Source: an uncultured Erysipelotrichaceae bacterium (lineage in GTDB: Bacteria; Bacillota_I; Bacilli_A; RF39; UBA660). Taken from it: DNA of 64,000 nucleotides. Positions 1-64,000 of this stretch are shown in pieces. The stretch lies in NCBI GenBank assembly GCA_902793375.1, contig CADBDE010000001.1, forward strand, positions 1-64,000, given 5' to 3'. Position 1 is the first letter of the stretch. Every line of letters starts with the position of its first letter. Below the pieces are notes generated by a model, which saw nothing but the letters and a program-made list of their open reading frames with translations, did not search any database and was not told the DNA's origin. The translations under genes and the position numbers were made by a program.

Positions 1-12
1 TTTTTTCGTAGA

Positions 13-34
13 ACTTATCTAATAACTTATCTAA
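13..34. repeat. Paired TATCTA repeat at the left edge (arm type)
   Basis: Two copies of TTATCTA start 12 bases apart (15-21 and 27-33), just beyond the end of the ABC permease gene. The same 12-base spacing is found in the junctions at 1927-1945 and 2959-2977, in each case just past the 3' end of a cargo gene. It is therefore read as the inner half of another junction whose secA-tail copy would lie left of the window. Confidence 0.5.
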
Positions 35-68
35 AAAAATCCAATTAAATAAATCAAAATATTGCGAA

Positions 69-800
69 CTATTTATTATCACTAATCATTTTCTTTTTAA
101 ATGTAATAATTGACAAGAAAATAACTGTTATGAAATAAATTAAAAATACTATTATATGAAGAAGTGTTAAATTACTAAAATCATTATGTAACGTTCCTTG
201 AATTATAATTAAACACGCTTCAAATGGTAATGATTTACATATAACTTCAAATACTCCACCCATTACTTCTTTAGAAAAATACATGCCACTTGTAAAGCAT
301 ACTAATTGAACAACTATACTTCCTAATCCACCTGTTCCTTTTTCACTAACTAAACTACCTATTAATATACCTAATGATATAAAGAAAATAGAAATAATCA
401 TTGATACTAATATAGTTGGTATTATACTAATTGTAAATTCTAACCCCATAGCAATTGCAGTTATAAAGAATAAAACATTTTGAATTAGTACTATAGGTAG
501 TAATGATAATATATATCCTAAAATATAGTCACTTGATTTCATTGGAGAAGTTCCAAGTCTAATTAATAACGAAGAAGTTCTATCCTTTGCAATTAATGTA
601 GCAGTAAACATTGTAATAAATGAAAATCCAAATAGAATTATAGACGGTGTGAAGTTTTCTAATCTATAATTTTCTGCAGGAATATTAAATTGTTGAAATA
701 TAAATAATAAGAATAATGGTAATACAATTTCGAAAATTAAGCTTAATGGATCTCTTATTAATTCTTTAAAATTTCTTTTAGCAAAATTAATCATTCTCAT
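69..800 (-). CDS. ABC-2 type transporter permease
   Basis: This 243-residue integral membrane protein has about six hydrophobic segments and the layout of ABC-2 permeases, which export drugs, peptides or lipids. The N-terminus (MRMINFAKRNFKELIRDP) is the usual amphipathic lead-in before the first membrane helix. Its start codon overlaps the stop of the upstream ATPase gene (TAATG at 798-802), so the two are translationally coupled and should form one exporter. An in-frame ATG two codons later is an alternative start. The substrate cannot be told from sequence. The pair is the leftmost unit of the cassette-like series behind secA. Confidence 0.88.
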   Translation of the reverse strand: MRMINFAKRNFKELIRDPLSLIFEIVLPLFLLFIFQQFNIPAENYRLENFTPSIILFGFSFITMFTATLIAKDRTSSLLIRLGTSPMKSSDYILGYILSLLPIVLIQNVLFFITAIAMGLEFTISIIPTILVSMIISIFFISLGILIGSLVSEKGTGGLGSIVVQLVCFTSGMYFSKEVMGGVFEVICKSLPFEACLIIIQGTLHNDFSNLTLLHIIVFLIYFITVIFLSIITFKKKMISDNK

Positions 801-1522
801 TATAATTCACCTCCAGTTGCAATAGATACAAAAGCATCTTCAAAGTTTTTAGCTTTAGTCTTTTTTATTAACTCCTGTGAAGTTCCAATATCTATTAACT
901 TACCATTTGCCATTATGCCAATTCTATCTGATAAACTTTCTGCTTCTTCCATATAATGAGTTGTTAAAATAATTGTTATTTTACCCTTTAATGAATTAAT
1001 AATTTTCCATAGTTCTTTTCTTGCTATAACATCTAATCCTAATGTTGGTTCATCTAAAAATAATATTTTTGGATCATTTATCAAACTTATTGCAATAGAT
1101 ACTTTTCTTTGCCATCCACCAGATAGAGTTTTTGATTTTTTGTTTAAAACTTCATCAAGTTTAAATTGTTTAATAAGTTCATCAATCTTTTTTTCTTTAT
1201 CTTTTATTTGATATACCCCAGCCATAAATTCCAAATTTTCTTTTACTGTTAAATTTGGAGCAATGGCAGTTTCTTGTGGTGATACATTTAAGATTTCTTT
1301 TATTTTAAATACGTCTTTTTTCATATTCATATTTTCTATTATTATCTCACCAGAAGTTGGAAGTATTAAACCCGATAACATCTTAATTGTAGTTGTTTTT
1401 CCAGCTCCATTTACTCCTAAAAGTGCAAATAGTTCTCCTTGTTTAATATTTAAATCTATTTCATTTACTGCAATTTTATCTTTAAACTTTTTAGTTAATT
1501 TCTTTGTTTCAATAGAATACAT
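800..1522 (-). CDS. ABC transporter ATP-binding protein
   Basis: A 240-residue ATPase that powers the adjacent ABC-2 permease. Walker A is GVNGAGKTTT (residues 36-45), the signature is LSGGWQRK (133-140) and Walker B is ILFLDEPTLGLD (153-164), followed by the switch histidine in TTHYMEE. The signature has W where Q or M is usual. The length is typical for CcmA/DrrA-type exporter ATPases. The start at MYSIETKKL lies one base after the stop of a 21-codon ORF. The gene is co-transcribed with the permease. The substrate is unknown. Confidence 0.93.
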   Translation of the reverse strand: MYSIETKKLTKKFKDKIAVNEIDLNIKQGELFALLGVNGAGKTTTIKMLSGLILPTSGEIIIENMNMKKDVFKIKEILNVSPQETAIAPNLTVKENLEFMAGVYQIKDKEKKIDELIKQFKLDEVLNKKSKTLSGGWQRKVSIAISLINDPKILFLDEPTLGLDVIARKELWKIINSLKGKITIILTTHYMEEAESLSDRIGIMANGKLIDIGTSQELIKKTKAKNFEDAFVSIATGGEL

Positions 1523-1523
1523 A

Positions 1524-1589
1524 TTATTTATTATCTGGCATTATTTTATCCATAGTATCTTCTAATACTTCAGATTTAACAATAGCCAT
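1524..1589 (-). CDS. Possible 21-residue leader ORF ahead of the ABC exporter
   Basis: ATG at 1587-1589 opens MAIVKSEVLEDTMDKIMPDNK, ending one base before the ABC ATPase start (TAA-T-ATG). A GAAAGGA stretch sits directly before the ATG, closer than is normal. An in-frame GTG four codons earlier would add MKKG. It may be a coupling leader peptide, or the tail of a lost regulator gene. Nothing resembling a known family was recognised. Confidence 0.35.
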   Translation of the reverse strand: MAIVKSEVLEDTMDKIMPDNK

Positions 1590-1950
1590 TCCTTTCTTCA
1601 CTTATTATTCTTAAAAGTAAACACATTATGAGATTGTAATATATTTATTTTACAATCCAAAAAAAATGTTCCAAATTGATAAAAAAACTTATCTAAAGCT
1701 TATCTAGAAGCCTTTTTTTATGAAAAATTACCTAAAAATTGTAAGTAGCAAAAAGCTCGCAAGTCCTTTATTTATAAGGCTTTGCGAGCTTATTTGCCAC
1801 AACACTGTTTATACTTGCGTCCACTCCCACATGGAATTTAATTGCATATTTTCTGCGATAATCTTCCTAATTATGTCCTTATTCTTCATATATTGTGCTA
1901 TATTTTCCACTTTTTAACCAATATAGTTATCTAAAAAGGTATCTAATAAT
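1590..1950. repeat. Junction C: secA-tail copy with flanking paired repeats
   Basis: This 361-base stretch has no intact gene. From left to right it holds: a dyad TTACAATC/GATTGTAA near 1633-1658; a paired repeat with 11-base spacing (TTATCTA at 1689 and 1700); a strong hairpin AAGCTCGCAA...TTGCGAGCTT (1753-1791); a copy of the secA C-terminal coding tail (1790-1837, minus strand); about 90 bases closely matching junction B; and a paired repeat with 12-base spacing (1927-1945). The arm 1832-1946 matches 2864-2977 with few differences. It is read as a recombination junction between inserted units. Confidence 0.75.
1790..1837 (-). pseudogene. Detached secA 3'-end fragment (SEC-C motif), copy C
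   Basis: On the minus strand the codons read PCGSGRKYKQCCGK followed by TAA, the same zinc-binding tail that ends SecA (CPCGSGKKYKQCCGK). One codon before the proline the frame is closed by TAA, so this cannot be translated as part of a larger protein. Several third positions differ from real secA while the residues stay (K to R once). This suggests an independently diverged secA end rather than a fresh duplication. Confidence 0.85.
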
Positions 1951-2676
1951 CTATTTTAATAATTTTTCAAATGCATTAGCATTTAAGATTGTATTTGAAA
2001 CAAATTTTCCTTTATAAAAGTTAGCCCAGTTATTAAATACACATGGAGCATTTTTTGCTTTCTCTAATGAATCTATTTTTATGAAGTTCAATTTAATTCC
2101 TTTGTCTTTAGCATAGTCAGATAATTCTTTTGGACATTCATTTGAATAGTAAATAGTAAAATCTTGGCTATCGATTTCCATCTTACGAGCTGTATCGCTA
2201 AACTTAGGAGTTTCTTTATCATCAAATTGTAATGCCATTAATTCATAGTCGTTAATTGTATCTACTACCTTAAATCCATAATGTTCAAAGAATTTCTTAT
2301 CTCCAATAAATGGTTTTTTCTTTTGTGTAACTATTGTACAAACTCCACTCATTTTTTTCTTTTTAGCATCTTCAATAGCATATTCTAATAATTCTTTACC
2401 AATACCTTTTCCTTTAAAACTGACTGCTACCCATAAACAATAAATATGCATATAGTTTTTACCATTGATAGGAACCCAAGCTGTTTCTATTGGTTCGTAT
2501 TCAATAAAGATTTTACCTCTAGCATTTAGTTTTCTAAATACATGACCATCTTTTAATTTATTTTTAATCCATTCTTTCTTTTTATCTACACCGTCTTGAT
2601 GTTTAGGATCTCCAATTGCACAACAAATATGTTCTTCATCAATGTTCTTTTCATCTAAATTAATATACTCATTCAT
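1951..2676 (-). CDS. GNAT N-acetyltransferase with C-terminal YoaP-like domain
   Basis: A 241-residue protein. The N-terminal half is a GNAT acetyltransferase with the acetyl-CoA loop FKGKGIGKELLEYA (87-100) and the downstream FFEHYGFKVV element. The C-terminal part (about 170-241, IYYSNECPKELSDYAKDKGI onward) has a thioredoxin-like pattern resembling the YoaP domain of Bacillus YoaP. The target substrate is unknown; the family acetylates small amines or proteins. The gene is a lone unit between two secA-tail junctions. It has its own promoter, with TATAAT near 2697-2703 directly after a terminator, and an AGAGGTG ribosome site. Confidence 0.82.
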   Translation of the reverse strand: MNEYINLDEKNIDEEHICCAIGDPKHQDGVDKKKEWIKNKLKDGHVFRKLNARGKIFIEYEPIETAWVPINGKNYMHIYCLWVAVSFKGKGIGKELLEYAIEDAKKKKMSGVCTIVTQKKKPFIGDKKFFEHYGFKVVDTINDYELMALQFDDKETPKFSDTARKMEIDSQDFTIYYSNECPKELSDYAKDKGIKLNFIKIDSLEKAKNAPCVFNNWANFYKGKFVSNTILNANAFEKLLK

Positions 2677-2705
2677 TTATATTACACCTCTATATTCATT
2701 ATATC

Positions 2706-2730
2706 AAAAAAAAGACCCATTTGGGTCTTT
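2706..2730 (-). terminator. Intrinsic terminator in junction B
   Basis: Stem AAAGACCCA/TGGGTCTTT followed on the minus strand by a run of T. It occupies the same place relative to the paired repeat as the secA terminator at 3700-3729. It closes transcription from the upstream unit just before the promoter of the GNAT gene. Confidence 0.8.
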
Positions 2731-2990
2731 TCATTTACTATTTTAGGGTATCTAAAAGGTATCTAATTCACGATTTTTCACTTTTCTTCATTCATCAATC
2801 TTCTAAAGCCCTTGATATTACTTACTTTCCATGGCACTGCTTATATTTCTTTCCTGAGCCACATGGAATTTAATTGCATATTTTTTGCCATAATCTTCCT
2901 AATTATGTCCTAATTATTCATATATTGTGCAATATTTTTCACTTTTTAGGCAATATAGTTATCTAAAAAGGTATCTAAAATACGATTATT
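2731..2990. repeat. Junction B: secA-tail copy with flanking paired repeats
   Basis: No gene is present between 2677 and 3045. The stretch holds a paired repeat with 11-base spacing (GTATCTA at 2748 and 2759), about 55 bases resembling the sequence downstream of the real secA stop, a secA-tail copy (2822-2869), the roughly 110-base arm shared with junction C, and a paired repeat with 12-base spacing (2959-2977). The outer side matches the true secA flank (GTAAGTAATATCAA just after the stop), and the inner side matches junction C. That is the pattern expected of an attachment-site hybrid. Confidence 0.78.
2822..2869 (-). pseudogene. Detached secA 3'-end fragment (SEC-C motif), copy B
   Basis: Minus-strand codons read PCGSGKKYKQCHGK then TAA. 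The DNA is almost identical to the real secA end over this stretch, but the last zinc-ligand cysteine has become histidine. A TAA two codons upstream of the proline shows it is a detached fragment, not a gene. Confidence 0.87.
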
Positions 2991-2995
2991 TATTC

Positions 2996-3022
2996 AAAAA
3001 AAGCCCATTAATATGGACTTTT
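2996..3022 (-). terminator. Terminator of the membrane-anchored cassette gene
   Basis: Minus strand AAAAGTCCAT-ATTA-ATGGGCTTTT followed by T residues; the stem contains one G-T pair. It sits 23 bases after the gene's stop and before the arm repeat. Confidence 0.7.
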
Positions 3023-3045
3023 AAAAAAACTATTATTACCTACTT

Positions 3046-3618
3046 TTAATATAATTTTTCAAATGTAATTTTACTATTACTAATCTTACTATTGTCATAG
3101 TTTAATTTTAGCCTATATTGAATACTGTATCCTTCGCTTAATGCTTGACTATCTTGATATAAATCAGATAATTGCATTGAGAAAGCGTTTACAAAGCCAT
3201 TTTTATCACTATCATCTTGCATATTTTGATAGAATTCAATGCTTGAATCTTTAATACTATAGTATCCACCTGCCACTTGATTATATGACATAGAAGTTGC
3301 TTCAACTAACGAGAAGAATCCATTGTTTTTATCGTCAGTAGAGAATAAAGTTAAAGTATATTCTCCTATAGAGTTTTTACCCATATAAATTGAATATGTT
3401 CCAATTCTTTCACCATTATTAATTAAATCTACAACTTTAGTATCATTTGTTGTTTGTTCAATAGGATTACTTTCATTTTTTTCCTCTGTTGTAGTATTCT
3501 CTTTAGCAGTTAGTTTATCTTTATTAACAAAAATAAAAGTTCCCATTCCTACACATGCTAGTAATAAAATAACTACAAGTACGATTAATCCTACATTACT
3601 CTTTTTCTTTTCTTCCAT
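3046..3618 (-). CDS. Membrane-anchored extracytoplasmic protein of unknown function
   Basis: A 190-residue protein with a charged start (MEEKKKSN), one membrane helix (residues about 9-31), a low-complexity Thr/Asn/Glu linker (about 37-60) and a folded C-terminal part rich in Tyr, Ser and Gly, probably beta. No family was recognised. The N-in/C-out topology predicts a surface or wall-space domain. It is the sole gene of the unit next to secA and has its own terminator and ribosome site (AAAGGAG). Its position between two secA-tail copies suggests it arrived as accessory cargo. Confidence 0.75.
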   Translation of the reverse strand: MEEKKKSNVGLIVLVVILLLACVGMGTFIFVNKDKLTAKENTTTEEKNESNPIEQTTNDTKVVDLINNGERIGTYSIYMGKNSIGEYTLTLFSTDDKNNGFFSLVEATSMSYNQVAGGYYSIKDSSIEFYQNMQDDSDKNGFVNAFSMQLSDLYQDSQALSEGYSIQYRLKLNYDNSKISNSKITFEKLY

Positions 3619-3699
3619 TTTAATTACTCCTTTCTATTTTTACATTTTAATTATACAATAATTTAACTTTAATGTATAGATATGTACGATTATATTTCC

Positions 3700-3729
3700 A
3701 AAAAAAAAAGACCTTGATTGGTCTTTTTC
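3700..3729 (-). terminator. secA terminator
   Basis: Minus strand AAAAGACC-AATCAA-GGTCTTTT followed by a long T run, about 80 bases after the secA stop and just past the paired TATCTA repeat at 3733-3750. Confidence 0.85.
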
Positions 3730-3732
3730 AGG

Positions 3733-3750
3733 GTATCTAAAAGGTATCTA
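3733..3750. repeat. Paired GTATCTA repeat downstream of secA (distal type)
   Basis: GTATCTA at 3733-3739 and 3744-3750, an 11-base period. The same element with the same spacing lies at 2748-2765, and a variant at 1689-1706, each at a similar distance from a secA-tail copy. It could be a pair of recombinase contact sites on one DNA face. Confidence 0.6.
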
Positions 3751-3806
3751 ATTCACGTTTTTTCACGTTTCTTCACTTTTAGATTTTCGCAAACCGTTGA
3801 TATTAC

Positions 3807-6296
3807 TTACTTTCCGCAGCACTGCTTATATTTCTTTCCTGAGCCGCATGGACATGGGTCATTTCTTCCGACTTTTGTTTTCTTTGCTTTTTTTGCAACT
3901 GCATCTTTTCCATCATTGGCAATCTTATTTTTTGATACTTCTTTTCTTTCAATATTTTGTTTTACTTCTGCTCTTAATAAGAATGTTGATACTTCTTTAT
4001 TAATCTTTTCATTCATTTCATCAAACATTTGGAATCCTTCAGTAGTATATGCAGTTAAAGGATCGTTTTGTGCATAACTTCTTAAGTGAATTCCTTCTCT
4101 TAAATGAGACATTGTATTAATATGTTCTGTCCAGTATTTATCAATGATATTTAATGTAATTACTTTTTCAAACTCATCACTTATTTCTTTTGGAACAATC
4201 TTAATTTTGTTTTCATATTCTTCAACGATATGATTATATATTAAATCTACTATTTCATCTTCAGTTTTATGATAAAGTATTTTTGAATCAATATCCTTCT
4301 TTAGTAGTCTTTCATTTACTTCTCCTACTATTTCATCAATATCATGTTCACTTAATTTAGGTTCAACAGCTAAATGCTTATCAATTATGTTATATATATA
4401 ATCCTTCATTATTTGAAGAATAGTTTCGTGTATTGAATCATTATCAAGTATTTCATTTCTTCTTCCATACATGATTTCTCTTTGATTATTCATAACATCA
4501 TCATATTGAAGAAGTTGTTTTCTTATATCAAAGTTATTACCTTCAACTCTTGCTTGTGCACTTGTTAAAGCTTTAGAAAACATTTTACTTTGTATTGGTT
4601 GATCTTCTGCAAGTTTTAATGAAAGCATAACTCTTTTAATTCTATCACTTCCAAAACGAACCATTAATTCATCTTCCATAGAAACGAAGAATTGAGTGTA
4701 TCCTGGATCTCCTTGTCTTCCTGATCTTCCTCTTAACTGATTATCGATACGACGTGATTCATGTCTTTCTGTTCCAAACACACATAAACCACCAAGCTCT
4801 TTAACACCTTCTCCAAGTTTAATATCAGTTCCACGTCCTGCCATATTTGTAGCAATTGTAACAGATCCTTTTTCTCCTGCTTTTGCAATTATTTCAGCTT
4901 CTCTTGCATGGTTCTTAGCATTTAAAACTTCATGAGGAATATGTCTTCTACTTAATAATCCATCAATTAATTCATTTGTCTCAATTGCGATTGTTCCAAC
5001 AAGAACTGGTTGACCTGCTTTATGTCTTCTTTCAATTGCATCAATTAAAGCTTTATATTTTCCAGCTTGAGTTGAATATATTAAATCTGGTTCATCATCT
5101 CTTATAACAGGTTTATTAGTTGGAATAGATATAACATACATATTATAAATATTTCTAAATTCTTCTTCTTCAGTTTTTGCTGTTCCTGTCATACCAGAAA
5201 TCTTTTTATACATTCTAAATAAGTTTTGGAATGTAATTGTAGCAAGAGTTTTAGTTTCTTGATTTATTTTAACTCCTTCTTTTGCCTCAACAGCTTGATG
5301 AAGACCATCACTCCATGCACGTCCTTTCATTAAACGTCCAGTAAATTGGTCTACGATAACAATTTCTCCATCTTGTACAACATAGTCGACGTCAAGTTTC
5401 ATACTATAATTTGCTTTTAAAGCTTGATTAATAAAATGTACAAGTGATGTTTGTTCTAGATCATAAAGATTATCAACTTTAAAGTGTTTTTCAGCTTTTT
5501 TAACACCTTCTTCAGTTAATGTAACTCCCTTAGTTTTTTCATCATAAAGATAGTCATCATTTTCTTTTAATTTTTTAACAAAACTATCAGCATCCATATA
5601 TAATGAAGCACTTTTCATTTCTCCACCAGAAATAATTAATGGAGTTCTTGCTTCATCAATTAAAACTGAGTCAGCTTCATCAATAATTACAAAATTTAAT
5701 CCACGTTGTACTCTATTCTCTTTTCTTACAACCATGTTATCTCTTAGATAATCAAATCCAAGTTCATTATTTGTTGAATACATAATATCACAATCATATA
5801 CTTCTTTTTTTTCACTTGGTGATAAACTTCTTAAGTTAGTTCCAACAGTTAATCCTAAAAACTTATGAATAGAACCCATCCAATTAGCATCACGATCTGC
5901 TAAATATTCATTAACTGTAATTATATGAACTCCTTCACCAGTCAATGCATTTAAATATGATGGCATTGTAGCAACTAGTGTTTTTCCTTCACCTGTTTTC
6001 ATTTCGGCAATATTACCATAATGAAGTGCAATACCACCAATAATTTGTACTCTAAATGGTTTTAATCCAATAACTCTATATGCTGCTTCTCTAACAGTAG
6101 CAAATGCTTCAGGTAAAATATCATCTAATGTTTCTCCTTTTGCCAATCTATCTTTGAATTCCTGAGTTTTTGCTTGTAATTCTTTATCTGATTTTTTTTG
6201 ATATTCTTCATCTAAAGCTTCTACCTTATCTGCTAAAGCACCAAACTTTTTTAATTCTTTATATTCATGATCAAATAATTTTTTTAATATGCCCAT
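3807..6296 (-). CDS. secA: Preprotein translocase ATPase SecA
   Basis: The motor that pushes unfolded preproteins through SecYEG; 829 residues, normal for the family. Walker A is TGEGKT (101-106), Walker B is IIDEADSVLIDEA (about 203-215) and the RGxGRQGDPG helicase motif is present as RGRSGRQGDPG. The C-terminus carries the SEC-C zinc motif CPCGSGKKYKQCC (cysteines 815, 817, 826, 827). Start ATG is preceded by GGAGATGATAAT. hpf lies upstream, as in Bacillus. Instead of prfB, the gene is followed by cassette-like units carrying copies of its last codons. Confidence 0.99.
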   Translation of the reverse strand: MGILKKLFDHEYKELKKFGALADKVEALDEEYQKKSDKELQAKTQEFKDRLAKGETLDDILPEAFATVREAAYRVIGLKPFRVQIIGGIALHYGNIAEMKTGEGKTLVATMPSYLNALTGEGVHIITVNEYLADRDANWMGSIHKFLGLTVGTNLRSLSPSEKKEVYDCDIMYSTNNELGFDYLRDNMVVRKENRVQRGLNFVIIDEADSVLIDEARTPLIISGGEMKSASLYMDADSFVKKLKENDDYLYDEKTKGVTLTEEGVKKAEKHFKVDNLYDLEQTSLVHFINQALKANYSMKLDVDYVVQDGEIVIVDQFTGRLMKGRAWSDGLHQAVEAKEGVKINQETKTLATITFQNLFRMYKKISGMTGTAKTEEEEFRNIYNMYVISIPTNKPVIRDDEPDLIYSTQAGKYKALIDAIERRHKAGQPVLVGTIAIETNELIDGLLSRRHIPHEVLNAKNHAREAEIIAKAGEKGSVTIATNMAGRGTDIKLGEGVKELGGLCVFGTERHESRRIDNQLRGRSGRQGDPGYTQFFVSMEDELMVRFGSDRIKRVMLSLKLAEDQPIQSKMFSKALTSAQARVEGNNFDIRKQLLQYDDVMNNQREIMYGRRNEILDNDSIHETILQIMKDYIYNIIDKHLAVEPKLSEHDIDEIVGEVNERLLKKDIDSKILYHKTEDEIVDLIYNHIVEEYENKIKIVPKEISDEFEKVITLNIIDKYWTEHINTMSHLREGIHLRSYAQNDPLTAYTTEGFQMFDEMNEKINKEVSTFLLRAEVKQNIERKEVSKNKIANDGKDAVAKKAKKTKVGRNDPCPCGSGKKYKQCCGK

Positions 6297-6347
6297 ATTA
6301 TCATCTCCATAATAGATATTGTATCAAATAATGGTTAATTTTAAAAG

Positions 6348-6371
6348 AAAAAAAGCATTTTTCAATGCTTT
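6348..6371 (-). terminator. Terminator after the TM2-like gene
   Basis: Minus strand AAAGCATTGAAAAATGCTTT followed by T residues. The hairpin begins inside the last codons of the upstream gene. Confidence 0.75.
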
Positions 6372-6994
6372 TATGCAAATATTCTTTCTTCTTCGTCTTT
6401 TATACTTAAGAATGAAAAGATTGCATCTATAACACATAGTATTATAATTCCAATTATAAATAACAAACTAAATTCATACGCACATCTTATACTTGTATAA
6501 TCATTAAATGTGTCAATAGAGAATGTCTTAATTATCCATGTAATTCCAAAGAATACAAAGTTTACTAAAAAAATGTATCCTATTACTCTATTCTCTGTTC
6601 TAAACTTATGAAGGCCAGTATATCCAAGTAATAAAGTAATTAATATATGATTATTCTTATTTACTTTTTCTTCATCTAGTAAATCTACATTTAATTGATT
6701 TATTTTTAATAAAGCAAGTTTTTGAAGTACTAATACAACACCAGCTGCTATTAATAATATAATAGATATTATCATATAATTATTACTAAAAAATTCATAT
6801 ATTTCATTTGGGAAATTAGTACAACTATATTTAGAACTTTCTCCTAACTCAACAAACGAACTACTACAGTCAAGTATAAATACTGAATGTACAAGTGCAT
6901 ATAATATAAATAAGCTTAATATTCCAATTAAAATTTTATTATAATTTTTAATTTTTTCTCTTAATAATACAAATTCTTTTTTTTCTTTTTTCAT
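6371..6994 (-). CDS. TM2-like membrane protein
   Basis: A membrane protein of 207 residues from the preferred start at 6994, which follows GGGGGAAAA. An ATG at 7012 overlapping the hpf stop would add six residues but has no ribosome site. Four or five hydrophobic segments are visible. The stretch LLGYTGLHKFRTENRVIGY resembles the TM2 domain (Gly-x-x-Gly-x-His-x-Phe-Tyr), with R in place of Y. Function unknown; two extracytoplasmic cysteines (CSSSFVELGESSKYSC) could form a disulfide. Probably co-transcribed with hpf. Confidence 0.72.
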   Translation of the reverse strand: MKKEKKEFVLLREKIKNYNKILIGILSLFILYALVHSVFILDCSSSFVELGESSKYSCTNFPNEIYEFFSNNYMIISIILLIAAGVVLVLQKLALLKINQLNVDLLDEEKVNKNNHILITLLLGYTGLHKFRTENRVIGYIFLVNFVFFGITWIIKTFSIDTFNDYTSIRCAYEFSLLFIIGIIILCVIDAIFSFLSIKDEEERIFA

Positions 6995-7011
6995 TTTTCC
7001 CCCATTTAGCA

Positions 7012-7548
7012 TTATTCAGATTCTATAATACCATAGTTTCCTTCATTTCTTTTGTAAACTACTGCAACATTATTAGTTTCAGCATCTTTAAATATAAAGA
7101 ATTGATGTTCCAATAATTCCATTTGAAGAATTGCTTCTTCTTCACTCATTGGTTTAACCTCGACTTTTTTCCTTTTTACAATCTTATCTTCATTTTCTTC
7201 TTCAACTTTTTCAATAGATTCAAGCATAAAGTCTTTAGAGAATATTTCTTTCATTTTTTTTGATTGTAATTTTGTTTTATTCTTTCTTATTTGTCTTTCT
7301 AATTTATCTACAACAACATCTATTGCTGCATATAAATCATCTCTTGTTTCCTCTGCTCTTAAAATAATTGTTTTTAATGGTATAGTTACTTCAACTTTTT
7401 GATGTCTTCCTTTAACATTTACCATTACCGTCGCTCTAACATTTTCAGAATCTCCTAAATATTTCTCGATTCTTCCTAATTTTTCTTGTGCATAATCTTG
7501 AATTGATTTTGTGACTTTAATTTTGTCACCACGTACATAAATTTCCAT
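7012..7548 (-). CDS. hpf: Ribosome hibernation promoting factor, long form
   Basis: A 178-residue long HPF that binds the 30S decoding region and, through its C-terminal domain, dimerises 70S ribosomes into inactive 100S particles. The N-terminal domain (about 1-100) begins MEIYVRGDKIKVTKSIQDYA. The conserved C-terminal dimerisation domain (about 125-178) includes KPMSEEEAILQMELLEHQFF and VVYKRNEGNYGIIE. A strong AAGGAGG ribosome site precedes ATG. It sits upstream of secA, as in Bacillus (yvyD-secA). Confidence 0.97.
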   Translation of the reverse strand: MEIYVRGDKIKVTKSIQDYAQEKLGRIEKYLGDSENVRATVMVNVKGRHQKVEVTIPLKTIILRAEETRDDLYAAIDVVVDKLERQIRKNKTKLQSKKMKEIFSKDFMLESIEKVEEENEDKIVKRKKVEVKPMSEEEAILQMELLEHQFFIFKDAETNNVAVVYKRNEGNYGIIESE

Positions 7549-7586
7549 ATTGTGCCTCCTTAACCATATATTACCACAAAATTATA

Positions 7587-7614
7587 AAAAAAACTACCTA
7601 TTTAATGGTAGTTG
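7587..7614 (-). terminator. Cold-shock gene terminator overlapping its stop codon
   Basis: Minus strand AACTACC-ATTAAATA-GGTAGTT followed by eight T. The TAG stop codon of the cold-shock gene lies in the hairpin, so the last codons encode the left arm of the stem. Confidence 0.85.
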
Positions 7615-7816
7615 TTTCTTTTAAAACATTTACATCAAGTGCTTGATAACCTTTTGTAGTTTCTAATAATTTGAATTCTACAAATTGACCCTCACTTAAT
7701 GATTTATAACCATCTTGGTTAATTGCTGAATAATGAACAAAGACATCTTCATTTTCTTTATAATCTATAAAGCCATATCCTTTTTCATTATTAAACCATT
7801 TTACTCTTCCTTTCAC
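7598..7816 (-). CDS. csp: Cold-shock protein, CspA family
   Basis: A 72-residue single cold-shock domain that binds single-stranded RNA/DNA and acts as an RNA chaperone. RNP1 is KGYGFIDY (13-20) and RNP2 is VFVHYSAI (26-33). The start is GTG, preceded by GAGGAG. Monocistronic with its own terminator. The 140-base leader region upstream contains TTTGTCGAA (7932-7940), a Spo0A-box match. Confidence 0.95.
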
Positions 7817-7930
7817 TTCTACTAGCTCCTCTCTTTACTTATTTACTTATTAAAATGTGCACTCGTTTATAATACCATTAAAGAACTAGTATTTTTATAA
7901 AAATCTATTAATTGTAGTATTTATTACTTT

Positions 7931-7943
7931 TTTTGTCGAAATG
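7931..7943. promoter_or_regulatory. Spo0A-box-like sequence upstream of csp
   Basis: TTTTGTCGAAATG on the plus strand matches the TTTGTCGAA core of the Bacillus 0A box. It lies between the LytTR gene stop and the cold-shock gene, about 115-125 bases before the csp start. Single copy; a chance match is possible in AT-rich DNA. Confidence 0.4.
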
Positions 7944-7956
7944 TTTACTATAAGTA

Positions 7957-8679
7957 TTACTTCTTATTAGATATTATAGAACAGATACTTTTCTTATTTT
8001 CTCTTGAGATATCAAAGGAAGTAATTCCGTTTTTAAGAGTAATCTTATTCTCATTAAGATCATATTCTACTACTTTATCTCCATTAATAATACAACTTCT
8101 ATTAATCTTAATAAATCTATCATCTAACCTTTTACAAACATCTTTCAATGTTTCAGATGCATAAAAGCTTCCTAAAGATGATTTTATAATACACTTTTTA
8201 CTATCTTTTTCTTTAGTAATCATTTCTATATTTCTAAAATCTAATTTTTTTATTATTCTATTTTGCTCAAAAGTTAAACAATTATCTCTATTATCATAAT
8301 ATTTTTTTATATGTATTAAATCTTCTTTTAATGTTTTTTCATAGAAACAATCTTTAATAATACAATCAAAAAGAAATAGTTTTTTACCAATATATTCGTT
8401 TTTGATTTCACTATGTTTTGTTACTAATATTATGATTGAATTCCAATCATCTAATTCACTTCTAATATATTCGGAAAATTCTATTCCTAATCTCTTTAAA
8501 CCATCATTTAATATATATACTTTAAAACCCTTAATAGAATTTATTTTTTCTTTAAAATTATCTTTGATGCTAAACAAGTGGTATTTAACTTCAATATCAA
8601 AGTTCATCATATAATTCTCTATAATTGTTTTTGTTTTTACTGCATCATTATACTCATCACTTATTATATAATTTATCAT
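7957..8679 (-). CDS. LytTR-family response regulator with degenerate receiver
   Basis: A 240-residue AgrA-like protein with a CheY-like N-terminal domain (about 1-120) and a C-terminal LytTR DNA-binding domain (about 140-238, including RFIKINRSCIINGDKVVEYD). Where AgrA-type receivers have the phosphorylated aspartate at the end of strand 3, this one reads VYILNDG (N58, D59), so the phosphate site may be lost or moved. No histidine kinase is nearby. It starts 12 bases after tagO (AGAAAGGAAATAAC then ATG), suggesting a shared transcript. Confidence 0.85.
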   Translation of the reverse strand: MINYIISDEYNDAVKTKTIIENYMMNFDIEVKYHLFSIKDNFKEKINSIKGFKVYILNDGLKRLGIEFSEYIRSELDDWNSIIILVTKHSEIKNEYIGKKLFLFDCIIKDCFYEKTLKEDLIHIKKYYDNRDNCLTFEQNRIIKKLDFRNIEMITKEKDSKKCIIKSSLGSFYASETLKDVCKRLDDRFIKINRSCIINGDKVVEYDLNENKITLKNGITSFDISRENKKSICSIISNKK

Positions 8680-8691
8680 GTTATTTCCTTT

Positions 8692-9780
8692 CTAATTCTT
8701 TTTATTTATTATGTGTTTTTTTTCCTCAAATTCTTTTACTTTATTTTCTACCTTATCAGATATTATGCTTGTATGAAGTATTAACCATATTACTATAAAA
8801 AGTAATAATAAATATAAAATTATACCAAAATATGGATCTTTTAAAACATATAGAATAGATGCAATAGAAAATAATATATCAATTGCATATATTACTAATA
8901 CAGTTCTTCTTTGTGAATGTGTCATCTTCAAAAACTGATGATGAAGATGTTCTTTATCTGCTTCAAAAATAGGTTTCCCTTTCAATTTTCTTCTTATAAT
9001 TGCAAATATTGTATCAAGTATTGGAACTGCAAGTATTAATATTGGAACTAATAAAGAAGTTAAAAATGTTCCTTTGTATCCTAGAAGTGAGATTATTGCT
9101 ATTATAAATCCCATAAATGCAGATCCTGCTTCTCCTGCAAATAGTTTAGCCGGATAAAAATTATGAACTAAAAATCCAAGAGTTGCACCTAGCATAATAA
9201 AGGCAAGGGTAATTTCAATAGTTTGAACTCTTCCTTGAAAGAAAGCAATTATTCCAATTGTTAAGTAAAAGATTGATGATATTCCAGAACTTAGTCCATC
9301 TAATCCATCTATCAATCTAATTACATTAGTACATCCCAAAATAAAGAATAATGTTATGGGATATGATAATATTCCAAATTCAATAGTTGTCCCAAACAAA
9401 GATATTTCTGTTAATAATATTTGACCATAAAAAACAATAGTAGAAGCTGCTATAAGTTGTCCAACCAGTTCATATTTTGCAGGTATTGTTTTAATATCAT
9501 CAATTATTCCATACATAATAATAATAAAACTACCAATTAATATTGAATTCATTTGAATACTTTGTATTCCAAATAACATATATCCTAATAAAAATCCAAT
9601 AAATATTCCTAAACCACCTAATTTTGGAATTGGCCTTTTATGTACTCTTCTATTATCTGTTGGTACATCAATAGCTCCTATATGTTCTGCAATTTTAATT
9701 GTAAATGGCATTATTAAGGCAGTAAAGACAAATGTAGTTATTACCATTAAAAAAATTTGATCTAAATAATCATTAAACAT
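8692..9780 (-). CDS. tagO: Undecaprenyl-phosphate N-acetylglucosaminyl 1-phosphate transferase
   Basis: A polytopic membrane enzyme, 362 residues from ATG 9780, that moves GlcNAc-1-phosphate onto undecaprenyl phosphate to begin teichoic acid or other wall glycan synthesis. Motifs of the MraY/WecA family: RRVHKRPIPKLGGLGI near the N-terminus, GIIDDIKTIP, RLIDGLDGLSSG and the cytoplasmic EADKEHLHHQFL histidine loop. A TTG two codons earlier is in frame, but GGTGATTGATA favours the ATG. WecA-type rather than MraY is inferred from the absence of mur neighbours. Confidence 0.92.
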   Translation of the reverse strand: MFNDYLDQIFLMVITTFVFTALIMPFTIKIAEHIGAIDVPTDNRRVHKRPIPKLGGLGIFIGFLLGYMLFGIQSIQMNSILIGSFIIIMYGIIDDIKTIPAKYELVGQLIAASTIVFYGQILLTEISLFGTTIEFGILSYPITLFFILGCTNVIRLIDGLDGLSSGISSIFYLTIGIIAFFQGRVQTIEITLAFIMLGATLGFLVHNFYPAKLFAGEAGSAFMGFIIAIISLLGYKGTFLTSLLVPILILAVPILDTIFAIIRRKLKGKPIFEADKEHLHHQFLKMTHSQRRTVLVIYAIDILFSIASILYVLKDPYFGIILYLLLLFIVIWLILHTSIISDKVENKVKEFEEKKHIINKKN

Positions 9781-9820
9781 TATCAATCACCACTAAAAAT
9801 ATTATAGTAAAATTTACAAT

Positions 9821-9845
9821 AAAATAAAAGCATTTTATATGCTTT
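9821..9845 (-). terminator. spoIIID terminator
   Basis: Minus strand AAAGCAT-ATAAA-ATGCTTT followed by TATTTT, overlapping the spoIIID stop. Confidence 0.7.
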
Positions 9846-10092
9846 TTAATTTTAAATACTTTTGTTTTGTTGCTTCTCCACCATTAATATGTCTTATTTT
9901 TATGTGATAATTAAAAACATCTTCTACTTGTTTATACAAACTAAAATCAATTTCTTTTAATCTATCTTTCATATCCTTATGAACTGTACTTTTACTTACA
10001 TTAAATAATAATGCAGTTTTTCTAACTGTTTTTTTTTGTTTAATAATATATTTGCTTTCTTCTAATACCCTATTAATAATACTTTTATTCAT
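9835..10092 (-). CDS. spoIIID: Sporulation transcriptional regulator SpoIIID
   Basis: An 85-residue DNA-binding protein of the mother-cell programme; in Bacillus it activates or represses many SigE- and SigK-dependent genes. The helix-turn-helix is at about residues 22-45 (TVRKTALLFNVSKSTVHKDM), followed by the basic C-terminal helix typical of the family. It is slightly shorter than the 93-residue Bacillus protein. It lies directly downstream of spoIIQ, as in Bacillus. Confidence 0.95.
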   Translation of the reverse strand: MNKSIINRVLEESKYIIKQKKTVRKTALLFNVSKSTVHKDMKDRLKEIDFSLYKQVEDVFNYHIKIRHINGGEATKQKYLKLKSI

Positions 10093-10144
10093 ATTTAATC
10101 ATCCTCAATTAATAATATTTATAAAAATAATTAATATGAATTAA

Positions 10145-10172
10145 AAAAACTAAAGATTATAAATCTTTAGTA
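10145..10172 (-). terminator. spoIIQ terminator
   Basis: Minus strand ACTAAAGAT-TTAT-AATCTTTAGT followed by seven T, overlapping the end of the coding region. It separates spoIIQ from spoIIID. Confidence 0.85.
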
Positions 10173-10780
10173 TTCTTTCCAATTATAGATTTTGGGTTTT
10201 CAACTTTACCATCTTTAATTATTTCAAAATGAAGATTAGATCCGTTTGGAGATATTTTTGATACACCTGATGTTGCAATTTCAGTGCCACTTGTGATAGT
10301 ATCTCCAACTTTAACTTTTACATCTTTAACCATTTGATATACACATACAATTTTATCATTTGTTACTTCAACAACATTTCCAAGTAATTCATTTTCATAT
10401 ATCTTAGTTACTTCGCCATCAATTATAGATATTACTTTAAAATCTTTATCTGATGTATAAGTTATTCCAGTATTTTGCAAATAAGTATTATCAAATTGAA
10501 TAATAGATTTTTCTTGATTTTCTTTATCTCCTTTATAATCATAATATCCAATTTGTTCTTCTACATTCTCTCCTTCGTATGGGTTAAGTACAAATGTCTC
10601 TACTTCATCAATAACTGGAATATAATTTGAATTATCATCTACTATGTTTATATCTTTTACTTTTTCTTCTTCAGGCTTATCTTTATATAAAGAACTTGCA
10701 GTATACATCATTAGCAACAACAATAAAACTAAGTATAAAACAGGAAGTACAAATGGTTTTAAAACTAATCTTTTTTTCAT
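10157..10780 (-). CDS. spoIIQ: SpoIIQ-like inactive M23 (LytM) protein
   Basis: A 207-residue protein from ATG 10780 (AGAGGTGAAAATA before it). One membrane helix (about 10-32) is followed by a wall-space LytM fold (about 90-200). In sporulation SpoIIQ pairs with SpoIIIAH to form the channel between forespore and mother cell. The zinc ligands are gone: the HxxxD site reads NTGITY and the HxH site reads NLHFEI, so it should be a non-enzymatic scaffold like Bacillus SpoIIQ. The call leans on this and on spoIIID next door. Confidence 0.86.
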   Translation of the reverse strand: MKKRLVLKPFVLPVLYLVLLLLLMMYTASSLYKDKPEEEKVKDINIVDDNSNYIPVIDEVETFVLNPYEGENVEEQIGYYDYKGDKENQEKSIIQFDNTYLQNTGITYTSDKDFKVISIIDGEVTKIYENELLGNVVEVTNDKIVCVYQMVKDVKVKVGDTITSGTEIATSGVSKISPNGSNLHFEIIKDGKVENPKSIIGKNTKDL

Positions 10781-10829
10781 TATTTTCACCTCTAGATATA
10801 TTGTTATCTAAAAATGAAAAAAATATACA

Positions 10830-11024
10830 TTAATTTGAAAACGCTAAATATAAATCATAAAAACAGTTTGTAACTAAGTAAATAATTGATATTGTTAAAA
10901 AAAAGTAAAACACTCTTGCTTGTAAAATTCTATTTTTTTTAAATATTTGATTTATATTAATTGAATCCATTGACCATATTACAAATATTCCAACAATTAA
11001 ATACATTATAAATTTAATTTTCAT
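10830..11024 (-). CDS. DUF1146 (YwzB-like) small membrane protein
   Basis: A 64-residue protein with two membrane helices flanking a basic cytoplasmic loop. The pattern WSMDSININQIFKKNRILQA then the YLVTNCFYDLYL tail matches the DUF1146/YwzB family, found in Bacillota and often placed near murA, spoIID or spoIIQ. Function unknown. The ribosome site GGAGAA is formed by the last codons of rpiB, and the gene begins one base after rpiB stops. Confidence 0.85.
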   Translation of the reverse strand: MKIKFIMYLIVGIFVIWSMDSININQIFKKNRILQARVFYFFLTISIIYLVTNCFYDLYLAFSN

Positions 11025-11025
11025 T

Positions 11026-11469
11026 TTATTCTCCAGACTCTAACTCTTTTATTTTATTAACACGTCTTGTATGTCTTTCTGCATTTGAAAATGATGTGTT
11101 TATAAATGTGTTTACTATTTCAAATAGTGTATTTAATTCAGAATTATATCCTAAACATAAAACATTAGAATCATTATCTAGTCTTGTATAATAGGCATCC
11201 TCTACACTAACACATCTAGCTGCTCTTATACCCTTTATTTTATTTGCAGCTATGCTCATGCCAATTCCAGTACCACATATTAAAATTCCAATTGATCCAG
11301 GATTATTAATTACATTTAAAGATATCTCTTTTGCAAAATCTACATAATCATCAGCATCAGAATGTTCAATTCTACTTTCTATAATTTCATGGTTCTTGTT
11401 TTTTAAGTATTCGACAATATTTTTTTCAACTTCTATTCCCCTATGATCTGTTCCAATAAATATCTTCAT
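11026..11469 (-). CDS. rpiB: Ribose 5-phosphate isomerase B
   Basis: A 147-residue RpiB/LacAB-family enzyme that interconverts ribose 5-phosphate and ribulose 5-phosphate. The N-terminal MKIFIGTDHRGIEVEKNI carries the Asp-His phosphate-binding element, and GILICGTGIGMSIAANKIKG carries the conserved Cys and anion hole. RCVSVEDAYYTRLDNDSNVL is the family core. It follows rpmE and precedes DUF1146; Bacillus keeps rpiB (ywlF) in the same neighbourhood as prfA and mntP. Confidence 0.96.
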   Translation of the reverse strand: MKIFIGTDHRGIEVEKNIVEYLKNKNHEIIESRIEHSDADDYVDFAKEISLNVINNPGSIGILICGTGIGMSIAANKIKGIRAARCVSVEDAYYTRLDNDSNVLCLGYNSELNTLFEIVNTFINTSFSNAERHTRRVNKIKELESGE

Positions 11470-11521
11470 ATAAACACCTCTTATTTATTATACCATATGA
11501 TTCTAATTTTTATTTTTTTTA

Positions 11522-11549
11522 ACAAAAAAAATACCATTATTGGTATTCT
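11522..11549 (-). terminator. rpmE terminator
   Basis: Minus strand AATACCA-ATAA-TGGTATT followed by T residues, immediately after the rpmE stop. Confidence 0.85.
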
Positions 11550-11764
11550 TATGCATTTTCTTCTTGAGTGAATCCATACTTTTTGTTGAATTTATCAACT
11601 CTTCCTGTATGAGTTTTTCTTGATTGTTGATTAGTATAGAATGGATGACATTTAGAACAAACTTCAACAGATATTTCTTCTTTAGTAGATTCTACTTCAA
11701 AAGTTTCTCCACAAGCACATGTTACTTTTGCTTTCTTATAATCTGGATGTATACCTTTTTTCAT
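11549..11764 (-). CDS. rpmE: 50S ribosomal protein L31, zinc-binding type
   Basis: A 71-residue L31 forming part of the intersubunit bridge. The zinc-binding cysteines are present (CACGETF at 16-22 and CSKCHPF at 36-42), so this is the C+ form that can store zinc. The typical [20 protein letters not shown] core is intact. GAGAGGAGAG precedes the ATG, and a terminator follows directly. Confidence 0.98.
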
Positions 11765-11812
11765 TTTCTCTCTCCTCTCGCCATGATCAATGTCATAGAT
11801 AATTGATAGGAA

Positions 11813-11950
11813 TTATTCCTCTAATAATTTGTTTTGAGTAAGTCTTTTTTTTCTATATTGTGCAGTTTTTAAAGCAATATATGCTGGAATAGTTCCAGGA
11901 ACAAATAATAAAGCAAATATCCCTGCTACTTTCATACCCTTTCTATTCAT
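11813..11950 (-). CDS. Small single-helix membrane protein, 45 residues
   Basis: A short gene with good translation signals: GAGGAG nine bases before ATG. It encodes MNRKGMKVAGIFALLFVPGT then one hydrophobic helix and a basic tail ending KRLTQNKLLEE. N-in/C-in or N-in/C-out topology is unclear. No family was recognised. It lies between the SGNH hydrolase and rpmE with no obvious partner. An internal ATG (MKVAGIF) is an alternative start. Confidence 0.65.
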   Translation of the reverse strand: MNRKGMKVAGIFALLFVPGTIPAYIALKTAQYRKKRLTQNKLLEE

Positions 11951-12004
11951 AAAACTCAACTCCTCAAACGCTAATAATATACACTCTTTTTGTTATTTTG
12001 TCAA

Positions 12005-12751
12005 CTATTCTATTTTTTCAATTATTTTTTTAGATATAATTTCATATCCTTTTTTACTAGGATGAATATCTAAAGGATTAGGTAGTACATCTGATTCCTT
12101 CTCAATTTCATCAAATATATCCACATACACTACATTTAACTCTTCACAAATATTTTCTATTAAATTATCATAATATTTTATAACCTCATCTATAGTATCC
12201 TTATACAAAACTAATCTAGGTAGTGGATTATAGTACCCAGTAACAATTATTTGATTTTTAGCATATTGTTTTATTAGTATCAATAATTCTTTAAAATTAT
12301 TAGCAATTATATCTGCATTTTTTTTTACGCTCTTAATATCTAATAGTTTTACTGGAATATCATCCATTGACATTCCTTTAATAAAATCATTTGCTCCTAC
12401 TGTTAAAGTAACTAAATCAGATTCTCTTAACATTTGTTTTAAATAATACTTCTTGTTATCTATTTGAATTTCTTTATTGTTATCTATATCTCTTTTAACA
12501 TCATCTATAGTATACCCTGATTTAGCATATTTCTTAGTATAAAAGTACAAATTATCGTTTTTCTTTAAATAATCTGCTACAAAATCTGGATAGCCATAAT
12601 CAACATCATGATATGGAGTATATCCTTCTGCAATTGAATCACCTAAGGGAATGTAAGTTATTTTACTATTTTGATTTATAAAAATACTATAAGTAAAAAA
12701 TACAATTAATAAGGATATTATAAATACAATTAATTTAATATGTTTCTTCAT
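12005..12751 (-). CDS. SGNH/GDSL-family hydrolase, membrane-anchored
   Basis: A 248-residue protein with an N-terminal signal anchor (about 5-25). The SGNH blocks are visible: block I IPLGDSIAEGYT (nucleophile Ser in GDS), block III VGANDFIKG and block V DIHPSKKGYEII with the catalytic Asp and His. It is probably an extracytoplasmic esterase acting on wall polymers or lipids; the substrate is unknown. It starts 18 bases after murA with a GGTGAT ribosome site, so it likely sits in the murA transcript. Confidence 0.88.
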   Translation of the reverse strand: MKKHIKLIVFIISLLIVFFTYSIFINQNSKITYIPLGDSIAEGYTPYHDVDYGYPDFVADYLKKNDNLYFYTKKYAKSGYTIDDVKRDIDNNKEIQIDNKKYYLKQMLRESDLVTLTVGANDFIKGMSMDDIPVKLLDIKSVKKNADIIANNFKELLILIKQYAKNQIIVTGYYNPLPRLVLYKDTIDEVIKYYDNLIENICEELNVVYVDIFDEIEKESDVLPNPLDIHPSKKGYEIISKKIIEKIE

Positions 12752-12769
12752 TAAATCACCTATAGTGAA

Positions 12770-14023
12770 TTATATTTCTTCAATTTTGATTTTAGCACCT
12801 ACATCAGTTAGTTTTTCAACAATTCCTTCATATCCTCTTAGAATATGTTCAATGTTAGTAATCGTTGTAGTTCCTTCTGCTACAAGTGCAGCTGCTACCA
12901 TTGCTGCTCCAGCTCTTAAATCTGTTGCTTTTACTTCACAGCCAACAAGTTTATTTGGGCCAACAAATGTAGCAATCATCCCATTTTTTTCTGTTTTCAT
13001 TCCCATTTTTTCAAGTTCAGGTAAATGCATAAATCTATTTTCCCATATTGTTTCTTGTACAATAAGTTTTCCATTACACTTTGATGCAAGAACAGAAAAA
13101 GGTTGTTGTAAATCAGTTGGAAATCCTGGATAACCAAGAGTTTTTATTCTAGAAGGTTTGTATTCATCTTTACTACTAACAATTATAGAATCACTTTCAA
13201 TTTTTAACGGCACTCCCATTTCTTGTAATTTAGAAGTTAAAGCTTCAATATGCTCTGGTATTATATTATAGATATTTAAATCTTTACCTATTAGAGCACC
13301 AATAATAACATATGTTCCTGCTTCTATTCTATCTGGAATTACTTCATGAAAACATCCATGTAGTTTTTCTACACCTGTAATTCTTATTTCTGAAGTACCA
13401 GCACCAGTTATTCTAGCTCCCATATTGTTTAAATATGTTGCAATATTTACAATTTCTGGTTCTTTAGCAGCATTATCAATAATAGTTTTTCCTTTAGCAA
13501 GAACTGCTGCAAGCATTATATTAATTGTTGCACCAACAGATGCAATATCCAAATAAATATTTGCGCCATTCAATTCTTTAGCATCAACAATATACTTTTC
13601 GCCTTCATTTGTAATAGTAGCACCCAAAGATTCAAATCCTTTTAAATGTAAGTCAATTGGTCTTGCACCAATTGAACAACCACCTGGTAAATATATTTCT
13701 ACATGTTTTTTCTTTCCTAATAATGCTCCCATAAAATAATAAGAAGCTCTTAATTTACTAGTAAATTCCTTAGGTATTACCTTATTTTCAATCTTTTCAG
13801 GACTAATAACAACACTTTCTGAAGCACGCCTTACATCTGCTCCTAAGTATTCAAGCATTTCACATAATACATCAGTATCCGTTATTTCAGGAACATTACA
13901 AATTGTAACATCACTATCTGCAAGTAATGATGCAGGAATAAGAGCAACAGAGCTGTTTTTTGCCCCGCTTATTTTTATTGTACCAGAAAGAGTATTTCCT
14001 CCTTCTATCTTCATAACTTTCAT
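12770..14023 (-). CDS. murA: UDP-N-acetylglucosamine 1-carboxyvinyltransferase
   Basis: A 417-residue MurA, catalysing the first committed step of peptidoglycan synthesis (enolpyruvyl transfer from PEP to UDP-GlcNAc). Active-site residues are seen: Lys22-Asn23 in ISGAKNS and Cys116 in GGCSIGARPIDLHLKG, the fosfomycin target, so the protein should be fosfomycin sensitive. The start ATG follows GGCGGTGAACTT. The SGNH gene follows closely; spoIIQ and spoIIID lie nearby, as with Bacillus murAA. Confidence 0.98.
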   Translation of the reverse strand: MKVMKIEGGNTLSGTIKISGAKNSSVALIPASLLADSDVTICNVPEITDTDVLCEMLEYLGADVRRASESVVISPEKIENKVIPKEFTSKLRASYYFMGALLGKKKHVEIYLPGGCSIGARPIDLHLKGFESLGATITNEGEKYIVDAKELNGANIYLDIASVGATINIMLAAVLAKGKTIIDNAAKEPEIVNIATYLNNMGARITGAGTSEIRITGVEKLHGCFHEVIPDRIEAGTYVIIGALIGKDLNIYNIIPEHIEALTSKLQEMGVPLKIESDSIIVSSKDEYKPSRIKTLGYPGFPTDLQQPFSVLASKCNGKLIVQETIWENRFMHLPELEKMGMKTEKNGMIATFVGPNKLVGCEVKATDLRAGAAMVAAALVAEGTTTITNIEHILRGYEGIVEKLTDVGAKIKIEEI

Positions 14024-14105
14024 AAGTTCACCGCCTATAGTATTTTATTTTAATAAATAAAAACTGTTCTCATCTAATTCAATTTTACCATATCAAAAAA
14101 ACTAG

Positions 14106-14642
14106 TCAATAAATTAAGTAAAAGAAAGATAAAGTTATTAAAAAAATTATTCCTATCAATTCTGCAATAAAGCCAATTTTATTATGTATATAATATCCTA
14201 TAGACAAACCAACATAAGTAAAAAGAAAACTAATAATCATAAAAAATGTAACTATAATCAAATAATTACAATTAAATACATCTAAACATATTCCTGTTAC
14301 AAAGCTATCAATACTAACAGTTAATGAAAAAAGTAAAATATCCTTAAAACTTTTTATAGCGGTTATTTCTTTTTCTCTAAATAAAGAAAAAATAATATCC
14401 ATAGAAATTGTTAAAAAAATAATTCCAATAAATGATTTTTCATTAATTGGAATAATATTAAATAATAATTCACCAAAAACATTTCCTAAAAGAGGCATAA
14501 AAAAATGAAATAAACCTACAAAAAAACTAATTAATAATATTTTATTTTTATTAATATTCATCATTCCATAACTTAATGATAAAGAAAAAGTATCCATACT
14601 TAAACTAATGGAAACAATAATAATAGTTAAAAAAATAAACAT
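14106..14642 (-). CDS. mntP: MntP-family putative manganese efflux protein
   Basis: A 178-residue protein with six membrane helices in two repeats, each bearing the family acidic motif: ISLSMDTFSLSLSYG (about 12-26) and TVSIDSFVTGICLD. MntP exports Mn2+. YtaF is a related sporulation family, but the placement beside prfA-prmC-spoIIR matches Bacillus mntP (ywlD). The start codon lies inside a perfect 11-base-pair hairpin whose loop holds the ribosome site. Confidence 0.82.
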   Translation of the reverse strand: MFIFLTIIIVSISLSMDTFSLSLSYGMMNINKNKILLISFFVGLFHFFMPLLGNVFGELLFNIIPINEKSFIGIIFLTISMDIIFSLFREKEITAIKSFKDILLFSLTVSIDSFVTGICLDVFNCNYLIIVTFFMIISFLFTYVGLSIGYYIHNKIGFIAELIGIIFLITLSFFYLIY

Positions 14643-14667
14643 AGTATCACCAGTTAATACTATGTTT
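14625..14667 (-). terminator. Hairpin covering the mntP start; probable spoIIR terminator
   Basis: Perfect inverted repeat, arms 14637-14647 and 14657-14667 (minus strand AAACATAGTAT and ATACTATGTTT). The 9-base loop contains GGTG, the mntP ribosome site, and the downstream arm contains the mntP ATG. A run of seven T follows on the minus strand. It can act as the spoIIR terminator while masking the mntP start in read-through RNA. Confidence 0.65.
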
Positions 14668-14685
14668 TATTATTAGTCTTTATAA

Positions 14686-15204
14686 TTACAAATAATTATC
14701 AATAATATCTTTTATAAAACTTCTATATTCAATTTCATCAATATCATTATCAATAGAACATAATGGTGGATATAATACACACCAATAATTTGGTCCAAGT
14801 CCTTTTCCTAATGTTACAACTAAAGACTCATATAATCCACTATCATATTGAATACCATTAAATACTTTTTCTGGAAAATAATTCATCCCAAATTTAATAG
14901 AATAATCAATATTACTACCTAATTCTTTTAAACTTTTATCCACAAAACTGTTGATAAAATCTAAATTATTATCAATTCTATTTCTTACATCATTAATAGT
15001 TGTAACATCATTTAACAATATATTAAGCTCACCATTTAACTTATCTTTTAATTTTTCTTTAATAATTACATCCTTATCATTATTACTATTTGCTATTACT
15101 CTTACTCTTATTGCTTCATTTGGAATTATTATGTATTCTTCTTTATTATTATAGATTAATACAATAGACATTATTATTCCAAGAAGTATTAATACTTTTT
15201 TCAA
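14686..15204 (-). CDS. spoIIR: Stage II sporulation protein R
   Basis: A secreted forespore signal that, in Bacillus, triggers SpoIIGA to process pro-SigE in the mother cell. An N-terminal hydrophobic helix is followed by the family core EAIRVRVIANSNNDKDVIIK and the signature GPNYWCVLYPPLC. From the preferred TTG start at 15204 (GGTGAT four bases before it) it has 172 residues; the ATG at 15216 has no ribosome site. It follows prmC, as in Bacillus. Confidence 0.94.
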   Translation of the reverse strand: MKKVLILLGIIMSIVLIYNNKEEYIIIPNEAIRVRVIANSNNDKDVIIKEKLKDKLNGELNILLNDVTTINDVRNRIDNNLDFINSFVDKSLKELGSNIDYSIKFGMNYFPEKVFNGIQYDSGLYESLVVTLGKGLGPNYWCVLYPPLCSIDNDIDEIEYRSFIKDIIDNYL

Positions 15205-15270
15205 TATTATCACCATATTAATTATGATATTAAATCTATATTATTATTCAATCATTATAATATGTATAAA

Positions 15271-15297
15271 AAAATAATAGAAAAAACTATTATTCTT
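15271..15297 (-). terminator. prfA-prmC terminator
   Basis: Minus strand AATAATAG-TTTTTT-CTATTATT followed by T residues, overlapping the prmC stop. Confidence 0.75.
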
Positions 15298-16108
15298 TAT
15301 TTGTTATAAAAATCATTCTATCTCTATTAGATAAATCTTTTTTACATGTTATTTCTATGTTTTCTAAGTATTTATTAGCTATATTAATTACATCATCTTT
15401 TTGATTTGCTCCAATTTCAAAAGCAATTAAGTATTTATCATTTAAAAATTTTTTTATATCCTTTAAAATCCTCTCATAATAATCTAAACCATCAGGTCCT
15501 CCAAAAAGAGCTAAATGAGGTTCATTATTTCTAACTATATCTTCAATTTCTTCATCATCTCTAATATAAGGAGGATTACTTATAATACAATCAAATTTTT
15601 CATTAATATTATTGAATAGATCACTTTCAATTATTTTACTTTCAAGAAACAAATCGTTCTTGTTTTTTTCAGCAACGATTAGGGCTTCTTTACTAATATC
15701 AGACATATATATATTAGCATCATTAATTCTACTTTTTATAGCTAATCCAATAGCACCACTACCACAACACAAATCTAATACCTTAGGTTTTTCAAACATA
15801 CTATTAAGATATTTAATTGTATTGTCAACTAATTCTTCTGTCTCAAATCGTGGTATTAATACATTTTCATCAATATATAATGGCAAACCATAAAAATCTA
15901 CGCTATTTGTAATATATTGAATTGGTCTATCATTTATTTTTTTATCTAATAATTCTTTATATTTATTTTCTTGTTCTAAAGTTAGAAAGTCATGTAAATG
16001 ATTAATTAAATCTAGTGTATCTATACTAGTTACATTAGATAATAGCATTTTAGCATCAATTGAATGAACATATTTTTTTCCATATACAATGGCTTCTTCA
16101 ATTGTCAT
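15290..16108 (-). CDS. prmC: Release factor glutamine N5-methyltransferase
   Basis: Methylates the glutamine of the GGQ motif in release factors, including the adjacent prfA product; 272 residues from ATG 16108. The SAM-binding motif is VLDLCCGSGAIGLAI and the catalytic signature is NPPY in CIISNPPYIRDDEE. The ribosome site AGGTG is made by the last prfA codons and the start lies two bases before the prfA stop, so the pair is translationally coupled. Confidence 0.96.
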   Translation of the reverse strand: MTIEEAIVYGKKYVHSIDAKMLLSNVTSIDTLDLINHLHDFLTLEQENKYKELLDKKINDRPIQYITNSVDFYGLPLYIDENVLIPRFETEELVDNTIKYLNSMFEKPKVLDLCCGSGAIGLAIKSRINDANIYMSDISKEALIVAEKNKNDLFLESKIIESDLFNNINEKFDCIISNPPYIRDDEEIEDIVRNNEPHLALFGGPDGLDYYERILKDIKKFLNDKYLIAFEIGANQKDDVINIANKYLENIEITCKKDLSNRDRMIFITNKE

Positions 16109-16109
16109 T

Positions 16110-17165
16110 TTATTCACCTGCTAAAATTCTTCTTTGATCTTCTGTAATTAAAGCCTCTATAATTGGCTCTAATTCACCTTCCATAACTCTATCAAGTTGC
16201 ATTAAAGTAAATCCAATTCTATGATCAGTTACTCTATTTTGTGGATAGTTATAAGTTCTAATCTTTTCAGATCTATCACCTGTTCCTATCTTACTTCTTC
16301 TTTCAGCACCCTCTTTTTCTTCTTTTTCTTGTAATTTCATATTATATAATCTTGTTTTCAAAGTATTTAGGGCCATCTCTTTGTTTTGAGTTTGGCTTCT
16401 ACCAACTTGGCAGTAAACAATAGTTCCTGTTGGAATATGAGTTACACGTACTGCTGAGTCAGTAGTGTTAACGCCTTGTCCACCTGCTCCACTTGATCTA
16501 GTTATATCTATTCTTACTTCATTCATATCAAGTTCAAAATCAAACTCTTCTGCTTCAGGCATTGCAATTACTGTTGCAGTTGAGGTATGTACTCTTCCTT
16601 GGGTTTCAGTAACTGGAACTCTTTGCACACGATGAGCTCCACTTTCATATTTCATTTTAGAATAAACATTATCACCTTTTATCATAAAACTAACTAAGGT
16701 AAATCCACCACCTTCAGAATATTCTTCAGTTATTGGCTCAACTTTCCATCCTTGCTTTTCAGCATATTTAAGATACATCCTATAAAGATCTCCAGCAAAA
16801 ATATTTGCTTCGTCTCCCCCAGCTGCACCACGAATTTCAACAATTACGTTCTTTCCATCATTAGGATCTTTAGGTATTAATAGGATTTCTATTTTATGTT
16901 CTAATTCTATCTTTCTAGATTCTAATCCTTCTAATTCTTCTTTTGCAAATTCACCCATTTCTGGATCCTTAGCCATTTCTTTTGCAGCATCAATGTCCTC
17001 TAAAACCTTCTTATATTCTTCATAAGTATTTACTGTTTCTTCTAAATCCTTTGATTCTTTAGATAATTCTCTTGTTTTTTTAATATCTTTTAAAACTTCT
17101 GGATTTAAAAGTTCTTCATTTAATTCTTCATATCTTTTTTTAATTATTTCTAATCTTTCAATCAT
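16110..17165 (-). CDS. prfA: Peptide chain release factor 1
   Basis: A 351-residue class I release factor reading UAA and UAG. The GGQ motif is in SSGAGGQGVNTTDSAVR (228-230) and the codon-recognition PxT is present as VPVTETQGRVHTSTATV. Ribosome site GAGATGAGATT precedes ATG. First gene of a coupled prfA-prmC pair. Confidence 0.98.
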   Translation of the reverse strand: MIERLEIIKKRYEELNEELLNPEVLKDIKKTRELSKESKDLEETVNTYEEYKKVLEDIDAAKEMAKDPEMGEFAKEELEGLESRKIELEHKIEILLIPKDPNDGKNVIVEIRGAAGGDEANIFAGDLYRMYLKYAEKQGWKVEPITEEYSEGGGFTLVSFMIKGDNVYSKMKYESGAHRVQRVPVTETQGRVHTSTATVIAMPEAEEFDFELDMNEVRIDITRSSGAGGQGVNTTDSAVRVTHIPTGTIVYCQVGRSQTQNKEMALNTLKTRLYNMKLQEKEEKEGAERRSKIGTGDRSEKIRTYNYPQNRVTDHRIGFTLMQLDRVMEGELEPIIEALITEDQRRILAGE

Positions 17166-17210
17166 AATCTCATCTCTTTTTCTATCGCTATTATATCAAA
17201 TAAATTAAGT

Positions 17211-17232
17211 AAAAAAAAGAGCATTATTGCTC
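17211..17232 (-). terminator. rpoE terminator
   Basis: Minus strand AGAGCA-ATAA-TGCTCT followed by eight T, beginning within the final rpoE codons. Confidence 0.85.
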
Positions 17233-17670
17233 TAAATCTAACTCTTCTTCGTCAAGTACTACTAAATCTTTAAGATCATCATCACCATCATCGAAATCAT
17301 CTTCGTCAGATATTTGACTATCAAAGTCTTCTTCATCAACACTCATTTCAATTTTTTCTTCTTCTTCTTGTTCTTCTTCATCTTCTTCATCTTCTTGATC
17401 TTGAGCCTTTAATACTTTATCAGAAGTATGTCTTTTTCTTAAATCCCATTTTCCATCTTCTAGTAACAAGAAATTTTTATCAGTTGATAATGAAGTATAA
17501 TACTCACTTATCTTCTTATCTACAGTAGATTTAGGAAGTCCTAGAAGTGACACAATCTTTTCAAATAATTTAAGAGTATTCATTGCACCCTTTTCTTCTA
17601 ATATCATAGAAGTTATTTCTTTATATGATAATAATTCTAATTCTTCTTTTTTCATTTTATCTATACTCAT
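17224..17670 (-). CDS. rpoE: DNA-directed RNA polymerase delta subunit
   Basis: Gram-positive delta factor, 148 residues from ATG 17670 (GGAGGAG seven bases before it); a longer frame back to 17712 lacks a ribosome site. Residues about 1-85 form the winged-helix HARE domain (LLSYKEITSMILEEKGAMNT, DGKWDLRKR). The C-terminal half is almost all Asp and Glu. Delta recycles RNA polymerase and tunes its response to initiating nucleotides. Confidence 0.95.
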   Translation of the reverse strand: MSIDKMKKEELELLSYKEITSMILEEKGAMNTLKLFEKIVSLLGLPKSTVDKKISEYYTSLSTDKNFLLLEDGKWDLRKRHTSDKVLKAQDQEDEEDEEEQEEEEKIEMSVDEEDFDSQISDEDDFDDGDDDLKDLVVLDEEELDLEQ

Positions 17671-17755
17671 AATAAAACTCCTCCAAGTTGAGTCATATAA
17701 GAAAATACTCAAATAAACTTATATCACTATTTATATTTAAAATCAATATGTATTT

Positions 17756-19501
17756 TTACATTTTTTCTGGAACATTAATTCCCATTATATCTAAAAGCAT
17801 CATATTAGTATTATAAACTATATTAGAAAGCACTAACCAAGATTCCTTTAAATCTTTATTTTCACAAGTTAATATTTTGTTTTCAGAATAAAATTTATTA
17901 TATGTACTAGTTAATTTATAGATATATTCTGCAACTTCATTTAGTGATTTAGCTTCATATGATCTATTTAATACATTAGGAAGTTGTAATAGTGTTAATA
18001 TAACATCTTTATCAGAATTATTATTAATTATATTAAAATTATTATAATCTATTCCTTCTTGTTTAGCTTTTTTTAAAAGTGATCTAATTCTTATTGTTGA
18101 ATATAGCAAATAAGGTCCTGTTTTTCCGTCTAAATCAGAGAATTTTGCTGGATCAAATATATAATCAGTTGCTCTAAAAGGAAGTAAATCTGCATATTTT
18201 AATGCTGCTAAAGCAATTGTTTCAGATGTTTCTTCACGTTTTTCTTCTTCAACTATATTTTCATTTAATCTTTTTCTACATTCTACTTTAATTAAGTCAA
18301 TTAATTCATCTAGTGGCATTACTCCACCAGTTCTTGTTTTAAATGGTTTTCCATCTGTACCATTCATTGTTCCAAAACCATAAAACCCAAGTTTTATATT
18401 ATCATTTACAATGCCGGATTTATATGCAGCACGAAATACTTGAGTGAAATGAAGTTCTTGTCTTATATCTGTTGTATACCATATTTCATCCAAATTAAAT
18501 CTTTTTAATCTTCCATATATTGTAGCTAAATCTGTTGTAGCATAAAGATATGCTCCATCACTTTTTTGAAGAAGAATTGGTGGCATTTCTTTGTCATCAG
18601 AATCTTCTTTAACATCCATTACAGTAGCACCTTCACTAATATATGTTAAACCTTTGTCTCCTAATATCTTTAACACTTCTGGAATATATTGAAAGCTATC
18701 GCTTTCACCTTCCCATAGATCAAATTTTGCATTTAATCTATCGTATGTCTTTTTAATATCTTTTTTAGATAATTCAGATACTTTATTCCATAGTGTACTA
18801 TATCCTATGTGATTATTTTGAATTTGATAAGTTATTTGTCTAGCTTCATTTAAAAAATCTTCATCTTCTTTACTTCTTGAAGATGCAGTTGGATAAATAA
18901 CTTTTAAATCTTCTTCTGTAATTGGGAGTTCAAAGTCTTCTCCATTATATCCTTCTTTAAAGCATGGTAAGTCTGGATACATAATACTCATTTGTAATAC
19001 AACAAGTCCGGCTTGAAGACCGAAATCTCCTAGATGTACATCAGATATTGTTTTTACTCCTAAAACTTTAGCTAGTCTATTTAAAGCTTCTCCTATATTT
19101 GCACTTCTTAAGTGTCCAACATGAAGTGCCTTCGCAACATTTGCTCCACCATAATCTAACAAAATAGTTTTACTTTCAACTTTATCAACATTATTGTTAA
19201 TATCATCTTTAATATTATTAATAAAATTAATTAAAGCTTTATCACTTAAAGAAATATTAATAAAACCTGCGCCTGCTATATTAACATTAACAAAGTTATC
19301 ATTATTATCCAATTCACTTTTAATATCATTAGCAATTTCAACTGGATTTTTATGATACATTTTAGCAAGTTTCATTGCATCATTTACTTGAAATTGTCCT
19401 AAATCAGGTCTATTAGATAAAGATAATGTAATATCTGTTTCATACCCTTTTTTATTTACAATATCATTGATTTCTTTTTCTAAGTATTTAAATGTAGACA
19501 T
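17756..19501 (-). CDS. argS: Arginyl-tRNA synthetase
   Basis: A 581-residue class Ia synthetase. The HIGH motif is HVGH (127-130, ALHVGHLRS); the second-motif region is GTDGKPFKTRTGGVMPLDEL, where ArgS usually lacks a canonical KMSKS. The C-terminal anticodon domain contains the family element AALKYADLLPFRATDYIFD. Ribosome site AGAGGTG is formed by the last ywiB codons, so translation is coupled to ywiB. Confidence 0.98.
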   Translation of the reverse strand: MSTFKYLEKEINDIVNKKGYETDITLSLSNRPDLGQFQVNDAMKLAKMYHKNPVEIANDIKSELDNNDNFVNVNIAGAGFINISLSDKALINFINNIKDDINNNVDKVESKTILLDYGGANVAKALHVGHLRSANIGEALNRLAKVLGVKTISDVHLGDFGLQAGLVVLQMSIMYPDLPCFKEGYNGEDFELPITEEDLKVIYPTASSRSKEDEDFLNEARQITYQIQNNHIGYSTLWNKVSELSKKDIKKTYDRLNAKFDLWEGESDSFQYIPEVLKILGDKGLTYISEGATVMDVKEDSDDKEMPPILLQKSDGAYLYATTDLATIYGRLKRFNLDEIWYTTDIRQELHFTQVFRAAYKSGIVNDNIKLGFYGFGTMNGTDGKPFKTRTGGVMPLDELIDLIKVECRKRLNENIVEEEKREETSETIALAALKYADLLPFRATDYIFDPAKFSDLDGKTGPYLLYSTIRIRSLLKKAKQEGIDYNNFNIINNNSDKDVILTLLQLPNVLNRSYEAKSLNEVAEYIYKLTSTYNKFYSENKILTCENKDLKESWLVLSNIVYNTNMMLLDIMGINVPEKM

Positions 19502-19503
19502 AG

Positions 19504-19836
19504 TTACACCTCTTTTTCCAAAATAAACTCTATTTCATTATTATCAATTTTATATAAATAATAGAATCTATTACTAGTTATTTCTTCCTTTATTAATATA
19601 AAATTAATATTAAAAGCTTTTTCTTTTGATTTAATTATAATTTCTTTATTAAAAAAATCAACAATAACTGTATTATTTAGTCCAGTTTTTGTAATTCTTT
19701 TGATTTTTTTATCAAATATAAAACTTTCATTTTGATAATTAAATTCAATTAAATCTTTATACTCCTTAGCATTCCCTTCATAAGAATAAGGATCCTCATC
19801 ATTATTAATTATAACTTTGATATTTATTAAATTCAC
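19504..19836 (-). CDS. DUF1934 (YwiB-like) protein
   Basis: A 110-residue small beta-barrel-type protein with little overt motif content. The position directly upstream of argS, the length and the alternating beta pattern (FIFDKKIKRITKTGLNNTVI) fit the DUF1934/YwiB family, which sits beside argS in Bacillus. GTG start after GAGGT. Function unknown; calycin-like folds bind small hydrophobic ligands, which is only a family hint. Confidence 0.72.
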   Translation of the reverse strand: MNLINIKVIINNDEDPYSYEGNAKEYKDLIEFNYQNESFIFDKKIKRITKTGLNNTVIVDFFNKEIIIKSKEKAFNINFILIKEEITSNRFYYLYKIDNNEIEFILEKEV

Positions 19837-19940
19837 TATACCACAACCTCAAATAATATATGATTATAACATACTTTTATACTTTTTTATACATAATTTC
19901 TATTATATTATTCACAATAAAAATAGATTGGAATGATTAG

Positions 19941-21887
19941 ATGAAATATTTAAAAAAAATACTAAAATATAGTTTCGTTTTTTGTATATTAATTATTATA
20001 ATTAGTTTTATTTATTTTGGATATTCAAAATTATCAGTAAAAGTTGAAATAAAAAATACTAATAATATTTCATTATATGATAAAAATGGAGAGGTTTTCT
20101 TTGTAGGAAATGGTACTAATGCATGGATTGATTTAGATAATATTTCTAAATATTTGATTGATGCCACTATATCTACTGAAGACAAAAACTTTTATAAACA
20201 TAATGGATTTGATATACCAAGAATTTTAAAAGCAAGTTGGAGAAATATAGTAAATAGAAAAAAACTTGAAGGAGCATCAACCATTTCTCAACAATATGTA
20301 AAAAATTTATTTCTAGATTTTGATAAAACATGGAATAGAAAATGGAATGAAATGTGGTTAACTTTAAATATTGAGATGCATTATAGTAAAGATGAAATAT
20401 TAGAAGGATATTTAAATTCAATTAATTATGGGCATGGAATGTATGGTATAGAAAATGCTTCTCAATTTTATTTTGGCAAAAGCGCAAAAGATTTGGATCT
20501 TGCAGAAGCTAGTCTTTTAGTAGGTATTCCAAAATCACCATCTAATTATTCCCCAATTGTTAATTTTAATCTTGCTAAACAAAGACAAGAAATGGTTTTA
20601 AATCTAATGGTAAAAAATGAATATATTACTGAAGAAGAAAAAGAAAATGCCTTAAATGAAGAATTAAACATTATTGGTAAAAAAAATAATATAAGTCTAT
20701 CTACTATAATGTATTATCAAGATGCAGTATATAAAGAATTAGAAGATATTAATATACCTAAATCATTTTTAGAAACTGGTGGATTAAAAATATATACTGA
20801 TTTTGATATTGAAGCTCAAAAAATTCTTGAAGATAAAATTAATAAAAACCTAGAAAACAATCAAGAATTACAAACAAATGCTATTATGGAAGACCCAAAT
20901 ACAGGAAGAATTATTGCCTTAGTAGGAGGAAGAGATTACTCAACATCTCAGTATAATAGAGCTATTTCTTCTTATAGACAAATAGGCTCTGCTATGAAAC
21001 CTATTCTATATTATTTAGCACTTGAAAATGGATTTACTTCTTCTACTTGTTTTACAAGTGAAGAAACAACATTTGCTTTTGCAGATAAACAATACTATAG
21101 TCCTAAAAACGCCGGAAATGTATATGGTAACAAACCAATTTCTCTTGCTGCTGCTATTTCCTATTCAGATAATATTTATGCTGTTAAAACTATTTTGTTT
21201 TTAGGAGAAGAAGCATTAGTTAATATGTCTAATAGATTGGGAATAACATCAAAAATGCAAAATGTTCCATCTCTTGCTCTTGGTACTAGTGAAATAAATA
21301 ATATTGAATTAATAGGAGCATATTCTACTTTTGCTAATCTTGGGTATAAAATCAAACCACATTTTATTAAAAAAATAGAAAGTAATAATGGAAATATATT
21401 ATATGAAGCAAATGAAGAAAAAGAAGCAATTTTAAATCCAAGTTTAGTATATATTTTAAATAATTTATTAACAAATACATATGATTCAACTTTTATTGAT
21501 TATAATTATCCAACCATTATAGGAATAGCAAATAAATTATCAAGAAAATATTCAATTAAATCAGGAACAACAGCAACAGATTCATGGACAGTAGGATATA
21601 CTCCAGATTTAGTTATGTCAGTATGGATTGGATATGATGATAACAAAGAAATATCAAATAAAGATTATATGTATACAAAAAATATATTTGCAGATACTAT
21701 GGAAGAATATTTAAAAGATAAAGAAGAAAGTTGGTATCAAATTCCAAATAACGTTGTTGGAGTATTGGTGGATCCTATAAGTGGACTACCAATCGATGAA
21801 AATTCACAAAAGAAAAAGATTCTGTACTATCTAAAAGGTACAGAACCCACAAACACACAATCAGTATTTGATGAAATCACAGAATAA
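19941..21887 (+). CDS. Class A penicillin-binding protein (PBP1A family)
   Basis: A bifunctional peptidoglycan glycosyltransferase/transpeptidase of 648 residues with one N-terminal membrane helix (about 9-29). The GT51 catalytic Glu80 is in TEDKNFYKHNGFD, with GASTISQQYVKN at 111-122. Transpeptidase motifs: SAMK (350-353), SDN (408-410) and KSGT (539-542). It is one of only two plus-strand genes left of oriC. It overlaps the 3' end of pduL tail-to-tail by 11 bases. The location beside ywiB-argS parallels Bacillus pbpG. Confidence 0.95.
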   Translation: MKYLKKILKYSFVFCILIIIISFIYFGYSKLSVKVEIKNTNNISLYDKNGEVFFVGNGTNAWIDLDNISKYLIDATISTEDKNFYKHNGFDIPRILKASWRNIVNRKKLEGASTISQQYVKNLFLDFDKTWNRKWNEMWLTLNIEMHYSKDEILEGYLNSINYGHGMYGIENASQFYFGKSAKDLDLAEASLLVGIPKSPSNYSPIVNFNLAKQRQEMVLNLMVKNEYITEEEKENALNEELNIIGKKNNISLSTIMYYQDAVYKELEDINIPKSFLETGGLKIYTDFDIEAQKILEDKINKNLENNQELQTNAIMEDPNTGRIIALVGGRDYSTSQYNRAISSYRQIGSAMKPILYYLALENGFTSSTCFTSEETTFAFADKQYYSPKNAGNVYGNKPISLAAAISYSDNIYAVKTILFLGEEALVNMSNRLGITSKMQNVPSLALGTSEINNIELIGAYSTFANLGYKIKPHFIKKIESNNGNILYEANEEKEAILNPSLVYILNNLLTNTYDSTFIDYNYPTIIGIANKLSRKYSIKSGTTATDSWTVGYTPDLVMSVWIGYDDNKEISNKDYMYTKNIFADTMEEYLKDKEESWYQIPNNVVGVLVDPISGLPIDENSQKKKILYYLKGTEPTNTQSVFDEITE

Positions 21888-22440
21888 AGATTTCAACTTC
21901 TTCTCCAGTTTTAGCAAATGACCCATTACCATCATCAGTATCTAAATGAAGTTCCAAAGTAAAACTTGGATCTTCTTTTATATAAACATCTTCGAAAACT
22001 GTATGTTTTTCACCATCAATTCTTGCACATACTTTTTCTATTCCGACTAATCCTAATTCTTGTCTTTGTTGTGGATTAATATGTAAATGTCTATTTGCTA
22101 TAATACAACATGGTTTTGTTACTTCACCAGCTGGACCTACAATAGTTATCATTTCAGCACCATCTAAATCTCCGCTATTTCTCATTGGAGGATTTAGTCC
22201 TAGAGCAAAACTATCTGTTTTAGATACTTCAACTTGAGTATAACTTCTAAGTGGACCTAATAATCTTACATTATCAATCGTTCTCTTTTCAGTTTTAATA
22301 GATACTTTTTTATCACTAGAAAACTGACCAGGTTGAACTAACTCTTTTACAACACCAAGAGGTTCATCACCAAAAAGCGTTTTATAATCTTCTTCTGTTA
22401 AATGAACATGTTTGTTTGAAATTCCTAAAATTACTTTCAT
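21877..22440 (-). CDS. pduL: Phosphate propanoyltransferase, PduL-type phosphotransacylase
   Basis: A 187-residue PduL that exchanges CoA and phosphate on short acyl groups (acetyl/propionyl-CoA to acyl phosphate). The two zinc-binding His pairs are present: SNKHVHLTEED near residue 10 and ANRHLHINPQQR near 116. The N-terminus begins directly at the catalytic domain with no encapsulation peptide, and no microcompartment genes are near, so it is probably the soluble acetate-forming Pta. Confidence 0.93.
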   Translation of the reverse strand: MKVILGISNKHVHLTEEDYKTLFGDEPLGVVKELVQPGQFSSDKKVSIKTEKRTIDNVRLLGPLRSYTQVEVSKTDSFALGLNPPMRNSGDLDGAEMITIVGPAGEVTKPCCIIANRHLHINPQQRQELGLVGIEKVCARIDGEKHTVFEDVYIKEDPSFTLELHLDTDDGNGSFAKTGEEVEIFIL

Positions 22441-22559
22441 ATAATCACCTTCATTATAAATTATAACATCAAATTAATTACTTTTAATAAATATTTAAAG
22501 GATACTAGTATATTTTGACATTATTTGATATAATTTATATATAATTAGAGGTGATTCAT

Positions 22560-23093
22560 ATGATTTTTTATATTGTACTTATAGTTATTGGTATTATTTT
22601 TTTAATATTATTTTCATTGCTTATTATTAATTCAATTAAATTAAAAAGTTTAAATCTAAAAATTATTGAAGCTGAAAAAAATATTACAGATGTTTTAAAA
22701 GAAAAATATGAATTACTTGTAAATATAAATAATATAATGAAAACAAAAGACAAAGAAGATTTTCTAAAAGATATTGAACTAATAGAAGTTGATAAAATAA
22801 GTAATTTTGAATTGAATAATCATTTAACAAAATATGATAAAACAATAACTGAATTAATTGAATATAACAAAGAAATTATATTTGATGAAGAAGAACAAGA
22901 AGAATTTGAAAAATTAAGAAAAACTGATTTAAACCGATTAGCAATTGAGAAGTATTATAATGATAATGCAACTATAATGAATAAGTTAATTAATATATTT
23001 CCTGCTTCAATTATTGCTAAGTTTAAAAATTATAAAGAAAAAGAAATATTTTCAAATAAAAAAGAAGAGATATTTGAAATACTTAAAAAGTAA
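22560..23093 (+). CDS. LemA-like membrane-anchored helical protein
   Basis: A 177-residue protein from ATG 22560 (AGAGGTG before it; an upstream GTG at 22551 overlaps that ribosome site). One N-terminal membrane helix is followed by long charged helices. The C-terminal segment YYNDNATIMNKLINIFPASI then KYKEKEIF-like ending resembles the LemA family signature (YND...N...FP...A...F). Function unknown in bacteria. It is a lone plus-strand gene between divergent pduL and convergent ung. Confidence 0.7.
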   Translation: MIFYIVLIVIGIIFLILFSLLIINSIKLKSLNLKIIEAEKNITDVLKEKYELLVNINNIMKTKDKEDFLKDIELIEVDKISNFELNNHLTKYDKTITELIEYNKEIIFDEEEQEEFEKLRKTDLNRLAIEKYYNDNATIMNKLINIFPASIIAKFKNYKEKEIFSNKKEEIFEILKK

Positions 23094-23094
23094 A

Positions 23095-23763
23095 TCAAAT
23101 ATCTTTTATTTTCCAATCAATCGGTTTAATATTATTCTTTATTAAAAATTCATTTGTTTTAGAAAATGGCTTACTTCCAAAAAAGCCTCTATAAGCAGAA
23201 AGTGGTGATGGATGAGCAGATTCTATAATAAGATGTTTTTTATTAGTGATTAGTTTTCTTTTGCTTCTAGCATCACTTCCCCAAAGAATAAATACAACAG
23301 GGGATTCTTTTAAATTAATTTTTTTTATTACTTCATCAGTAAATATTTCCCAGCCACATCCAAAATGAGATCTTGGAGTGTCTTTTACAACTGTGAGGGT
23401 AGAATTGAGTAATAATACACCTTGCTCTGCCCATGAAACTAAACTACCGTGATTTGGTGGATTTATCCCTAAATCATTTTTTAATTCAGAAAATATATTT
23501 ATTAAAGATGGAGGTTTTTGAATTCCAATTTTCACAGAAAAAGATAACCCCTCAGCTTCATTTTCTCCATGATAAGGATCTTGACCCAAAATAACAACTT
23601 TTACTTTATCATAACTTGTTTTTGTAAATGCATTAAATATTTCTGACATTTTTGGATATATAGTTTTACTATTATATTCATTAATAATAAATTCTTTTAA
23701 TTTTATAAAATAATCTTTTTTATATTCATCATTTAATAAAAAATCCCAATCATTACCTATCAT
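23095..23763 (-). CDS. ung: Uracil-DNA glycosylase
   Basis: A family 1 UDG of 222 residues that removes uracil from DNA. The water-activating motif is GQDPYHG, the uracil-binding segment is LLNSTLTV and the DNA-intercalation loop is HPSPLSAYRGFFG. The start is within the end of the AGCS gene; ATG 23763 is preferred by spacing from AAGAAG, with ATG 23772 possible. Confidence 0.97.
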   Translation of the reverse strand: MIGNDWDFLLNDEYKKDYFIKLKEFIINEYNSKTIYPKMSEIFNAFTKTSYDKVKVVILGQDPYHGENEAEGLSFSVKIGIQKPPSLINIFSELKNDLGINPPNHGSLVSWAEQGVLLLNSTLTVVKDTPRSHFGCGWEIFTDEVIKKINLKESPVVFILWGSDARSKRKLITNKKHLIIESAHPSPLSAYRGFFGSKPFSKTNEFLIKNNIKPIDWKIKDI

Positions 23764-25003
23764 TATTATCATCTTCTTTCAAATATGATCTTATCTTAAT
23801 AAGTGAATAAATATTTATAATTGTTAATATTGATGTTGAAATATCCACTATCGCCCATAAATTTGATGGATTAATAAAACCACTTAATACAATTATTATT
23901 ATAGCAATAATTTTTATTATTGTATTATTTTTATTATTAAATAAATAATAATATGAAATATTACTATAATAAAATGATGTAATAATTGTTGAAAAAGCAA
24001 AAAGTGTAATTATTATAGAAGATACAACTGGACCATAATATCCAAAATGGTAAGTAAATGCATAATTTATTATTTCAATTCCATTTATATTACTTAATTC
24101 TATAAAACTATAATTGGTAGTCAATATAATTATTGCTGAAATGGTACAAATAATTAAAGATATATAATACATTCCAATAGCTTGATAAAAAAATTCCTGT
24201 TTATAATCATTTCCGTTTGATAAAGCTACTACCATTGAGGTTGAACCCATTCCAATTTCGTTTGAAAAAATTGCTCTTTGAAACCCAATTATTAAAGGAG
24301 AAAAAATTATTGACCTTATCTTAAAAGCATCTTTTATAATACTAATAATAATATCAGGTAATTCATTTAAATGTTTATAACAAACATATATCCCAATTAA
24401 TAAATATAATAGACCCATTAGTGGTACAAGTAATGAAGTTATATTTGAAATCCTTTGTATATTATTGTTAATTGAATAGTATACAATAAGAATCATAAAA
24501 AAAATTATTAAAATCTTATTGATATTGAAAGTGTTACTAATGGAAATTATTATACTATTTGATTGAATTAAAATAAAAGCAAATAAATATGTAAATAAAA
24601 GTAAAATTAAATAAAAATAGGATATATGTTTTCTTTTTAATAATCTTTTTATATATATATAAGGACCACCAATGCAATAATTATTATTTTTTTCTCTATA
24701 TAAAATTCCTGTTTTTGTTTCTAAATAAGTAAATATTGTTAACAAAAATGTGGATATCCAAATCCAAAACAAAGTGCCTTTTCCACCTAATATTATTGAT
24801 AAAGCAATTCCAGAAATTGATCCAACACCTATTTTGCTGGCTAAAGATAAATTCAATATTTTTAAGTTATTTGAATTAAATTGCTTAACATTTTTTAACA
24901 TTTTAAATGGTGTAAATTTATAATAAAATATTAAAAAAATAGAACTAAATATCAAAATAAATGTTGTAACAATCCATAAAAGAGAACTAAAAATAGATAA
25001 CAT
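23753..25003 (-). CDS. Alanine/glycine:cation symporter (AGCS) family protein
   Basis: A 416-residue polytopic membrane protein, somewhat shorter than typical AGCS carriers. Family marks: SKIGVGSISGIALSIILGGK near 57-76 (the sodium-site region, usually GTGN) and RAIFSNEIGMGSTSMVVALS near 246. It imports alanine or glycine with Na+ or H+. The GVGS in place of GTGN may alter specificity. Start after AATGGTGATGGC; overlaps ung by about 11-20 bases. Confidence 0.88.
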   Translation of the reverse strand: MLSIFSSLLWIVTTFILIFSSIFLIFYYKFTPFKMLKNVKQFNSNNLKILNLSLASKIGVGSISGIALSIILGGKGTLFWIWISTFLLTIFTYLETKTGILYREKNNNYCIGGPYIYIKRLLKRKHISYFYLILLLFTYLFAFILIQSNSIIISISNTFNINKILIIFFMILIVYYSINNNIQRISNITSLLVPLMGLLYLLIGIYVCYKHLNELPDIIISIIKDAFKIRSIIFSPLIIGFQRAIFSNEIGMGSTSMVVALSNGNDYKQEFFYQAIGMYYISLIICTISAIIILTTNYSFIELSNINGIEIINYAFTYHFGYYGPVVSSIIITLFAFSTIITSFYYSNISYYYLFNNKNNTIIKIIAIIIIVLSGFINPSNLWAIVDISTSILTIINIYSLIKIRSYLKEDDNNDR

Positions 25004-25024
25004 GCCATCACCATTAAATTATAT

Positions 25025-25050
25025 AAAAATAAAAAGTTGCTTATGCAACT
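25025..25050 (-). terminator. rlmH terminator
   Basis: Minus strand AAAGTTGC-ATAA-GCAACTTT followed by TTATTT. Confidence 0.8.
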
Positions 25051-25506
25051 TTATTTATGATATTCTTCATTATTTATTATTTTAAATGCTCTATATATTT
25101 GCTCTAATAATATTATTCTAAATAATTGATGAGGAAAAGTCATTTTAGAAAAAGATAATTTATAGTTAGACAATGATTTAATTGATTCACTTAATCCAAA
25201 AGATCCTCCAATTATAAAAGTAATATTGCTATTTGTTATAAGAGTATCCTCAATTTTTTTTGAAAAATCTATGGAACTTAATTCTTTTCCTTCTATTTCT
25301 AAAGTAATAATATAATCTTTTGAATTAATATTCTTTAATATTTTTTCTTCTTCTTTTTTTAATACTACTTTTTTATCAGATAATCCAATATCTTCTAGTT
25401 CTATTACTTTTAATTCAGAATATTTTGATATTCTTTTTTCATACTCTTTGATAGCATCAGTAAAAAACTTTTCTTTAATTTTTCCAACACATATTATCTT
25501 TATCAT
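25051..25506 (-). CDS. rlmH: 23S rRNA (pseudouridine1915-N3)-methyltransferase
   Basis: A 151-residue SPOUT methyltransferase acting on helix 69 of 23S rRNA. The knotted SAM site reads FIIGGSFGLSESI, and the C-terminal LFRIILLEQIYRAFKIINN is canonical. Its ATG overlaps the walJ stop (TAATG). In staphylococci the 3' end of this gene is the SCCmec attachment site; here it ends with a normal terminator and no insertion is seen. Confidence 0.97.
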   Translation of the reverse strand: MIKIICVGKIKEKFFTDAIKEYEKRISKYSELKVIELEDIGLSDKKVVLKKEEEKILKNINSKDYIITLEIEGKELSSIDFSKKIEDTLITNSNITFIIGGSFGLSESIKSLSNYKLSFSKMTFPHQLFRIILLEQIYRAFKIINNEEYHK

Positions 25507-26267
25507 TATATTTCCACCATTTCTGTATCTATATGTTGTTTTGCAATTATTATTTTTTTCTTATAATTAATATTACTTATTTCTTCTTTTACTTGTTCTA
25601 ATGCTAAATCCTCTGTATTATTATTCTCACTGATATGTGCTAATATAATACATTTAGTTTTGTTACCTATGGATTTACTAAGAAATCTTCCTGTATATTT
25701 ATTTGATAAATGACCTCTATCGCTTATTACTCTTTGTTTTAGTATATATGGATATGGTCCATCCATAAGCATCTTTTCATCATGATTAGATTCTATTATA
25801 TAAGCATCTAAATTATTTAATTTATCGTAGTACTTTCTATTTATATATCCTGTATCTGTTAAATATAGAATTTTAGATTTATTATCACTAATAATAAATC
25901 CAAATGCTGGAACATCATGAGATGCATTTATCAATTCTATATCTAAATCGCCAATCGTTAATACTGGTTCTTCAATAATTACTATATAATCACTTGGTAT
26001 TATTTTTTTTATTTCTGAGTATAATTCTTCTTTAATAAAAACAGGTATTTTTAATTTTTTTATAACAGAAGAAAGTCCTCCCACGTGGTCACTATGTGTG
26101 TGACTAATCAAAATCCCATCAAGTGAACTAGGATCAACATCTATAGATTCAAGAGTAGATTTAATTCTATTAAAGTTAACTCCTGCATCTATTAATACTC
26201 TAGTATTATTAGATTCTATAAATGTTGAATTCCCTTTTGATCCACTTGCAATTACTTTAATTCTCAT
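25506..26267 (-). CDS. walJ: WalJ/YycJ-type metallo-beta-lactamase-fold hydrolase
   Basis: A 253-residue metallo-beta-lactamase-fold protein. The metal motif is SHTHSDHVGG (about 55-64), with later histidines in NASHDVPAFGF and AHISENN. In Bacillus YycJ is an exonuclease-type enzyme linked to the walRK locus and mismatch processing; walRK itself is not in this window. Coupled to rlmH by a TAATG overlap, as in other Bacilli. Confidence 0.92.
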   Translation of the reverse strand: MRIKVIASGSKGNSTFIESNNTRVLIDAGVNFNRIKSTLESIDVDPSSLDGILISHTHSDHVGGLSSVIKKLKIPVFIKEELYSEIKKIIPSDYIVIIEEPVLTIGDLDIELINASHDVPAFGFIISDNKSKILYLTDTGYINRKYYDKLNNLDAYIIESNHDEKMLMDGPYPYILKQRVISDRGHLSNKYTGRFLSKSIGNKTKCIILAHISENNNTEDLALEQVKEEISNINYKKKIIIAKQHIDTEMVEI

Positions 26268-26269
26268 GT

Positions 26270-27745
26270 TTAAAAGAAATCCATTGGATTATAGTAAATT
26301 CCACCTCTATCAGGGAAACCAACTGCTATACCAAAGTGAAGATGCGTTCCTGTTGCATTACCTGTATGACCCATTGTACCAATTACTTCACCCATTGATA
26401 CAGTTTGTCCTTCAGTAACATATACATCTTCTAAGTGAGCATATATAGTATAAAAACCATTGTTATGATTTATTACAATATAGTTTCCATTTGGCCATGG
26501 TCTAGAATTATTCGCAACTTCTACTGTTCCGTTATTAGCTGCATAAATTGGTGATCCCCATCCAGAACATGATATATCTACTGCATTATGATGTTTTCCC
26601 CAACGCCATCCAAATGGACTTGTTACACATGATGGTTCAGATGCAGGCCAACGCCATAATCCAACATTTCCTACATTTGGTACTACTTTATTTCCTTTTA
26701 CAATTATTTTAGGTATTGCTTGTTTTATAATTTCCCTTTTAGTAACTACTACTGATACTATATCTCCATTTTGCTTTTGAACTTTTTTTGTAATTCTAGA
26801 TAATCCATTTACTCCCTCTTGTTTAACATTTTCATAACCCACCAAGATTGAATCATCATATTCAACTTTTGTTTCAAAAGCATCTTCTTGCATTTCAACG
26901 ATATGATCTTCCTCTATCAGTGAGAATTGTGGATTAATTAAACCTAAATTTACTTTTTGTCCTTCATATAACAAATTGTTTTCACTTGTAAGTTCAGGAT
27001 TAGCAATCAAAAATTCATTTACAGATAATTTATTTTTATATGCAATTTCTTTTATTGAATCTCCTGCAGCAACAACATATTCTTTTTGTTTATCTAATGT
27101 ACCAAATAGTAAGTATCTATTCAATTCTTCATAATCAGTAAATATATTTTCTTCTGCTGATATTCTTCCACTAGAAATAGTAATTTGATTCTTTATATAA
27201 ATATCCTCTATTAAAGACCCAACATCTTTTATTTCTTGCTGAGTTTTATTTATAAAGTTGTTGTAATCATTTTCTGGGATAAATATATTTATTGTATTCT
27301 TTAACGCTTTTGTAAAAACATCTTTATCAATTACATATATTTTCTTATCTGGTTGGATTATTTTAGATCCATCAACATCTGATACTGACTCTAATCCCTT
27401 TATTGTTATAATATAACCACTAATTGTAAATGGGGATATTCCCTTGATTTTTTCATATATATCTTTTTCTGTAGATATTTTTTTGCCATATGTTACTTCT
27501 TTAACAATATCTAAATCATTTGGTAAAAAAACTTTTTCAACATTATATTTTTCTTTTAATTCATACTGCTCTTTATCAATATAATCTTCTAACAACTCTT
27601 TATTCTTTATATATCCTATTGTTTCACCTTTTAAATATATATGGTATAACTCAACTGGCTTAGTAGCTTTTTGATATCCTACTAAAAAAATTGTAGAACT
27701 AATTAGTAATGATAAGAGAACATATAGTATATTCTTTTTACTCAT
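26270..27745 (-). CDS. LysM/G5/M23 cell-wall endopeptidase
   Basis: A secreted wall hydrolase of 491 residues from ATG 27745 (GGAGAGGCTA before it, overlapping the dnaB stop). An N-terminal membrane helix is followed by a LysM domain (about 222-268, YVVAAGDSIKEIAYKNKLSV), a G5 domain (about 282-352) and an M23 peptidase (about 375-491) with intact zinc ligands HNAVD and HLHFG. It should cut peptide cross-links in peptidoglycan. The place between dnaB and walJ echoes the yycH-yycJ region of Bacilli. Confidence 0.92.
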   Translation of the reverse strand: MSKKNILYVLLSLLISSTIFLVGYQKATKPVELYHIYLKGETIGYIKNKELLEDYIDKEQYELKEKYNVEKVFLPNDLDIVKEVTYGKKISTEKDIYEKIKGISPFTISGYIITIKGLESVSDVDGSKIIQPDKKIYVIDKDVFTKALKNTINIFIPENDYNNFINKTQQEIKDVGSLIEDIYIKNQITISSGRISAEENIFTDYEELNRYLLFGTLDKQKEYVVAAGDSIKEIAYKNKLSVNEFLIANPELTSENNLLYEGQKVNLGLINPQFSLIEEDHIVEMQEDAFETKVEYDDSILVGYENVKQEGVNGLSRITKKVQKQNGDIVSVVVTKREIIKQAIPKIIVKGNKVVPNVGNVGLWRWPASEPSCVTSPFGWRWGKHHNAVDISCSGWGSPIYAANNGTVEVANNSRPWPNGNYIVINHNNGFYTIYAHLEDVYVTEGQTVSMGEVIGTMGHTGNATGTHLHFGIAVGFPDRGGIYYNPMDFF

Positions 27746-29093
27746 TAGCCTCTCCTTTATTCTCTTCAAATACTGAGAAGAATTTAGAAATATCTCTCTT
27801 AAATCTTAATGGAATTGTTCCTGTTGCACCATTACGATGTTTTGCGATAATAAATTCCAAATCACTTATTTGATCATTAGTAGATAATTCTTTTTTGTAA
27901 TAATCCTCTCTATATAAAAATGCAACTATATCGGCATCTTGTTCAATTGATCCTGATTCTCTTAAGTCACTTAATATTGGTCTTGGATTTTCTTTTCTTT
28001 GTTCAGCAGAACGGGATAATTGAGCAAGTGCAACAACTGGGATTTTTAACTCTAGAGACATAAGTTTTAAGGCTCTAGAAATATCAGATACCTCTTGTTG
28101 TCTATTTCCACCATAATTTGCTGCTGATGTTATTAACTGTAAATAGTCTATAACAACTAAATCCAATCCAGTTTCTGAATTAGCTAATCTTCTACACTTA
28201 CTTCTTAATTCACCAATTGTTATTCCTGGCGTATCATCTATATAAATATTTGTATTTTCTAACTTTGCTATTGCTTCATCAACTTTATCCCATTCACCTT
28301 TTAAATTACCTGAAGCAAGTTTATATCCTTCAATATGTCCAAGACATGAGATCATTCTATTTACTAAACTTTCTCCACTCATTTCAAGGTTAAATATAGC
28401 TACTGTAGCATTTGAATTGACTGCCGCGTTTGTTGCTAGATTTAATGCCCAAGCACTTTTTCCAACAGCTGGACGCGCTGCTATTATTATCAACTGTCCT
28501 TCATGAAGTCCAGTAGTTATTTTATCTAATCTTTCCCAACCTGTTGATAATCCAGTAATTTCTCCATCAAGAGTTGATAATTTTTCTAAATTGTTTTTTG
28601 CTGAATTTACAACTTCTTTTATTGTCCTAAACTCACTAGTTCTTCTATTATTAACAACATTAAGTATTTTTCTTTCTGCTTCATCTAATATTTTATTAAT
28701 ATCTACAGAATTATCATACGCATCAGTTGCAATTGTTGTTGATACATCAATTAGATTTCTTTGTAATGCAGTTTGCTCGACCAATCTAATATATTGTTCA
28801 ACATTAGCTGCAGTTGGGACAATATTAAAAATTTCTGTTAAATAATCTAGTCCACCAACTTCTTTTAAAATATTTCTATTTTTTAATTCCGATGTTACTG
28901 TTGTTGCATCAAGTGGAATCCCATTATTATGTAAATCTTGAAAAACAGTAAATATTTTTTTGTTATTATCATAATAAAATGATTCAGGTTGAAGTTCATC
29001 ACATGCTTTTTGTAATGCAAATGTTGATAAAAACATAGATCCAAGAACAGACTGTTCTGCAATCATATTACTAGGTATTTCTTTTACTGGCAT
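27738..29093 (-). CDS. dnaB: Replicative DNA helicase DnaB
   Basis: The hexameric replicative helicase (DnaC in Bacillus), 451 residues. The N-terminal primase-interaction domain spans about 1-100. The RecA-like ATPase has Walker A ARPAVGKSAWALN and DVVIDYLQLI Walker B, with QQEVSDISRALK and the ESGSIEQDADIVAFLYRE sensor region. No intein. Ribosome site AGGAGG. Follows rplI by 11 bases. Confidence 0.98.
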   Translation of the reverse strand: MPVKEIPSNMIAEQSVLGSMFLSTFALQKACDELQPESFYYDNNKKIFTVFQDLHNNGIPLDATTVTSELKNRNILKEVGGLDYLTEIFNIVPTAANVEQYIRLVEQTALQRNLIDVSTTIATDAYDNSVDINKILDEAERKILNVVNNRRTSEFRTIKEVVNSAKNNLEKLSTLDGEITGLSTGWERLDKITTGLHEGQLIIIAARPAVGKSAWALNLATNAAVNSNATVAIFNLEMSGESLVNRMISCLGHIEGYKLASGNLKGEWDKVDEAIAKLENTNIYIDDTPGITIGELRSKCRRLANSETGLDLVVIDYLQLITSAANYGGNRQQEVSDISRALKLMSLELKIPVVALAQLSRSAEQRKENPRPILSDLRESGSIEQDADIVAFLYREDYYKKELSTNDQISDLEFIIAKHRNGATGTIPLRFKRDISKFFSVFEENKGEANE

Positions 29094-29104
29094 GCTAACA
29101 CCTC

Positions 29105-29545
29105 CTATTTTTCTAGCTTAACTTTAATTACTCCAATTATATCCTTATATAATTCAATATTAACATTATGATATCCAAGTGATGATAATCCTTCGTCTAG
29201 TTCAATTTGTTTTTTATCTATTATAATTTTCTTTTTTTCTAATTCTTCTTTTATTTGTTTTGTACTAATGCTTCCAAACACTCTATCTTCTTTTCCTGTT
29301 TTAACTTTAAATACTAATTCTATTTTTGATAATTGCTCTTTTATTTTTTCAGCATCTTTTCTATTCTTTTTATCTAATTCTTGTTCTTCCTTTTTAGATT
29401 CTAAATATTGATTATAGTTTTGTTCAGTTAACTTTTTTGCATAACCATTTTTAATTAAATAGTTTTCTGCATATCCATCCTTAACGTCTTTTATTTCCCC
29501 TCTTTTTCCTTGACCTCTTAAGTCTTTAATGAATATTACTTTCAT
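29105..29545 (-). CDS. rplI: 50S ribosomal protein L9
   Basis: A 146-residue L9. The N-terminal rRNA-binding domain [20 protein letters not shown] is followed by [14 protein letters not shown], a long connecting helix (about 45-75) and a C-terminal domain. Ribosome site GAAAGGAG. Gene order gdpP-rplI-dnaB is conserved across Bacilli. Confidence 0.98.
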
Positions 29546-29557
29546 ATATACTCCTTT

Positions 29558-30529
29558 CTAATCAAGCGTTTTAAGTATTTCTCTTAATTCTCCTTCAACT
29601 TTTTTTATTGTAACATTTTTAATATTAGCACCGGCTTCAAATTCATCTCCTCCACCATTAAAGGTTTCAAGTACTTTTCCAACATTAATCCTTCCTAATG
29701 ATCTTGCACTTATACCAATACTATTATCATCCAATTTTCCAACGACAAATGATGCTTCTATTTTATCAAATAATAATAGTGTATCAGCAATCTTTGCCAA
29801 ATCTTCTCTTCTATATAAAACATTTGATTTACCATTTGTAAGTGCTATTCTTTTAATTTGTTTGATATTTGTGACTACTTTTTGTCTTGCAAGATATTTC
29901 TTCAAATCTTGCTTTAATAAATATTGAACATATTGAGGATCTGCTCCTAACTTGGACAAAATATAGCTTGTTCTAAAGGTATCAGTAGTTGTTTTTATTA
30001 CATAATTGTTTGTATCTAAAACTATACCTGACAATATTATAGTAGCTACTTCTTTAGATATTTCTATTTTCTCATAATCTATTAAATCAGTAATCATTTC
30101 ACAAGTACTTGATGCATTTTTATCAATAATTAGCAAACCATTATTAATTGTTTGTTCATTAGTATCATGATGATCTATTACTATTACTTTTTCAAATAAA
30201 TCTAACATACTTGAATCTTGTAATAAATAATCTTTATTAGCATCTACAACTATTAATAAACTCTTATTATTTATTTTAGTCTTTATTCTATTACTTCTTT
30301 TTATAACAAAGTTATCTTTCAAATTATCTAAAGCTTTCTTAACTCCATTTTCTAATCTTCTATCATTGATAACTATCGTTGCCTTTTTCCCTTTAGATTT
30401 AACATATTCATATACTCCAATTGAGGCACCTAGAGCATCAAGATCTAAATATCTATGTCCCATTATATATATGTTAAATGAATTATTAATATATTTATCT
30501 AGTTTTTCTTTATTTTCTAACAACTCCAT
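29558..30529 (-). CDS. DHH-DHHA1 phosphodiesterase (short GdpP / DhhP-like)
   Basis: A 323-residue protein from ATG 30529 (GGAGGTATT before it). Only the DHH domain (MGHRYLDLDALGASIGVYEY, VIDHHDTN) and the DHHA1 domain with FNGGGDEFEAGANI are present. By position (before rplI-dnaB) it is the GdpP gene, whose usual product is about 650 residues with two membrane helices, PAS and degenerate GGDEF domains. Those parts are missing here and are not encoded upstream. Expected to hydrolyse c-di-AMP or pApA in the cytoplasm. Confidence 0.88.
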   Translation of the reverse strand: MELLENKEKLDKYINNSFNIYIMGHRYLDLDALGASIGVYEYVKSKGKKATIVINDRRLENGVKKALDNLKDNFVIKRSNRIKTKINNKSLLIVVDANKDYLLQDSSMLDLFEKVIVIDHHDTNEQTINNGLLIIDKNASSTCEMITDLIDYEKIEISKEVATIILSGIVLDTNNYVIKTTTDTFRTSYILSKLGADPQYVQYLLKQDLKKYLARQKVVTNIKQIKRIALTNGKSNVLYRREDLAKIADTLLLFDKIEASFVVGKLDDNSIGISARSLGRINVGKVLETFNGGGDEFEAGANIKNVTIKKVEGELREILKTLD

Positions 30530-30584
30530 AATACCTCCAATATCTCTTATATTATACAATATAAAAGCCAAAAAAAAAAGAAAT

Positions 30585-30875
30585 CTAGTTGCTTTTTTTC
30601 AAATCTATGCGCTTTTTCTTAGTTTTATTATTTCCTATAAAAAAACCAACTATTAATAATAAAATGAAATACGTATGTATAATTCCATTATTTATATAAA
30701 AGTGAATTATATAAAAACTAGAAAACAATACAGTAAAAAATATAAAATTAGATATTAATTTTATAATCAAATGTTTACTATATAAAAGCCAATAGAAAAA
30801 GTTATATAATAATGAATAAAACATTCCAAGTATAAAGGAAATAATTATAGATTGAATTTGAATTTCTAAACTCAT
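30585..30875 (-). CDS. yabQ: Sporulation protein YabQ
   Basis: A 96-residue membrane protein with three hydrophobic helices and a basic C-terminal tail. The start (MSLEIQIQSIIISFILGMFY then DFFYWLL-like) fits YabQ, needed for spore cortex formation in Bacillus. Its ATG overlaps the yabP stop (TAATG), the classical yabP-yabQ pairing. The divIC gene that normally follows in Bacillus is absent; the GdpP-like gene follows instead. Confidence 0.85.
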   Translation of the reverse strand: MSLEIQIQSIIISFILGMFYSLLYNFFYWLLYSKHLIIKLISNFIFFTVLFSSFYIIHFYINNGIIHTYFILLLIVGFFIGNNKTKKKRIDLKKSN

Positions 30876-31165
30876 TATTTAAATAAACGATTAATTATTC
30901 CTTGATTATTTTTTTGTTTCATTGAATTTTTATACTCAATTGAATCAACATTTCCCTTTATAGATATGTTTCCTTGTACAGTATCTAATTTAATCAATTC
31001 TAAAGAATCTCCTCTTATTATAAGAATTCCCATAGTAGTATTCATAACAAATTCATTATTATCAAAATTATCTATTTTAGTTACTCCTGAAATAAATAAT
31101 TTATTTCTATTAGACAAGCTTATTTCGTTATTATTAATTATTCTGTGTTCGTCATTTTTATCCAT
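30875..31165 (-). CDS. yabP: Sporulation protein YabP
   Basis: A 96-residue soluble YabP/YqfC-family protein. The family pattern is clear: HRIINNNEISLSNRNKLFIS, TKIDNFDNNEFVMNTTMGIL, and the beta-rich ILIIRGDSLELIKLDTVQGN. YabP is made in the mother cell under SigE and is needed for the spore cortex in Bacillus. First gene of the yabPQ pair. Confidence 0.92.
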   Translation of the reverse strand: MDKNDEHRIINNNEISLSNRNKLFISGVTKIDNFDNNEFVMNTTMGILIIRGDSLELIKLDTVQGNISIKGNVDSIEYKNSMKQKNNQGIINRLFK

Positions 31166-31208
31166 ACTAGTCCTCCTAGTAGATAATATGAATTATTTTT
31201 TAATATAT

Positions 31209-31234
31209 GAAAAAAAGCCCTAAGGCTTTTTACT
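31209..31234 (-). terminator. spoVG terminator
   Basis: Minus strand AAAGCC-TTA-GGGCTTT followed by T residues (one G-T pair), just after the spoVG stop. Confidence 0.8.
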
Positions 31235-31529
31235 ATTCTTCAGCATCAGTTTCTGCTTCTTCGTATGCTTTTAGAATCTTTTCTTCGAACATTGTTCTAA
31301 TCTCTTGGTTAATTGGATGAACAATATCTCTATGAACTGTTACAGTTTCTCCTTCTTCGTTTTCAACTTCTCTTGAAGTACTTGGCATAGCAATAAATAA
31401 ACCATTTTTTCCTTCAATAATACGAATATTATGAATTGCAAGTCCGTTATCTATAACAACAGATGCTCTTCCTTTCATATGAGAACCTTCACGTTCTTCT
31501 CTTTTAACTTTGATTGATGTAATTTCCAT
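31233..31529 (-). CDS. spoVG: SpoVG RNA/DNA-binding regulator
   Basis: A 98-residue SpoVG from ATG 31529, which follows GGGGAGGAAACCG; a frame extending to 31544 would read through that ribosome site. The sequence begins MEITSIKVKREEREGSHMKG and contains FIAMPSTSREVENEEGE and RDIVHPINQEIRTMFEE, all canonical. SpoVG affects asymmetric septation and virulence-type gene expression in Bacilli. Neighbours veg and rsmA match Bacillus order. Confidence 0.97.
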   Translation of the reverse strand: MEITSIKVKREEREGSHMKGRASVVIDNGLAIHNIRIIEGKNGLFIAMPSTSREVENEEGETVTVHRDIVHPINQEIRTMFEEKILKAYEEAETDAEE

Positions 31530-31601
31530 CGGTTTCCTCCCCATAAAGTTCTCTAACTTTATATATTAATCGTATAATAAATTTTGCAAAAAAGCAAGAA
31601 T

Positions 31602-31817
31602 TTATATAAAAATTTGAAGACTTTTATTGATAATATCATTATAAGTAAATGATTTAATATTAGAACTACCTGTTGTTTTTATTGTAAATATTGATTTATA
31701 CGTATTTTCAATAATACCATCAAATTCTTCTATTTGGTTTCTAGAACCATTATATTTAAAATGAATTTTCTTTCCTTTGATTTTTTCTACATTACTTTTT
31801 ACTATTGATTTATTCAA
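31602..31817 (-). CDS. veg: Veg-family protein
   Basis: A 71-residue protein from a TTG start at 31817 preceded by AGAAAAGGTG. The ATG further upstream at 31859 lies inside the rsmA terminator and is unlikely. The family pattern is GKKIHFKYNGSRNQIEEFDG then ENTYKSIFTIKT. Veg promotes biofilm gene expression in Bacillus. Gene order rsmA-veg-spoVG matches a Bacillus-type chromosome. Confidence 0.85.
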   Translation of the reverse strand: MNKSIVKSNVEKIKGKKIHFKYNGSRNQIEEFDGIIENTYKSIFTIKTTGSSNIKSFTYNDIINKSLQIFI

Positions 31818-31851
31818 ATTATTCACCTTTTCTAATAAAAAATGAGTATAA

Positions 31852-31885
31852 AAAAACATATAATCATTTTATTAAATTATATGTT
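31852..31885 (-). terminator. rsmA terminator
   Basis: Minus strand AACATATAAT...ATTATATGTT, a 10-base-pair stem followed by seven T; it begins at the rsmA stop. Confidence 0.85.
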
Positions 31886-32673
31886 TAACTATTTAATTTA
31901 TTACTTATTTCTATATATGTGTCAATATTTATGTTTTCTGCTCTTACATCAATAGGTAAATTATTTTTTAATAACACTTCCTCAACTTTAAAAAAATCAT
32001 AGTCTTTTAAATTGTTTTTTAATGTTTTTCTTTTTTGCTTGAAAGAGTCCTTAACTATTTTAAAAAATAATTCTTCATTTAATACTTTATTGCTTTTCTC
32101 TTTTTTAGTAAATGATAATATAATACTATCAACATTTGGTTTTGGATAAAATACATTTCTAGACACAACAAACTCTTTTTTTACATCAAAAAAGTAATTC
32201 AAGAAAACAGTGATTGATGAATATTCTCTAGTACCAACTTTTGCAGAAAATCTATCTCCAACTTCTTTTTGAACCATTAAAACCATTTTTTTTACATTAA
32301 TATTTTCCTCAATTATTTTATTAATAATTGGGGTAGTAATGTAATATGGAAGATTAGCAATAACATAAATATTTTTATAAGAATAATCAGTTAAATCTTC
32401 AGATATTTTTCTATTTAAAAAGTCATCAAAAATAAAAATTATGTCATTATTACTAAATTTTTCTAATAAATGATTCTTTAAATCTATATCTATTTCGTAT
32501 GCTAAAACTTTAGATTTTTTAACTAATTCTTCTGTTAATGCCCCAGCACCAGGTCCGATTTCAATTATTAAGTCTTCTTTATCTGGATTACAAATATCAA
32601 CAATTTTTTTAATTATATTCTTATCTTGTAAAAAGTTTTGACCAAACTTTTTTTTAAAATTATGTGTAATCAT
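31885..32673 (-). CDS. rsmA: 16S rRNA (adenine1518/1519-N6,N6)-dimethyltransferase
   Basis: KsgA/RsmA, 262 residues, which dimethylates two adjacent adenines at the 3' end of 16S rRNA; loss gives kasugamycin resistance. SAM motif IEIGPGAGALTEELVKK (about 38-54), catalytic NLPYYITTPIINK, and FYPKPNVDS further on. Ribosome site AAGGAG. Confidence 0.97.
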   Translation of the reverse strand: MITHNFKKKFGQNFLQDKNIIKKIVDICNPDKEDLIIEIGPGAGALTEELVKKSKVLAYEIDIDLKNHLLEKFSNNDIIFIFDDFLNRKISEDLTDYSYKNIYVIANLPYYITTPIINKIIEENINVKKMVLMVQKEVGDRFSAKVGTREYSSITVFLNYFFDVKKEFVVSRNVFYPKPNVDSIILSFTKKEKSNKVLNEELFFKIVKDSFKQKRKTLKNNLKDYDFFKVEEVLLKNNLPIDVRAENINIDTYIEISNKLNS

Positions 32674-32715
32674 AATTAGCTCCTTCTTCTATATTATAAC
32701 ATAATTATTATTAAA

Positions 32716-32745
32716 TAAAAAAAGATAAAGAATTCTTTATCTTAT
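32716..32745 (-). terminator. Terminator after the 3D-domain gene
   Basis: Minus strand AAGATAAAGAATTCTTTATCTT, an 11-base-pair palindrome followed by T residues. Confidence 0.85.
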
Positions 32746-33356
32746 TATTTCTTCTTAGTAATTTCTACAGTAATCATGTTTCTACCCATATAACCACGAT
32801 CTATTCCATGTAATCCATCTTGTACAAACAAGTCCAGTCTAACATCTTTATAGCATGCACCACATGTATCTAATATTATACCTGGATATACAACACCATC
32901 TATTGTAATATTTACTTCATCATAATATTTAAAATATGTTATTCCATCTCTTATTCCAAATTGTTTTTGTAAATATGTAGTTGCAGCAGCTAATACAAGC
33001 TTACCATCGTATGTATACCATCCATATTCATTAACTCCAAAATCCCATGCACAAAATCCAGCACCTACACACTCACCTGTTCCGTACCCATCATTTGCAT
33101 AGAAAGAAGTTAATCTATATTTTCTAACGGGTTCTTCCTTTGCTTTTATTACCTCAGGAATAGGTTCTGGTTCTGGAGCAGGTGGAACATATTTGTCCAA
33201 CATATGTGAAGATTGAAGTGAGGAAATACCAGATACATTATAAGTAGTGATTACATTTACTTTTCCAATTCCACATAATAATGAAATAATTAGTATTACA
33301 TATAGCGAATATAATGAGCAATTTCTAAATATCTTAAATGTCCTTTTATTTTTCAT
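32745..33356 (-). CDS. Secreted 3D-domain protein (YabE/YocH-like)
   Basis: A 203-residue protein with an N-terminal signal anchor (about 15-35), a Pro/Glu linker (PPAPEPEPIPEV) and a C-terminal double-psi beta-barrel 3D domain ending LDTCGACYKDVRLDLFVQDG, with the conserved Asp triad. YabE-type proteins are resuscitation-factor-like wall hydrolases; the G5 and DUF348 parts of YabE are missing. Four cysteines could form disulfides outside the cell. It sits between tatD and rsmA, where Bacillus has yabE-rnmV. Confidence 0.86.
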   Translation of the reverse strand: MKNKRTFKIFRNCSLYSLYVILIISLLCGIGKVNVITTYNVSGISSLQSSHMLDKYVPPAPEPEPIPEVIKAKEEPVRKYRLTSFYANDGYGTGECVGAGFCAWDFGVNEYGWYTYDGKLVLAAATTYLQKQFGIRDGITYFKYYDEVNITIDGVVYPGIILDTCGACYKDVRLDLFVQDGLHGIDRGYMGRNMITVEITKKK

Positions 33357-33414
33357 GTTATCACTCCTTACCCTCTATAAATCTTATAAAAAAATGATAA
33401 CATAAATAACTATT

Positions 33415-34176
33415 TTAATCAAGTTTTATATCAAATATTTCGCTAATATTTTCGTTGATTTTTAATGATAAGTCACTAATATTAATTTTTAGATTTTTTG
33501 CTAATTCCTCAGCAATTATTGGAATATTCTTAGGTTCATTTTTTGTGCCTCTAAAAGGAGTTGGAGCAAGATATGGTGAATCTGTTTCTAAAAGTATTCT
33601 ATCAATTGGTATTTCTTTAACAGTTTCTTTTAAATTAGAATTACTAAATGTTAATACTCCACCTATTCCAAAATAGCATCCTATACTTGAATACATTTTG
33701 GCATTTTCTTTATTTCCACTGAAACAGTGAATAATTCCTCTATGATTTGCTTCTTTCAAAATATCAAAAGTATCTTGAAAAGCATCTCTTGAATGAATTA
33801 CAATAGGTAAATCTAATTCTTTAGCTATTTCTATTTGCTTAATAAATAATTCTTTTTGTTTTTCTTTATTATCTTTTTCCCAATGATAATCTAGACCAAT
33901 TTCTCCTATTCCTACAACTTTTTTATTATTTTTTACTATTTTTTTTAATTCTTCTAAATCTAAATTTGTAGTAATATTAGCTTCACTTGGATGAAATCCT
34001 AACGTAAGAAAGATATTATTATATTTAGTAGATAATTCAAGTACTTCATCTATACTTTTTTTATCACATCCACTAACTATTAAATATTTAACTCCATTTT
34101 GTTTTGCATCTTTTATTACTTTATCTATATCATCATAATCATCTTTTGATAAATGACAATGTGAATCAATAAACAT
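33415..34176 (-). CDS. tatD: TatD-family metal-dependent hydrolase
   Basis: A 253-residue TIM-barrel deoxyribonuclease (YabD in Bacillus). Metal-binding motifs: DSHCHL (3-8), GEIGLDYHW, IVIHSRDAF, HCFSGN and ETDSPYLAPTPFRG. Ribosome site GTGAGGTGATTAT. Confidence 0.95.
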   Translation of the reverse strand: MFIDSHCHLSKDDYDDIDKVIKDAKQNGVKYLIVSGCDKKSIDEVLELSTKYNNIFLTLGFHPSEANITTNLDLEELKKIVKNNKKVVGIGEIGLDYHWEKDNKEKQKELFIKQIEIAKELDLPIVIHSRDAFQDTFDILKEANHRGIIHCFSGNKENAKMYSSIGCYFGIGGVLTFSNSNLKETVKEIPIDRILLETDSPYLAPTPFRGTKNEPKNIPIIAEELAKNLKINISDLSLKINENISEIFDIKLD

Positions 34177-34225
34177 ATAATCACCTCACTAATATATATA
34201 ATCCTTATTAATTTATAATGTTAAT

Positions 34226-34690
34226 TCAACAATAATTTGATCTTCTTTCAGTATATTCATCATTATCATTATCCACTAATAAATACTTCATAAATATTCC
34301 CTGACACATTCTATCCCCTTTATTAACAACATAATCTTTATTTCCTTCATTTTGAATTCTAATCCAAATGTGTCCTTCATTATCAGGATTACTATAATAA
34401 TCTTTATCAATTACACCTACTTGATTACAAAATCTTACATTGTATTTAAACCCCATACTCCCCCTATCTAAAAGCAATAAAACGTCATCATCTTCCATAA
34501 TACACTTAATTCCTGTAGGAATCTTTAGTATATCTCCTGGTTTTAATATATAATCATATGGGGCATGAAAATCATAACCTGCTGCATACTTAGTCTCTCT
34601 TGAAGGCAATCTAAGATTATCATATAACTCTTTATTATCTTCAATATCTTTTTTAAATTGTTCAAAACTGATCTTTTCAAACTTTCTCAT
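34226..34690 (-). CDS. dut: dUTP diphosphatase-like protein lacking motif V
   Basis: A 154-residue trimeric-type dUTPase from ATG 34690 (GGAGGTTTTT before it). Motifs I-IV are recognisable: AAGYDFHAP, DRGSMGFK, NQVGVIDKDYY and KGDRMCQGIF. The last motif, normally R-x-GGFGS(T), is absent; the protein ends DNDNDEYTERRSNYC with TGA. Motif V normally closes over the nucleotide, so activity may be weak, or supplied another way. It hydrolyses dUTP to keep uracil out of DNA. Confidence 0.85.
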   Translation of the reverse strand: MRKFEKISFEQFKKDIEDNKELYDNLRLPSRETKYAAGYDFHAPYDYILKPGDILKIPTGIKCIMEDDDVLLLLDRGSMGFKYNVRFCNQVGVIDKDYYSNPDNEGHIWIRIQNEGNKDYVVNKGDRMCQGIFMKYLLVDNDNDEYTERRSNYC

Positions 34691-34699
34691 AAAAACCTC

Positions 34700-34731
34700 C
34701 AAAAAAAACTTATCCAACGGACAAGTTACAA
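34700..34731 (-). terminator. Terminator between the hypothetical gene and dut
   Basis: Minus strand AACTTGTCC-GTT-GGATAAGTT followed by eight T, one G-T pair. Confidence 0.8.
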
Positions 34732-34732
34732 A

Positions 34733-35359
34733 CTACTCTACAGTTTTATCATTTAATTTTAAATACTTATTAAAAGATTCTTTTGCCATATTTTTTAAAG
34801 AATCATCTCTAAATACAATTTGATCTTTTATTTTAGATATAATATTATTTTTAAATAATATATTAACTCTTGAATTAATTCTTTCTAATTGGTTGCTATT
34901 TTCTAATTTATATTTTTTTACAATATTAAGTGAAAAATTAGTACATATTTCCTCTTTTAATAATAGTTCTATTTTATCATTAATAAGTTCTGATTCTTTT
35001 TTTATTGTTTCAAAATAATCAACTAAATAATCATCTGTTAACATTTCATTACTAGAATTATTATTTAAATAATTTTCTTTAATTCTAATCTTTTTATTTT
35101 CTATTTCATTATTAACTAAATCATTTATTATTTTTTTCTCTCTATATAAAAATCCAAGCAAATCCTCTTTAGTATATTCAATTTTATTTTCATCAAAAAA
35201 ACCTTTAAAAAATAAAAATAATTTATTAATTTCTAATGATACACAATTATCTGTTGTATTTTTTAATGCATCCAAATTTCTTTCCATTTCAAGCGTTAAA
35301 CTGTTTTTAAATATTTCTTTATTTTTTTCTATAAACATTTTGTTGATATCTATATCCAT
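34733..35359 (-). CDS. Uncharacterised helical cytoplasmic protein
   Basis: A 208-residue protein from ATG 35359 (GAAAGGTG before it; an upstream in-frame GTG overlaps that site). Strongly charged and mostly helical, with no membrane segment, signal or recognisable catalytic motif. Heptad-like stretches (KKESELINDKIELLLKEEI) suggest coiled coils. No family was recognised. It sits alone between mfd and dut, with a terminator on its downstream side. Confidence 0.7.
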   Translation of the reverse strand: MDIDINKMFIEKNKEIFKNSLTLEMERNLDALKNTTDNCVSLEINKLFLFFKGFFDENKIEYTKEDLLGFLYREKKIINDLVNNEIENKKIRIKENYLNNNSSNEMLTDDYLVDYFETIKKESELINDKIELLLKEEICTNFSLNIVKKYKLENSNQLERINSRVNILFKNNIISKIKDQIVFRDDSLKNMAKESFNKYLKLNDKTVE

Positions 35360-35424
35360 ATTTAACACCTTTCTTATTATATATAGATATTACCAAAAAA
35401 AAGTATTAAAGTCAATTTTACTAA

Positions 35425-38400
35425 CTAACTATTCTCTTTTAATTTAATGGTTTCTAATAACTTTGTTAATAACAAAATATAATTTTCTTCTAGTTTTATC
35501 GTATCTAATATAATTATTAATCTATGATATTTCATCTGAAATCTAAACATTTTTGATATTTTAAACGCATCATAAAATAATGATTCTCCATCAATTTTAT
35601 TAGACATTTCTTCTGAAAATACCAATTCAACAAAGTTCTTAGTTTGATGAACTTCTTCAATTTGATTTTTCTTAGCAAGGCTTTCAAACCATTCTTCATA
35701 CATATATGTTATTACCTTTTCATCAAGTTTACCAAATCTATCTTCTAGTTCTTTCTTTATTTCTAATAATTTAGTATAAGAGTCTATTTCATTAATCTTT
35801 TTATGTATTTCTATTTTTAAATCAGTATCTTCTACATAACTATCATCAATATGGGTTTCTACATTTAATAAAGGTTTCTCGTCTTTAACTGGTTCTTCTT
35901 CAATAGTTTCTCCCTTTAACTTTGCTACTTCTTCATTTAATATTTTTAAATATAATTCAATTCCTATATTATCAATGAATCCAGCTTGTTCACTTCCAAG
36001 AATATCTCCAGCTCCTCTTATTGATAAATCTCTTGTTGCAATCGAAAAACCACTACCAAGTTCAGTAAATTCTTTTATAACATTTAATCTTTTTACTGCA
36101 GTTTCATTAAGAATCTTATTTTTATCATACATTAAATAAGCATATGCTATCTTATTACTTCTTCCAACTCTTCCTCTTACTTGATATAATTGACTAAGTC
36201 CAAAATAGTCAGCGTTTAATATTATTAATGTATTAACGTTTGGAATATCAATTCCAGTTTCAATAATAGTCGTACAAAGTAATATATCATATTTATGATC
36301 AATAAAATCCATCATTCTATTTTCTAAATCATCTTTTCCCATTTGACCATGTGCTATTACAATTTTAGCTTCTGGAATTAATCTTTCAAGTTCCATTTTT
36401 TTAGATTCAATAGTTTCTACTCGATTATATAAAATAAACACTTGACCATTTCTTGATAATTCTTTATAAACTGCATCTTTAATAATATGACTATTTTCTT
36501 CCATAACGTATGTTTGTACAGGATATCTATCTACTGGAGGAGTTTCAATTAAAGAAAGGCTTCTAAGTCCAGTCATAGACATTTGTAATGTTCTAGGGAT
36601 TGGAGTAGCAGTAAGTGTTAAAACATCAACATTTTCTTTATACTCTTTTATTTTTTCCTTATGAACTACTCCAAATCTTTGTTCTTCGTCAATTACTAAA
36701 AGCCCTAAATCCTTTGGTTTAATATCATTACTTAGTAATCGATGAGTCCCAAATACTATATCTACTCTTTTTTCCTCTAAATCACTTATTATCTTCTTTG
36801 TTTCTTTTAAAGAAGTAAATCTATTTAAAAGAGCTATATTTACTGGATAGTTTTTAAACCTTTCTACAGCATTTTCAAATTGTTGATTTGATAGAATTGT
36901 TGTTGGGCATAAATATAAAACTTGTTTTCCATCATTTACAGCTTTAAACATTGCGCGAAATGCTACTTCAGTTTTTCCATACCCAACATCACCGCATAAT
37001 AATCTATCCATTGGAGTAGATGATTCCATATCCTCTTTTATTTGTTGTGTTACATATAATTGATCTTTTGTTGGTTCATAATTAAACTCTGATTCAAACA
37101 TCTCTTGTAATTCATTATCTTTACTAAATTGAAATCCTTTTTTCATTTCTCGAATTGCATATAATTTTAAAAGTTTTTCTGCAATATCTTTTACTTTGTT
37201 TTTAACTCTCAATTTAGTTTTTTGCCACTCGGTACCACCAAGTTTATTTATCTTTGGAGCAACGCCTTCTTTTCCTGTATATTTACTAATTAACTCAATT
37301 TTTTCAACTGGAATATATAATTTATCTTTTTCTAAATATAATATTTCTAAGTAATCTTTTAAATAATCACCCTGTTTTAATGTTTTAATTCCATTATAAA
37401 CTCCTATGCCATGAAGACTATGAACAATATAATCCCCTATTTCTAAATTATTTATATTTTTAATCTTAGACGAATATTTAAAAGTTGTCTTATATTTTGC
37501 TTTATTAATTTTTTTATTAAATAACTCTGTTTCTGTTAACAATACAATATCATTAAATATAAAACCTTTATTTAATTCTAGGTTAATTATATTAATCCTA
37601 TTTTTCATAATATTTACTGGAGTAGTAATCAAATATTTCTCATTAATGTACTTAGTAAAACTTTTTATTTGAAATTCTTTTAATGCAATTATTACAGTTA
37701 TTCCTTTTAATAAACAATTAGAAATTGTTTTATTGATTAAATCAATATTTTCATTAAAATTATCAAGTTCCTTAATAGAAAAATTTGTCACATATTTTTT
37801 GTCAATTTCATCTATAATGTTATCAATTGTGTTATAGTAAATCACTTTATTAAATTTAATTTCATCTAAATTATACATGTAATTATCTGTAAAATCTTTA
37901 TCTCTATCATTTCTATATTCCGTGATTTGTTCAAGCATATTTAAATATGAAGCCTTTATTTGTTTAATATTTTTAAATACTACTATTGGGTCATTCATAT
38001 AATCATATAGTGAATTTATATTTCCATTTAATAATTCTTTTAAATATTTTTGATTCTTTTTTTCTGGTTCATAATAATCATTAATAATAAATTCTGTATT
38101 TGGATAAATACTACATTCATTAATATTTTCTATAGTTTTTTGTGTTTCTTCATCAAAAAATCTAATTGAATCAATTTCGTCACCAAAGAATTCAATTCTA
38201 ACTGGATGTTCAAATTGAATTGGAAATATATCAATAACAAAACCACGTATTCCAATTTCACCTGTTTTTGTTACAATACTTTCTTTTTCATAGCCAAGAT
38301 TATATAATTTTTCAATCAGTTCTTCACGTGGATATTCAATTCCTTTTTTTATTTTTACTATAGAATCAATATAATCTTTTTTTGTTGGTAAATATCTTAA

Positions 38401-38733
38401 ATATCCATTTAAATGAGTAATTACAATTCTCTTATTTCCTAAAACAACACTATTTAATGTTTCTAATCTTGTAATTTTTAAATCTGGACTTGATGCAATT
38501 GATTCAGATGTTAAAAAATCATCCATAGGAAATAATGATACATTAGTAGTATATGTTGATAAATATGAAAACAACATATTTGCTTCAAATAAAGATGAAG
38601 TTACAATTAAAATACTTTTACTTTGTTCATTAAATAATTTATTTATATACAACGAAAAGAATTCGTCATTAAGTCCGACCAATCCTATTTCTTTTTCATC
38701 TTTAATTGTTATAAGATCATTAAATAGATTCAT
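35425..38733 (-). CDS. mfd: Transcription-repair coupling factor
   Basis: An Mfd ATPase of 1102 residues that removes stalled RNA polymerase and recruits UvrA. In order: UvrB-like N-terminal part, RNA polymerase interaction domain (about 430-500, GDYIVHSLHGIGVYNGIKTL), RecG-like motor with Walker A GDVGYGKTEVAFRAMF, DEEQ in VIDEEQRFGV, and the C-terminal TRCF domain. Slightly shorter than the roughly 1170-residue Bacillus protein. Downstream of pth, as in Bacillus. Confidence 0.97.
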   Translation of the reverse strand: MNLFNDLITIKDEKEIGLVGLNDEFFSLYINKLFNEQSKSILIVTSSLFEANMLFSYLSTYTTNVSLFPMDDFLTSESIASSPDLKITRLETLNSVVLGNKRIVITHLNGYLRYLPTKKDYIDSIVKIKKGIEYPREELIEKLYNLGYEKESIVTKTGEIGIRGFVIDIFPIQFEHPVRIEFFGDEIDSIRFFDEETQKTIENINECSIYPNTEFIINDYYEPEKKNQKYLKELLNGNINSLYDYMNDPIVVFKNIKQIKASYLNMLEQITEYRNDRDKDFTDNYMYNLDEIKFNKVIYYNTIDNIIDEIDKKYVTNFSIKELDNFNENIDLINKTISNCLLKGITVIIALKEFQIKSFTKYINEKYLITTPVNIMKNRINIINLELNKGFIFNDIVLLTETELFNKKINKAKYKTTFKYSSKIKNINNLEIGDYIVHSLHGIGVYNGIKTLKQGDYLKDYLEILYLEKDKLYIPVEKIELISKYTGKEGVAPKINKLGGTEWQKTKLRVKNKVKDIAEKLLKLYAIREMKKGFQFSKDNELQEMFESEFNYEPTKDQLYVTQQIKEDMESSTPMDRLLCGDVGYGKTEVAFRAMFKAVNDGKQVLYLCPTTILSNQQFENAVERFKNYPVNIALLNRFTSLKETKKIISDLEEKRVDIVFGTHRLLSNDIKPKDLGLLVIDEEQRFGVVHKEKIKEYKENVDVLTLTATPIPRTLQMSMTGLRSLSLIETPPVDRYPVQTYVMEENSHIIKDAVYKELSRNGQVFILYNRVETIESKKMELERLIPEAKIVIAHGQMGKDDLENRMMDFIDHKYDILLCTTIIETGIDIPNVNTLIILNADYFGLSQLYQVRGRVGRSNKIAYAYLMYDKNKILNETAVKRLNVIKEFTELGSGFSIATRDLSIRGAGDILGSEQAGFIDNIGIELYLKILNEEVAKLKGETIEEEPVKDEKPLLNVETHIDDSYVEDTDLKIEIHKKINEIDSYTKLLEIKKELEDRFGKLDEKVITYMYEEWFESLAKKNQIEEVHQTKNFVELVFSEEMSNKIDGESLFYDAFKISKMFRFQMKYHRLIIILDTIKLEENYILLLTKLLETIKLKENS

Positions 38734-38747
38734 GATATCACCTAGTT

Positions 38748-39302
38748 TTAATTATATTTGCACATTAATTTATCAAAATCTAGTATTAAATAATCACTTA
38801 ATAAGTTACTTATTTTTTCTTTCGCATTATTTATAACTTCTTTTTCATCTTTACTAAATTTGCCAAGTACATAATCTTTTGTATCTATTAATTTATTATT
38901 TGATATTCCAAATTTTAATCTTTTAAATTTTTCTGTATTTAAATTTAATGAAATATTTTTTAAGCCATTATGTCCACCGCTAGATCCATCAGGTCTTAAT
39001 CTAACTTTTCCAAAATCCATATCTAAATCATCATTAATAATTAGAATATCATCAATACTTATTTTAAAATAATCTACATATTTTCTAACAACCTCACCAG
39101 ATAAATTCATAAATGATAAAGGTTTAAGCAAAATTACTTTTTCATTGTTTATCGTGGTTTGTGCATATAATCCATTAAATTTTTCTTTATCAATATTTAC
39201 TTTATTTTTTTTAGCAAAATAATCAATAAAAATAAATCCAATATTATGTCTTGTGTTTTCGTATTCTTTACCTGGATTTCCTAATCCAACTATCAATTTC
39301 AT
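38748..39302 (-). CDS. pth: Peptidyl-tRNA hydrolase
   Basis: A 184-residue Pth recycling peptidyl-tRNA dropped from ribosomes. Active-site elements: GLGNPGKEYENTRHNIGF (catalytic His20 region), NLSGEVV, NDDLDMDFG and GSSGGHNGLKNI. Ribosome site AAAGGGGA. Coupled order pth-mfd as in Bacillus. Confidence 0.97.
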   Translation of the reverse strand: MKLIVGLGNPGKEYENTRHNIGFIFIDYFAKKNKVNIDKEKFNGLYAQTTINNEKVILLKPLSFMNLSGEVVRKYVDYFKISIDDILIINDDLDMDFGKVRLRPDGSSGGHNGLKNISLNLNTEKFKRLKFGISNNKLIDTKDYVLGKFSKDEKEVINNAKEKISNLLSDYLILDFDKLMCKYN

Positions 39303-39306
39303 TTTA

Positions 39307-40035
39307 CTATCCCCTTTCTTTAAACATTTTTTTTACTTCATCTGTATATTCACCGTCATTATTATGAACTATTAGAGGAGGCAATATTTTTAATCCTGTG
39401 TTTCCGTTTTTTCTTCCCTCTATTAAAAACATATTAGATTCTTCTCCAAATTTTGGATATATCAATCTAATTCTCTTTGGTTCAATATTGTTTTTTCTAA
39501 ACTCCTCAATTACTTCTATTAAACGATCAGTTCTATGAACCATCGCAAACGTTCCATTATTATTTAAAAACTTTTTAGCTATAGAAACTATTTCAGCTAA
39601 AGTAATTTCTTTTTCATGTCTTGCTATGGTTTTTTGAATAACATCGTTTATATTTGATTTTTCATTATATTTAAAATATGGTGGATTAGTTACTATTACA
39701 TCAAAAGAGTTAGGAGAAAAATAATTATCCAAATTCTTTATATTATCATTAATAATTTCTATCCTATTCTCTAACTTATTTATTTTTAATGACTCAATTG
39801 CAAGATTATATACCTCTTTTTGTAATTCTATACCATATATTTTAGCATTAGTTAAAGTAGATAATATCATTGGTATTGGTGCGTTTCCTGTTCCTAAGTC
39901 TAATATTGTTTTAGTATTTTTGTTAATTCTAACAAAATTAGGAAGCAACACGGAATCTAATGAAAAGTTAAAATAAGTATCATCTTGAACTATCTTTAGT
40001 CCATTATAATCCAATAAATCATTTATTACTTTCAT
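39307..40035 (-). CDS. trmN6: tRNA1(Val) (adenine37-N6)-methyltransferase (TrmN6/YabB)
   Basis: A 242-residue class I SAM-dependent methyltransferase. SAM motif LDLGTGNAPIPMILS (about 46-60), catalytic NPPY in VIVTNPPYFKYNEK, and the family C-terminus with FGEESNMFLIEGRKNG. Predicted to modify A37 of tRNA-Val. It overlaps the end of ricT by 17 bases, the same order as yaaT...yabB in Bacillus. Confidence 0.9.
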   Translation of the reverse strand: MKVINDLLDYNGLKIVQDDTYFNFSLDSVLLPNFVRINKNTKTILDLGTGNAPIPMILSTLTNAKIYGIELQKEVYNLAIESLKINKLENRIEIINDNIKNLDNYFSPNSFDVIVTNPPYFKYNEKSNINDVIQKTIARHEKEITLAEIVSIAKKFLNNNGTFAMVHRTDRLIEVIEEFRKNNIEPKRIRLIYPKFGEESNMFLIEGRKNGNTGLKILPPLIVHNNDGEYTDEVKKMFKERG

Positions 40036-40819
40036 TCTTTTTATATTCTACTTCCACTTGTGTTTTGTCACTTTTTTCTAAGGTAATCTTATTATTTAAA
40101 ACATTAAGTGAAACCACTTTTCCTTCAATATCATTTATTTTTAATCTAGTGCCAATACTTGGATAATCCTTTTTTAATTCCGTATATATATCATCTTCAT
40201 AGTTTAAACAACATAATAATCTTCCACATATTCCATTTATTTTAGTTGGATTTAAAGAGATATTTTGATTTTTTGCCATGTTTATAGATACACTATTAAA
40301 GTCATTTAAAAATAGTGAACAACATAGTATTCTTCCACAAGGACCTATTCCACCAATTTCTTTAGCTTTATCTCTTACTCCAACTTGTCTTAACTCAATT
40401 CTAGTTTTATATTGAGCTGCTAATTTTTTAGCTAACTCTCTAAAGTCAATTCTTTCATCAGCCAAAAAATTAAAAACTAATTGATTTCTATCTAATGTAA
40501 AACTACAATCAATAAATTTCATATCTAGCTTTAAAGAACTAGCTATTTTTCTTGCTTTTTCTAGTGCTTCAGCACTTAATCTTTTATTATCTTCTGCTTT
40601 TTTTCTATCTTCTTTTGTTGCTTTTCTTAATACAGGTCTTAATGGAGTTACTACTTTAGAATCAGGTAATTCAACTGTGTCAGTAACTGCAGTACATATT
40701 TGTAGACCTCTATCAGTTTCAACTACTAAATAATCGCCTTTTTTAATATCTAAATCATTCTTTAAAAAGAAATAAATTCTATTTCCTTTATCAAAACTAA
40801 TTCCAATTACTTTATGCAT
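40019..40819 (-). CDS. ricT: RicT (YaaT), PSP1-domain regulatory protein
   Basis: A 266-residue protein from ATG 40819 (AGGAG nine bases before it, inside the end of holB). The PSP1 domain holds the Cys-rich Fe-S binding region (GIGPCGRILCCSLFLNDF, ICGRLLCCLNYE). In Bacillus RicT with RicA and RicF assists RNase Y mRNA processing and promotes sporulation, competence and biofilms. Ends in TGA. Confidence 0.94.
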   Translation of the reverse strand: MHKVIGISFDKGNRIYFFLKNDLDIKKGDYLVVETDRGLQICTAVTDTVELPDSKVVTPLRPVLRKATKEDRKKAEDNKRLSAEALEKARKIASSLKLDMKFIDCSFTLDRNQLVFNFLADERIDFRELAKKLAAQYKTRIELRQVGVRDKAKEIGGIGPCGRILCCSLFLNDFNSVSINMAKNQNISLNPTKINGICGRLLCCLNYEDDIYTELKKDYPSIGTRLKINDIEGKVVSLNVLNNKITLEKSDKTQVEVEYKKNESNK

Positions 40820-41660
40820 TAACATCAACTCCTGACATAAGTATAATTAATTTATCAATTAATAATTTTATATTAGGATTATACTTTAATCTATCTATAC
40901 AATTATTAATTGAATTAATTTTTCTATTCAAATCTTCTATATTATTATCTTCACATATTTTCTTAATTATATCAATTTTTTTTATAAATATATTACATTT
41001 ACCACAAATTTTATAATACATAATATCGTCATATATTAATAATAAATCATTTAAAAATCTTTTTAATAAATTTCTATCAGATATATAATCATTATTATTT
41101 TTATTTTGAAACGCTATTGCTTTTTCTTTATTTTCTTCTATATTCATTACAAAGTCAAATAGTTTGTCCACATAATCATCATCATAATTACAATTATTAT
41201 CTCTAATAAAAAATCTAATACTAAAACATCTAGATATAATGGTTTCAATTAAATTATTCTTGTTTTCAGTTATTAAAATAGCAACTATATTTTGTTCCGG
41301 TTCTTCCAGAAACTTTAATAATTTATTTGAAGCATAATTATTTAATTTTTCGGCATTATTTATTATATATATTCTTTTTGAATTTAATAATGATGTTGTT
41401 TTAAAACGTTCTTTTATTAATTCAATTGAATCTGCTTTTATTGTACTAGATTCTTCATCTATTATTATTAAATCGCCATTGTTAATCAAATCATTGTATG
41501 TATTATTACTATCAAATGATAATATTTTATTTATCATTATTTTAGCGAGCAATAATTTTTCACTACAATTTGTTTCAATTAAATAAGCATGATTAACCTG
41601 ATTTTTTTTTATATATTTAGAAATGATAGAATCAAATTTATTTATAATTTCTTCATCCAT
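40812..41660 (-). CDS. holB: DNA polymerase III delta' subunit
   Basis: A 282-residue clamp-loader subunit related to DnaX but without an ATPase P-loop. The start resembles the family (QVNHAYLIETN), with the conserved SRCFSIRFF element after the LEEPEQNIVAILITENKNN segment. The zinc cysteines found in DnaX are absent. Ribosome site GGGGTGA. The position after the recR-bofA group matches Bacillus. Confidence 0.92.
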   Translation of the reverse strand: MDEEIINKFDSIISKYIKKNQVNHAYLIETNCSEKLLLAKIMINKILSFDSNNTYNDLINNGDLIIIDEESSTIKADSIELIKERFKTTSLLNSKRIYIINNAEKLNNYASNKLLKFLEEPEQNIVAILITENKNNLIETIISRCFSIRFFIRDNNCNYDDDYVDKLFDFVMNIEENKEKAIAFQNKNNNDYISDRNLLKRFLNDLLLIYDDIMYYKICGKCNIFIKKIDIIKKICEDNNIEDLNRKINSINNCIDRLKYNPNIKLLIDKLIILMSGVDVNA

Positions 41661-41664
41661 AAAA

Positions 41665-41856
41665 TCACCCCATATAAAATAATCGTAATACTATAACTAA
41701 CAGTATTAACCCTGGTGCATCTAAAATAATTAGTATTAATAATGTATATATATTTATTGGTATCAACATATTAAATGAAACAGCAATTAAATTATATGTA
41801 TACAGTATAATAAAGGATGCTATTATTTTTCTAATTAAACATCCAATTTTTTTCAT
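41665..41856 (-). CDS. bofA: BofA-family pro-SigmaK processing inhibitor
   Basis: A 63-residue membrane protein with two helices. The C-terminal motif ILDAPGLILLVIVLRLF matches the BofA signature (G-V-P-G-L-LLL), and the asparagine in NLIAVSFNM-LIPINIYT fits the segment that occupies the SpoIVFB active site. In Bacillus BofA blocks SigK maturation in the forming spore. The dnaX-ebfC-recR-bofA order is the Bacillus one, with yaaL missing. Confidence 0.88.
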   Translation of the reverse strand: MKKIGCLIRKIIASFIILYTYNLIAVSFNMLIPINIYTLLILIILDAPGLILLVIVLRLFYMG

Positions 41857-41893
41857 AAAATCACCAGTATAATTTATGAAAAAAGAAGAAAAG

Positions 41894-42490
41894 TTATTCT
41901 ATTTCTTTTCTATCATTTAATGCTCTTTCTAGAGTCATGGAATCTATATATTCAATGTCAGTCCCAATTGGAATACCACTTGCTATTCTTGTAACTTTAA
42001 CATTCATTCCATCAAGAATTTTTCTAATATATAACGCTGTAGTTTCCCCCTCTACACTTGGCTTAACAGCTATTATAACTTCTTCAAATTTTTCATTGTG
42101 AATTCTATTTACTAATTTTTCCAGTCCAATATCATCAGGATCAATACCATCAAGCGGAGATATTAAACCATCAATAACATGGTAAACACCATTAAAACTA
42201 CCAATTTTTTCAAATAGAAAAATACTTTTTGGATCCTCAATTACACACAATATTTTTTTATTTCTTAAGTCACTACTACATATATCACAAATATCTTTAT
42301 CTGTAATTCCATTACATATTGAACATTTTTTAATTTTCTCTTTAGCTACTTTAATTGAATCTGCAAAAAAATTTGTATTTTCTTCATCCATATTAATAAC
42401 AAAAAAAGCCATTCTTTCCGCAGATTTTTCTCCAACTCCAGGCAGCATTTTAAAACTTTCTATTAATTTTTTTAAACTATCTGGATACAT
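41894..42490 (-). CDS. recR: Recombination protein RecR
   Basis: A 198-residue RecR acting with RecO and RecF in gap repair. Helix-hairpin-helix LPGVGEKSAERMAF (15-28), a four-cysteine zinc finger CSICNGITDKDICDIC (about 57-72) and a Toprim domain (LCVIEDPKSIFLFE, VKPSVEGETTALYI). Start overlaps the ebfC stop (TAATG). Confidence 0.97.
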   Translation of the reverse strand: MYPDSLKKLIESFKMLPGVGEKSAERMAFFVINMDEENTNFFADSIKVAKEKIKKCSICNGITDKDICDICSSDLRNKKILCVIEDPKSIFLFEKIGSFNGVYHVIDGLISPLDGIDPDDIGLEKLVNRIHNEKFEEVIIAVKPSVEGETTALYIRKILDGMNVKVTRIASGIPIGTDIEYIDSMTLERALNDRKEIE

Positions 42491-42789
42491 TAAAATAACC
42501 CTGGCATCATATTAGTATACTTAGACATTTTCTTTTCCCTTAAATCATCAACTTTTTTAAATGCGTTATTAAGAGCAACCATAATCATATCCTCTAGTAT
42601 TTCTAAATCGTCTTTTTCTAAGTTTTCTTTATTTTCAATTGTAATAGATAATACTTCTTTTCTACCATTTACTTTTACTTTTACCAGAGAACTTTCTCCT
42701 TCAAATGTAGTTTTTTCAATTTCTTCCTCTTGTTTTTGCATATCTTTTTGCATTGTTTGTGCTTGTTTCATTAAAGCTTGAATATTCAT
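42490..42789 (-). CDS. ebfC: YbaB/EbfC nucleoid-associated protein
   Basis: A 99-residue DNA-binding homodimer. Typical start MNIQALMKQAQTMQKDMQKQ, then FEGESSLVKVKVNGRKEVLS and the YTNMMPGLF end. It lies between dnaX and recR, the near-universal position. Ribosome site GGAGG. Confidence 0.96.
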   Translation of the reverse strand: MNIQALMKQAQTMQKDMQKQEEEIEKTTFEGESSLVKVKVNGRKEVLSITIENKENLEKDDLEILEDMIMVALNNAFKKVDDLREKKMSKYTNMMPGLF

Positions 42790-42801
42790 ATTGTTTCCTC
42801 C

Positions 42802-44355
42802 TTAATCTTCAAAAAGCTCTTTTGCTTTTTCTTTTAATGAATCTTTCTTTTTTTCTTTATTTGGTTCATTTACATATTTAAATTTGTCTTTATTATTCTT
42901 ATATTCAATAGTATAATTATCCCATTCTCCTTTAGATAAACATACTATTTTATATTTTATTGAAAAAATCTTATTAATTATTTTTTCTACAGTATCAATA
43001 TCACTATTAATCTGATTTGCAATTCCATTTAAATTGGATATTAATATTAAATTTGTATCACTAGCAGCAACTGGTAATACATCAGATGTTAGGATTCTTG
43101 AAATATTTCCATACTTTTCATCAAAAGCTAAATCATTAATCTTTTTCCAATTATTTCTTAATTCAATAACATTATTCTTTTTTGGATTACATAACGTGTT
43201 ACCTACTCTAATGTTTTTAAAATCATTTAATTCATTTTTTTCTTCTATTTTATCATTCAATATATGATATTTTTTATCATCTTTTACATCATTTTGTTCG
43301 ATATTTTGTTCGATATTATTTTTTGTTGTATTATCTTTATTATTTCTAGATATTAGATTATTAATTAAAGTAATTTCAAATATTACATTTGGATTTTCTG
43401 ACCTTTGCATTTTATTAATTGCTTCATCAATTTCTAATATAAGATTGCAGTACATTTTATTGTAATCTTTTGATTTAATCATCTTTGTTCTTAGATAATT
43501 TATTAGACTATTACCAAGTTTTATTAAATCTACGCCTTCATTATAATAGTTATTAATTTGATTTAAAAGATCATCAATTTTATTATTTTCAATTAAATTA
43601 ATAAAATCATTTAATTCATTATCAGAGACATTACCTGATATTTCCTTAATAGTATTATCATCTATTTTATTTGAATATGAATTTGCTTTTTCTAACAATC
43701 CAATAGCATCTCTTAATCCACCATTAGAATTTTTAATTATTTCTTGTATACCTGAGTCATTAATATCTATTTTTTCTTTTTTAGATATTTCAAGTAGTTT
43801 TGTTTTCATTGATACATCATCAATTTTTTTAAATTCTAGAGTTTGGCATCTAGAAATAATAGTTAATGGTACTTTTTGTAATTCAGTAGTTGCCAAAATA
43901 AAAATTGCATGTTCAGGTGGTTCCTCTAATGTTTTTAATAGTGCATTAAAAGCGCCTGTTGATAACATATGTACCTCATCAATTATATATACCTTATATT
44001 TTAATTCTGTTGGTGTAAATGCAATTTTATTTTTCAATTCTCTAATTTCATCAACACCATTATTTGATGCAGCATCTATTTCAATTATATCAGGGCAACC
44101 AGCATTAATTGAATATAAGCAGCTATTACATTTTTCACATGGAATAGTATTATTTAAATTCTCACAATTCACTGTACGAGCAAATATTTTTGCAATTGAT
44201 GTTTTTCCTGTTCCCCTTGGTCCATAAAATAAATATGCATGTGAAATATGATCATTAGATATAGCATTTTTAAGTATTTTTATTGTTACATTTTGTCCAA
44301 CAATTTCATTAAAGTTCTTTGGTCTATATTTTCTATATAATGCCTGATATTTCAT
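42802..44355 (-). CDS. dnaX: DNA polymerase III subunits gamma/tau
   Basis: A 517-residue clamp-loader ATPase. Walker A YGPRGTGKTSIAK (44-56), zinc cysteines 64, 73, 76, 79 and 87 region (CEKCNSCLYSINAGC), IDEVHML Walker B and ISRCQTLEF sensor. The C-terminal tau-like part is lysine- and asparagine-rich and ends SLKEKAKELFED. Ribosome site GGGGGA; a TATAAT element lies at 44387-44392 on the minus strand. Confidence 0.97.
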   Translation of the reverse strand: MKYQALYRKYRPKNFNEIVGQNVTIKILKNAISNDHISHAYLFYGPRGTGKTSIAKIFARTVNCENLNNTIPCEKCNSCLYSINAGCPDIIEIDAASNNGVDEIRELKNKIAFTPTELKYKVYIIDEVHMLSTGAFNALLKTLEEPPEHAIFILATTELQKVPLTIISRCQTLEFKKIDDVSMKTKLLEISKKEKIDINDSGIQEIIKNSNGGLRDAIGLLEKANSYSNKIDDNTIKEISGNVSDNELNDFINLIENNKIDDLLNQINNYYNEGVDLIKLGNSLINYLRTKMIKSKDYNKMYCNLILEIDEAINKMQRSENPNVIFEITLINNLISRNNKDNTTKNNIEQNIEQNDVKDDKKYHILNDKIEEKNELNDFKNIRVGNTLCNPKKNNVIELRNNWKKINDLAFDEKYGNISRILTSDVLPVAASDTNLILISNLNGIANQINSDIDTVEKIINKIFSIKYKIVCLSKGEWDNYTIEYKNNKDKFKYVNEPNKEKKKDSLKEKAKELFED

Positions 44356-44448
44356 AATCTGTCCCCCTTATTGAAGCAACATAAATATTATATCATATTA
44401 ATTATGTTTTTTATTATATTTTTCTAATTAATATTCATATATTTTTTA

Positions 44449-44535
44449 TGTTTCACGTGTAACATACTATTTTTTTTATTAATGTTTCATGTGTAACTAT
44501 TCAAAATTATTTAATATTTTGTTTCACGTGTAACA
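44449..44535. promoter_or_regulatory. Cluster of three parS (ParB/Spo0J) sites
   Basis: Sites at 44449-44464 and 44520-44535 read TGTTACACGTGAAACA on the minus strand, an exact match to the Bacillus parS consensus TGTTNCACGTGAAACA. A third at 44483-44498 has two mismatches (central CATGTG and one end base). Spacing is 34 and 37 bases. ParB loads here and spreads to organise and segregate the origin region. No parA or parB gene is in the window. Confidence 0.88.
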
Positions 44536-44542
44536 AAAGAAT

Positions 44543-44620
44543 ATTTCCCGGGAAATATTTTGATTATTTTTTTTATTATTTTTAAACAAATTATTTCCTG
44601 GGAAATATTTCCCGGGAAAT
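44543..44620. promoter_or_regulatory. Cluster of three Noc-binding sites
   Basis: ATTTCCCGGGAAAT, the perfect Noc-binding palindrome known from Bacillus, at 44543-44556 and 44607-44620. A one-mismatch copy (ATTTCCTGGGAAAT) at 44593-44606 directly abuts the last. They begin 7 bases after the last parS site. Noc uses such sites to tether DNA to the membrane and block division over the nucleoid. No T run follows, so these are not terminators. Confidence 0.85.
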
Positions 44621-44623
44621 AAT

Positions 44624-45046
44624 TTATCTATTTCTTAATTCTATAAACTTGTTTTTTATTAAAATTTCACATTTTTTTATAATTTTATCATCATCTATTT
44701 GATTATATTTATAATTATGGGAAATGTTTTGATTTTTTGCTGCATATACTACTTTTTGAATTTTTGCTTCTTTTATTACTTCTGAACACATATCACATGG
44801 TTCTAATGTTGAATATAAAATACATTCATTTAATCTCCAATTATTAATTTTTTTATTTGCTTTTTCAATTGCAGTTATTTCAGCATGCTTTGTAACTATA
44901 TTATCAGAATCTCTTAAATTGTGAGATTTAGAAAGAATAATATCATTTTTTATAATTACAACGCCTATTGGAATCTCATTCTTTTTATATGCTTTTAATG
45001 CTTCTTTATATGCTATATTCATATAATATCTATCATTTTTAATCAT
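44624..45046 (-). CDS. tadA: tRNA-specific adenosine deaminase
   Basis: Converts A34 to inosine in tRNA-Arg(ACG); 140 residues from ATG 45046. The frame extends back to 45088, but that part lies in the SRP RNA and the ribosome site GAGGTG at 45048-45053 fixes the shorter start. Zinc/catalytic motifs: KHAEITAIE (HAE) and EPCDMCSEVI (PCxxC). The SRP RNA-tadA-dnaX grouping matches Bacillus (tadA-scr-dnaX), although here the RNA lies upstream of tadA. Confidence 0.95.
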   Translation of the reverse strand: MIKNDRYYMNIAYKEALKAYKKNEIPIGVVIIKNDIILSKSHNLRDSDNIVTKHAEITAIEKANKKINNWRLNECILYSTLEPCDMCSEVIKEAKIQKVVYAAKNQNISHNYKYNQIDDDKIIKKCEILIKNKFIELRNR

Positions 45047-45055
45047 AAACACCTC

Positions 45056-45139
45056 AAAAAAAATGATGCACATAAGTACAAATAACATTAAGGCTGCTAC
45101 ATTCCTGTCCTGACCTGGTTCTGCCGTACTTATTGCATC
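45056..45139 (-). ncRNA. ffs: Signal recognition particle RNA, small bacterial type
   Basis: About 80 bases. The conserved domain IV reads GAACCAGGTCAGGACAGGAA then TGTAGCAGCC, with a GGAA tetraloop. The ends pair as GATGCA-ATAAGTAC with GTACTTAT-GTGCATC, giving the single long hairpin of the 4.5S form, followed by eight T (45056-45063). It lacks the Alu-domain extension of the 6S-like SRP RNA of Bacillus. The 3' U run runs straight into the tadA ribosome site. Confidence 0.95.
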
Positions 45140-45145
45140 AATGCA

Positions 45146-45174
45146 ATTATACTATAAAACACCTTAAACTGCAA
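45146..45174 (-). promoter_or_regulatory. SRP RNA promoter
   Basis: -35 TTGCAG (45169-45174), a 17-base spacer and -10 TATAAT (45146-45151) on the minus strand. Transcription should begin near 45139. Confidence 0.75.
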
Positions 45175-45176
45175 AC

Positions 45177-45203
45177 AAAAAAAAGAAGAATTACTCTTCT
45201 TTT
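45177..45203 (-). terminator. gyrA terminator
   Basis: Minus strand AAAGAAG-AGTAATT-CTTCTTT followed by T residues, overlapping the gyrA stop. Confidence 0.75.
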
Positions 45204-47773
45204 TGTTCGATATTTTCTATTTTTTCTGATGTATCTGTATCTTCTGTTTCTTCATCATTTTCTGATTCTTCTTTTTCAATAATTGCTGTTGCAGATACTT
45301 TTTGATTATCTTTCAAATTAATTAACCTTACACCTTGTGTATTTCTACTAAGAGTTGATATTTGTGATATTTCCATTCTTATCGTCATACCACTATCAGT
45401 AATTATAATTAAATCTTCATCTTCATATACAGTTCTTAGAGATACTAATCTACCATTTTTTTCAGTTATATTAAGAGTTTTAACTCCTTTACTTCCTCTA
45501 TGTGTTAATCTATACTCATCAATTGGGGTTTTCTTTCCATAACCATTTTCAGTTACAATTAATACCTCTGCATTATTATCAACAACTTCTGCTCCAACAA
45601 CATTTTCATCTTTACTTAATTCAATTCCTTTTACTCCAGAACTTCCTCTACCCATAATACGAACTTCTGTTTCATTAAATCTAACTAATTTACCATTACT
45701 TGAGCCAATTATAATTTCTTTATTACCATCAGTTTTTCTAACAGCAATTAATTCATCATCCTCTTTTAGAATAATTGCTTTCTTACCATTAGATCTAATA
45801 TTATCAAATTCTTCTCTAGCTGTTCTCTTAATTAATCCTTTTTTTGTAATAAATGTTAGTAATGATTGATCGCTTTCTGCACTAATAGTTACAACAGAAG
45901 TAATTTTTTCTTCTTTTTCAAGTGGTAATAGATTAATTATTGGTAATCCTTTTGCTTGTCTTGAATATTCAGGAATTTCATATCCTTTCATTCTATATAC
46001 TTTACCTAAATTACTAAACATTAGAATGTAATCATGGGTTTTCATAGATACTAATTTTTCTGGGAAATCTTCTTCATTTGTAGACATTCCCTTAATTCCA
46101 ACTCCACCACGATGTTGAGTTTTAAATGTATCATTTGGAACTCTCTTTATATATCCTTTATTTGTTAATGCTATTAAAATATTTTCTACAGGAATTAATG
46201 ATTCATCTTCTATATAATCTATTGCTGTCATATCAATTGATGTTCTTCTATCATCACTATATTTTCCTTTAATTTCAAGCATTTCTTTCTTAATAATATC
46301 TAGTACTTTTTGTTCAGATGCTAAGATAGATTTTAATTCTTCTATTTCTGCAAGTAGTGCTGCAAGTTCTGATTCAATTTTATCTCTTTCTAATCCAGTT
46401 AATCTTCTTAATCTTAACTCTAGAATTGCATCTGTTTGAACTTCAGTAAGGCCAAATCTACTCATTAAGTTTTCTTTTGCTTCAACATCTGTTTCAGCAT
46501 TTCTAATAATTTTAACTACTTCATCAATATTATCAAGTGCTATCTTATAACCTTCTAGTATATGAACTCTTTTTTCATCTTTAGCAAGATCAAATCTAGT
46601 TCTTCTTATAATAACTTCTTTTTGAAAATCAATATATTTAGAAATAATTGATTTTAAACTTAATGTTCTTGGAGTTAATCCATCAAGCATTAATAGAATT
46701 ATTCCATATGATACTTGAAAATTAGTATGTTTATATAAATTATTCAACACAACTTGTGGATTAGCATCTTTCTTAAGAGTAATTGTTATTTTTACTCCAT
46801 CTTTTAAATCTGTATGGTAATCTGCTATTCCATCAATAATCTTATTATGAACAAGTTCTGCTACTTTGTTCTTTAATTCCATTGTATTTACGCCATATGG
46901 TACTTCAGTAATAACTATGTTACTATGAGTTCCATGATCTTCTATTTCTGCTTTACTACGAATAGTTATTGTTCCACGTCCAGTATCGTACGCTTGTTTG
47001 ATACCAGAGTTACCTAAAATAATACCACCTGTTGGAAAATCAGGTCCTTTTATGTATTGCATTAACCCTAAAGTATCAATTTCTGGATTATCAATGTATG
47101 CAACACATCCATCAATAACTTCACCTAAGTTATGAGGAGGAATATTTGTAGCCATACCAACAGCAATTCCCATTGCACCATTTACAAGTACATTTGGAAA
47201 TCTTCCAGGAAGTACCCTTGGTTCTTTTCTTGTAACATCAAAATTATCATCCATATCAACTGTATCTTTATTAATATCTCTTAATAATTCAAGTGATATT
47301 TTTGATAACCTTGATTCGGTATAACGCATGGCAGCTGCTCCATCACCTTCGATATTACCAAAGTTACCATGTCCATCAATTAACATGTATCTTGTATTAA
47401 AATCTTGAGCAAGTCTTACCATTGCTTCATAAATTGAAGAGTCACCATGTGGGTGATAATTACCCATAACTTCTCCAACTGTTTTTGCACTTTTTCTATG
47501 TGGTTTATCTGGAGTATAACCTGATTCATACATTGACCATAAAATACGTCTATGAACTGGTTTTAATCCATCACGTAAATCAGGTAGTGCACGAGAAGCA
47601 ATAACACTCATTGAATATTCAAGAAAAGATGTTTTTACTTCTTCAACAATATTGTTTTCAGCTAAACTATCTCTTTCATGAAAATATCCATCAAAATTAT
47701 TATCTACTTCTACTCTTTCAAGAGACTCATCGAATTCTTCTAATTCATCTTTATTATCATTTTCATTATCCAT
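45191..47773 (-). CDS. gyrA: DNA gyrase subunit A
   Basis: An 860-residue gyrase A. Catalytic tyrosine Tyr151 in [11 protein letters not shown]; quinolone pocket [13 protein letters not shown] with Ser112 and Glu116, the susceptible state. GyrA boxes in the C-terminal beta-pinwheel include QRGGVGIKG-like RGGVGIKGM. Compared with Bacillus GyrA it has an acidic N-terminal extension of about 28 residues and a long Glu/Asp-rich tail (about 35 residues). Starts 14 bases after gyrB with AAGGGAGG. Confidence 0.98.
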
Positions 47774-47787
47774 TCAACTTACCTCCC

Positions 47788-49710
47788 TTATATATCTAGA
47801 TTTTGTACATATCCAGCATTTTCTTCAATAAATTTACGTCTAGGCTCTACTTCATCACCCATTAACTTTTCAAATATTGCATCTGCTGCTACACAATCAT
47901 CAACTGTTATTTTTCTTAAAACACGCTTTTCTATGTCCATTGTAGTCTCATTTAACTCTTCAGCGTCCATTTCACCTAAACCTTTCATTCGAGCAATTTC
48001 TGCCCTATTTCTGACGTTTTCAGGTAGTGTTTTTAAATAATCTTCTAATTCTATTTCATTAAGAACATATTTTCTTGTTTTACCATGCATTATTCTAAAT
48101 AATGGTGGTTGAGCTGCATAAACGTGCCCAGCCTCAACTATTGGTTTAAAGAATCTATAGAACAATGTTAATAAAAGTACTCTTATATGGGATCCATCAA
48201 CATCGGCATCGGTCATTATTACAATCTTATCATATCTTAACTTAGATAAATCAAATTCTTCACCAATTCCTGTTCCAAACGCAGTTATAATTGTTCTTAT
48301 TTCTTCATTAGATAATGCTCTATCTAGTCTTGCTTTTTCAACATTTAATATTTTTCCTCTTAATGGAAGTATTGCTTGAGTCATTGAATCTCTTCCTTTT
48401 TTAGCAGAACCACCTGCTGAATCTCCCTCGACTATGAAGATTTCAGAGACTTTTGGATCTTTGCTCTTACAATCTGATAATTTTCCAAAAAAGTTTGTAG
48501 TTGCAAGATCACTTTTTCTTGTTATTTCTCTTGCTTTTCTTGCTGCATTTCTAGCACGACACGCAAGCATCGCTTTACTAACTATTTCTCTTGCGTCATC
48601 TGGATTTTCAAGTAAGAATCTTTCAAAACCTTGTGAAAATACGTTATCAGCAAGTTTTCTTACCTCAGAATTACCTAATCTTCCTTTTGTTTGTCCTTCA
48701 AACTGAGGATTTGGATGCTTACATGAAATAATCATTGTAAGTCCTTCTTTAACATCATCACCAGTTAGTGGTTCATCTTTTTCTTTTAAAATATTATTTT
48801 TTCTAGCATAATTGTTAATAACTCTTGTTAAAGCACGTTTAACTCCTTCTTCATGAGTTCCACCATCATGAGTATTAATATTATTAACAAAAGAATAAAT
48901 ATTTTCGTTATATCCAGTGTTATATTGCATTGCGACTTCGAAGAATACTCCATCCTCTTCACCTTCAAGATGAATTATATCTTCATGCACTGGAGTTTTA
49001 CCACTATTGATAAACCTTACATATTCACTAATTCCACCTTCATAAAGGAATGTTTCACCAGTTGTATCTTCATCATCTCTATCATCCCTTAGATTAATAG
49101 ATAATCCTTTATTTAAGAATGCTAGTTCTCTTGATCTAACCATTAATGTATTATAATCATAAATATCAGAATCAAATATATCAGGATCTGGTTTAAAAGT
49201 AACAGTTGTTCCTGTTCTATTAGGATCACACTCATCTATTACTTTTAATGGTTCTACAGTATGTCCACCATTTTCAAATCTAACAAAATATACTTTTCCA
49301 TTTTTATATACTTTAACTTCTAACCACTTTGATAAAGCATTAACAACACTTGCTCCAACACCATGAAGACCACCAGATACTTTGTATCCTCCTCCACCAA
49401 ATTTACCACCTGCATGAAGTACAGTATATACTGTTTCTACTGTTGATATTCCAGTTTTTGGATGTATTTCTACTGGTATTCCACGTCCATCATCTTTTAC
49501 TGTTATAGAGTTATCTTTATTAATAACAACTTCTATATTGTGACAAAAACCTGCTAAAGCTTCATCTATTGAATTGTCAACAATTTCCCATACTAAATGG
49601 TGAAGTCCTTTCAAGTCTGTTGTACCTATATACATTCCTGGTCTTTTTCTTACTGCTTCTAGTCCTTCTAATACTTGTATTGAAGAAGAATCATAGTTTT
49701 CATTTTCCAT
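47788..49710 (-). CDS. gyrB: DNA gyrase subunit B
   Basis: About 640 residues, starting at [20 protein letters not shown] by analogy with Bacillus GyrB; ATG 49716 and 49731 are in frame alternatives. GHKL ATPase elements [26 protein letters not shown] and [15 protein letters not shown]; Toprim [14 protein letters not shown] and [10 protein letters not shown]. The start region overlaps the end of recF, which terminates in TGA, so the two are coupled. Confidence 0.97.
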
Positions 49711-50827
49711 TGTCATCACTTTCCTTTTCAATAATTTTTCCTTTTATTACATTAAATATTTTTGAAGAATCAATAAATTTTTTATTTAATCCTTTAGTAT
49801 CATTTGTTGTTATTATTACTTGGATATCTTCATCAATATATTTAATTAACTTATTTCTTGTTTTTATATCTAATTCACTAAATACATCATCTAAAAGTAT
49901 TATTGGATTACTTCCAGTAATATTTTTAAATATTGGTATTTCAGATAATTTAAGAGATATAATAGCAACTTTTTGTTGTCCTTGTGATCCATATATTTTA
50001 ATATCATCTTCCCCTATTAAAAATTTAATATCATCTCTATGAGGACCATATAAAGTCATACCATTTTCTATTTCTTTATTTAATGAATTTTTGTATTTAT
50101 TTATTAGTTTTTCTTTTAAATATTCTCTATCAAAATTATCAAAATCAATATTTGTTTCATAAATAACTCTAAAATTATTTATTCCTATAATATCCTTATA
50201 TATTTTTGATACATTTTCATTAATTAAATTAATAAAATTATTTCTTTCTTGATAGATATCTATTTCTCTTTCTATCAAATTTTCTGTTAAACTATCTAAA
50301 TATCTATTATCAGTATTTAAATTTCCATAACACATTTTTAAGTAATTATTACGTATTTTTAGTATTTTATTAAATTCATTATATTTTTTTATATAATTTT
50401 TAGATATTTGAGATAATTCTATATTTAAGAAATTTCTTCTTTCTTGAGGTGTACCTTGAAGTATATTTATATCTTCAGGACTTACTAATATTACATTTAA
50501 ATTAGTGATATAATCAGATATTTTATTTACAATATTATTATTAATTTTTACTTTTTTATCATTCTCTGATAATTCAACAGTAAGAGATTTTAAAACACCA
50601 CTATCTCTTATATCCCCTTTTATCTTTAAAGATAAACTATCTTTATTAATAAGATTAGTATCATTGGTTCTATATGATTTAGTAAGTGCTAAAAAATAGA
50701 TACTTTCTAATAGATTTGTTTTTCCTTGGGCATTATCTCCTATAAATATATTAATTTTTTTTGAAAATTCTACTTCTTGTTTTACTAAATTTCTATAATT
50801 CACCAGTTTAATTTTCTTTAAAATCAA
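49700..50827 (-). CDS. recF: DNA replication and repair protein RecF
   Basis: A 375-residue SMC-like ATPase loading RecA at gaps. Walker [18 protein letters not shown] (30-46), ABC signature [18 protein letters not shown] and Walker [14 protein letters not shown]. The only workable start is TTG at 50827; an in-frame TAA lies two codons earlier and there is no ribosome site directly before it. A 9-codon mini-ORF (stop included) with good signals ends on the TTG, implying coupled translation. Confidence 0.96.
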
Positions 50828-50850
50828 TTTTTAATACAAAAAATGCCCAT
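50824..50850 (-). CDS. Eight-residue leader ORF overlapping the recF start
   Basis: ATG 50848-50850, preceded by AAGGTGAGAAT, encodes MGIFCIKN and stops at TGA (50824-50826). The TGA shares two bases with the recF TTG start (TTGA). Because recF itself has no ribosome site, this short ORF may deliver ribosomes to it by termination-reinitiation. Confidence 0.5.
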   Translation of the reverse strand: MGIFCIKN

Positions 50851-50930
50851 ATTCTCACCTTAACTATATTTAGTATTCCTATACACACAATATAATTATA
50901 TCACAAAATAAGCCTAAAAACAAAGAAAAA

Positions 50931-50955
50931 GAGATTTTAATCTCTTTTTTTTGCA
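50931..50955 (-). terminator. comK terminator
   Basis: Minus strand AAAGAGAT-TAAA-ATCTCTTT followed by T residues; the TAA stop of comK forms part of the loop. Confidence 0.85.
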
Positions 50956-51398
50956 TTTATTCTCTTAAAAATTATTGATTCAAGTTTAGTAGATCGATAA
51001 ATTTGATTATCTAATGATAATTTTGATATATCAAATGTCATTTTTCTACCATTATTAAATGTTATTTCACTCTTATTATTATCAATTTTTTTTATATCAG
51101 AAATACTATTTAAATTAATCCAGCAGCAATCATCTAATAAAGATGATTTAATTGGAAAAAATATAAGTACACTACTCTCTTCTACTAATATAGGTAATTT
51201 ATAACTACAATTTAGTAATTCTTTAGCAGCCTCTAACCTACCCTTATAACTACTTCCATAATATTTACAGCTTTCATCCATTACTTTGTATGCATCATTA
51301 TTAATAGTATAATCATTATTTTTTTCGATTATTATTGTTTTTCCAACACTTTTAGCTATGATTGCATACGTTTCTTCGTTTATTTCATAATTATTCAT
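50937..51398 (-). CDS. comK: ComK-family competence transcription factor
   Basis: A 153-residue protein with clear ComK family features: YEINEETYAIIAKSV at the start, KVMDESCKYYGSSYKGRLEA, then LPILVEESSVLIFFPIKSS and DDCCWINLNSI. ComK switches on DNA uptake genes by binding A/T-box pairs. The place between dnaN and recF, where Bacillus has the S4-domain yaaA, is unusual. Start after GGGGGATAAT. It has its own terminator, and a 0A-box-like sequence lies just upstream. Confidence 0.88.
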   Translation of the reverse strand: MNNYEINEETYAIIAKSVGKTIIIEKNNDYTINNDAYKVMDESCKYYGSSYKGRLEAAKELLNCSYKLPILVEESSVLIFFPIKSSLLDDCCWINLNSISDIKKIDNNKSEITFNNGRKMTFDISKLSLDNQIYRSTKLESIIFKRINAKKRD

Positions 51399-51439
51399 AT
51401 TATCCCCCTTTGTTTGAGAGATATAATATCAATAATATA

Positions 51440-51460
51440 TATCGAAATTTGTCGAAATAA
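51440..51460. promoter_or_regulatory. Spo0A-box-like tandem in front of comK
   Basis: Plus strand TATCGAAATTTGTCGAAATA: two TCGAAA units exactly ten bases apart (51442 and 51452), the second inside TTTGTCGAAATAA, which fits the 0A-box core TTTGTCGAA. It lies between the dnaN stop side and comK, about 45-60 bases before the comK start. In Bacillus Spo0A binds the comK promoter directly. Confidence 0.5.
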
Positions 51461-51473
51461 GTAAAAAATAGAA

Positions 51474-52604
51474 TTAATATGTTCTAATTGGTACAACTAA
51501 TTGAAGAAGTCCATCATCTTTAGTATTTTTAATAACAATAGGTTTAACTTCTCCTACAAATGACATCTCTATTTCTTCAGTATTTAATGCATTTAATGCC
51601 TCCATCATATATTTTGCACTGAATGCAATTGTTATTTCTTCGTCATTATTCTTAGAAATATTCATTTTCATCTCAGCTTTTCCTTTTTCATTAGAAACAG
51701 ATTTGACTGTTAATAAATTATCTTTAGTTGATAAAGAAACAATATTTTTTTCTTTATCTGTTGTTAAAATACTTGCTTGTTCTATTACATTATATAATTC
51801 TTGAAGATTTGCTTTAATAATTAAATTAAATTCTTCTGGAATTGATTTAGCTGTTGGTGGATAATTTCCACTAATTAATCTAGATTGAAATAATAAATCT
51901 TCATTTTCAAATAATATTTTATTATTAAATACATGTATTTTTATTTCTTTAGAACTACTATCAAGAATTCTAGAAAATTCAATTATATTTTTTCCAGGAA
52001 TAATAATATTATAATTTTCTTCAACAGATTGTGCTAATCTTATATTTTTTCTTGCTAATCTATAAGAATCTGTAGCAATACACTCTAATATATCTCCATT
52101 AATTTTAAAACTAATTCCAGTTAGTACTGGACGAGCTTCATCATTTGATGTTGCAAAAGCAGTTTCTTTAACAATATCTAATAAACTAGATGTATCAATA
52201 ATAATTGATTTTTCACTTTTTTCAAGATTAACATTTGGATAATCATTTTTATTAATAACATTTAAATCATATTTAATTCTTTCATCATCAGTATATATTA
52301 ATACCTTAGCATCGTCTACTACTTCTAAATTTATATTTTCATCAGGAATTACTCTAACTATTTCTAAAATATCTTTACCTTGAAGTATTACTACTCCTTC
52401 ATTATCAATTTCCATATTCTTTTTTTCAACTTTAACAAACTTTTGAATAGTAATATCATTATTTGATGCTGTTAATAATAATCCTTTCTTTGTTAAATCA
52501 AATTTAATACCTGCAAGTGTTGGAATTAAATTTTTAGTTGATATTGCTTTTGATACCTTATTTAAGTTCTCCATTAAAACATTTTTCTTAATTTTTAATT
52601 TCAT
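51474..52604 (-). CDS. dnaN: DNA polymerase III beta sliding clamp
   Basis: A 376-residue clamp with three similar domains, beginning MKLKIKKNVLMENLNKVSKA. Family elements LTGISFKINGDILECIATDS and LVVPIRTY at the C-terminus (partner-binding groove) are intact. Ribosome site GAAAGAGGTAATAAAT. Preceded by dnaA and separated from it by the downstream origin region. Confidence 0.98.
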   Translation of the reverse strand: MKLKIKKNVLMENLNKVSKAISTKNLIPTLAGIKFDLTKKGLLLTASNNDITIQKFVKVEKKNMEIDNEGVVILQGKDILEIVRVIPDENINLEVVDDAKVLIYTDDERIKYDLNVINKNDYPNVNLEKSEKSIIIDTSSLLDIVKETAFATSNDEARPVLTGISFKINGDILECIATDSYRLARKNIRLAQSVEENYNIIIPGKNIIEFSRILDSSSKEIKIHVFNNKILFENEDLLFQSRLISGNYPPTAKSIPEEFNLIIKANLQELYNVIEQASILTTDKEKNIVSLSTKDNLLTVKSVSNEKGKAEMKMNISKNNDEEITIAFSAKYMMEALNALNTEEIEMSFVGEVKPIVIKNTKDDGLLQLVVPIRTY

Positions 52605-52728
52605 ATTTATTACCTCTTTCTTTTATATATTTTTATTATTTTACTGTGGATATTGTTTATAAATCATTATTTTCTTATTTTATAACGATTTTATTAAATT
52701 TTTTATTAACATACTTGTTGATAAAGTG
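52605..52728. other. oriC, dnaA-dnaN intergenic part
   Basis: A 124-base, almost pure A/T spacer. DnaA-box-like 9-mers on the minus strand: ATATCCACA (52645-52653) and TTATCAACA (52716-52724), each one or two mismatches from TTATCCACA. Together with the upstream cluster this gives the bipartite origin layout of Bacillus. T-rich runs around 52655-52710 may be the unwinding element. Confidence 0.6.
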
Positions 52729-54120
52729 TTAATTATGTATTTCTTTTTCTAGTTTATCTATTTCATCTGCTAATGTTTTATTTTTCTTCATCTCTTGCTC
52801 TATTTTTTCACACGAATGCATAACAGTTGAATGATCTTTTCCACCAAACTCAATTCCTATTTTAGGAAATGATTCATCTGTATGTTTTCTACATAAATAC
52901 ATAGCAATTTGTCTTGGAAAAGCAATTGATGAGTTTCTTTTCTTTGATTTTAAGTCATCTATTGATATTTTAAAGTAATCTGCAACGATTTTCTGTATTT
53001 TACTAACATCTGTATCATCACTATATCCTAGATTTAAATAATCTTTTAACGCTTCAATTGCAAGATTTAAATCTATATCTCTACCCATCATTGTAGAATA
53101 TGCAAGAAGTCTTGTTAAACTACCTTCTAGACTTCTTATATCTGTCCCTGCATTCGACGCAACATATTCTAAAACATTATTTGGAACATCTTTTTTTATA
53201 TATTCTCCCTTAATCTTTCTTTTTAAAATTTCTAATTTTAATTCAAAATCAGGAGGATATATATTTACGGATAATCCCCAACCAAATCTTGTCCTTAATC
53301 TATCTTCTAACAATTTCAAATCATTTGGTGATCTATCTGATGATATAATAATTTGTTTTTCATCTTCATATAAATTTTGAAAAGTATGGAAAAATTCTTT
53401 TTGAGATTCAGTTCTTTTAGCTAAAAATTGAATATCATCTACTATTAATACATCAATTCCTCTATATTTCTTTTTAAAGTACGCTATATTATCAAAATCA
53501 CTTTTATTATTATCTTTCTTAGTCATGTCAATAAAATCATTACAAAATGTTTCACTAGTTATATATAATACTTTTTTTCTACTATTATTTTCAATATAAT
53601 TACCTATTGCATGCATTAAGTGAGTCTTACCTAATCCACTATTACCATATATAAATAGTGGATTATATATTGCTCCAGGATTTTCTGCAACAGCAAGAGC
53701 TGACATTTGAGCAAACTTATTACTATTTCCAACTACAAAGTTATCAAATGTATAATTCTTATTTAAATGAGATTCAAAATTAAATGAAGAATCATTATCA
53801 TATATATTAATATTATTATTTGCTTCTCCGTCTTGAATTTTTAATAAATCATCTTCTATATTATGTTCAATTTCTTCTTCAATTAGAAATTCAAGTTCAA
53901 CATTATCCCCTACTTCTTCAATAAATTTCGACTTAATTAAGTCATAGTAGTTATTTTTTAAATGATCTTTATGCATTGCATAAGGAACTATTATTTTTGC
54001 TACTCCATTTTTTAATTCATATAGTTCAGTATCATTAAACCAGGTCTCATAAGAAAAAGAAGCTAATTCTAACTTTATTTTACTAAGAATATTTGACCAT
54101 ATTTTAGAATTATCATTCAT
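52729..54120 (-). CDS. dnaA: Chromosomal replication initiator protein DnaA
   Basis: A 463-residue initiator. Domain I (about 1-85), an acidic Asn/Asp-rich linker (about 86-125), AAA+ domain with Walker A GNSGLGKTHL (159-168) and VLIVDDIQFLAKR Walker B, and C-terminal DNA-binding domain with the signature GIEFGGKDHSTVMHSCEKIE. Start preceded by AGGGGCGTGATAAG. It is the first minus-strand gene of the replication cluster. Confidence 0.98.
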   Translation of the reverse strand: MNDNSKIWSNILSKIKLELASFSYETWFNDTELYELKNGVAKIIVPYAMHKDHLKNNYYDLIKSKFIEEVGDNVELEFLIEEEIEHNIEDDLLKIQDGEANNNINIYDNDSSFNFESHLNKNYTFDNFVVGNSNKFAQMSALAVAENPGAIYNPLFIYGNSGLGKTHLMHAIGNYIENNSRKKVLYITSETFCNDFIDMTKKDNNKSDFDNIAYFKKKYRGIDVLIVDDIQFLAKRTESQKEFFHTFQNLYEDEKQIIISSDRSPNDLKLLEDRLRTRFGWGLSVNIYPPDFELKLEILKRKIKGEYIKKDVPNNVLEYVASNAGTDIRSLEGSLTRLLAYSTMMGRDIDLNLAIEALKDYLNLGYSDDTDVSKIQKIVADYFKISIDDLKSKKRNSSIAFPRQIAMYLCRKHTDESFPKIGIEFGGKDHSTVMHSCEKIEQEMKKNKTLADEIDKLEKEIHN

Positions 54121-54498
54121 CTTATCACGCCCCTGACCGATTACAAGAAATATTTTAGACTAATTGTTTGAAAAAGAAAAGAGAATTTTATAAAATATTT
54201 TTTTCAACAAAATAATCAACAATATTACTCACAATTAAATACTTATTATATATAATAAAAATTAATTTTTCCACATTTTCCACAAATTTTTTATAACAAT
54301 GTGTGAAAAAGTTATTAACAAGTATGTGAATAATGTTAAAAAGTATTATTTTTAATGTAATTATACAATATAATTTATTATTATTTTATGAATATTCCTT
54401 TATTAATTAATAATTTTATTAAATAATTAAATTTAGATAATTGACAATTGTATTATTTATTATTATAATAATTACGATTTTAGTTTGGAGGTGGAATT
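54121..54498. other. oriC, dnaA-rpmH intergenic part
   Basis: 378 bases without a gene, very A/T-rich. It holds DnaA-box-like 9-mers: TTTTCCACA twice back-to-back (54267-54275 and 54276-54284) on the plus strand, then TTTTTCACA (54302-54310) and TTATTCACA (54325-54333) on the minus strand. The boxes on the two strands face each other across about 17 bases. The leftmost 120 bases should contain the dnaA promoter; no single clear -35/-10 pair stands out. The rpmH promoter occupies the right end. Confidence 0.75.
54441..54469 (+). promoter_or_regulatory. rpmH operon promoter
   Basis: Consensus -35 TTGACA (54441-54446), exactly 17 bases, then -10 TATAAT (54464-54469). The ribosome site GGAGGTG and the GTG start of rpmH follow. 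Confidence 0.88.
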
Positions 54499-54618
54499 GT
54501 GAAAAGAACTTATCAACCAAATAATAGAAAAAAAGCTAAAAAACATGGTTTCTTTGCTCGTAAAAAGACAAAAGTATTAAATAAGAGAAGAAGTAAAGGT
54601 CGTAAAAAATTAGTTTAA
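54499..54618 (+). CDS. rpmH: 50S ribosomal protein L34, short form
   Basis: GTG start after GGAGGTGGAATT. The product has 39 residues: [20 protein letters not shown] then [20 protein letters not shown]34 is normally 44-46 residues; about five residues are missing where others read R-M-S-T-K-N-G. The rest aligns, so the protein should be functional. First gene of the rpmH-rnpA-yidC-jag group, though a hairpin follows it. Confidence 0.95.
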
Positions 54619-54620
54619 AA

Positions 54621-54646
54621 TTCCACTGAAGTCAGTGGCTTTTTTG
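54621..54646 (+). terminator. rpmH terminator/attenuator
   Basis: CCACTGA-AG-TCAGTGG followed by CTTTTTTG. It separates the highly expressed rpmH from rnpA; partial read-through would be needed to express rnpA, since no separate promoter is evident. Confidence 0.8.
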
Positions 54647-54662
54647 TTTAGTGAGGTATATT

Positions 54663-55001
54663 ATGGATAAAAAACATACTGTTAAAAAGAATATAGACTT
54701 CTCAAATATAATACATAATGGCATTTACTTTAAAAATAAATGTTATGTTATATATAATAAGGATAATAATTTAGATTATTATCGATTTGGTATTTCAGTT
54801 AGTAAAAAACTTGGAAATGCAGTTATAAGAAATAAATATAAAAGACAATTAAGATTTATTATTGATAAGTATAAAAAAAACTACCAAAATGGTACTGATT
54901 ATATTATAATAATTAAGGACGGGTTTAAAGATCAAAATTTTGAATCTAAAGAAAAAGAATTCGTTTATTTAATTAATAAATTTAATAAAAAGGAGAACTA
55001 G
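54663..55001 (+). CDS. rnpA: Ribonuclease P protein component
   Basis: A 112-residue basic protein, from ATG 54663 (GTGAGGT before it), that assists the RNase P RNA in trimming tRNA 5' ends. Family RNR motif region: FGISVSKKLGNAVIRNKYKR. The ORF could also begin at GTG 54651, but that overlaps the ribosome site. Ends four bases into the yidC ribosome site (GGAG). Confidence 0.96.
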   Translation: MDKKHTVKKNIDFSNIIHNGIYFKNKCYVIYNKDNNLDYYRFGISVSKKLGNAVIRNKYKRQLRFIIDKYKKNYQNGTDYIIIIKDGFKDQNFESKEKEFVYLINKFNKKEN

Positions 55002-56093
55002 ATGAATAATAAGAAGAAAATAATATCTATTTTAGTTGCTGTTCTTGTATTAACTGGATGTGCTACTCAGTTAAAATATAATACAAAAAATCAAGAAAAG
55101 TATTATACTGAAATAGTTAAAAGTGAGAATATAAAAGGTGAAGATGAATCTGAAGAAGATTATAATAAAAGAATTGAAGAGTTAGTTAAACAAAAAATTG
55201 AAGAGAATTATGATACAAAACAAGATTCAAACACAATTACAATAAAAGAAACAGGGCAAGTATTAACAAAAAATGTATTATGTCAACCAAGTAAAGATAT
55301 TCATTATTATTATGAAGAAAATCTAGATAATATAGAAAAAGATAAAAATGATAAAACAGAATTAGATAGATTTAAAGAATTACCAAAATGTGAAAATTTT
55401 AGTATAACAACTGGTGGTTATGAAGGAGTTTGGACAAGTATTATTATTAAACCTCTTGCATGGTTAATTATTCAACTTGGAAATATTGTTAAAAATTATG
55501 GAGTAGGTTTAATCCTTGCTAGCTTATTAATTAGATTAGCTATGTATCCAATTACAAGAAAGACTGCAATACAATCAGAATTAATGAAGAAAGCTAAACC
55601 AGAACTTGATAAATTGGAGAAAAAATATGCAGGTAAAGCTGATCAAGAATCTATGATGAAAAAATCTAGAGAAATGGCAATGATTTATAAAAAATATGAT
55701 ATTAAACCTATTGCTGGATGTTTATTTGCATTTTTACAAATTCCATTATTTATTGGATTTTATGAGGCAATTCAAAGAGTTCCTGCAATATTTGAAGGTA
55801 GTTTATTGGGAATTCAACTTGGTACAACACCTATTACTGGATTATCTAATGGAAATTTCTTATATTTATTGTTATCAATATTTGTAGGAGCAACAACTTA
55901 TTTCTCTTTAACACTAAATTCTGCATCAAATCCTGATAATCAACAAATGAAAACAATGACTAGAGTAATGTTTATTATGATTCTTGTTATGTCTATATTT
56001 ATGACTGCGGCATTAAATATGTATTGGATAACAACAAATTTATTTACAATTGTTCAAAATTTACTTGTTAAAAGAAAGAAAGAGAAGGTATAA
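55002..56093 (+). CDS. yidC: YidC/SpoIIIJ membrane protein insertase with enlarged N-terminal domain
   Basis: A 363-residue Oxa1/YidC insertase. Lipoprotein signal with Cys20 in VLVLTGCA, then about 120 hydrophilic extracytoplasmic residues before the first core helix (GVWTSIIIKPLAWLIIQLGN). The conserved hydrophilic-groove arginine is Arg178 in LLIRLAMYP, against Arg73 in Bacillus SpoIIIJ, so about 105 residues are extra. Core helices and the coiled cytoplasmic hairpin follow. Acts alone or with SecYEG; in Bacillus SpoIIIJ is also needed in sporulation. Confidence 0.96.
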   Translation: MNNKKKIISILVAVLVLTGCATQLKYNTKNQEKYYTEIVKSENIKGEDESEEDYNKRIEELVKQKIEENYDTKQDSNTITIKETGQVLTKNVLCQPSKDIHYYYEENLDNIEKDKNDKTELDRFKELPKCENFSITTGGYEGVWTSIIIKPLAWLIIQLGNIVKNYGVGLILASLLIRLAMYPITRKTAIQSELMKKAKPELDKLEKKYAGKADQESMMKKSREMAMIYKKYDIKPIAGCLFAFLQIPLFIGFYEAIQRVPAIFEGSLLGIQLGTTPITGLSNGNFLYLLLSIFVGATTYFSLTLNSASNPDNQQMKTMTRVMFIMILVMSIFMTAALNMYWITTNLFTIVQNLLVKRKKEKV

Positions 56094-56096
56094 AAT

Positions 56097-56708
56097 ATGG
56101 AGAAGTACACATTTTCTGAAAAAACAGAAGAAGAAGCATTAGAAACTGCACTAAGCGAATTAAATGTTTCTAAAGATGATATTCTTTATGAAACTAAAGA
56201 ACAAAAAGGTGGATTATTTAAAGGTAAAAAGGTAGAAATAATAGTAACTAAAAAAAGTGATATTAATGATTATATTAAGGAAACAGTTAATAAAATAGTT
56301 ACTGATATGGGTTTTAATGTAAAAATTGAAACTAAAGTAAGAGATGGTATATTAAATTTAACTCTTCATAGTGATAATAATAATTTATTAATTGGAAGAG
56401 ATGGAAAAAATATGAATGCTCTTAGTACAGTAGTTAAACAAATAATTCAAAATGAATTAGGAATTTACTATAAATTCAATTTAGATGTTGGAGAATATAA
56501 ATTAAAACAACAAAAAAATCTTGAAAGAATGGCTAAAAGAGTTGCAAGAGAAGTTGCAAAGAGTAAAGTTGAAGTTAAACTTGATCCAATGAATTCATAC
56601 GAAAGAAGAATAATACATAATATTTTAAATGATGATAGATATGTATACACAGAAAGTGTTGGAGAAGAGCCAAATAGATGTGTTGTAATAAAAATTAGAA
56701 ATGACTAA
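56097..56708 (+). CDS. khpB: Jag/KhpB RNA-binding protein
   Basis: A 203-residue protein: Jag_N domain (about 3-52, YTFSEKTEEEALETALSELN), KH domain with LLIGRDGKNMNALSTVVKQI, and C-terminal R3H domain with MNSYERRIIHNIL. Binds RNA, usually with KhpA, and affects division and wall growth. Starts three bases after yidC, as in nearly all Bacillota. Confidence 0.96.
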   Translation: MEKYTFSEKTEEEALETALSELNVSKDDILYETKEQKGGLFKGKKVEIIVTKKSDINDYIKETVNKIVTDMGFNVKIETKVRDGILNLTLHSDNNNLLIGRDGKNMNALSTVVKQIIQNELGIYYKFNLDVGEYKLKQQKNLERMAKRVAREVAKSKVEVKLDPMNSYERRIIHNILNDDRYVYTESVGEEPNRCVVIKIRND

Positions 56709-56733
56709 GGACAAAGGTCCTTTTTTTTCTATT
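56706..56733 (+). terminator. Terminator of the rnpA-yidC-jag group
   Basis: AAGGAC-AAA-GGTCC followed by eight T, at the jag stop. Confidence 0.85.
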
Positions 56734-56785
56734 GTAAATAATAGAAATATATGATAGTATAAATTCATAAGAAGGAGTGAAAAAA

Positions 56786-57133
56786 ATGGTTCAAAAAAGA
56801 GATGTTGTTAAATGCGTTATATTTTCATTAATTACGTTAGGAATCTATGGTTTATATTGGGTTGCTAAGATTACAGATGATTCAAAAATTTTAGCAAAGG
56901 ATGATAGTTCTTTACCATCTGGTGGAATGGTTGTATTATTAACTATAGTAACTTGCGGAATTTATGGATTTTATTGGGCATATAAAATAGGACAAATTCA
57001 ATATAAAGCAGCTAAAGATCATAAGATTGAAGATGCTAAAGATAATTCAGTAATGTATTTAATAATAGAAATAGTATTTTCTATAATCAATTTAATATTA
57101 ATGCAAAACGAAATTAATAAGATGGCAAAATAA
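56786..57133 (+). CDS. DUF4234-family membrane protein
   Basis: A 115-residue protein from ATG 56786 (AAGGAGTGAAAAAA; an upstream in-frame GTG lies inside that site). Three membrane helices. The paired motifs ITLGIYGLYWVAKI and VTCGIYGFYWAYKI are characteristic of DUF4234. Function unknown. It stands between terminators, so it is a single-gene transcript; an accessory gene between jag and mnmE. Confidence 0.85.
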   Translation: MVQKRDVVKCVIFSLITLGIYGLYWVAKITDDSKILAKDDSSLPSGGMVVLLTIVTCGIYGFYWAYKIGQIQYKAAKDHKIEDAKDNSVMYLIIEIVFSIINLILMQNEINKMAK

Positions 57134-57162
57134 AAAAGTCTATTAAGACTTTTTTTTATAGA
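57132..57162 (+). terminator. Terminator of the DUF4234 gene
   Basis: AAGTCT-ATTA-AGACTT followed by eight T. Confidence 0.85.
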
Positions 57163-57167
57163 TTATT

Positions 57168-57557
57168 ATGATAAATACAATTAAAAAAAATTTTTTACTA
57201 TTTCTAGTTATTTGTACTATTATTTTTTTAATATTAGATTCAATCTTTAAATTTAATATTCATTGTATATTTAAAACATATACGGGATTCTATTGTCCAG
57301 GTTGTGGTATAACTAGAATGTTTAAATCAATGATTGTTTTTGATTTTTATCAGGCATTTAGATATAATCCATTATTATTTATTTTCACTCCATTTTTTTT
57401 CTTTTTACTAATTAACTATCTATATTGTTATTATAAGAAAAAAGAAAGTGTATTTAAAAAAATACCTAATATAGTATGGAATATATTATTATTTATTACT
57501 ATTATTTATTGGATACTTAGAAATATAATTCCGTGGCTTGCACCAACTATTGTATAA
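57168..57557 (+). CDS. DUF2752-family membrane protein
   Basis: A 129-residue protein with about three membrane helices. The motif GFYCPGCGITRMF (about 42-54) followed by FYQAFRYNPLLF is the DUF2752 signature. The two cysteines are on the outer end of the first helix. Function unknown. No clear ribosome site precedes the ATG, which lies just behind the upstream terminator. A terminator follows. Confidence 0.82.
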   Translation: MINTIKKNFLLFLVICTIIFLILDSIFKFNIHCIFKTYTGFYCPGCGITRMFKSMIVFDFYQAFRYNPLLFIFTPFFFFLLINYLYCYYKKKESVFKKIPNIVWNILLFITIIYWILRNIIPWLAPTIV

Positions 57558-57582
57558 TTAGGACTTATGTCCTTTTTTTATT
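57557..57582 (+). terminator. Terminator of the DUF2752 gene
   Basis: AGGAC-TTAT-GTCCT followed by T residues, beginning at the stop codon. Confidence 0.8.
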
Positions 57583-57624
57583 ATAAAAAATATGATATAA
57601 TTTCACATGTTAGGGAGTGATCTT

Positions 57625-58980
57625 ATGAATGACATTATAGTTGCTATTTCTACATCTCTTGGAAAAGGAGCAATATCTATTATTAGATTATCTGGAGAAG
57701 GATGTATACAATTAGTGAACAATCACTTTAAAGGAAAAAATTTAACTAAAGTTGATAGTCATACAATTAACTATGGATATATTATTGATAATAGTAAAAT
57801 AATAGATCAAGTTCTAATTAGTGTAATGAAAGCGCCAAAAACATACACTAGAGAAGATGTAGTAGAGATTAATTGTCATGGTGGAATAGCAGCAACTAAT
57901 AAGATACTTGAACTAATGATTTTAAATGGTGCAAGACTTGCAGAACCAGGAGAATTTACTAAAAGAGCATTCTTAAATGGAAGAATTGATTTAGTAGAAG
58001 CAGAAGCAGTAATGGATTTAATTAATTCAAAGACAGAAAAAGCACGTATACAATCAGTAAACCAATTAGAAGGAAGATTAACAAATATAATTAGAAAATT
58101 TAGACAAGAATTATTAGAACTTCTTGCAAATATAGAAGTAAATATAGATTATCCAGAATATGAAGATATAGAAGTAGTAACAATTGATAATATAAAAGAT
58201 AAAGTAAAAGAAATGAATACTTCATTAAATAATATTATAAAAGAAAGTGAAAATAGAAAAATAATCAAAGATGGTATTAATGTTGCGATAGTAGGACGAC
58301 CTAACGTAGGAAAGAGTAGTATATTAAATAAATTACTTGGAGAAAATAAAGCTATTGTTACTGATATTGCAGGAACAACAAGAGATATAGTTGAAGGAAG
58401 TATTACATTAAATGGAATAGAATTAAATTTCATAGATACAGCAGGAATAAGAAATACAGAAGATGTTGTAGAAAAATATGGAGTAGAGAAAAGTATAGAA
58501 GAGATTAACAAAGCAGATTTAGTTATTTTTGTACTTAATAATAATGAAGAATTAACAAATGATGATATTGAGTTAATTAATAAATTAAAAAATAAAAAGT
58601 ATATAACAGTTATTAATAAAAAAGATTTAGAACAAAAATTAGACATATCTAAATATGAATTAAATAATGTAATATATACTGATACTATCTCTATGGATGG
58701 AATAGAATCATTGAAAGACAAGATAATTGAGTTATTCAATTTAGAAGAAATAGAGCAAAATGATGTAGATATTTTTACTAGTACTAGACAAATAACACTT
58801 GCAAAAGAATGTTTACCGATACTTAAAGATGTAGAAGAAGGAGTTATTAATAATGTACCAGTTGATATGGTATCAATTGATATAAAAAGAATATGGACAT
58901 TACTTGGTGAAATATTAGGAGAAAACTATAGTGAAGAATTAATTGATCAATTATTTAGCCAATTTTGTTTAGGAAAGTAG
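57625..58980 (+). CDS. mnmE: tRNA uridine-5-carboxymethylaminomethyl GTPase
   Basis: A 451-residue MnmE (TrmE, ThdF) from ATG 57625 (GGGAGTGATCTT before it). Folate-binding N-terminal domain, G domain with G1 GRPNVGKSSILNKLL, G3 DTAGIR and G4 NKKD, and the invariant C-terminal FCLGK. With MnmG it modifies wobble uridines. MnmG normally follows but is absent here. The last ~110 bases of the gene are repeated in decayed form at 59700-59797. Confidence 0.97.
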   Translation: MNDIIVAISTSLGKGAISIIRLSGEGCIQLVNNHFKGKNLTKVDSHTINYGYIIDNSKIIDQVLISVMKAPKTYTREDVVEINCHGGIAATNKILELMILNGARLAEPGEFTKRAFLNGRIDLVEAEAVMDLINSKTEKARIQSVNQLEGRLTNIIRKFRQELLELLANIEVNIDYPEYEDIEVVTIDNIKDKVKEMNTSLNNIIKESENRKIIKDGINVAIVGRPNVGKSSILNKLLGENKAIVTDIAGTTRDIVEGSITLNGIELNFIDTAGIRNTEDVVEKYGVEKSIEEINKADLVIFVLNNNEELTNDDIELINKLKNKKYITVINKKDLEQKLDISKYELNNVIYTDTISMDGIESLKDKIIELFNLEEIEQNDVDIFTSTRQITLAKECLPILKDVEEGVINNVPVDMVSIDIKRIWTLLGEILGENYSEELIDQLFSQFCLGK

Positions 58981-58987
58981 GAATAAA

Positions 58988-59689
58988 AAGGAAGAAGACA
59001 ATAAAAAAATAATATATGTAAAAACAAAAAGTAAACAAAGTTCGATACCTGGATTAGGAGTAGCACTATTAATATTTATCTTTTTTTCTCTAGCTTTTTA
59101 TGTTTTCATGAAATTATTATATTTATTATTTTCAGGAGCAAATGTTGAAGATAAAAGTAAGAAAGTATCAAATAATTTATTACCAGATATTTTTTCTAAT
59201 AAATTATTTGTAATAATTTTTGTTATCTTATTATTATTACTTTTGGTATTAATAATAACAAAAAGTTCAAAAAATGAAAATAAACTTCTAATTGAAGTTG
59301 ATAAAAATAAAGATATAAAATGTAAGAAATGTGGATGTATAAATGATATAGAAACACAGTCATGTTGTAATTGTGGATTTGGAGCAAATATATCATACTT
59401 GTGCTCAAATTGTAATGTATATAATAATATAAGTAATACAGAATGTATTAAGTGTGGTGAAAAAATAGATTTAATTGATGTAAAAAAACAAGTGAAAAAA
59501 GCAAGTTATAAAGAATTAACACCATTAATAATTAGTGGAATATTAGTATTAATTTTATTGCCTTCATCGAAATCTGATGATTTGATAATACCAATTATTT
59601 TTGTTTGTTTATTTCTAAATTATTTAATTAAATATATAAAATATTATAAAGTAATTAAAGAAATAGAAAGAATAATAACAGATAATTAA
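58988..59689 (+). pseudogene. Zinc-ribbon membrane protein A with lost start codon
   Basis: The frame is open from 58973 and encodes a protein-like N-terminus (EEDNKKIIYVKTKSKQ then a membrane helix) before the first ATG at 59108, which has no ribosome site. Aligned with paralog B next door, the expected ATG is AAG at 58988. From there the product would be 233 residues, close to B (224). Layout: two membrane helices, two zinc ribbons (CKKCGC...CCNCGF and CSNC...CIKCGE), two more helices. Either a dead gene or one using an unusual start. Confidence 0.65.
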
Positions 59690-59699
59690 TAATAACTTA

Positions 59700-59797
59700 C
59701 TTTTGGATATGGTATTAACTGATATTAAAAGAATATGTACAATACTTGATGAGATTTATAGTGATGAATTAATTTAGTTGTTTAGGAAAGTAGGAAA
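59700..59797 (+). pseudogene. Decayed copy of the mnmE 3' end
   Basis: GGATATGGTATTAACTGATA and the following bases match mnmE from about 58864 onward, with two internal deletions of roughly 14 and 15-20 bases. It ends with TTGTTTAGGAAAGTAGGA, an 18-base match to 58966-58983 spanning the mnmE stop. It is not translated. It separates the two zinc-ribbon paralogs. Confidence 0.85.
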
Positions 59798-59802
59798 ATA
59801 AA

Positions 59803-60477
59803 ATGGATAGTAATTATTTAAAAATCAAAATAGATAAGAAACCAAAAATAAAATATATTTTATTATTATTAATAATGATAACTATTATTGCAATAGATTT
59901 CTTATTTAATATTTATATTGCTAAATTTTATATATCAATTGCCTATTTCTTTTTTTTCCAATTCTTTCTTTTGTTATTTGGCGTAGATACGAGTAAATTT
60001 GATGTTTCAGACATAACTATTCCTCCAATTGTTATAGTTGTTACAATTATATTGTTAATATTTCTTATTACTCTTATAATACTGTATGTTAAAAAAAAGA
60101 AGGAAATAATACAGGTAAAAAGTGGACTAAATAAATGTATAAATTGTAATAAAGAGTTTAGTAATTTAAGTACTAAATGTCCAAATTGTGGATTTGAAAG
60201 TGATATAGAAATAACATGTGATAATTGTTATGCTATTAATAATGTTAATAGATCAAGTTGTGTTAAATGTGAAAGTAAATTTTCTAATGACTATTTAATA
60301 AATCAAATTAATAAAAAAATTACTTTTTTTGTAGTAAAATCTATTGTTTTAATTATTTCATCATTTGCATTATTTAATTATACTATTGCAATAATTATTT
60401 CACTAATTGTAGTTTGTTATTATTATAAAAAAATAAGAAAATATTTAAATATTGTAGAAATACATAAAAATGAATAA
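59803..60477 (+). CDS. Zinc-ribbon membrane protein B
   Basis: A 224-residue protein. Membrane helices near residues 18-36, 42-58 and 72-94, then two zinc ribbons (CINCNKEFSNLSTKCPNCGF at about 115-134 and CDNC...CVKCES), then two hydrophobic segments near the C-terminus. Paralogous in layout to gene A upstream. Start ATG follows GTAGGAAAATAAA, a weak ribosome site derived from the copied mnmE end. Function unknown; zinc ribbons in such proteins usually sense or bind partners. Confidence 0.75.
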   Translation: MDSNYLKIKIDKKPKIKYILLLLIMITIIAIDFLFNIYIAKFYISIAYFFFFQFFLLLFGVDTSKFDVSDITIPPIVIVVTIILLIFLITLIILYVKKKKEIIQVKSGLNKCINCNKEFSNLSTKCPNCGFESDIEITCDNCYAINNVNRSSCVKCESKFSNDYLINQINKKITFFVVKSIVLIISSFALFNYTIAIIISLIVVCYYYKKIRKYLNIVEIHKNE

Positions 60478-60489
60478 ATAACTAAAAAA

Positions 60490-60522
60490 TGGCTAAAATT
60501 AAAGAAAAATAGCCATTTTTAT
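60490..60522 (+). terminator. Terminator after zinc-ribbon gene B
   Basis: AAATGGCTA...TAGCCATTT hairpin followed by T residues; the A run on the left makes it potentially bidirectional. Confidence 0.75.
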
Positions 60523-60584
60523 TATTATTCTTTTTTGCTTTTATTATTAATAAGTGATATAATTACGTTTAGCGGTGGTAGTAT

Positions 60585-63500
60585 ATGAAAATATTAAACA
60601 TAGGATTAGACGTTGGCTCAACTACTGTTAAAGCAGTTGTAATGGATAATAAGAAAAATATATTATTCAGTGAGTATAGAAGACATTTTTCTAATACTAA
60701 AAAAACAATTGAAGAATTATTAAATGAAATTATAGATAAATACAATGATTGCAAGTACACTCTTTCAATGACTGGAAGTGGAGCAATAGCACTTGCAAAG
60801 TTTTTGAATGTAAATTTTATTCAAGAAGTAATAGCATGTAAAAATGCAATAAATGAATATGCAAAAGAAACTGATGTTTGTATAGAGCTTGGTGGAGAAG
60901 ATGCTAAAATCATTTACTTTGATCAAACTATTGAACAAAGAATGAATGGAACATGTGCTGGAGGAACTGGATCTTTCTTAGATCAAATGGCGGTTTTATT
61001 AAACACAACTACTGAGGGATTAAATGATTTAGCAACAAAAGGTACTACAATATACCCAATTGCATCTCGTTGTGGTGTTTTTGCTAAAGCAGATGTACAA
61101 CCACTTTTAAATGAAGGAGCAAAAAAAGAAGATATAGCACTTTCAATTATGCAAGCAGTAGTAAATCAAACAATAAGTGGGCTTGCTTGTGGAAAACCTA
61201 TTAAAGGAAATGTATTATTCTTAGGTGGTCCACTTACATACTTAGATGCATTAAGAAAAAGATTTATAAATACATTAGATTTAAAAGAAAATGAAGTAGT
61301 AAAAACAAAAATAGATACAAAAATATTTGTTTGTATTGGAGCAGTACTAGATAAAGAAAAAAAGAAAACTATTGAATTAAAAGAATTAAAAAACTTAGTG
61401 AAAAAGTTAGATAAATTTACAGAGGAAGATTCTAATTTTCTAGAACCTTTATTTAAAAATGAAAAGGATTATAAGAAATTTCAAGATAGACATAGTAAAG
61501 CATCTATAAAAATAAGTGATATATCTAAATATAAAGGAGATGTATTTGTAGGTATAGATGCTGGAAGTACTACTTGTAAAGTAGTAGCCATAGGAAGTAA
61601 AGCAGAACTATTATATGAGAATTATCAAAGTAATAAAGGAACTCCTTTTGAAACAGTTAAATCAATGATCCTTGATTTATATGAAAAATTTCCTAAAAAT
61701 GTTGTAATTAGACAAAGTGGTTCAACTGGATATGGGGAATTACTTGTTAAAACAGCATTTAATCTTGATATTAGTGAAATAGAAACAATGTCACACTATG
61801 AAGCTGCAAGTCACTTCTTAAAAGGAGTAGAAAGCATCATAGATATTGGTGGACAAGATATGAAGTATATAAGAATTAAAGATGGAGCTGTTAATTCTAT
61901 TATGCTTAATGAAGCTTGTTCAAGTGGATGTGGATCATTTATAGAAACTCTGGCAAAAAGTTTAGGAATGACTGTTAATGAGTTTGTTGATTTAGCGATA
62001 AAAAGTAAAAATCCAATAGACCTTGGAAGTCGTTGTACAGTATTTATGAATAGTAAAATAAAACAAACTCAAAAAGAAGGAAGACCACTTGGGGATATAT
62101 TCGCAGGTCTTTCTTATTCAGTAATTAGGAATGCTATTCAAAAAGTTATGAAAATAAGAGATATGGAAACTCTTGGAAATAAAATAGTAGTTCAAGGGGG
62201 AACTTTTTTAAATGATGCTGTATTAAAAGCATTTGAAAATATTACTGGAAAAGAAGTAATAAGACCTAATATAGCAGGACTTATGGGAGCTTATGGAATA
62301 GCACTTATTGCACTTAATAATTATAAGAAATATGACGATAAAGATATTCAAAGTTCTATGTTAACAAAAGAAGAAATCTTAAATTTAAAAGTAAAAACAA
62401 CTAATACTAGGTGCCAAAGATGTGAAAACCATTGTGCATTGACTATAAATATGTTTAATGAAAAAAGATTTATTTCAGGAAATAGATGTGAACGTGGAAG
62501 TGGAAATAATGGAAGTAATACAACTCTTCCAAATATGTATTCTTGGAAATATGATAGATTATTTGATTATAAACCAATAGAAAATCCAAAAAGAGGAGAA
62601 ATAGGTATTCCAAGAGTTCTTAATATGTATGAAAATTATCCTTTATGGTTTACAATTTTCACTAATCTTGGATTTAAAGTAGTAATATCTGATCACTCAA
62701 ATAGAAGAATTTATGAAAGTGGAATAGAATCAATGCCAAGTGAATCAGCATGTTATCCAGCAAAACTTGTTCATGGTCATATCATGAATTTACTTAATAA
62801 AGGAATTAAAACAATATTCTATCCATGTATAATGTTTGAAACAAAAGAGTTTAAAAATTCAGATAATAATTATAACTGTCCTATAGTACAATCTTATAGT
62901 GAAGCAATTAAACTTAATGTTGAAGAATTAGAAAAAGAAAATATTAATTATATTAATCCTTTCTTACCTCTTGATAAAAAAGCACTTGTAAAAAGATTTA
63001 TGGAAATACCTGAATTTAAAGAATACAATTTCAAGAAAAACGAAGTAAAAAAAGCAGTTGAGCTAGGTTTTAAGGAACAAGAAAAATTTAAAAAAGATGT
63101 ACAAAAGAAGGGTGAAGAATTCTTAGATTACATTGTTAAACATAACGAAAAAGCAATTGTTTTAGCAGGAAGACCATATCATTTAGATAAGGAAGTAAAT
63201 CATGGAATTGATACAATGATAAATTCTTTGGGGCTTGCTGTTTTATCTGAAGATTCAATTTGTCACTTAAGTAACATTACTTCTAAACTAAGAGTAATGA
63301 ATCAATGGGAATATCATGCAAGAGTATTTAATGCATGTGATGTAGTAAGTCGTTATGATAACTTAGAACTTGTTAATTTAAATTCGTTTGGATGTGGTCT
63401 TGATGCAATAATAACAGATCAAGCAGAAGAAATATTAAGATTTAATAATAAACTATTTACTACAATAAAAATAGATGAAGTAAATAATTTAGGAACTGCA

Positions 63501-64000
63501 AAGATAAGAATTCGTTCTTTAATTGCTTCAATGAACAAAAGAAAACAAAATAATAATTATAGTCCGTATGAATATAAGAAAAATGTATTTAATAAACAGG
63601 ATAAGAAGCATACAATTCTTTTCCCAGATTTGTCTCAATTTCATATGCCTTTACTAGGTGCAGCACTTGAAAGTTCTGGATATCATCCAGTATACTTAAA
63701 AGATACTACAGAAGAAATGATTGAAACAGGACTTAAATATGTTAATAATGATGCATGTTACCCAGCAATTATTGTTATTGGACAACTTGTTCATACATTA
63801 TTAAGTGGAAAATACGATATTAATAATACTAGTGTTGTATTAACTCAAACAGGTGGAGGATGTCGTGCAACTAATTATATTGGATTAATAAGAAAAGCAC
63901 TAGCTGACGCTGGACTTTCTCAAGTATCTGTAATGTCTTTAAATTTTAGTGGTCTTGAAAAAGAACAAGCATTCAAATTAAACTTATCAATTGTTAATAG
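60585..64000 (+). CDS. Acyl-CoA dehydratase activase, large fused form (partial)
   Basis: Open from ATG 60585 (GCGGTGGTAGTAT before it) to the window edge; at least 1138 residues, 3' end missing. Two ASKHA ATPase domains of the HgdC/BadF type in tandem: first NIGLDVGSTTVKAVVMDN, ELGGEDAK, NGTCAGGTGSFLDQMA; second FVGIDAGSTTCKVVAIGS, DIGGQDMK, NEACSSGCGSFIETLA with cluster-binding cysteines. A DUF2229 and HgdB-like part follows. Such proteins drive electrons into 2-hydroxyacyl-CoA dehydratase-type enzymes; the long form's substrate is unknown. Confidence 0.93.
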   Translation, partial: MKILNIGLDVGSTTVKAVVMDNKKNILFSEYRRHFSNTKKTIEELLNEIIDKYNDCKYTLSMTGSGAIALAKFLNVNFIQEVIACKNAINEYAKETDVCIELGGEDAKIIYFDQTIEQRMNGTCAGGTGSFLDQMAVLLNTTTEGLNDLATKGTTIYPIASRCGVFAKADVQPLLNEGAKKEDIALSIMQAVVNQTISGLACGKPIKGNVLFLGGPLTYLDALRKRFINTLDLKENEVVKTKIDTKIFVCIGAVLDKEKKKTIELKELKNLVKKLDKFTEEDSNFLEPLFKNEKDYKKFQDRHSKASIKISDISKYKGDVFVGIDAGSTTCKVVAIGSKAELLYENYQSNKGTPFETVKSMILDLYEKFPKNVVIRQSGSTGYGELLVKTAFNLDISEIETMSHYEAASHFLKGVESIIDIGGQDMKYIRIKDGAVNSIMLNEACSSGCGSFIETLAKSLGMTVNEFVDLAIKSKNPIDLGSRCTVFMNSKIKQTQKEGRPLGDIFAGLSYSVIRNAIQKVMKIRDMETLGNKIVVQGGTFLNDAVLKAFENITGKEVIRPNIAGLMGAYGIALIALNNYKKYDDKDIQSSMLTKEEILNLKVKTTNTRCQRCENHCALTINMFNEKRFISGNRCERGSGNNGSNTTLPNMYSWKYDRLFDYKPIENPKRGEIGIPRVLNMYENYPLWFTIFTNLGFKVVISDHSNRRIYESGIESMPSESACYPAKLVHGHIMNLLNKGIKTIFYPCIMFETKEFKNSDNNYNCPIVQSYSEAIKLNVEELEKENINYINPFLPLDKKALVKRFMEIPEFKEYNFKKNEVKKAVELGFKEQEKFKKDVQKKGEEFLDYIVKHNEKAIVLAGRPYHLDKEVNHGIDTMINSLGLAVLSEDSICHLSNITSKLRVMNQWEYHARVFNACDVVSRYDNLELVNLNSFGCGLDAIITDQAEEILRFNNKLFTTIKIDEVNNLGTAKIRIRSLIASMNKRKQNNNYSPYEYKKNVFNKQDKKHTILFPDLSQFHMPLLGAALESSGYHPVYLKDTTEEMIETGLKYVNNDACYPAIIVIGQLVHTLLSGKYDINNTSVVLTQTGGGCRATNYIGLIRKALADAGLSQVSVMSLNFSGLEKEQAFKLNLSIVN

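Follow-up and report, generated by a model that had tools for sequence, protein, structure and literature searches.

A ComK-family regulator in the replication-origin cluster of RF39 bacteria, with putative Spo0A boxes at its promoter and DprA rarely present

What is a comK-family gene doing inside the replication cluster of an uncultured Erysipelotrichaceae bacterium of the order RF39, and does its presence there speak for natural transformation? The window, that is, the whole stretch of 64,000 nucleotides analysed, carries on its minus strand a cluster whose open reading frames follow the order dnaA-dnaN-comK-recF-gyrB-gyrA. The origin cluster of B. subtilis, dnaA-dnaN-yaaA-recF-gyrBA, resembles it in gene order and origin position and differs in the dnaN-recF slot, which is filled here by comK. 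An earlier note on this DNA had pointed to this arrangement, which the gene order confirms. The features concerned are the following.

50937-51398, minus strand: comK-family gene, 153 aa, ATG start (open reading frame, PF06338 match and AlphaFold2 model)
about 51404-51409, minus strand: comK ribosome-binding site AGGGGG
51474-52604, minus strand: dnaN, upstream neighbour of comK (by sequence, position and conserved synteny, no profile)
49700-50827, minus strand: recF, downstream neighbour of comK (open reading frame and conserved synteny)
52729-54120, minus strand: dnaA (open reading frame)
54121-54650, no strand assigned: probable oriC in the dnaA-rnpA intergenic region (GC-skew switch and DnaA-box-like cluster)
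50920-50949, minus strand: A/U-rich hairpin followed by a U-run, overlapping the comK stop codon (fold z=-3.2)

Between 52 and 56 kb, near dnaA/rnpA, the GC skew reverses its sign, and DnaA-box-like sites lie at 54267-54333, which together place comK about 3 kb from oriC. The hairpin over the comK stop codon was not called by a simple terminator scan; it is probably a weak terminator separating comK from recF.

The membership of the product in the ComK family, also claimed by the earlier note, is borne out by the profile search: it matches PF06338 with 139.4 bits (E=1e-40), six times the curated cutoff of 22.3, over the full length (positions 2-151 of 152), and the same profile is matched by 51/51 aligned ComK homologues. 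A Pfam ComK search of the whole source genome returned this single copy. The NCBIfam search with the product gave no match, and a search of the PDB sequences yielded no relative of ComK.

ComK is present in 274 of the 288 sampled genomes of the order and in 100/102 genera; among 39 relatives it was found in 30, including all 24 genomes of the source's own family. When the window genes were searched by tblastn around the comK loci of this family, the dnaN/recF slot fitted 58/62, in a set that is weighted to well-scoring ComKs and does not include the more divergent comK of other genera (E 1e-13 to 1e-30). Both neighbours flank comK at 53 of these loci, one neighbour is present and the other side lies off the contig at 4, dnaN is frame-split at 1, and comK lies elsewhere at the remaining 4, one of which (G016) has it after ligA. 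A second, independent scan of GTDB contigs gave 18/18 comK loci consistent with the slot. The synteny dnaN-comK-recF is real and not due to chance. At one locus, L008 of genome G020, dnaN is read beside comK in two overlapping pieces, by a frameshift or an assembly error. In other families of the class, ComK-like proteins are weaker, mostly shorter, and encoded at other locations; those of loci L025, L026, L029 and L030 measure 133-147 aa and lack the N-terminal YEIN strand. The literature searched, on ComK with dnaN/recF or with RF39, does not describe this arrangement. RF39 bacteria are predicted to be spore-forming with altered regulation (PMC10868615).

The ComK proteins of the source's family stop shortly beyond the core: 16-26 residues follow the conserved NQ motif, versus 62 in Listeria ComK, which is about 40 residues longer, and the Bacillus-type C-terminal activation tail together with the MecA recognition region is absent from them. 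In B. subtilis, truncation of ComK by 25-35 residues abolishes comG induction (PMC3536758), and the MecA signal lies in the C-terminus (PMC8138137). The loss of this tail suggests that the ComK described here would not be subject to the known type of MecA/ClpC control. The AlphaFold2 model of the protein has a mean pLDDT of 95.5, and its top Foldseek matches in the PDB include the LytTR structures 3d6w, 4cbv and 4xqn (AgrA, ComE), with probabilities of 0.75-1.00, target TM scores of 0.50-0.59 for the isolated domains and no E-value below 0.01; a few ComK members also give sub-threshold Pfam LytTR matches. From these two observations, ComK may be a remote relative of the LytTR DNA-binding domain, compared with which the model has two additional helices and, at the C-terminus, a long one. 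Elsewhere in the window, at 7957-8679 on the minus strand, a LytTR protein (47 bits) is encoded for which Pfam gives no receiver domain.

The region between dnaN and comK contains an ordered set of elements.

51460-51466, minus strand: degenerate third repeat unit TTTTACT
51450-51456, minus strand: perfect putative 0A (Spo0A) box, TTCGACA on the coding strand and TGTCGAA on the plus strand, as in the consensus
51440-51446, minus strand: second putative 0A box TTCGATA, one mismatch, 10 bp downstream of the first
51423-51431, minus strand: extended -10 TGATATTAT, separated by 8 bp from the last 0A box, a spacing conserved in the family

The consensus of the 0A box is TGTCGAA (PMC3485338), of which TTCGACA is the reverse complement. 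The comK promoters of the family share the same plan, tandem TTCGACA boxes spaced by 10 bp, then 8 bp, then the extended -10 TGNTATAAT, and the consensus of the 33 best promoters reads (TTCGACAAAW)x3, then N5, then TGNTATNAT. With at most 5 mismatches, a triple array of period 10 occurs in 26/60 comK promoters; at periods of 7-9 or 11-15 it occurs in 0/60, and shuffles also gave none. About 27 of the 60 loci, with mismatches above 6, show no clear array of three. The tandem pair is found in 25/60 comK promoters versus 0 in shuffles, and in 0/19 comEA and 0/13 pilB promoters. The distance from the last box to the TG of TGN-TATAAT is exactly 8 bp in 24 loci, every other spacing being represented by at most 3. 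Within the source genome, the comK array is the second-best tandem 0A pair, surpassed only by the one at C1:264073. The latter (264073-264099, locus L174) is located in what may be a mobile element, a region carrying a gene for an XRE-type regulator. The comK promoters resemble the Spo0A-controlled promoters of spore-formers in having TGTCGAA boxes near a sigma-A-type promoter, and differ from these in standing before comK, in their three 10-bp repeats and in the fixed 8-bp distance to TGNTATAAT.

A hairpin sequestering the comK ribosome-binding site was considered for the source genus and rejected: its 5' arm falls between the -10 and the predicted transcription start, so that most of the hairpin is probably not transcribed. 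In other genera (e.g. loci L009, L019, L080, L084 and L096), the comK leaders have a hairpin of varying sequence between the -10 and the ribosome-binding site; 21/61 comK leaders have a fold z below -2, which is of moderate significance.

The reading of the TTCGACA boxes as Spo0A sites follows from the occurrence of similar boxes before spo0A, where a box with at most one mismatch is found at nearly all loci of the family examined, and before HisKA/HATPase histidine kinases in three genomes. At loci L172, L176 and L189, the histidine kinase stands behind a tandem 0A array and adjoins a conserved membrane-anchored protein; these arrays are likely to reflect a feedback in the phosphorelay. In B. 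subtilis, PcomK is bound by Spo0A~P (PMC3297582), which suggests that the regulatory link between Spo0A and comK is old; Spo0A sites are common to both promoters, and the phased architecture seen here differs. Promoter conservation lends good support to the predicted control of comK by Spo0A. The spore-former context assumed by the earlier note also agrees with the data, the window encoding SpoIIR and SpoVG and Spo0A (Spo0A_C) being encoded in 22/24 genomes of the family. Spo0A was not found in the source assembly (about 97% complete) nor in G010, both of which retain good comK arrays; for the source, this is perhaps an assembly gap.

The same note had taken ComK boxes upstream of late competence genes, and the existence of such genes, as the tests of a competence role. 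The genes exist in the source genome: comEA occupies the end of contig 24, where a contig break also interrupts comEC, whose other part stands at the end of contig 17, and a PilB/ComGA-like ATPase is encoded on contig 26 with two pilin-like ORFs opposite, the only one of which tried against Pfam matched no family. The boxes asked for were not enriched: at comEA (19), pilB (13) and comK (60), pairs of AAAAN5TTTT were no commoner than in shuffles or in the reversed control, with the reservation that a diverged ComK site would escape this search, and the spaced pair stood at control level genome-wide. Single K-boxes at comK promoters were discarded as ComK sites: they are in excess, but the reversed control is equally so, which points to base composition. 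Upstream of comEA (L058:8230-8262; L207, L216, L218, L219), a terminator-like hairpin follows the preceding gene in several genera, and its 3' arm takes in the comEA ribosome-binding site (AATAATCTC..GGAGGTT-TTTTT-ATG).

ComEC was found in 264/288 genomes of the order and DprA in only 4; of the family genomes first tested, 0/15 had DprA, and the source genome is also devoid of it. Among nine relatives of the class outside the family (G024-G032), DprA occurs exactly in the five that lack ComK, so that the two are mutually exclusive (Fisher p=0.008, in genomes that are few and related). Compared with the ComK of B. subtilis and Listeria (PF06338), which it resembles by its full-length core match and its status of single-copy regulator, the protein described here lacks the tail with the MecA signal, is encoded in the dnaN-recF slot behind tandem phased 0A boxes that directly precede an extended -10, and occurs in a genome without DprA where no ComK boxes were detected.

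Could ComK nevertheless be the classical master regulator of competence, controlling comEA-comEC and a transformation pilus, with transformation proceeding without DprA through another RecA loader or at low efficiency? The conserved core, the retained uptake and pilin-like genes and the Spo0A boxes that B. subtilis comK also possesses would fit such a role, and a dprA deletion in B. subtilis still leaves about 10% of chromosomal DNA transformation, a drop of only about tenfold (PMC2216020), so that the loss of DprA weakens transformation as an explanation without excluding it. Against this stand the absence of DprA across the order, the lack of ComK-box enrichment at comEA, pilB and comK, the ordinary pilB promoter (TTGATT-17-TATAAT) and the missing activation tail, and we consider this role rather unlikely. 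The lack of box enrichment and the absence of DprA from 284/288 genomes mean that natural transformation, one of the two outcomes foreseen by the earlier note, is not established; the other, a repurposed ComK, fits better. The uptake of DNA under ComK is possible, canonical transformation not being demonstrable.

The position of the gene and the identity of the factor reading its promoter call for a similar weighing. The origin-proximal dosage and the timing of replication might have been selected to tune ComK and tie it to replication initiation: the synteny is retained across many genera, comK and its putative 0A boxes lie close to oriC, and B. subtilis offers a precedent in the position of spo0F and in Spo0A at oriC (PMC5295017). 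However, four loci keep comK elsewhere and, since the origin cluster is in any case strongly conserved, hitchhiking would suffice; selection for the position appears unlikely to us. That comK entered the slot once in an ancestor and stays there because the cluster is rarely broken has, in our estimation, an even chance of being right; the vertical pattern within one order and the tolerance of relocated copies agree with it, and operon coupling is not needed for a gene that has a promoter of its own and probably a terminator, but it leaves a near-universal ComK without DprA unexplained. Neutral vertical inheritance accounts for the origin position as well as a dosage advantage does. As for the TTCGACA array, a regulator other than Spo0A, ComK itself or an unrelated factor, could be considered in view of the missing Spo0A of the source assembly and the degenerate arrays of many genera. 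Such a regulator seems improbable to us, given the match to the 0A consensus, the boxes at spo0A and the histidine kinase, and the high conservation of Spo0A_C in the family.

The model we propose, which as a whole we hold to be moderately probable, is that of a Spo0A-controlled regulator of the ComK family, vertically inherited in the origin cluster and acting at the entry into stationary phase or sporulation. The gene would have been fixed in the dnaN-recF slot early in this order of small-genome gut Bacilli and inherited vertically thereafter, and it would be transcribed from its own promoter. Spo0A~P would bind the tandem 0A boxes, phased by 10 bp and placed just before the extended -10, and so switch comK on near stationary phase or sporulation. 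The protein keeps the ComK core and lacks the tail needed in B. subtilis for comG activation and for the MecA signal. Its output would likely be a stationary-phase programme, which may include the retained DNA-uptake channel; DNA uptake would then serve nucleotides or repair rather than DprA-assisted transformation. Since DprA, a standard protein of natural transformation, is missing, ComK may have a different job here. Extended to the whole order, the proposal becomes tentative and somewhat doubtful: a tail-less ComK beside oriC, switched by Spo0A and taken out of transformation, would run a part of sporulation entry or a nutritional DNA uptake in cells without DprA.

In conclusion, almost all that is known of ComK concerns its role as competence switch in cultured Bacillales, and its near-universal presence in an uncultured gut order, within the replication cluster, without DprA and behind apparent Spo0A boxes, suggests that its tie to transformation may not be general. 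For the annotation of genomes, it follows that comK and comEC are insufficient to infer natural transformation. The order would thereby offer a comparative handle on the rewiring of competence and sporulation circuits.
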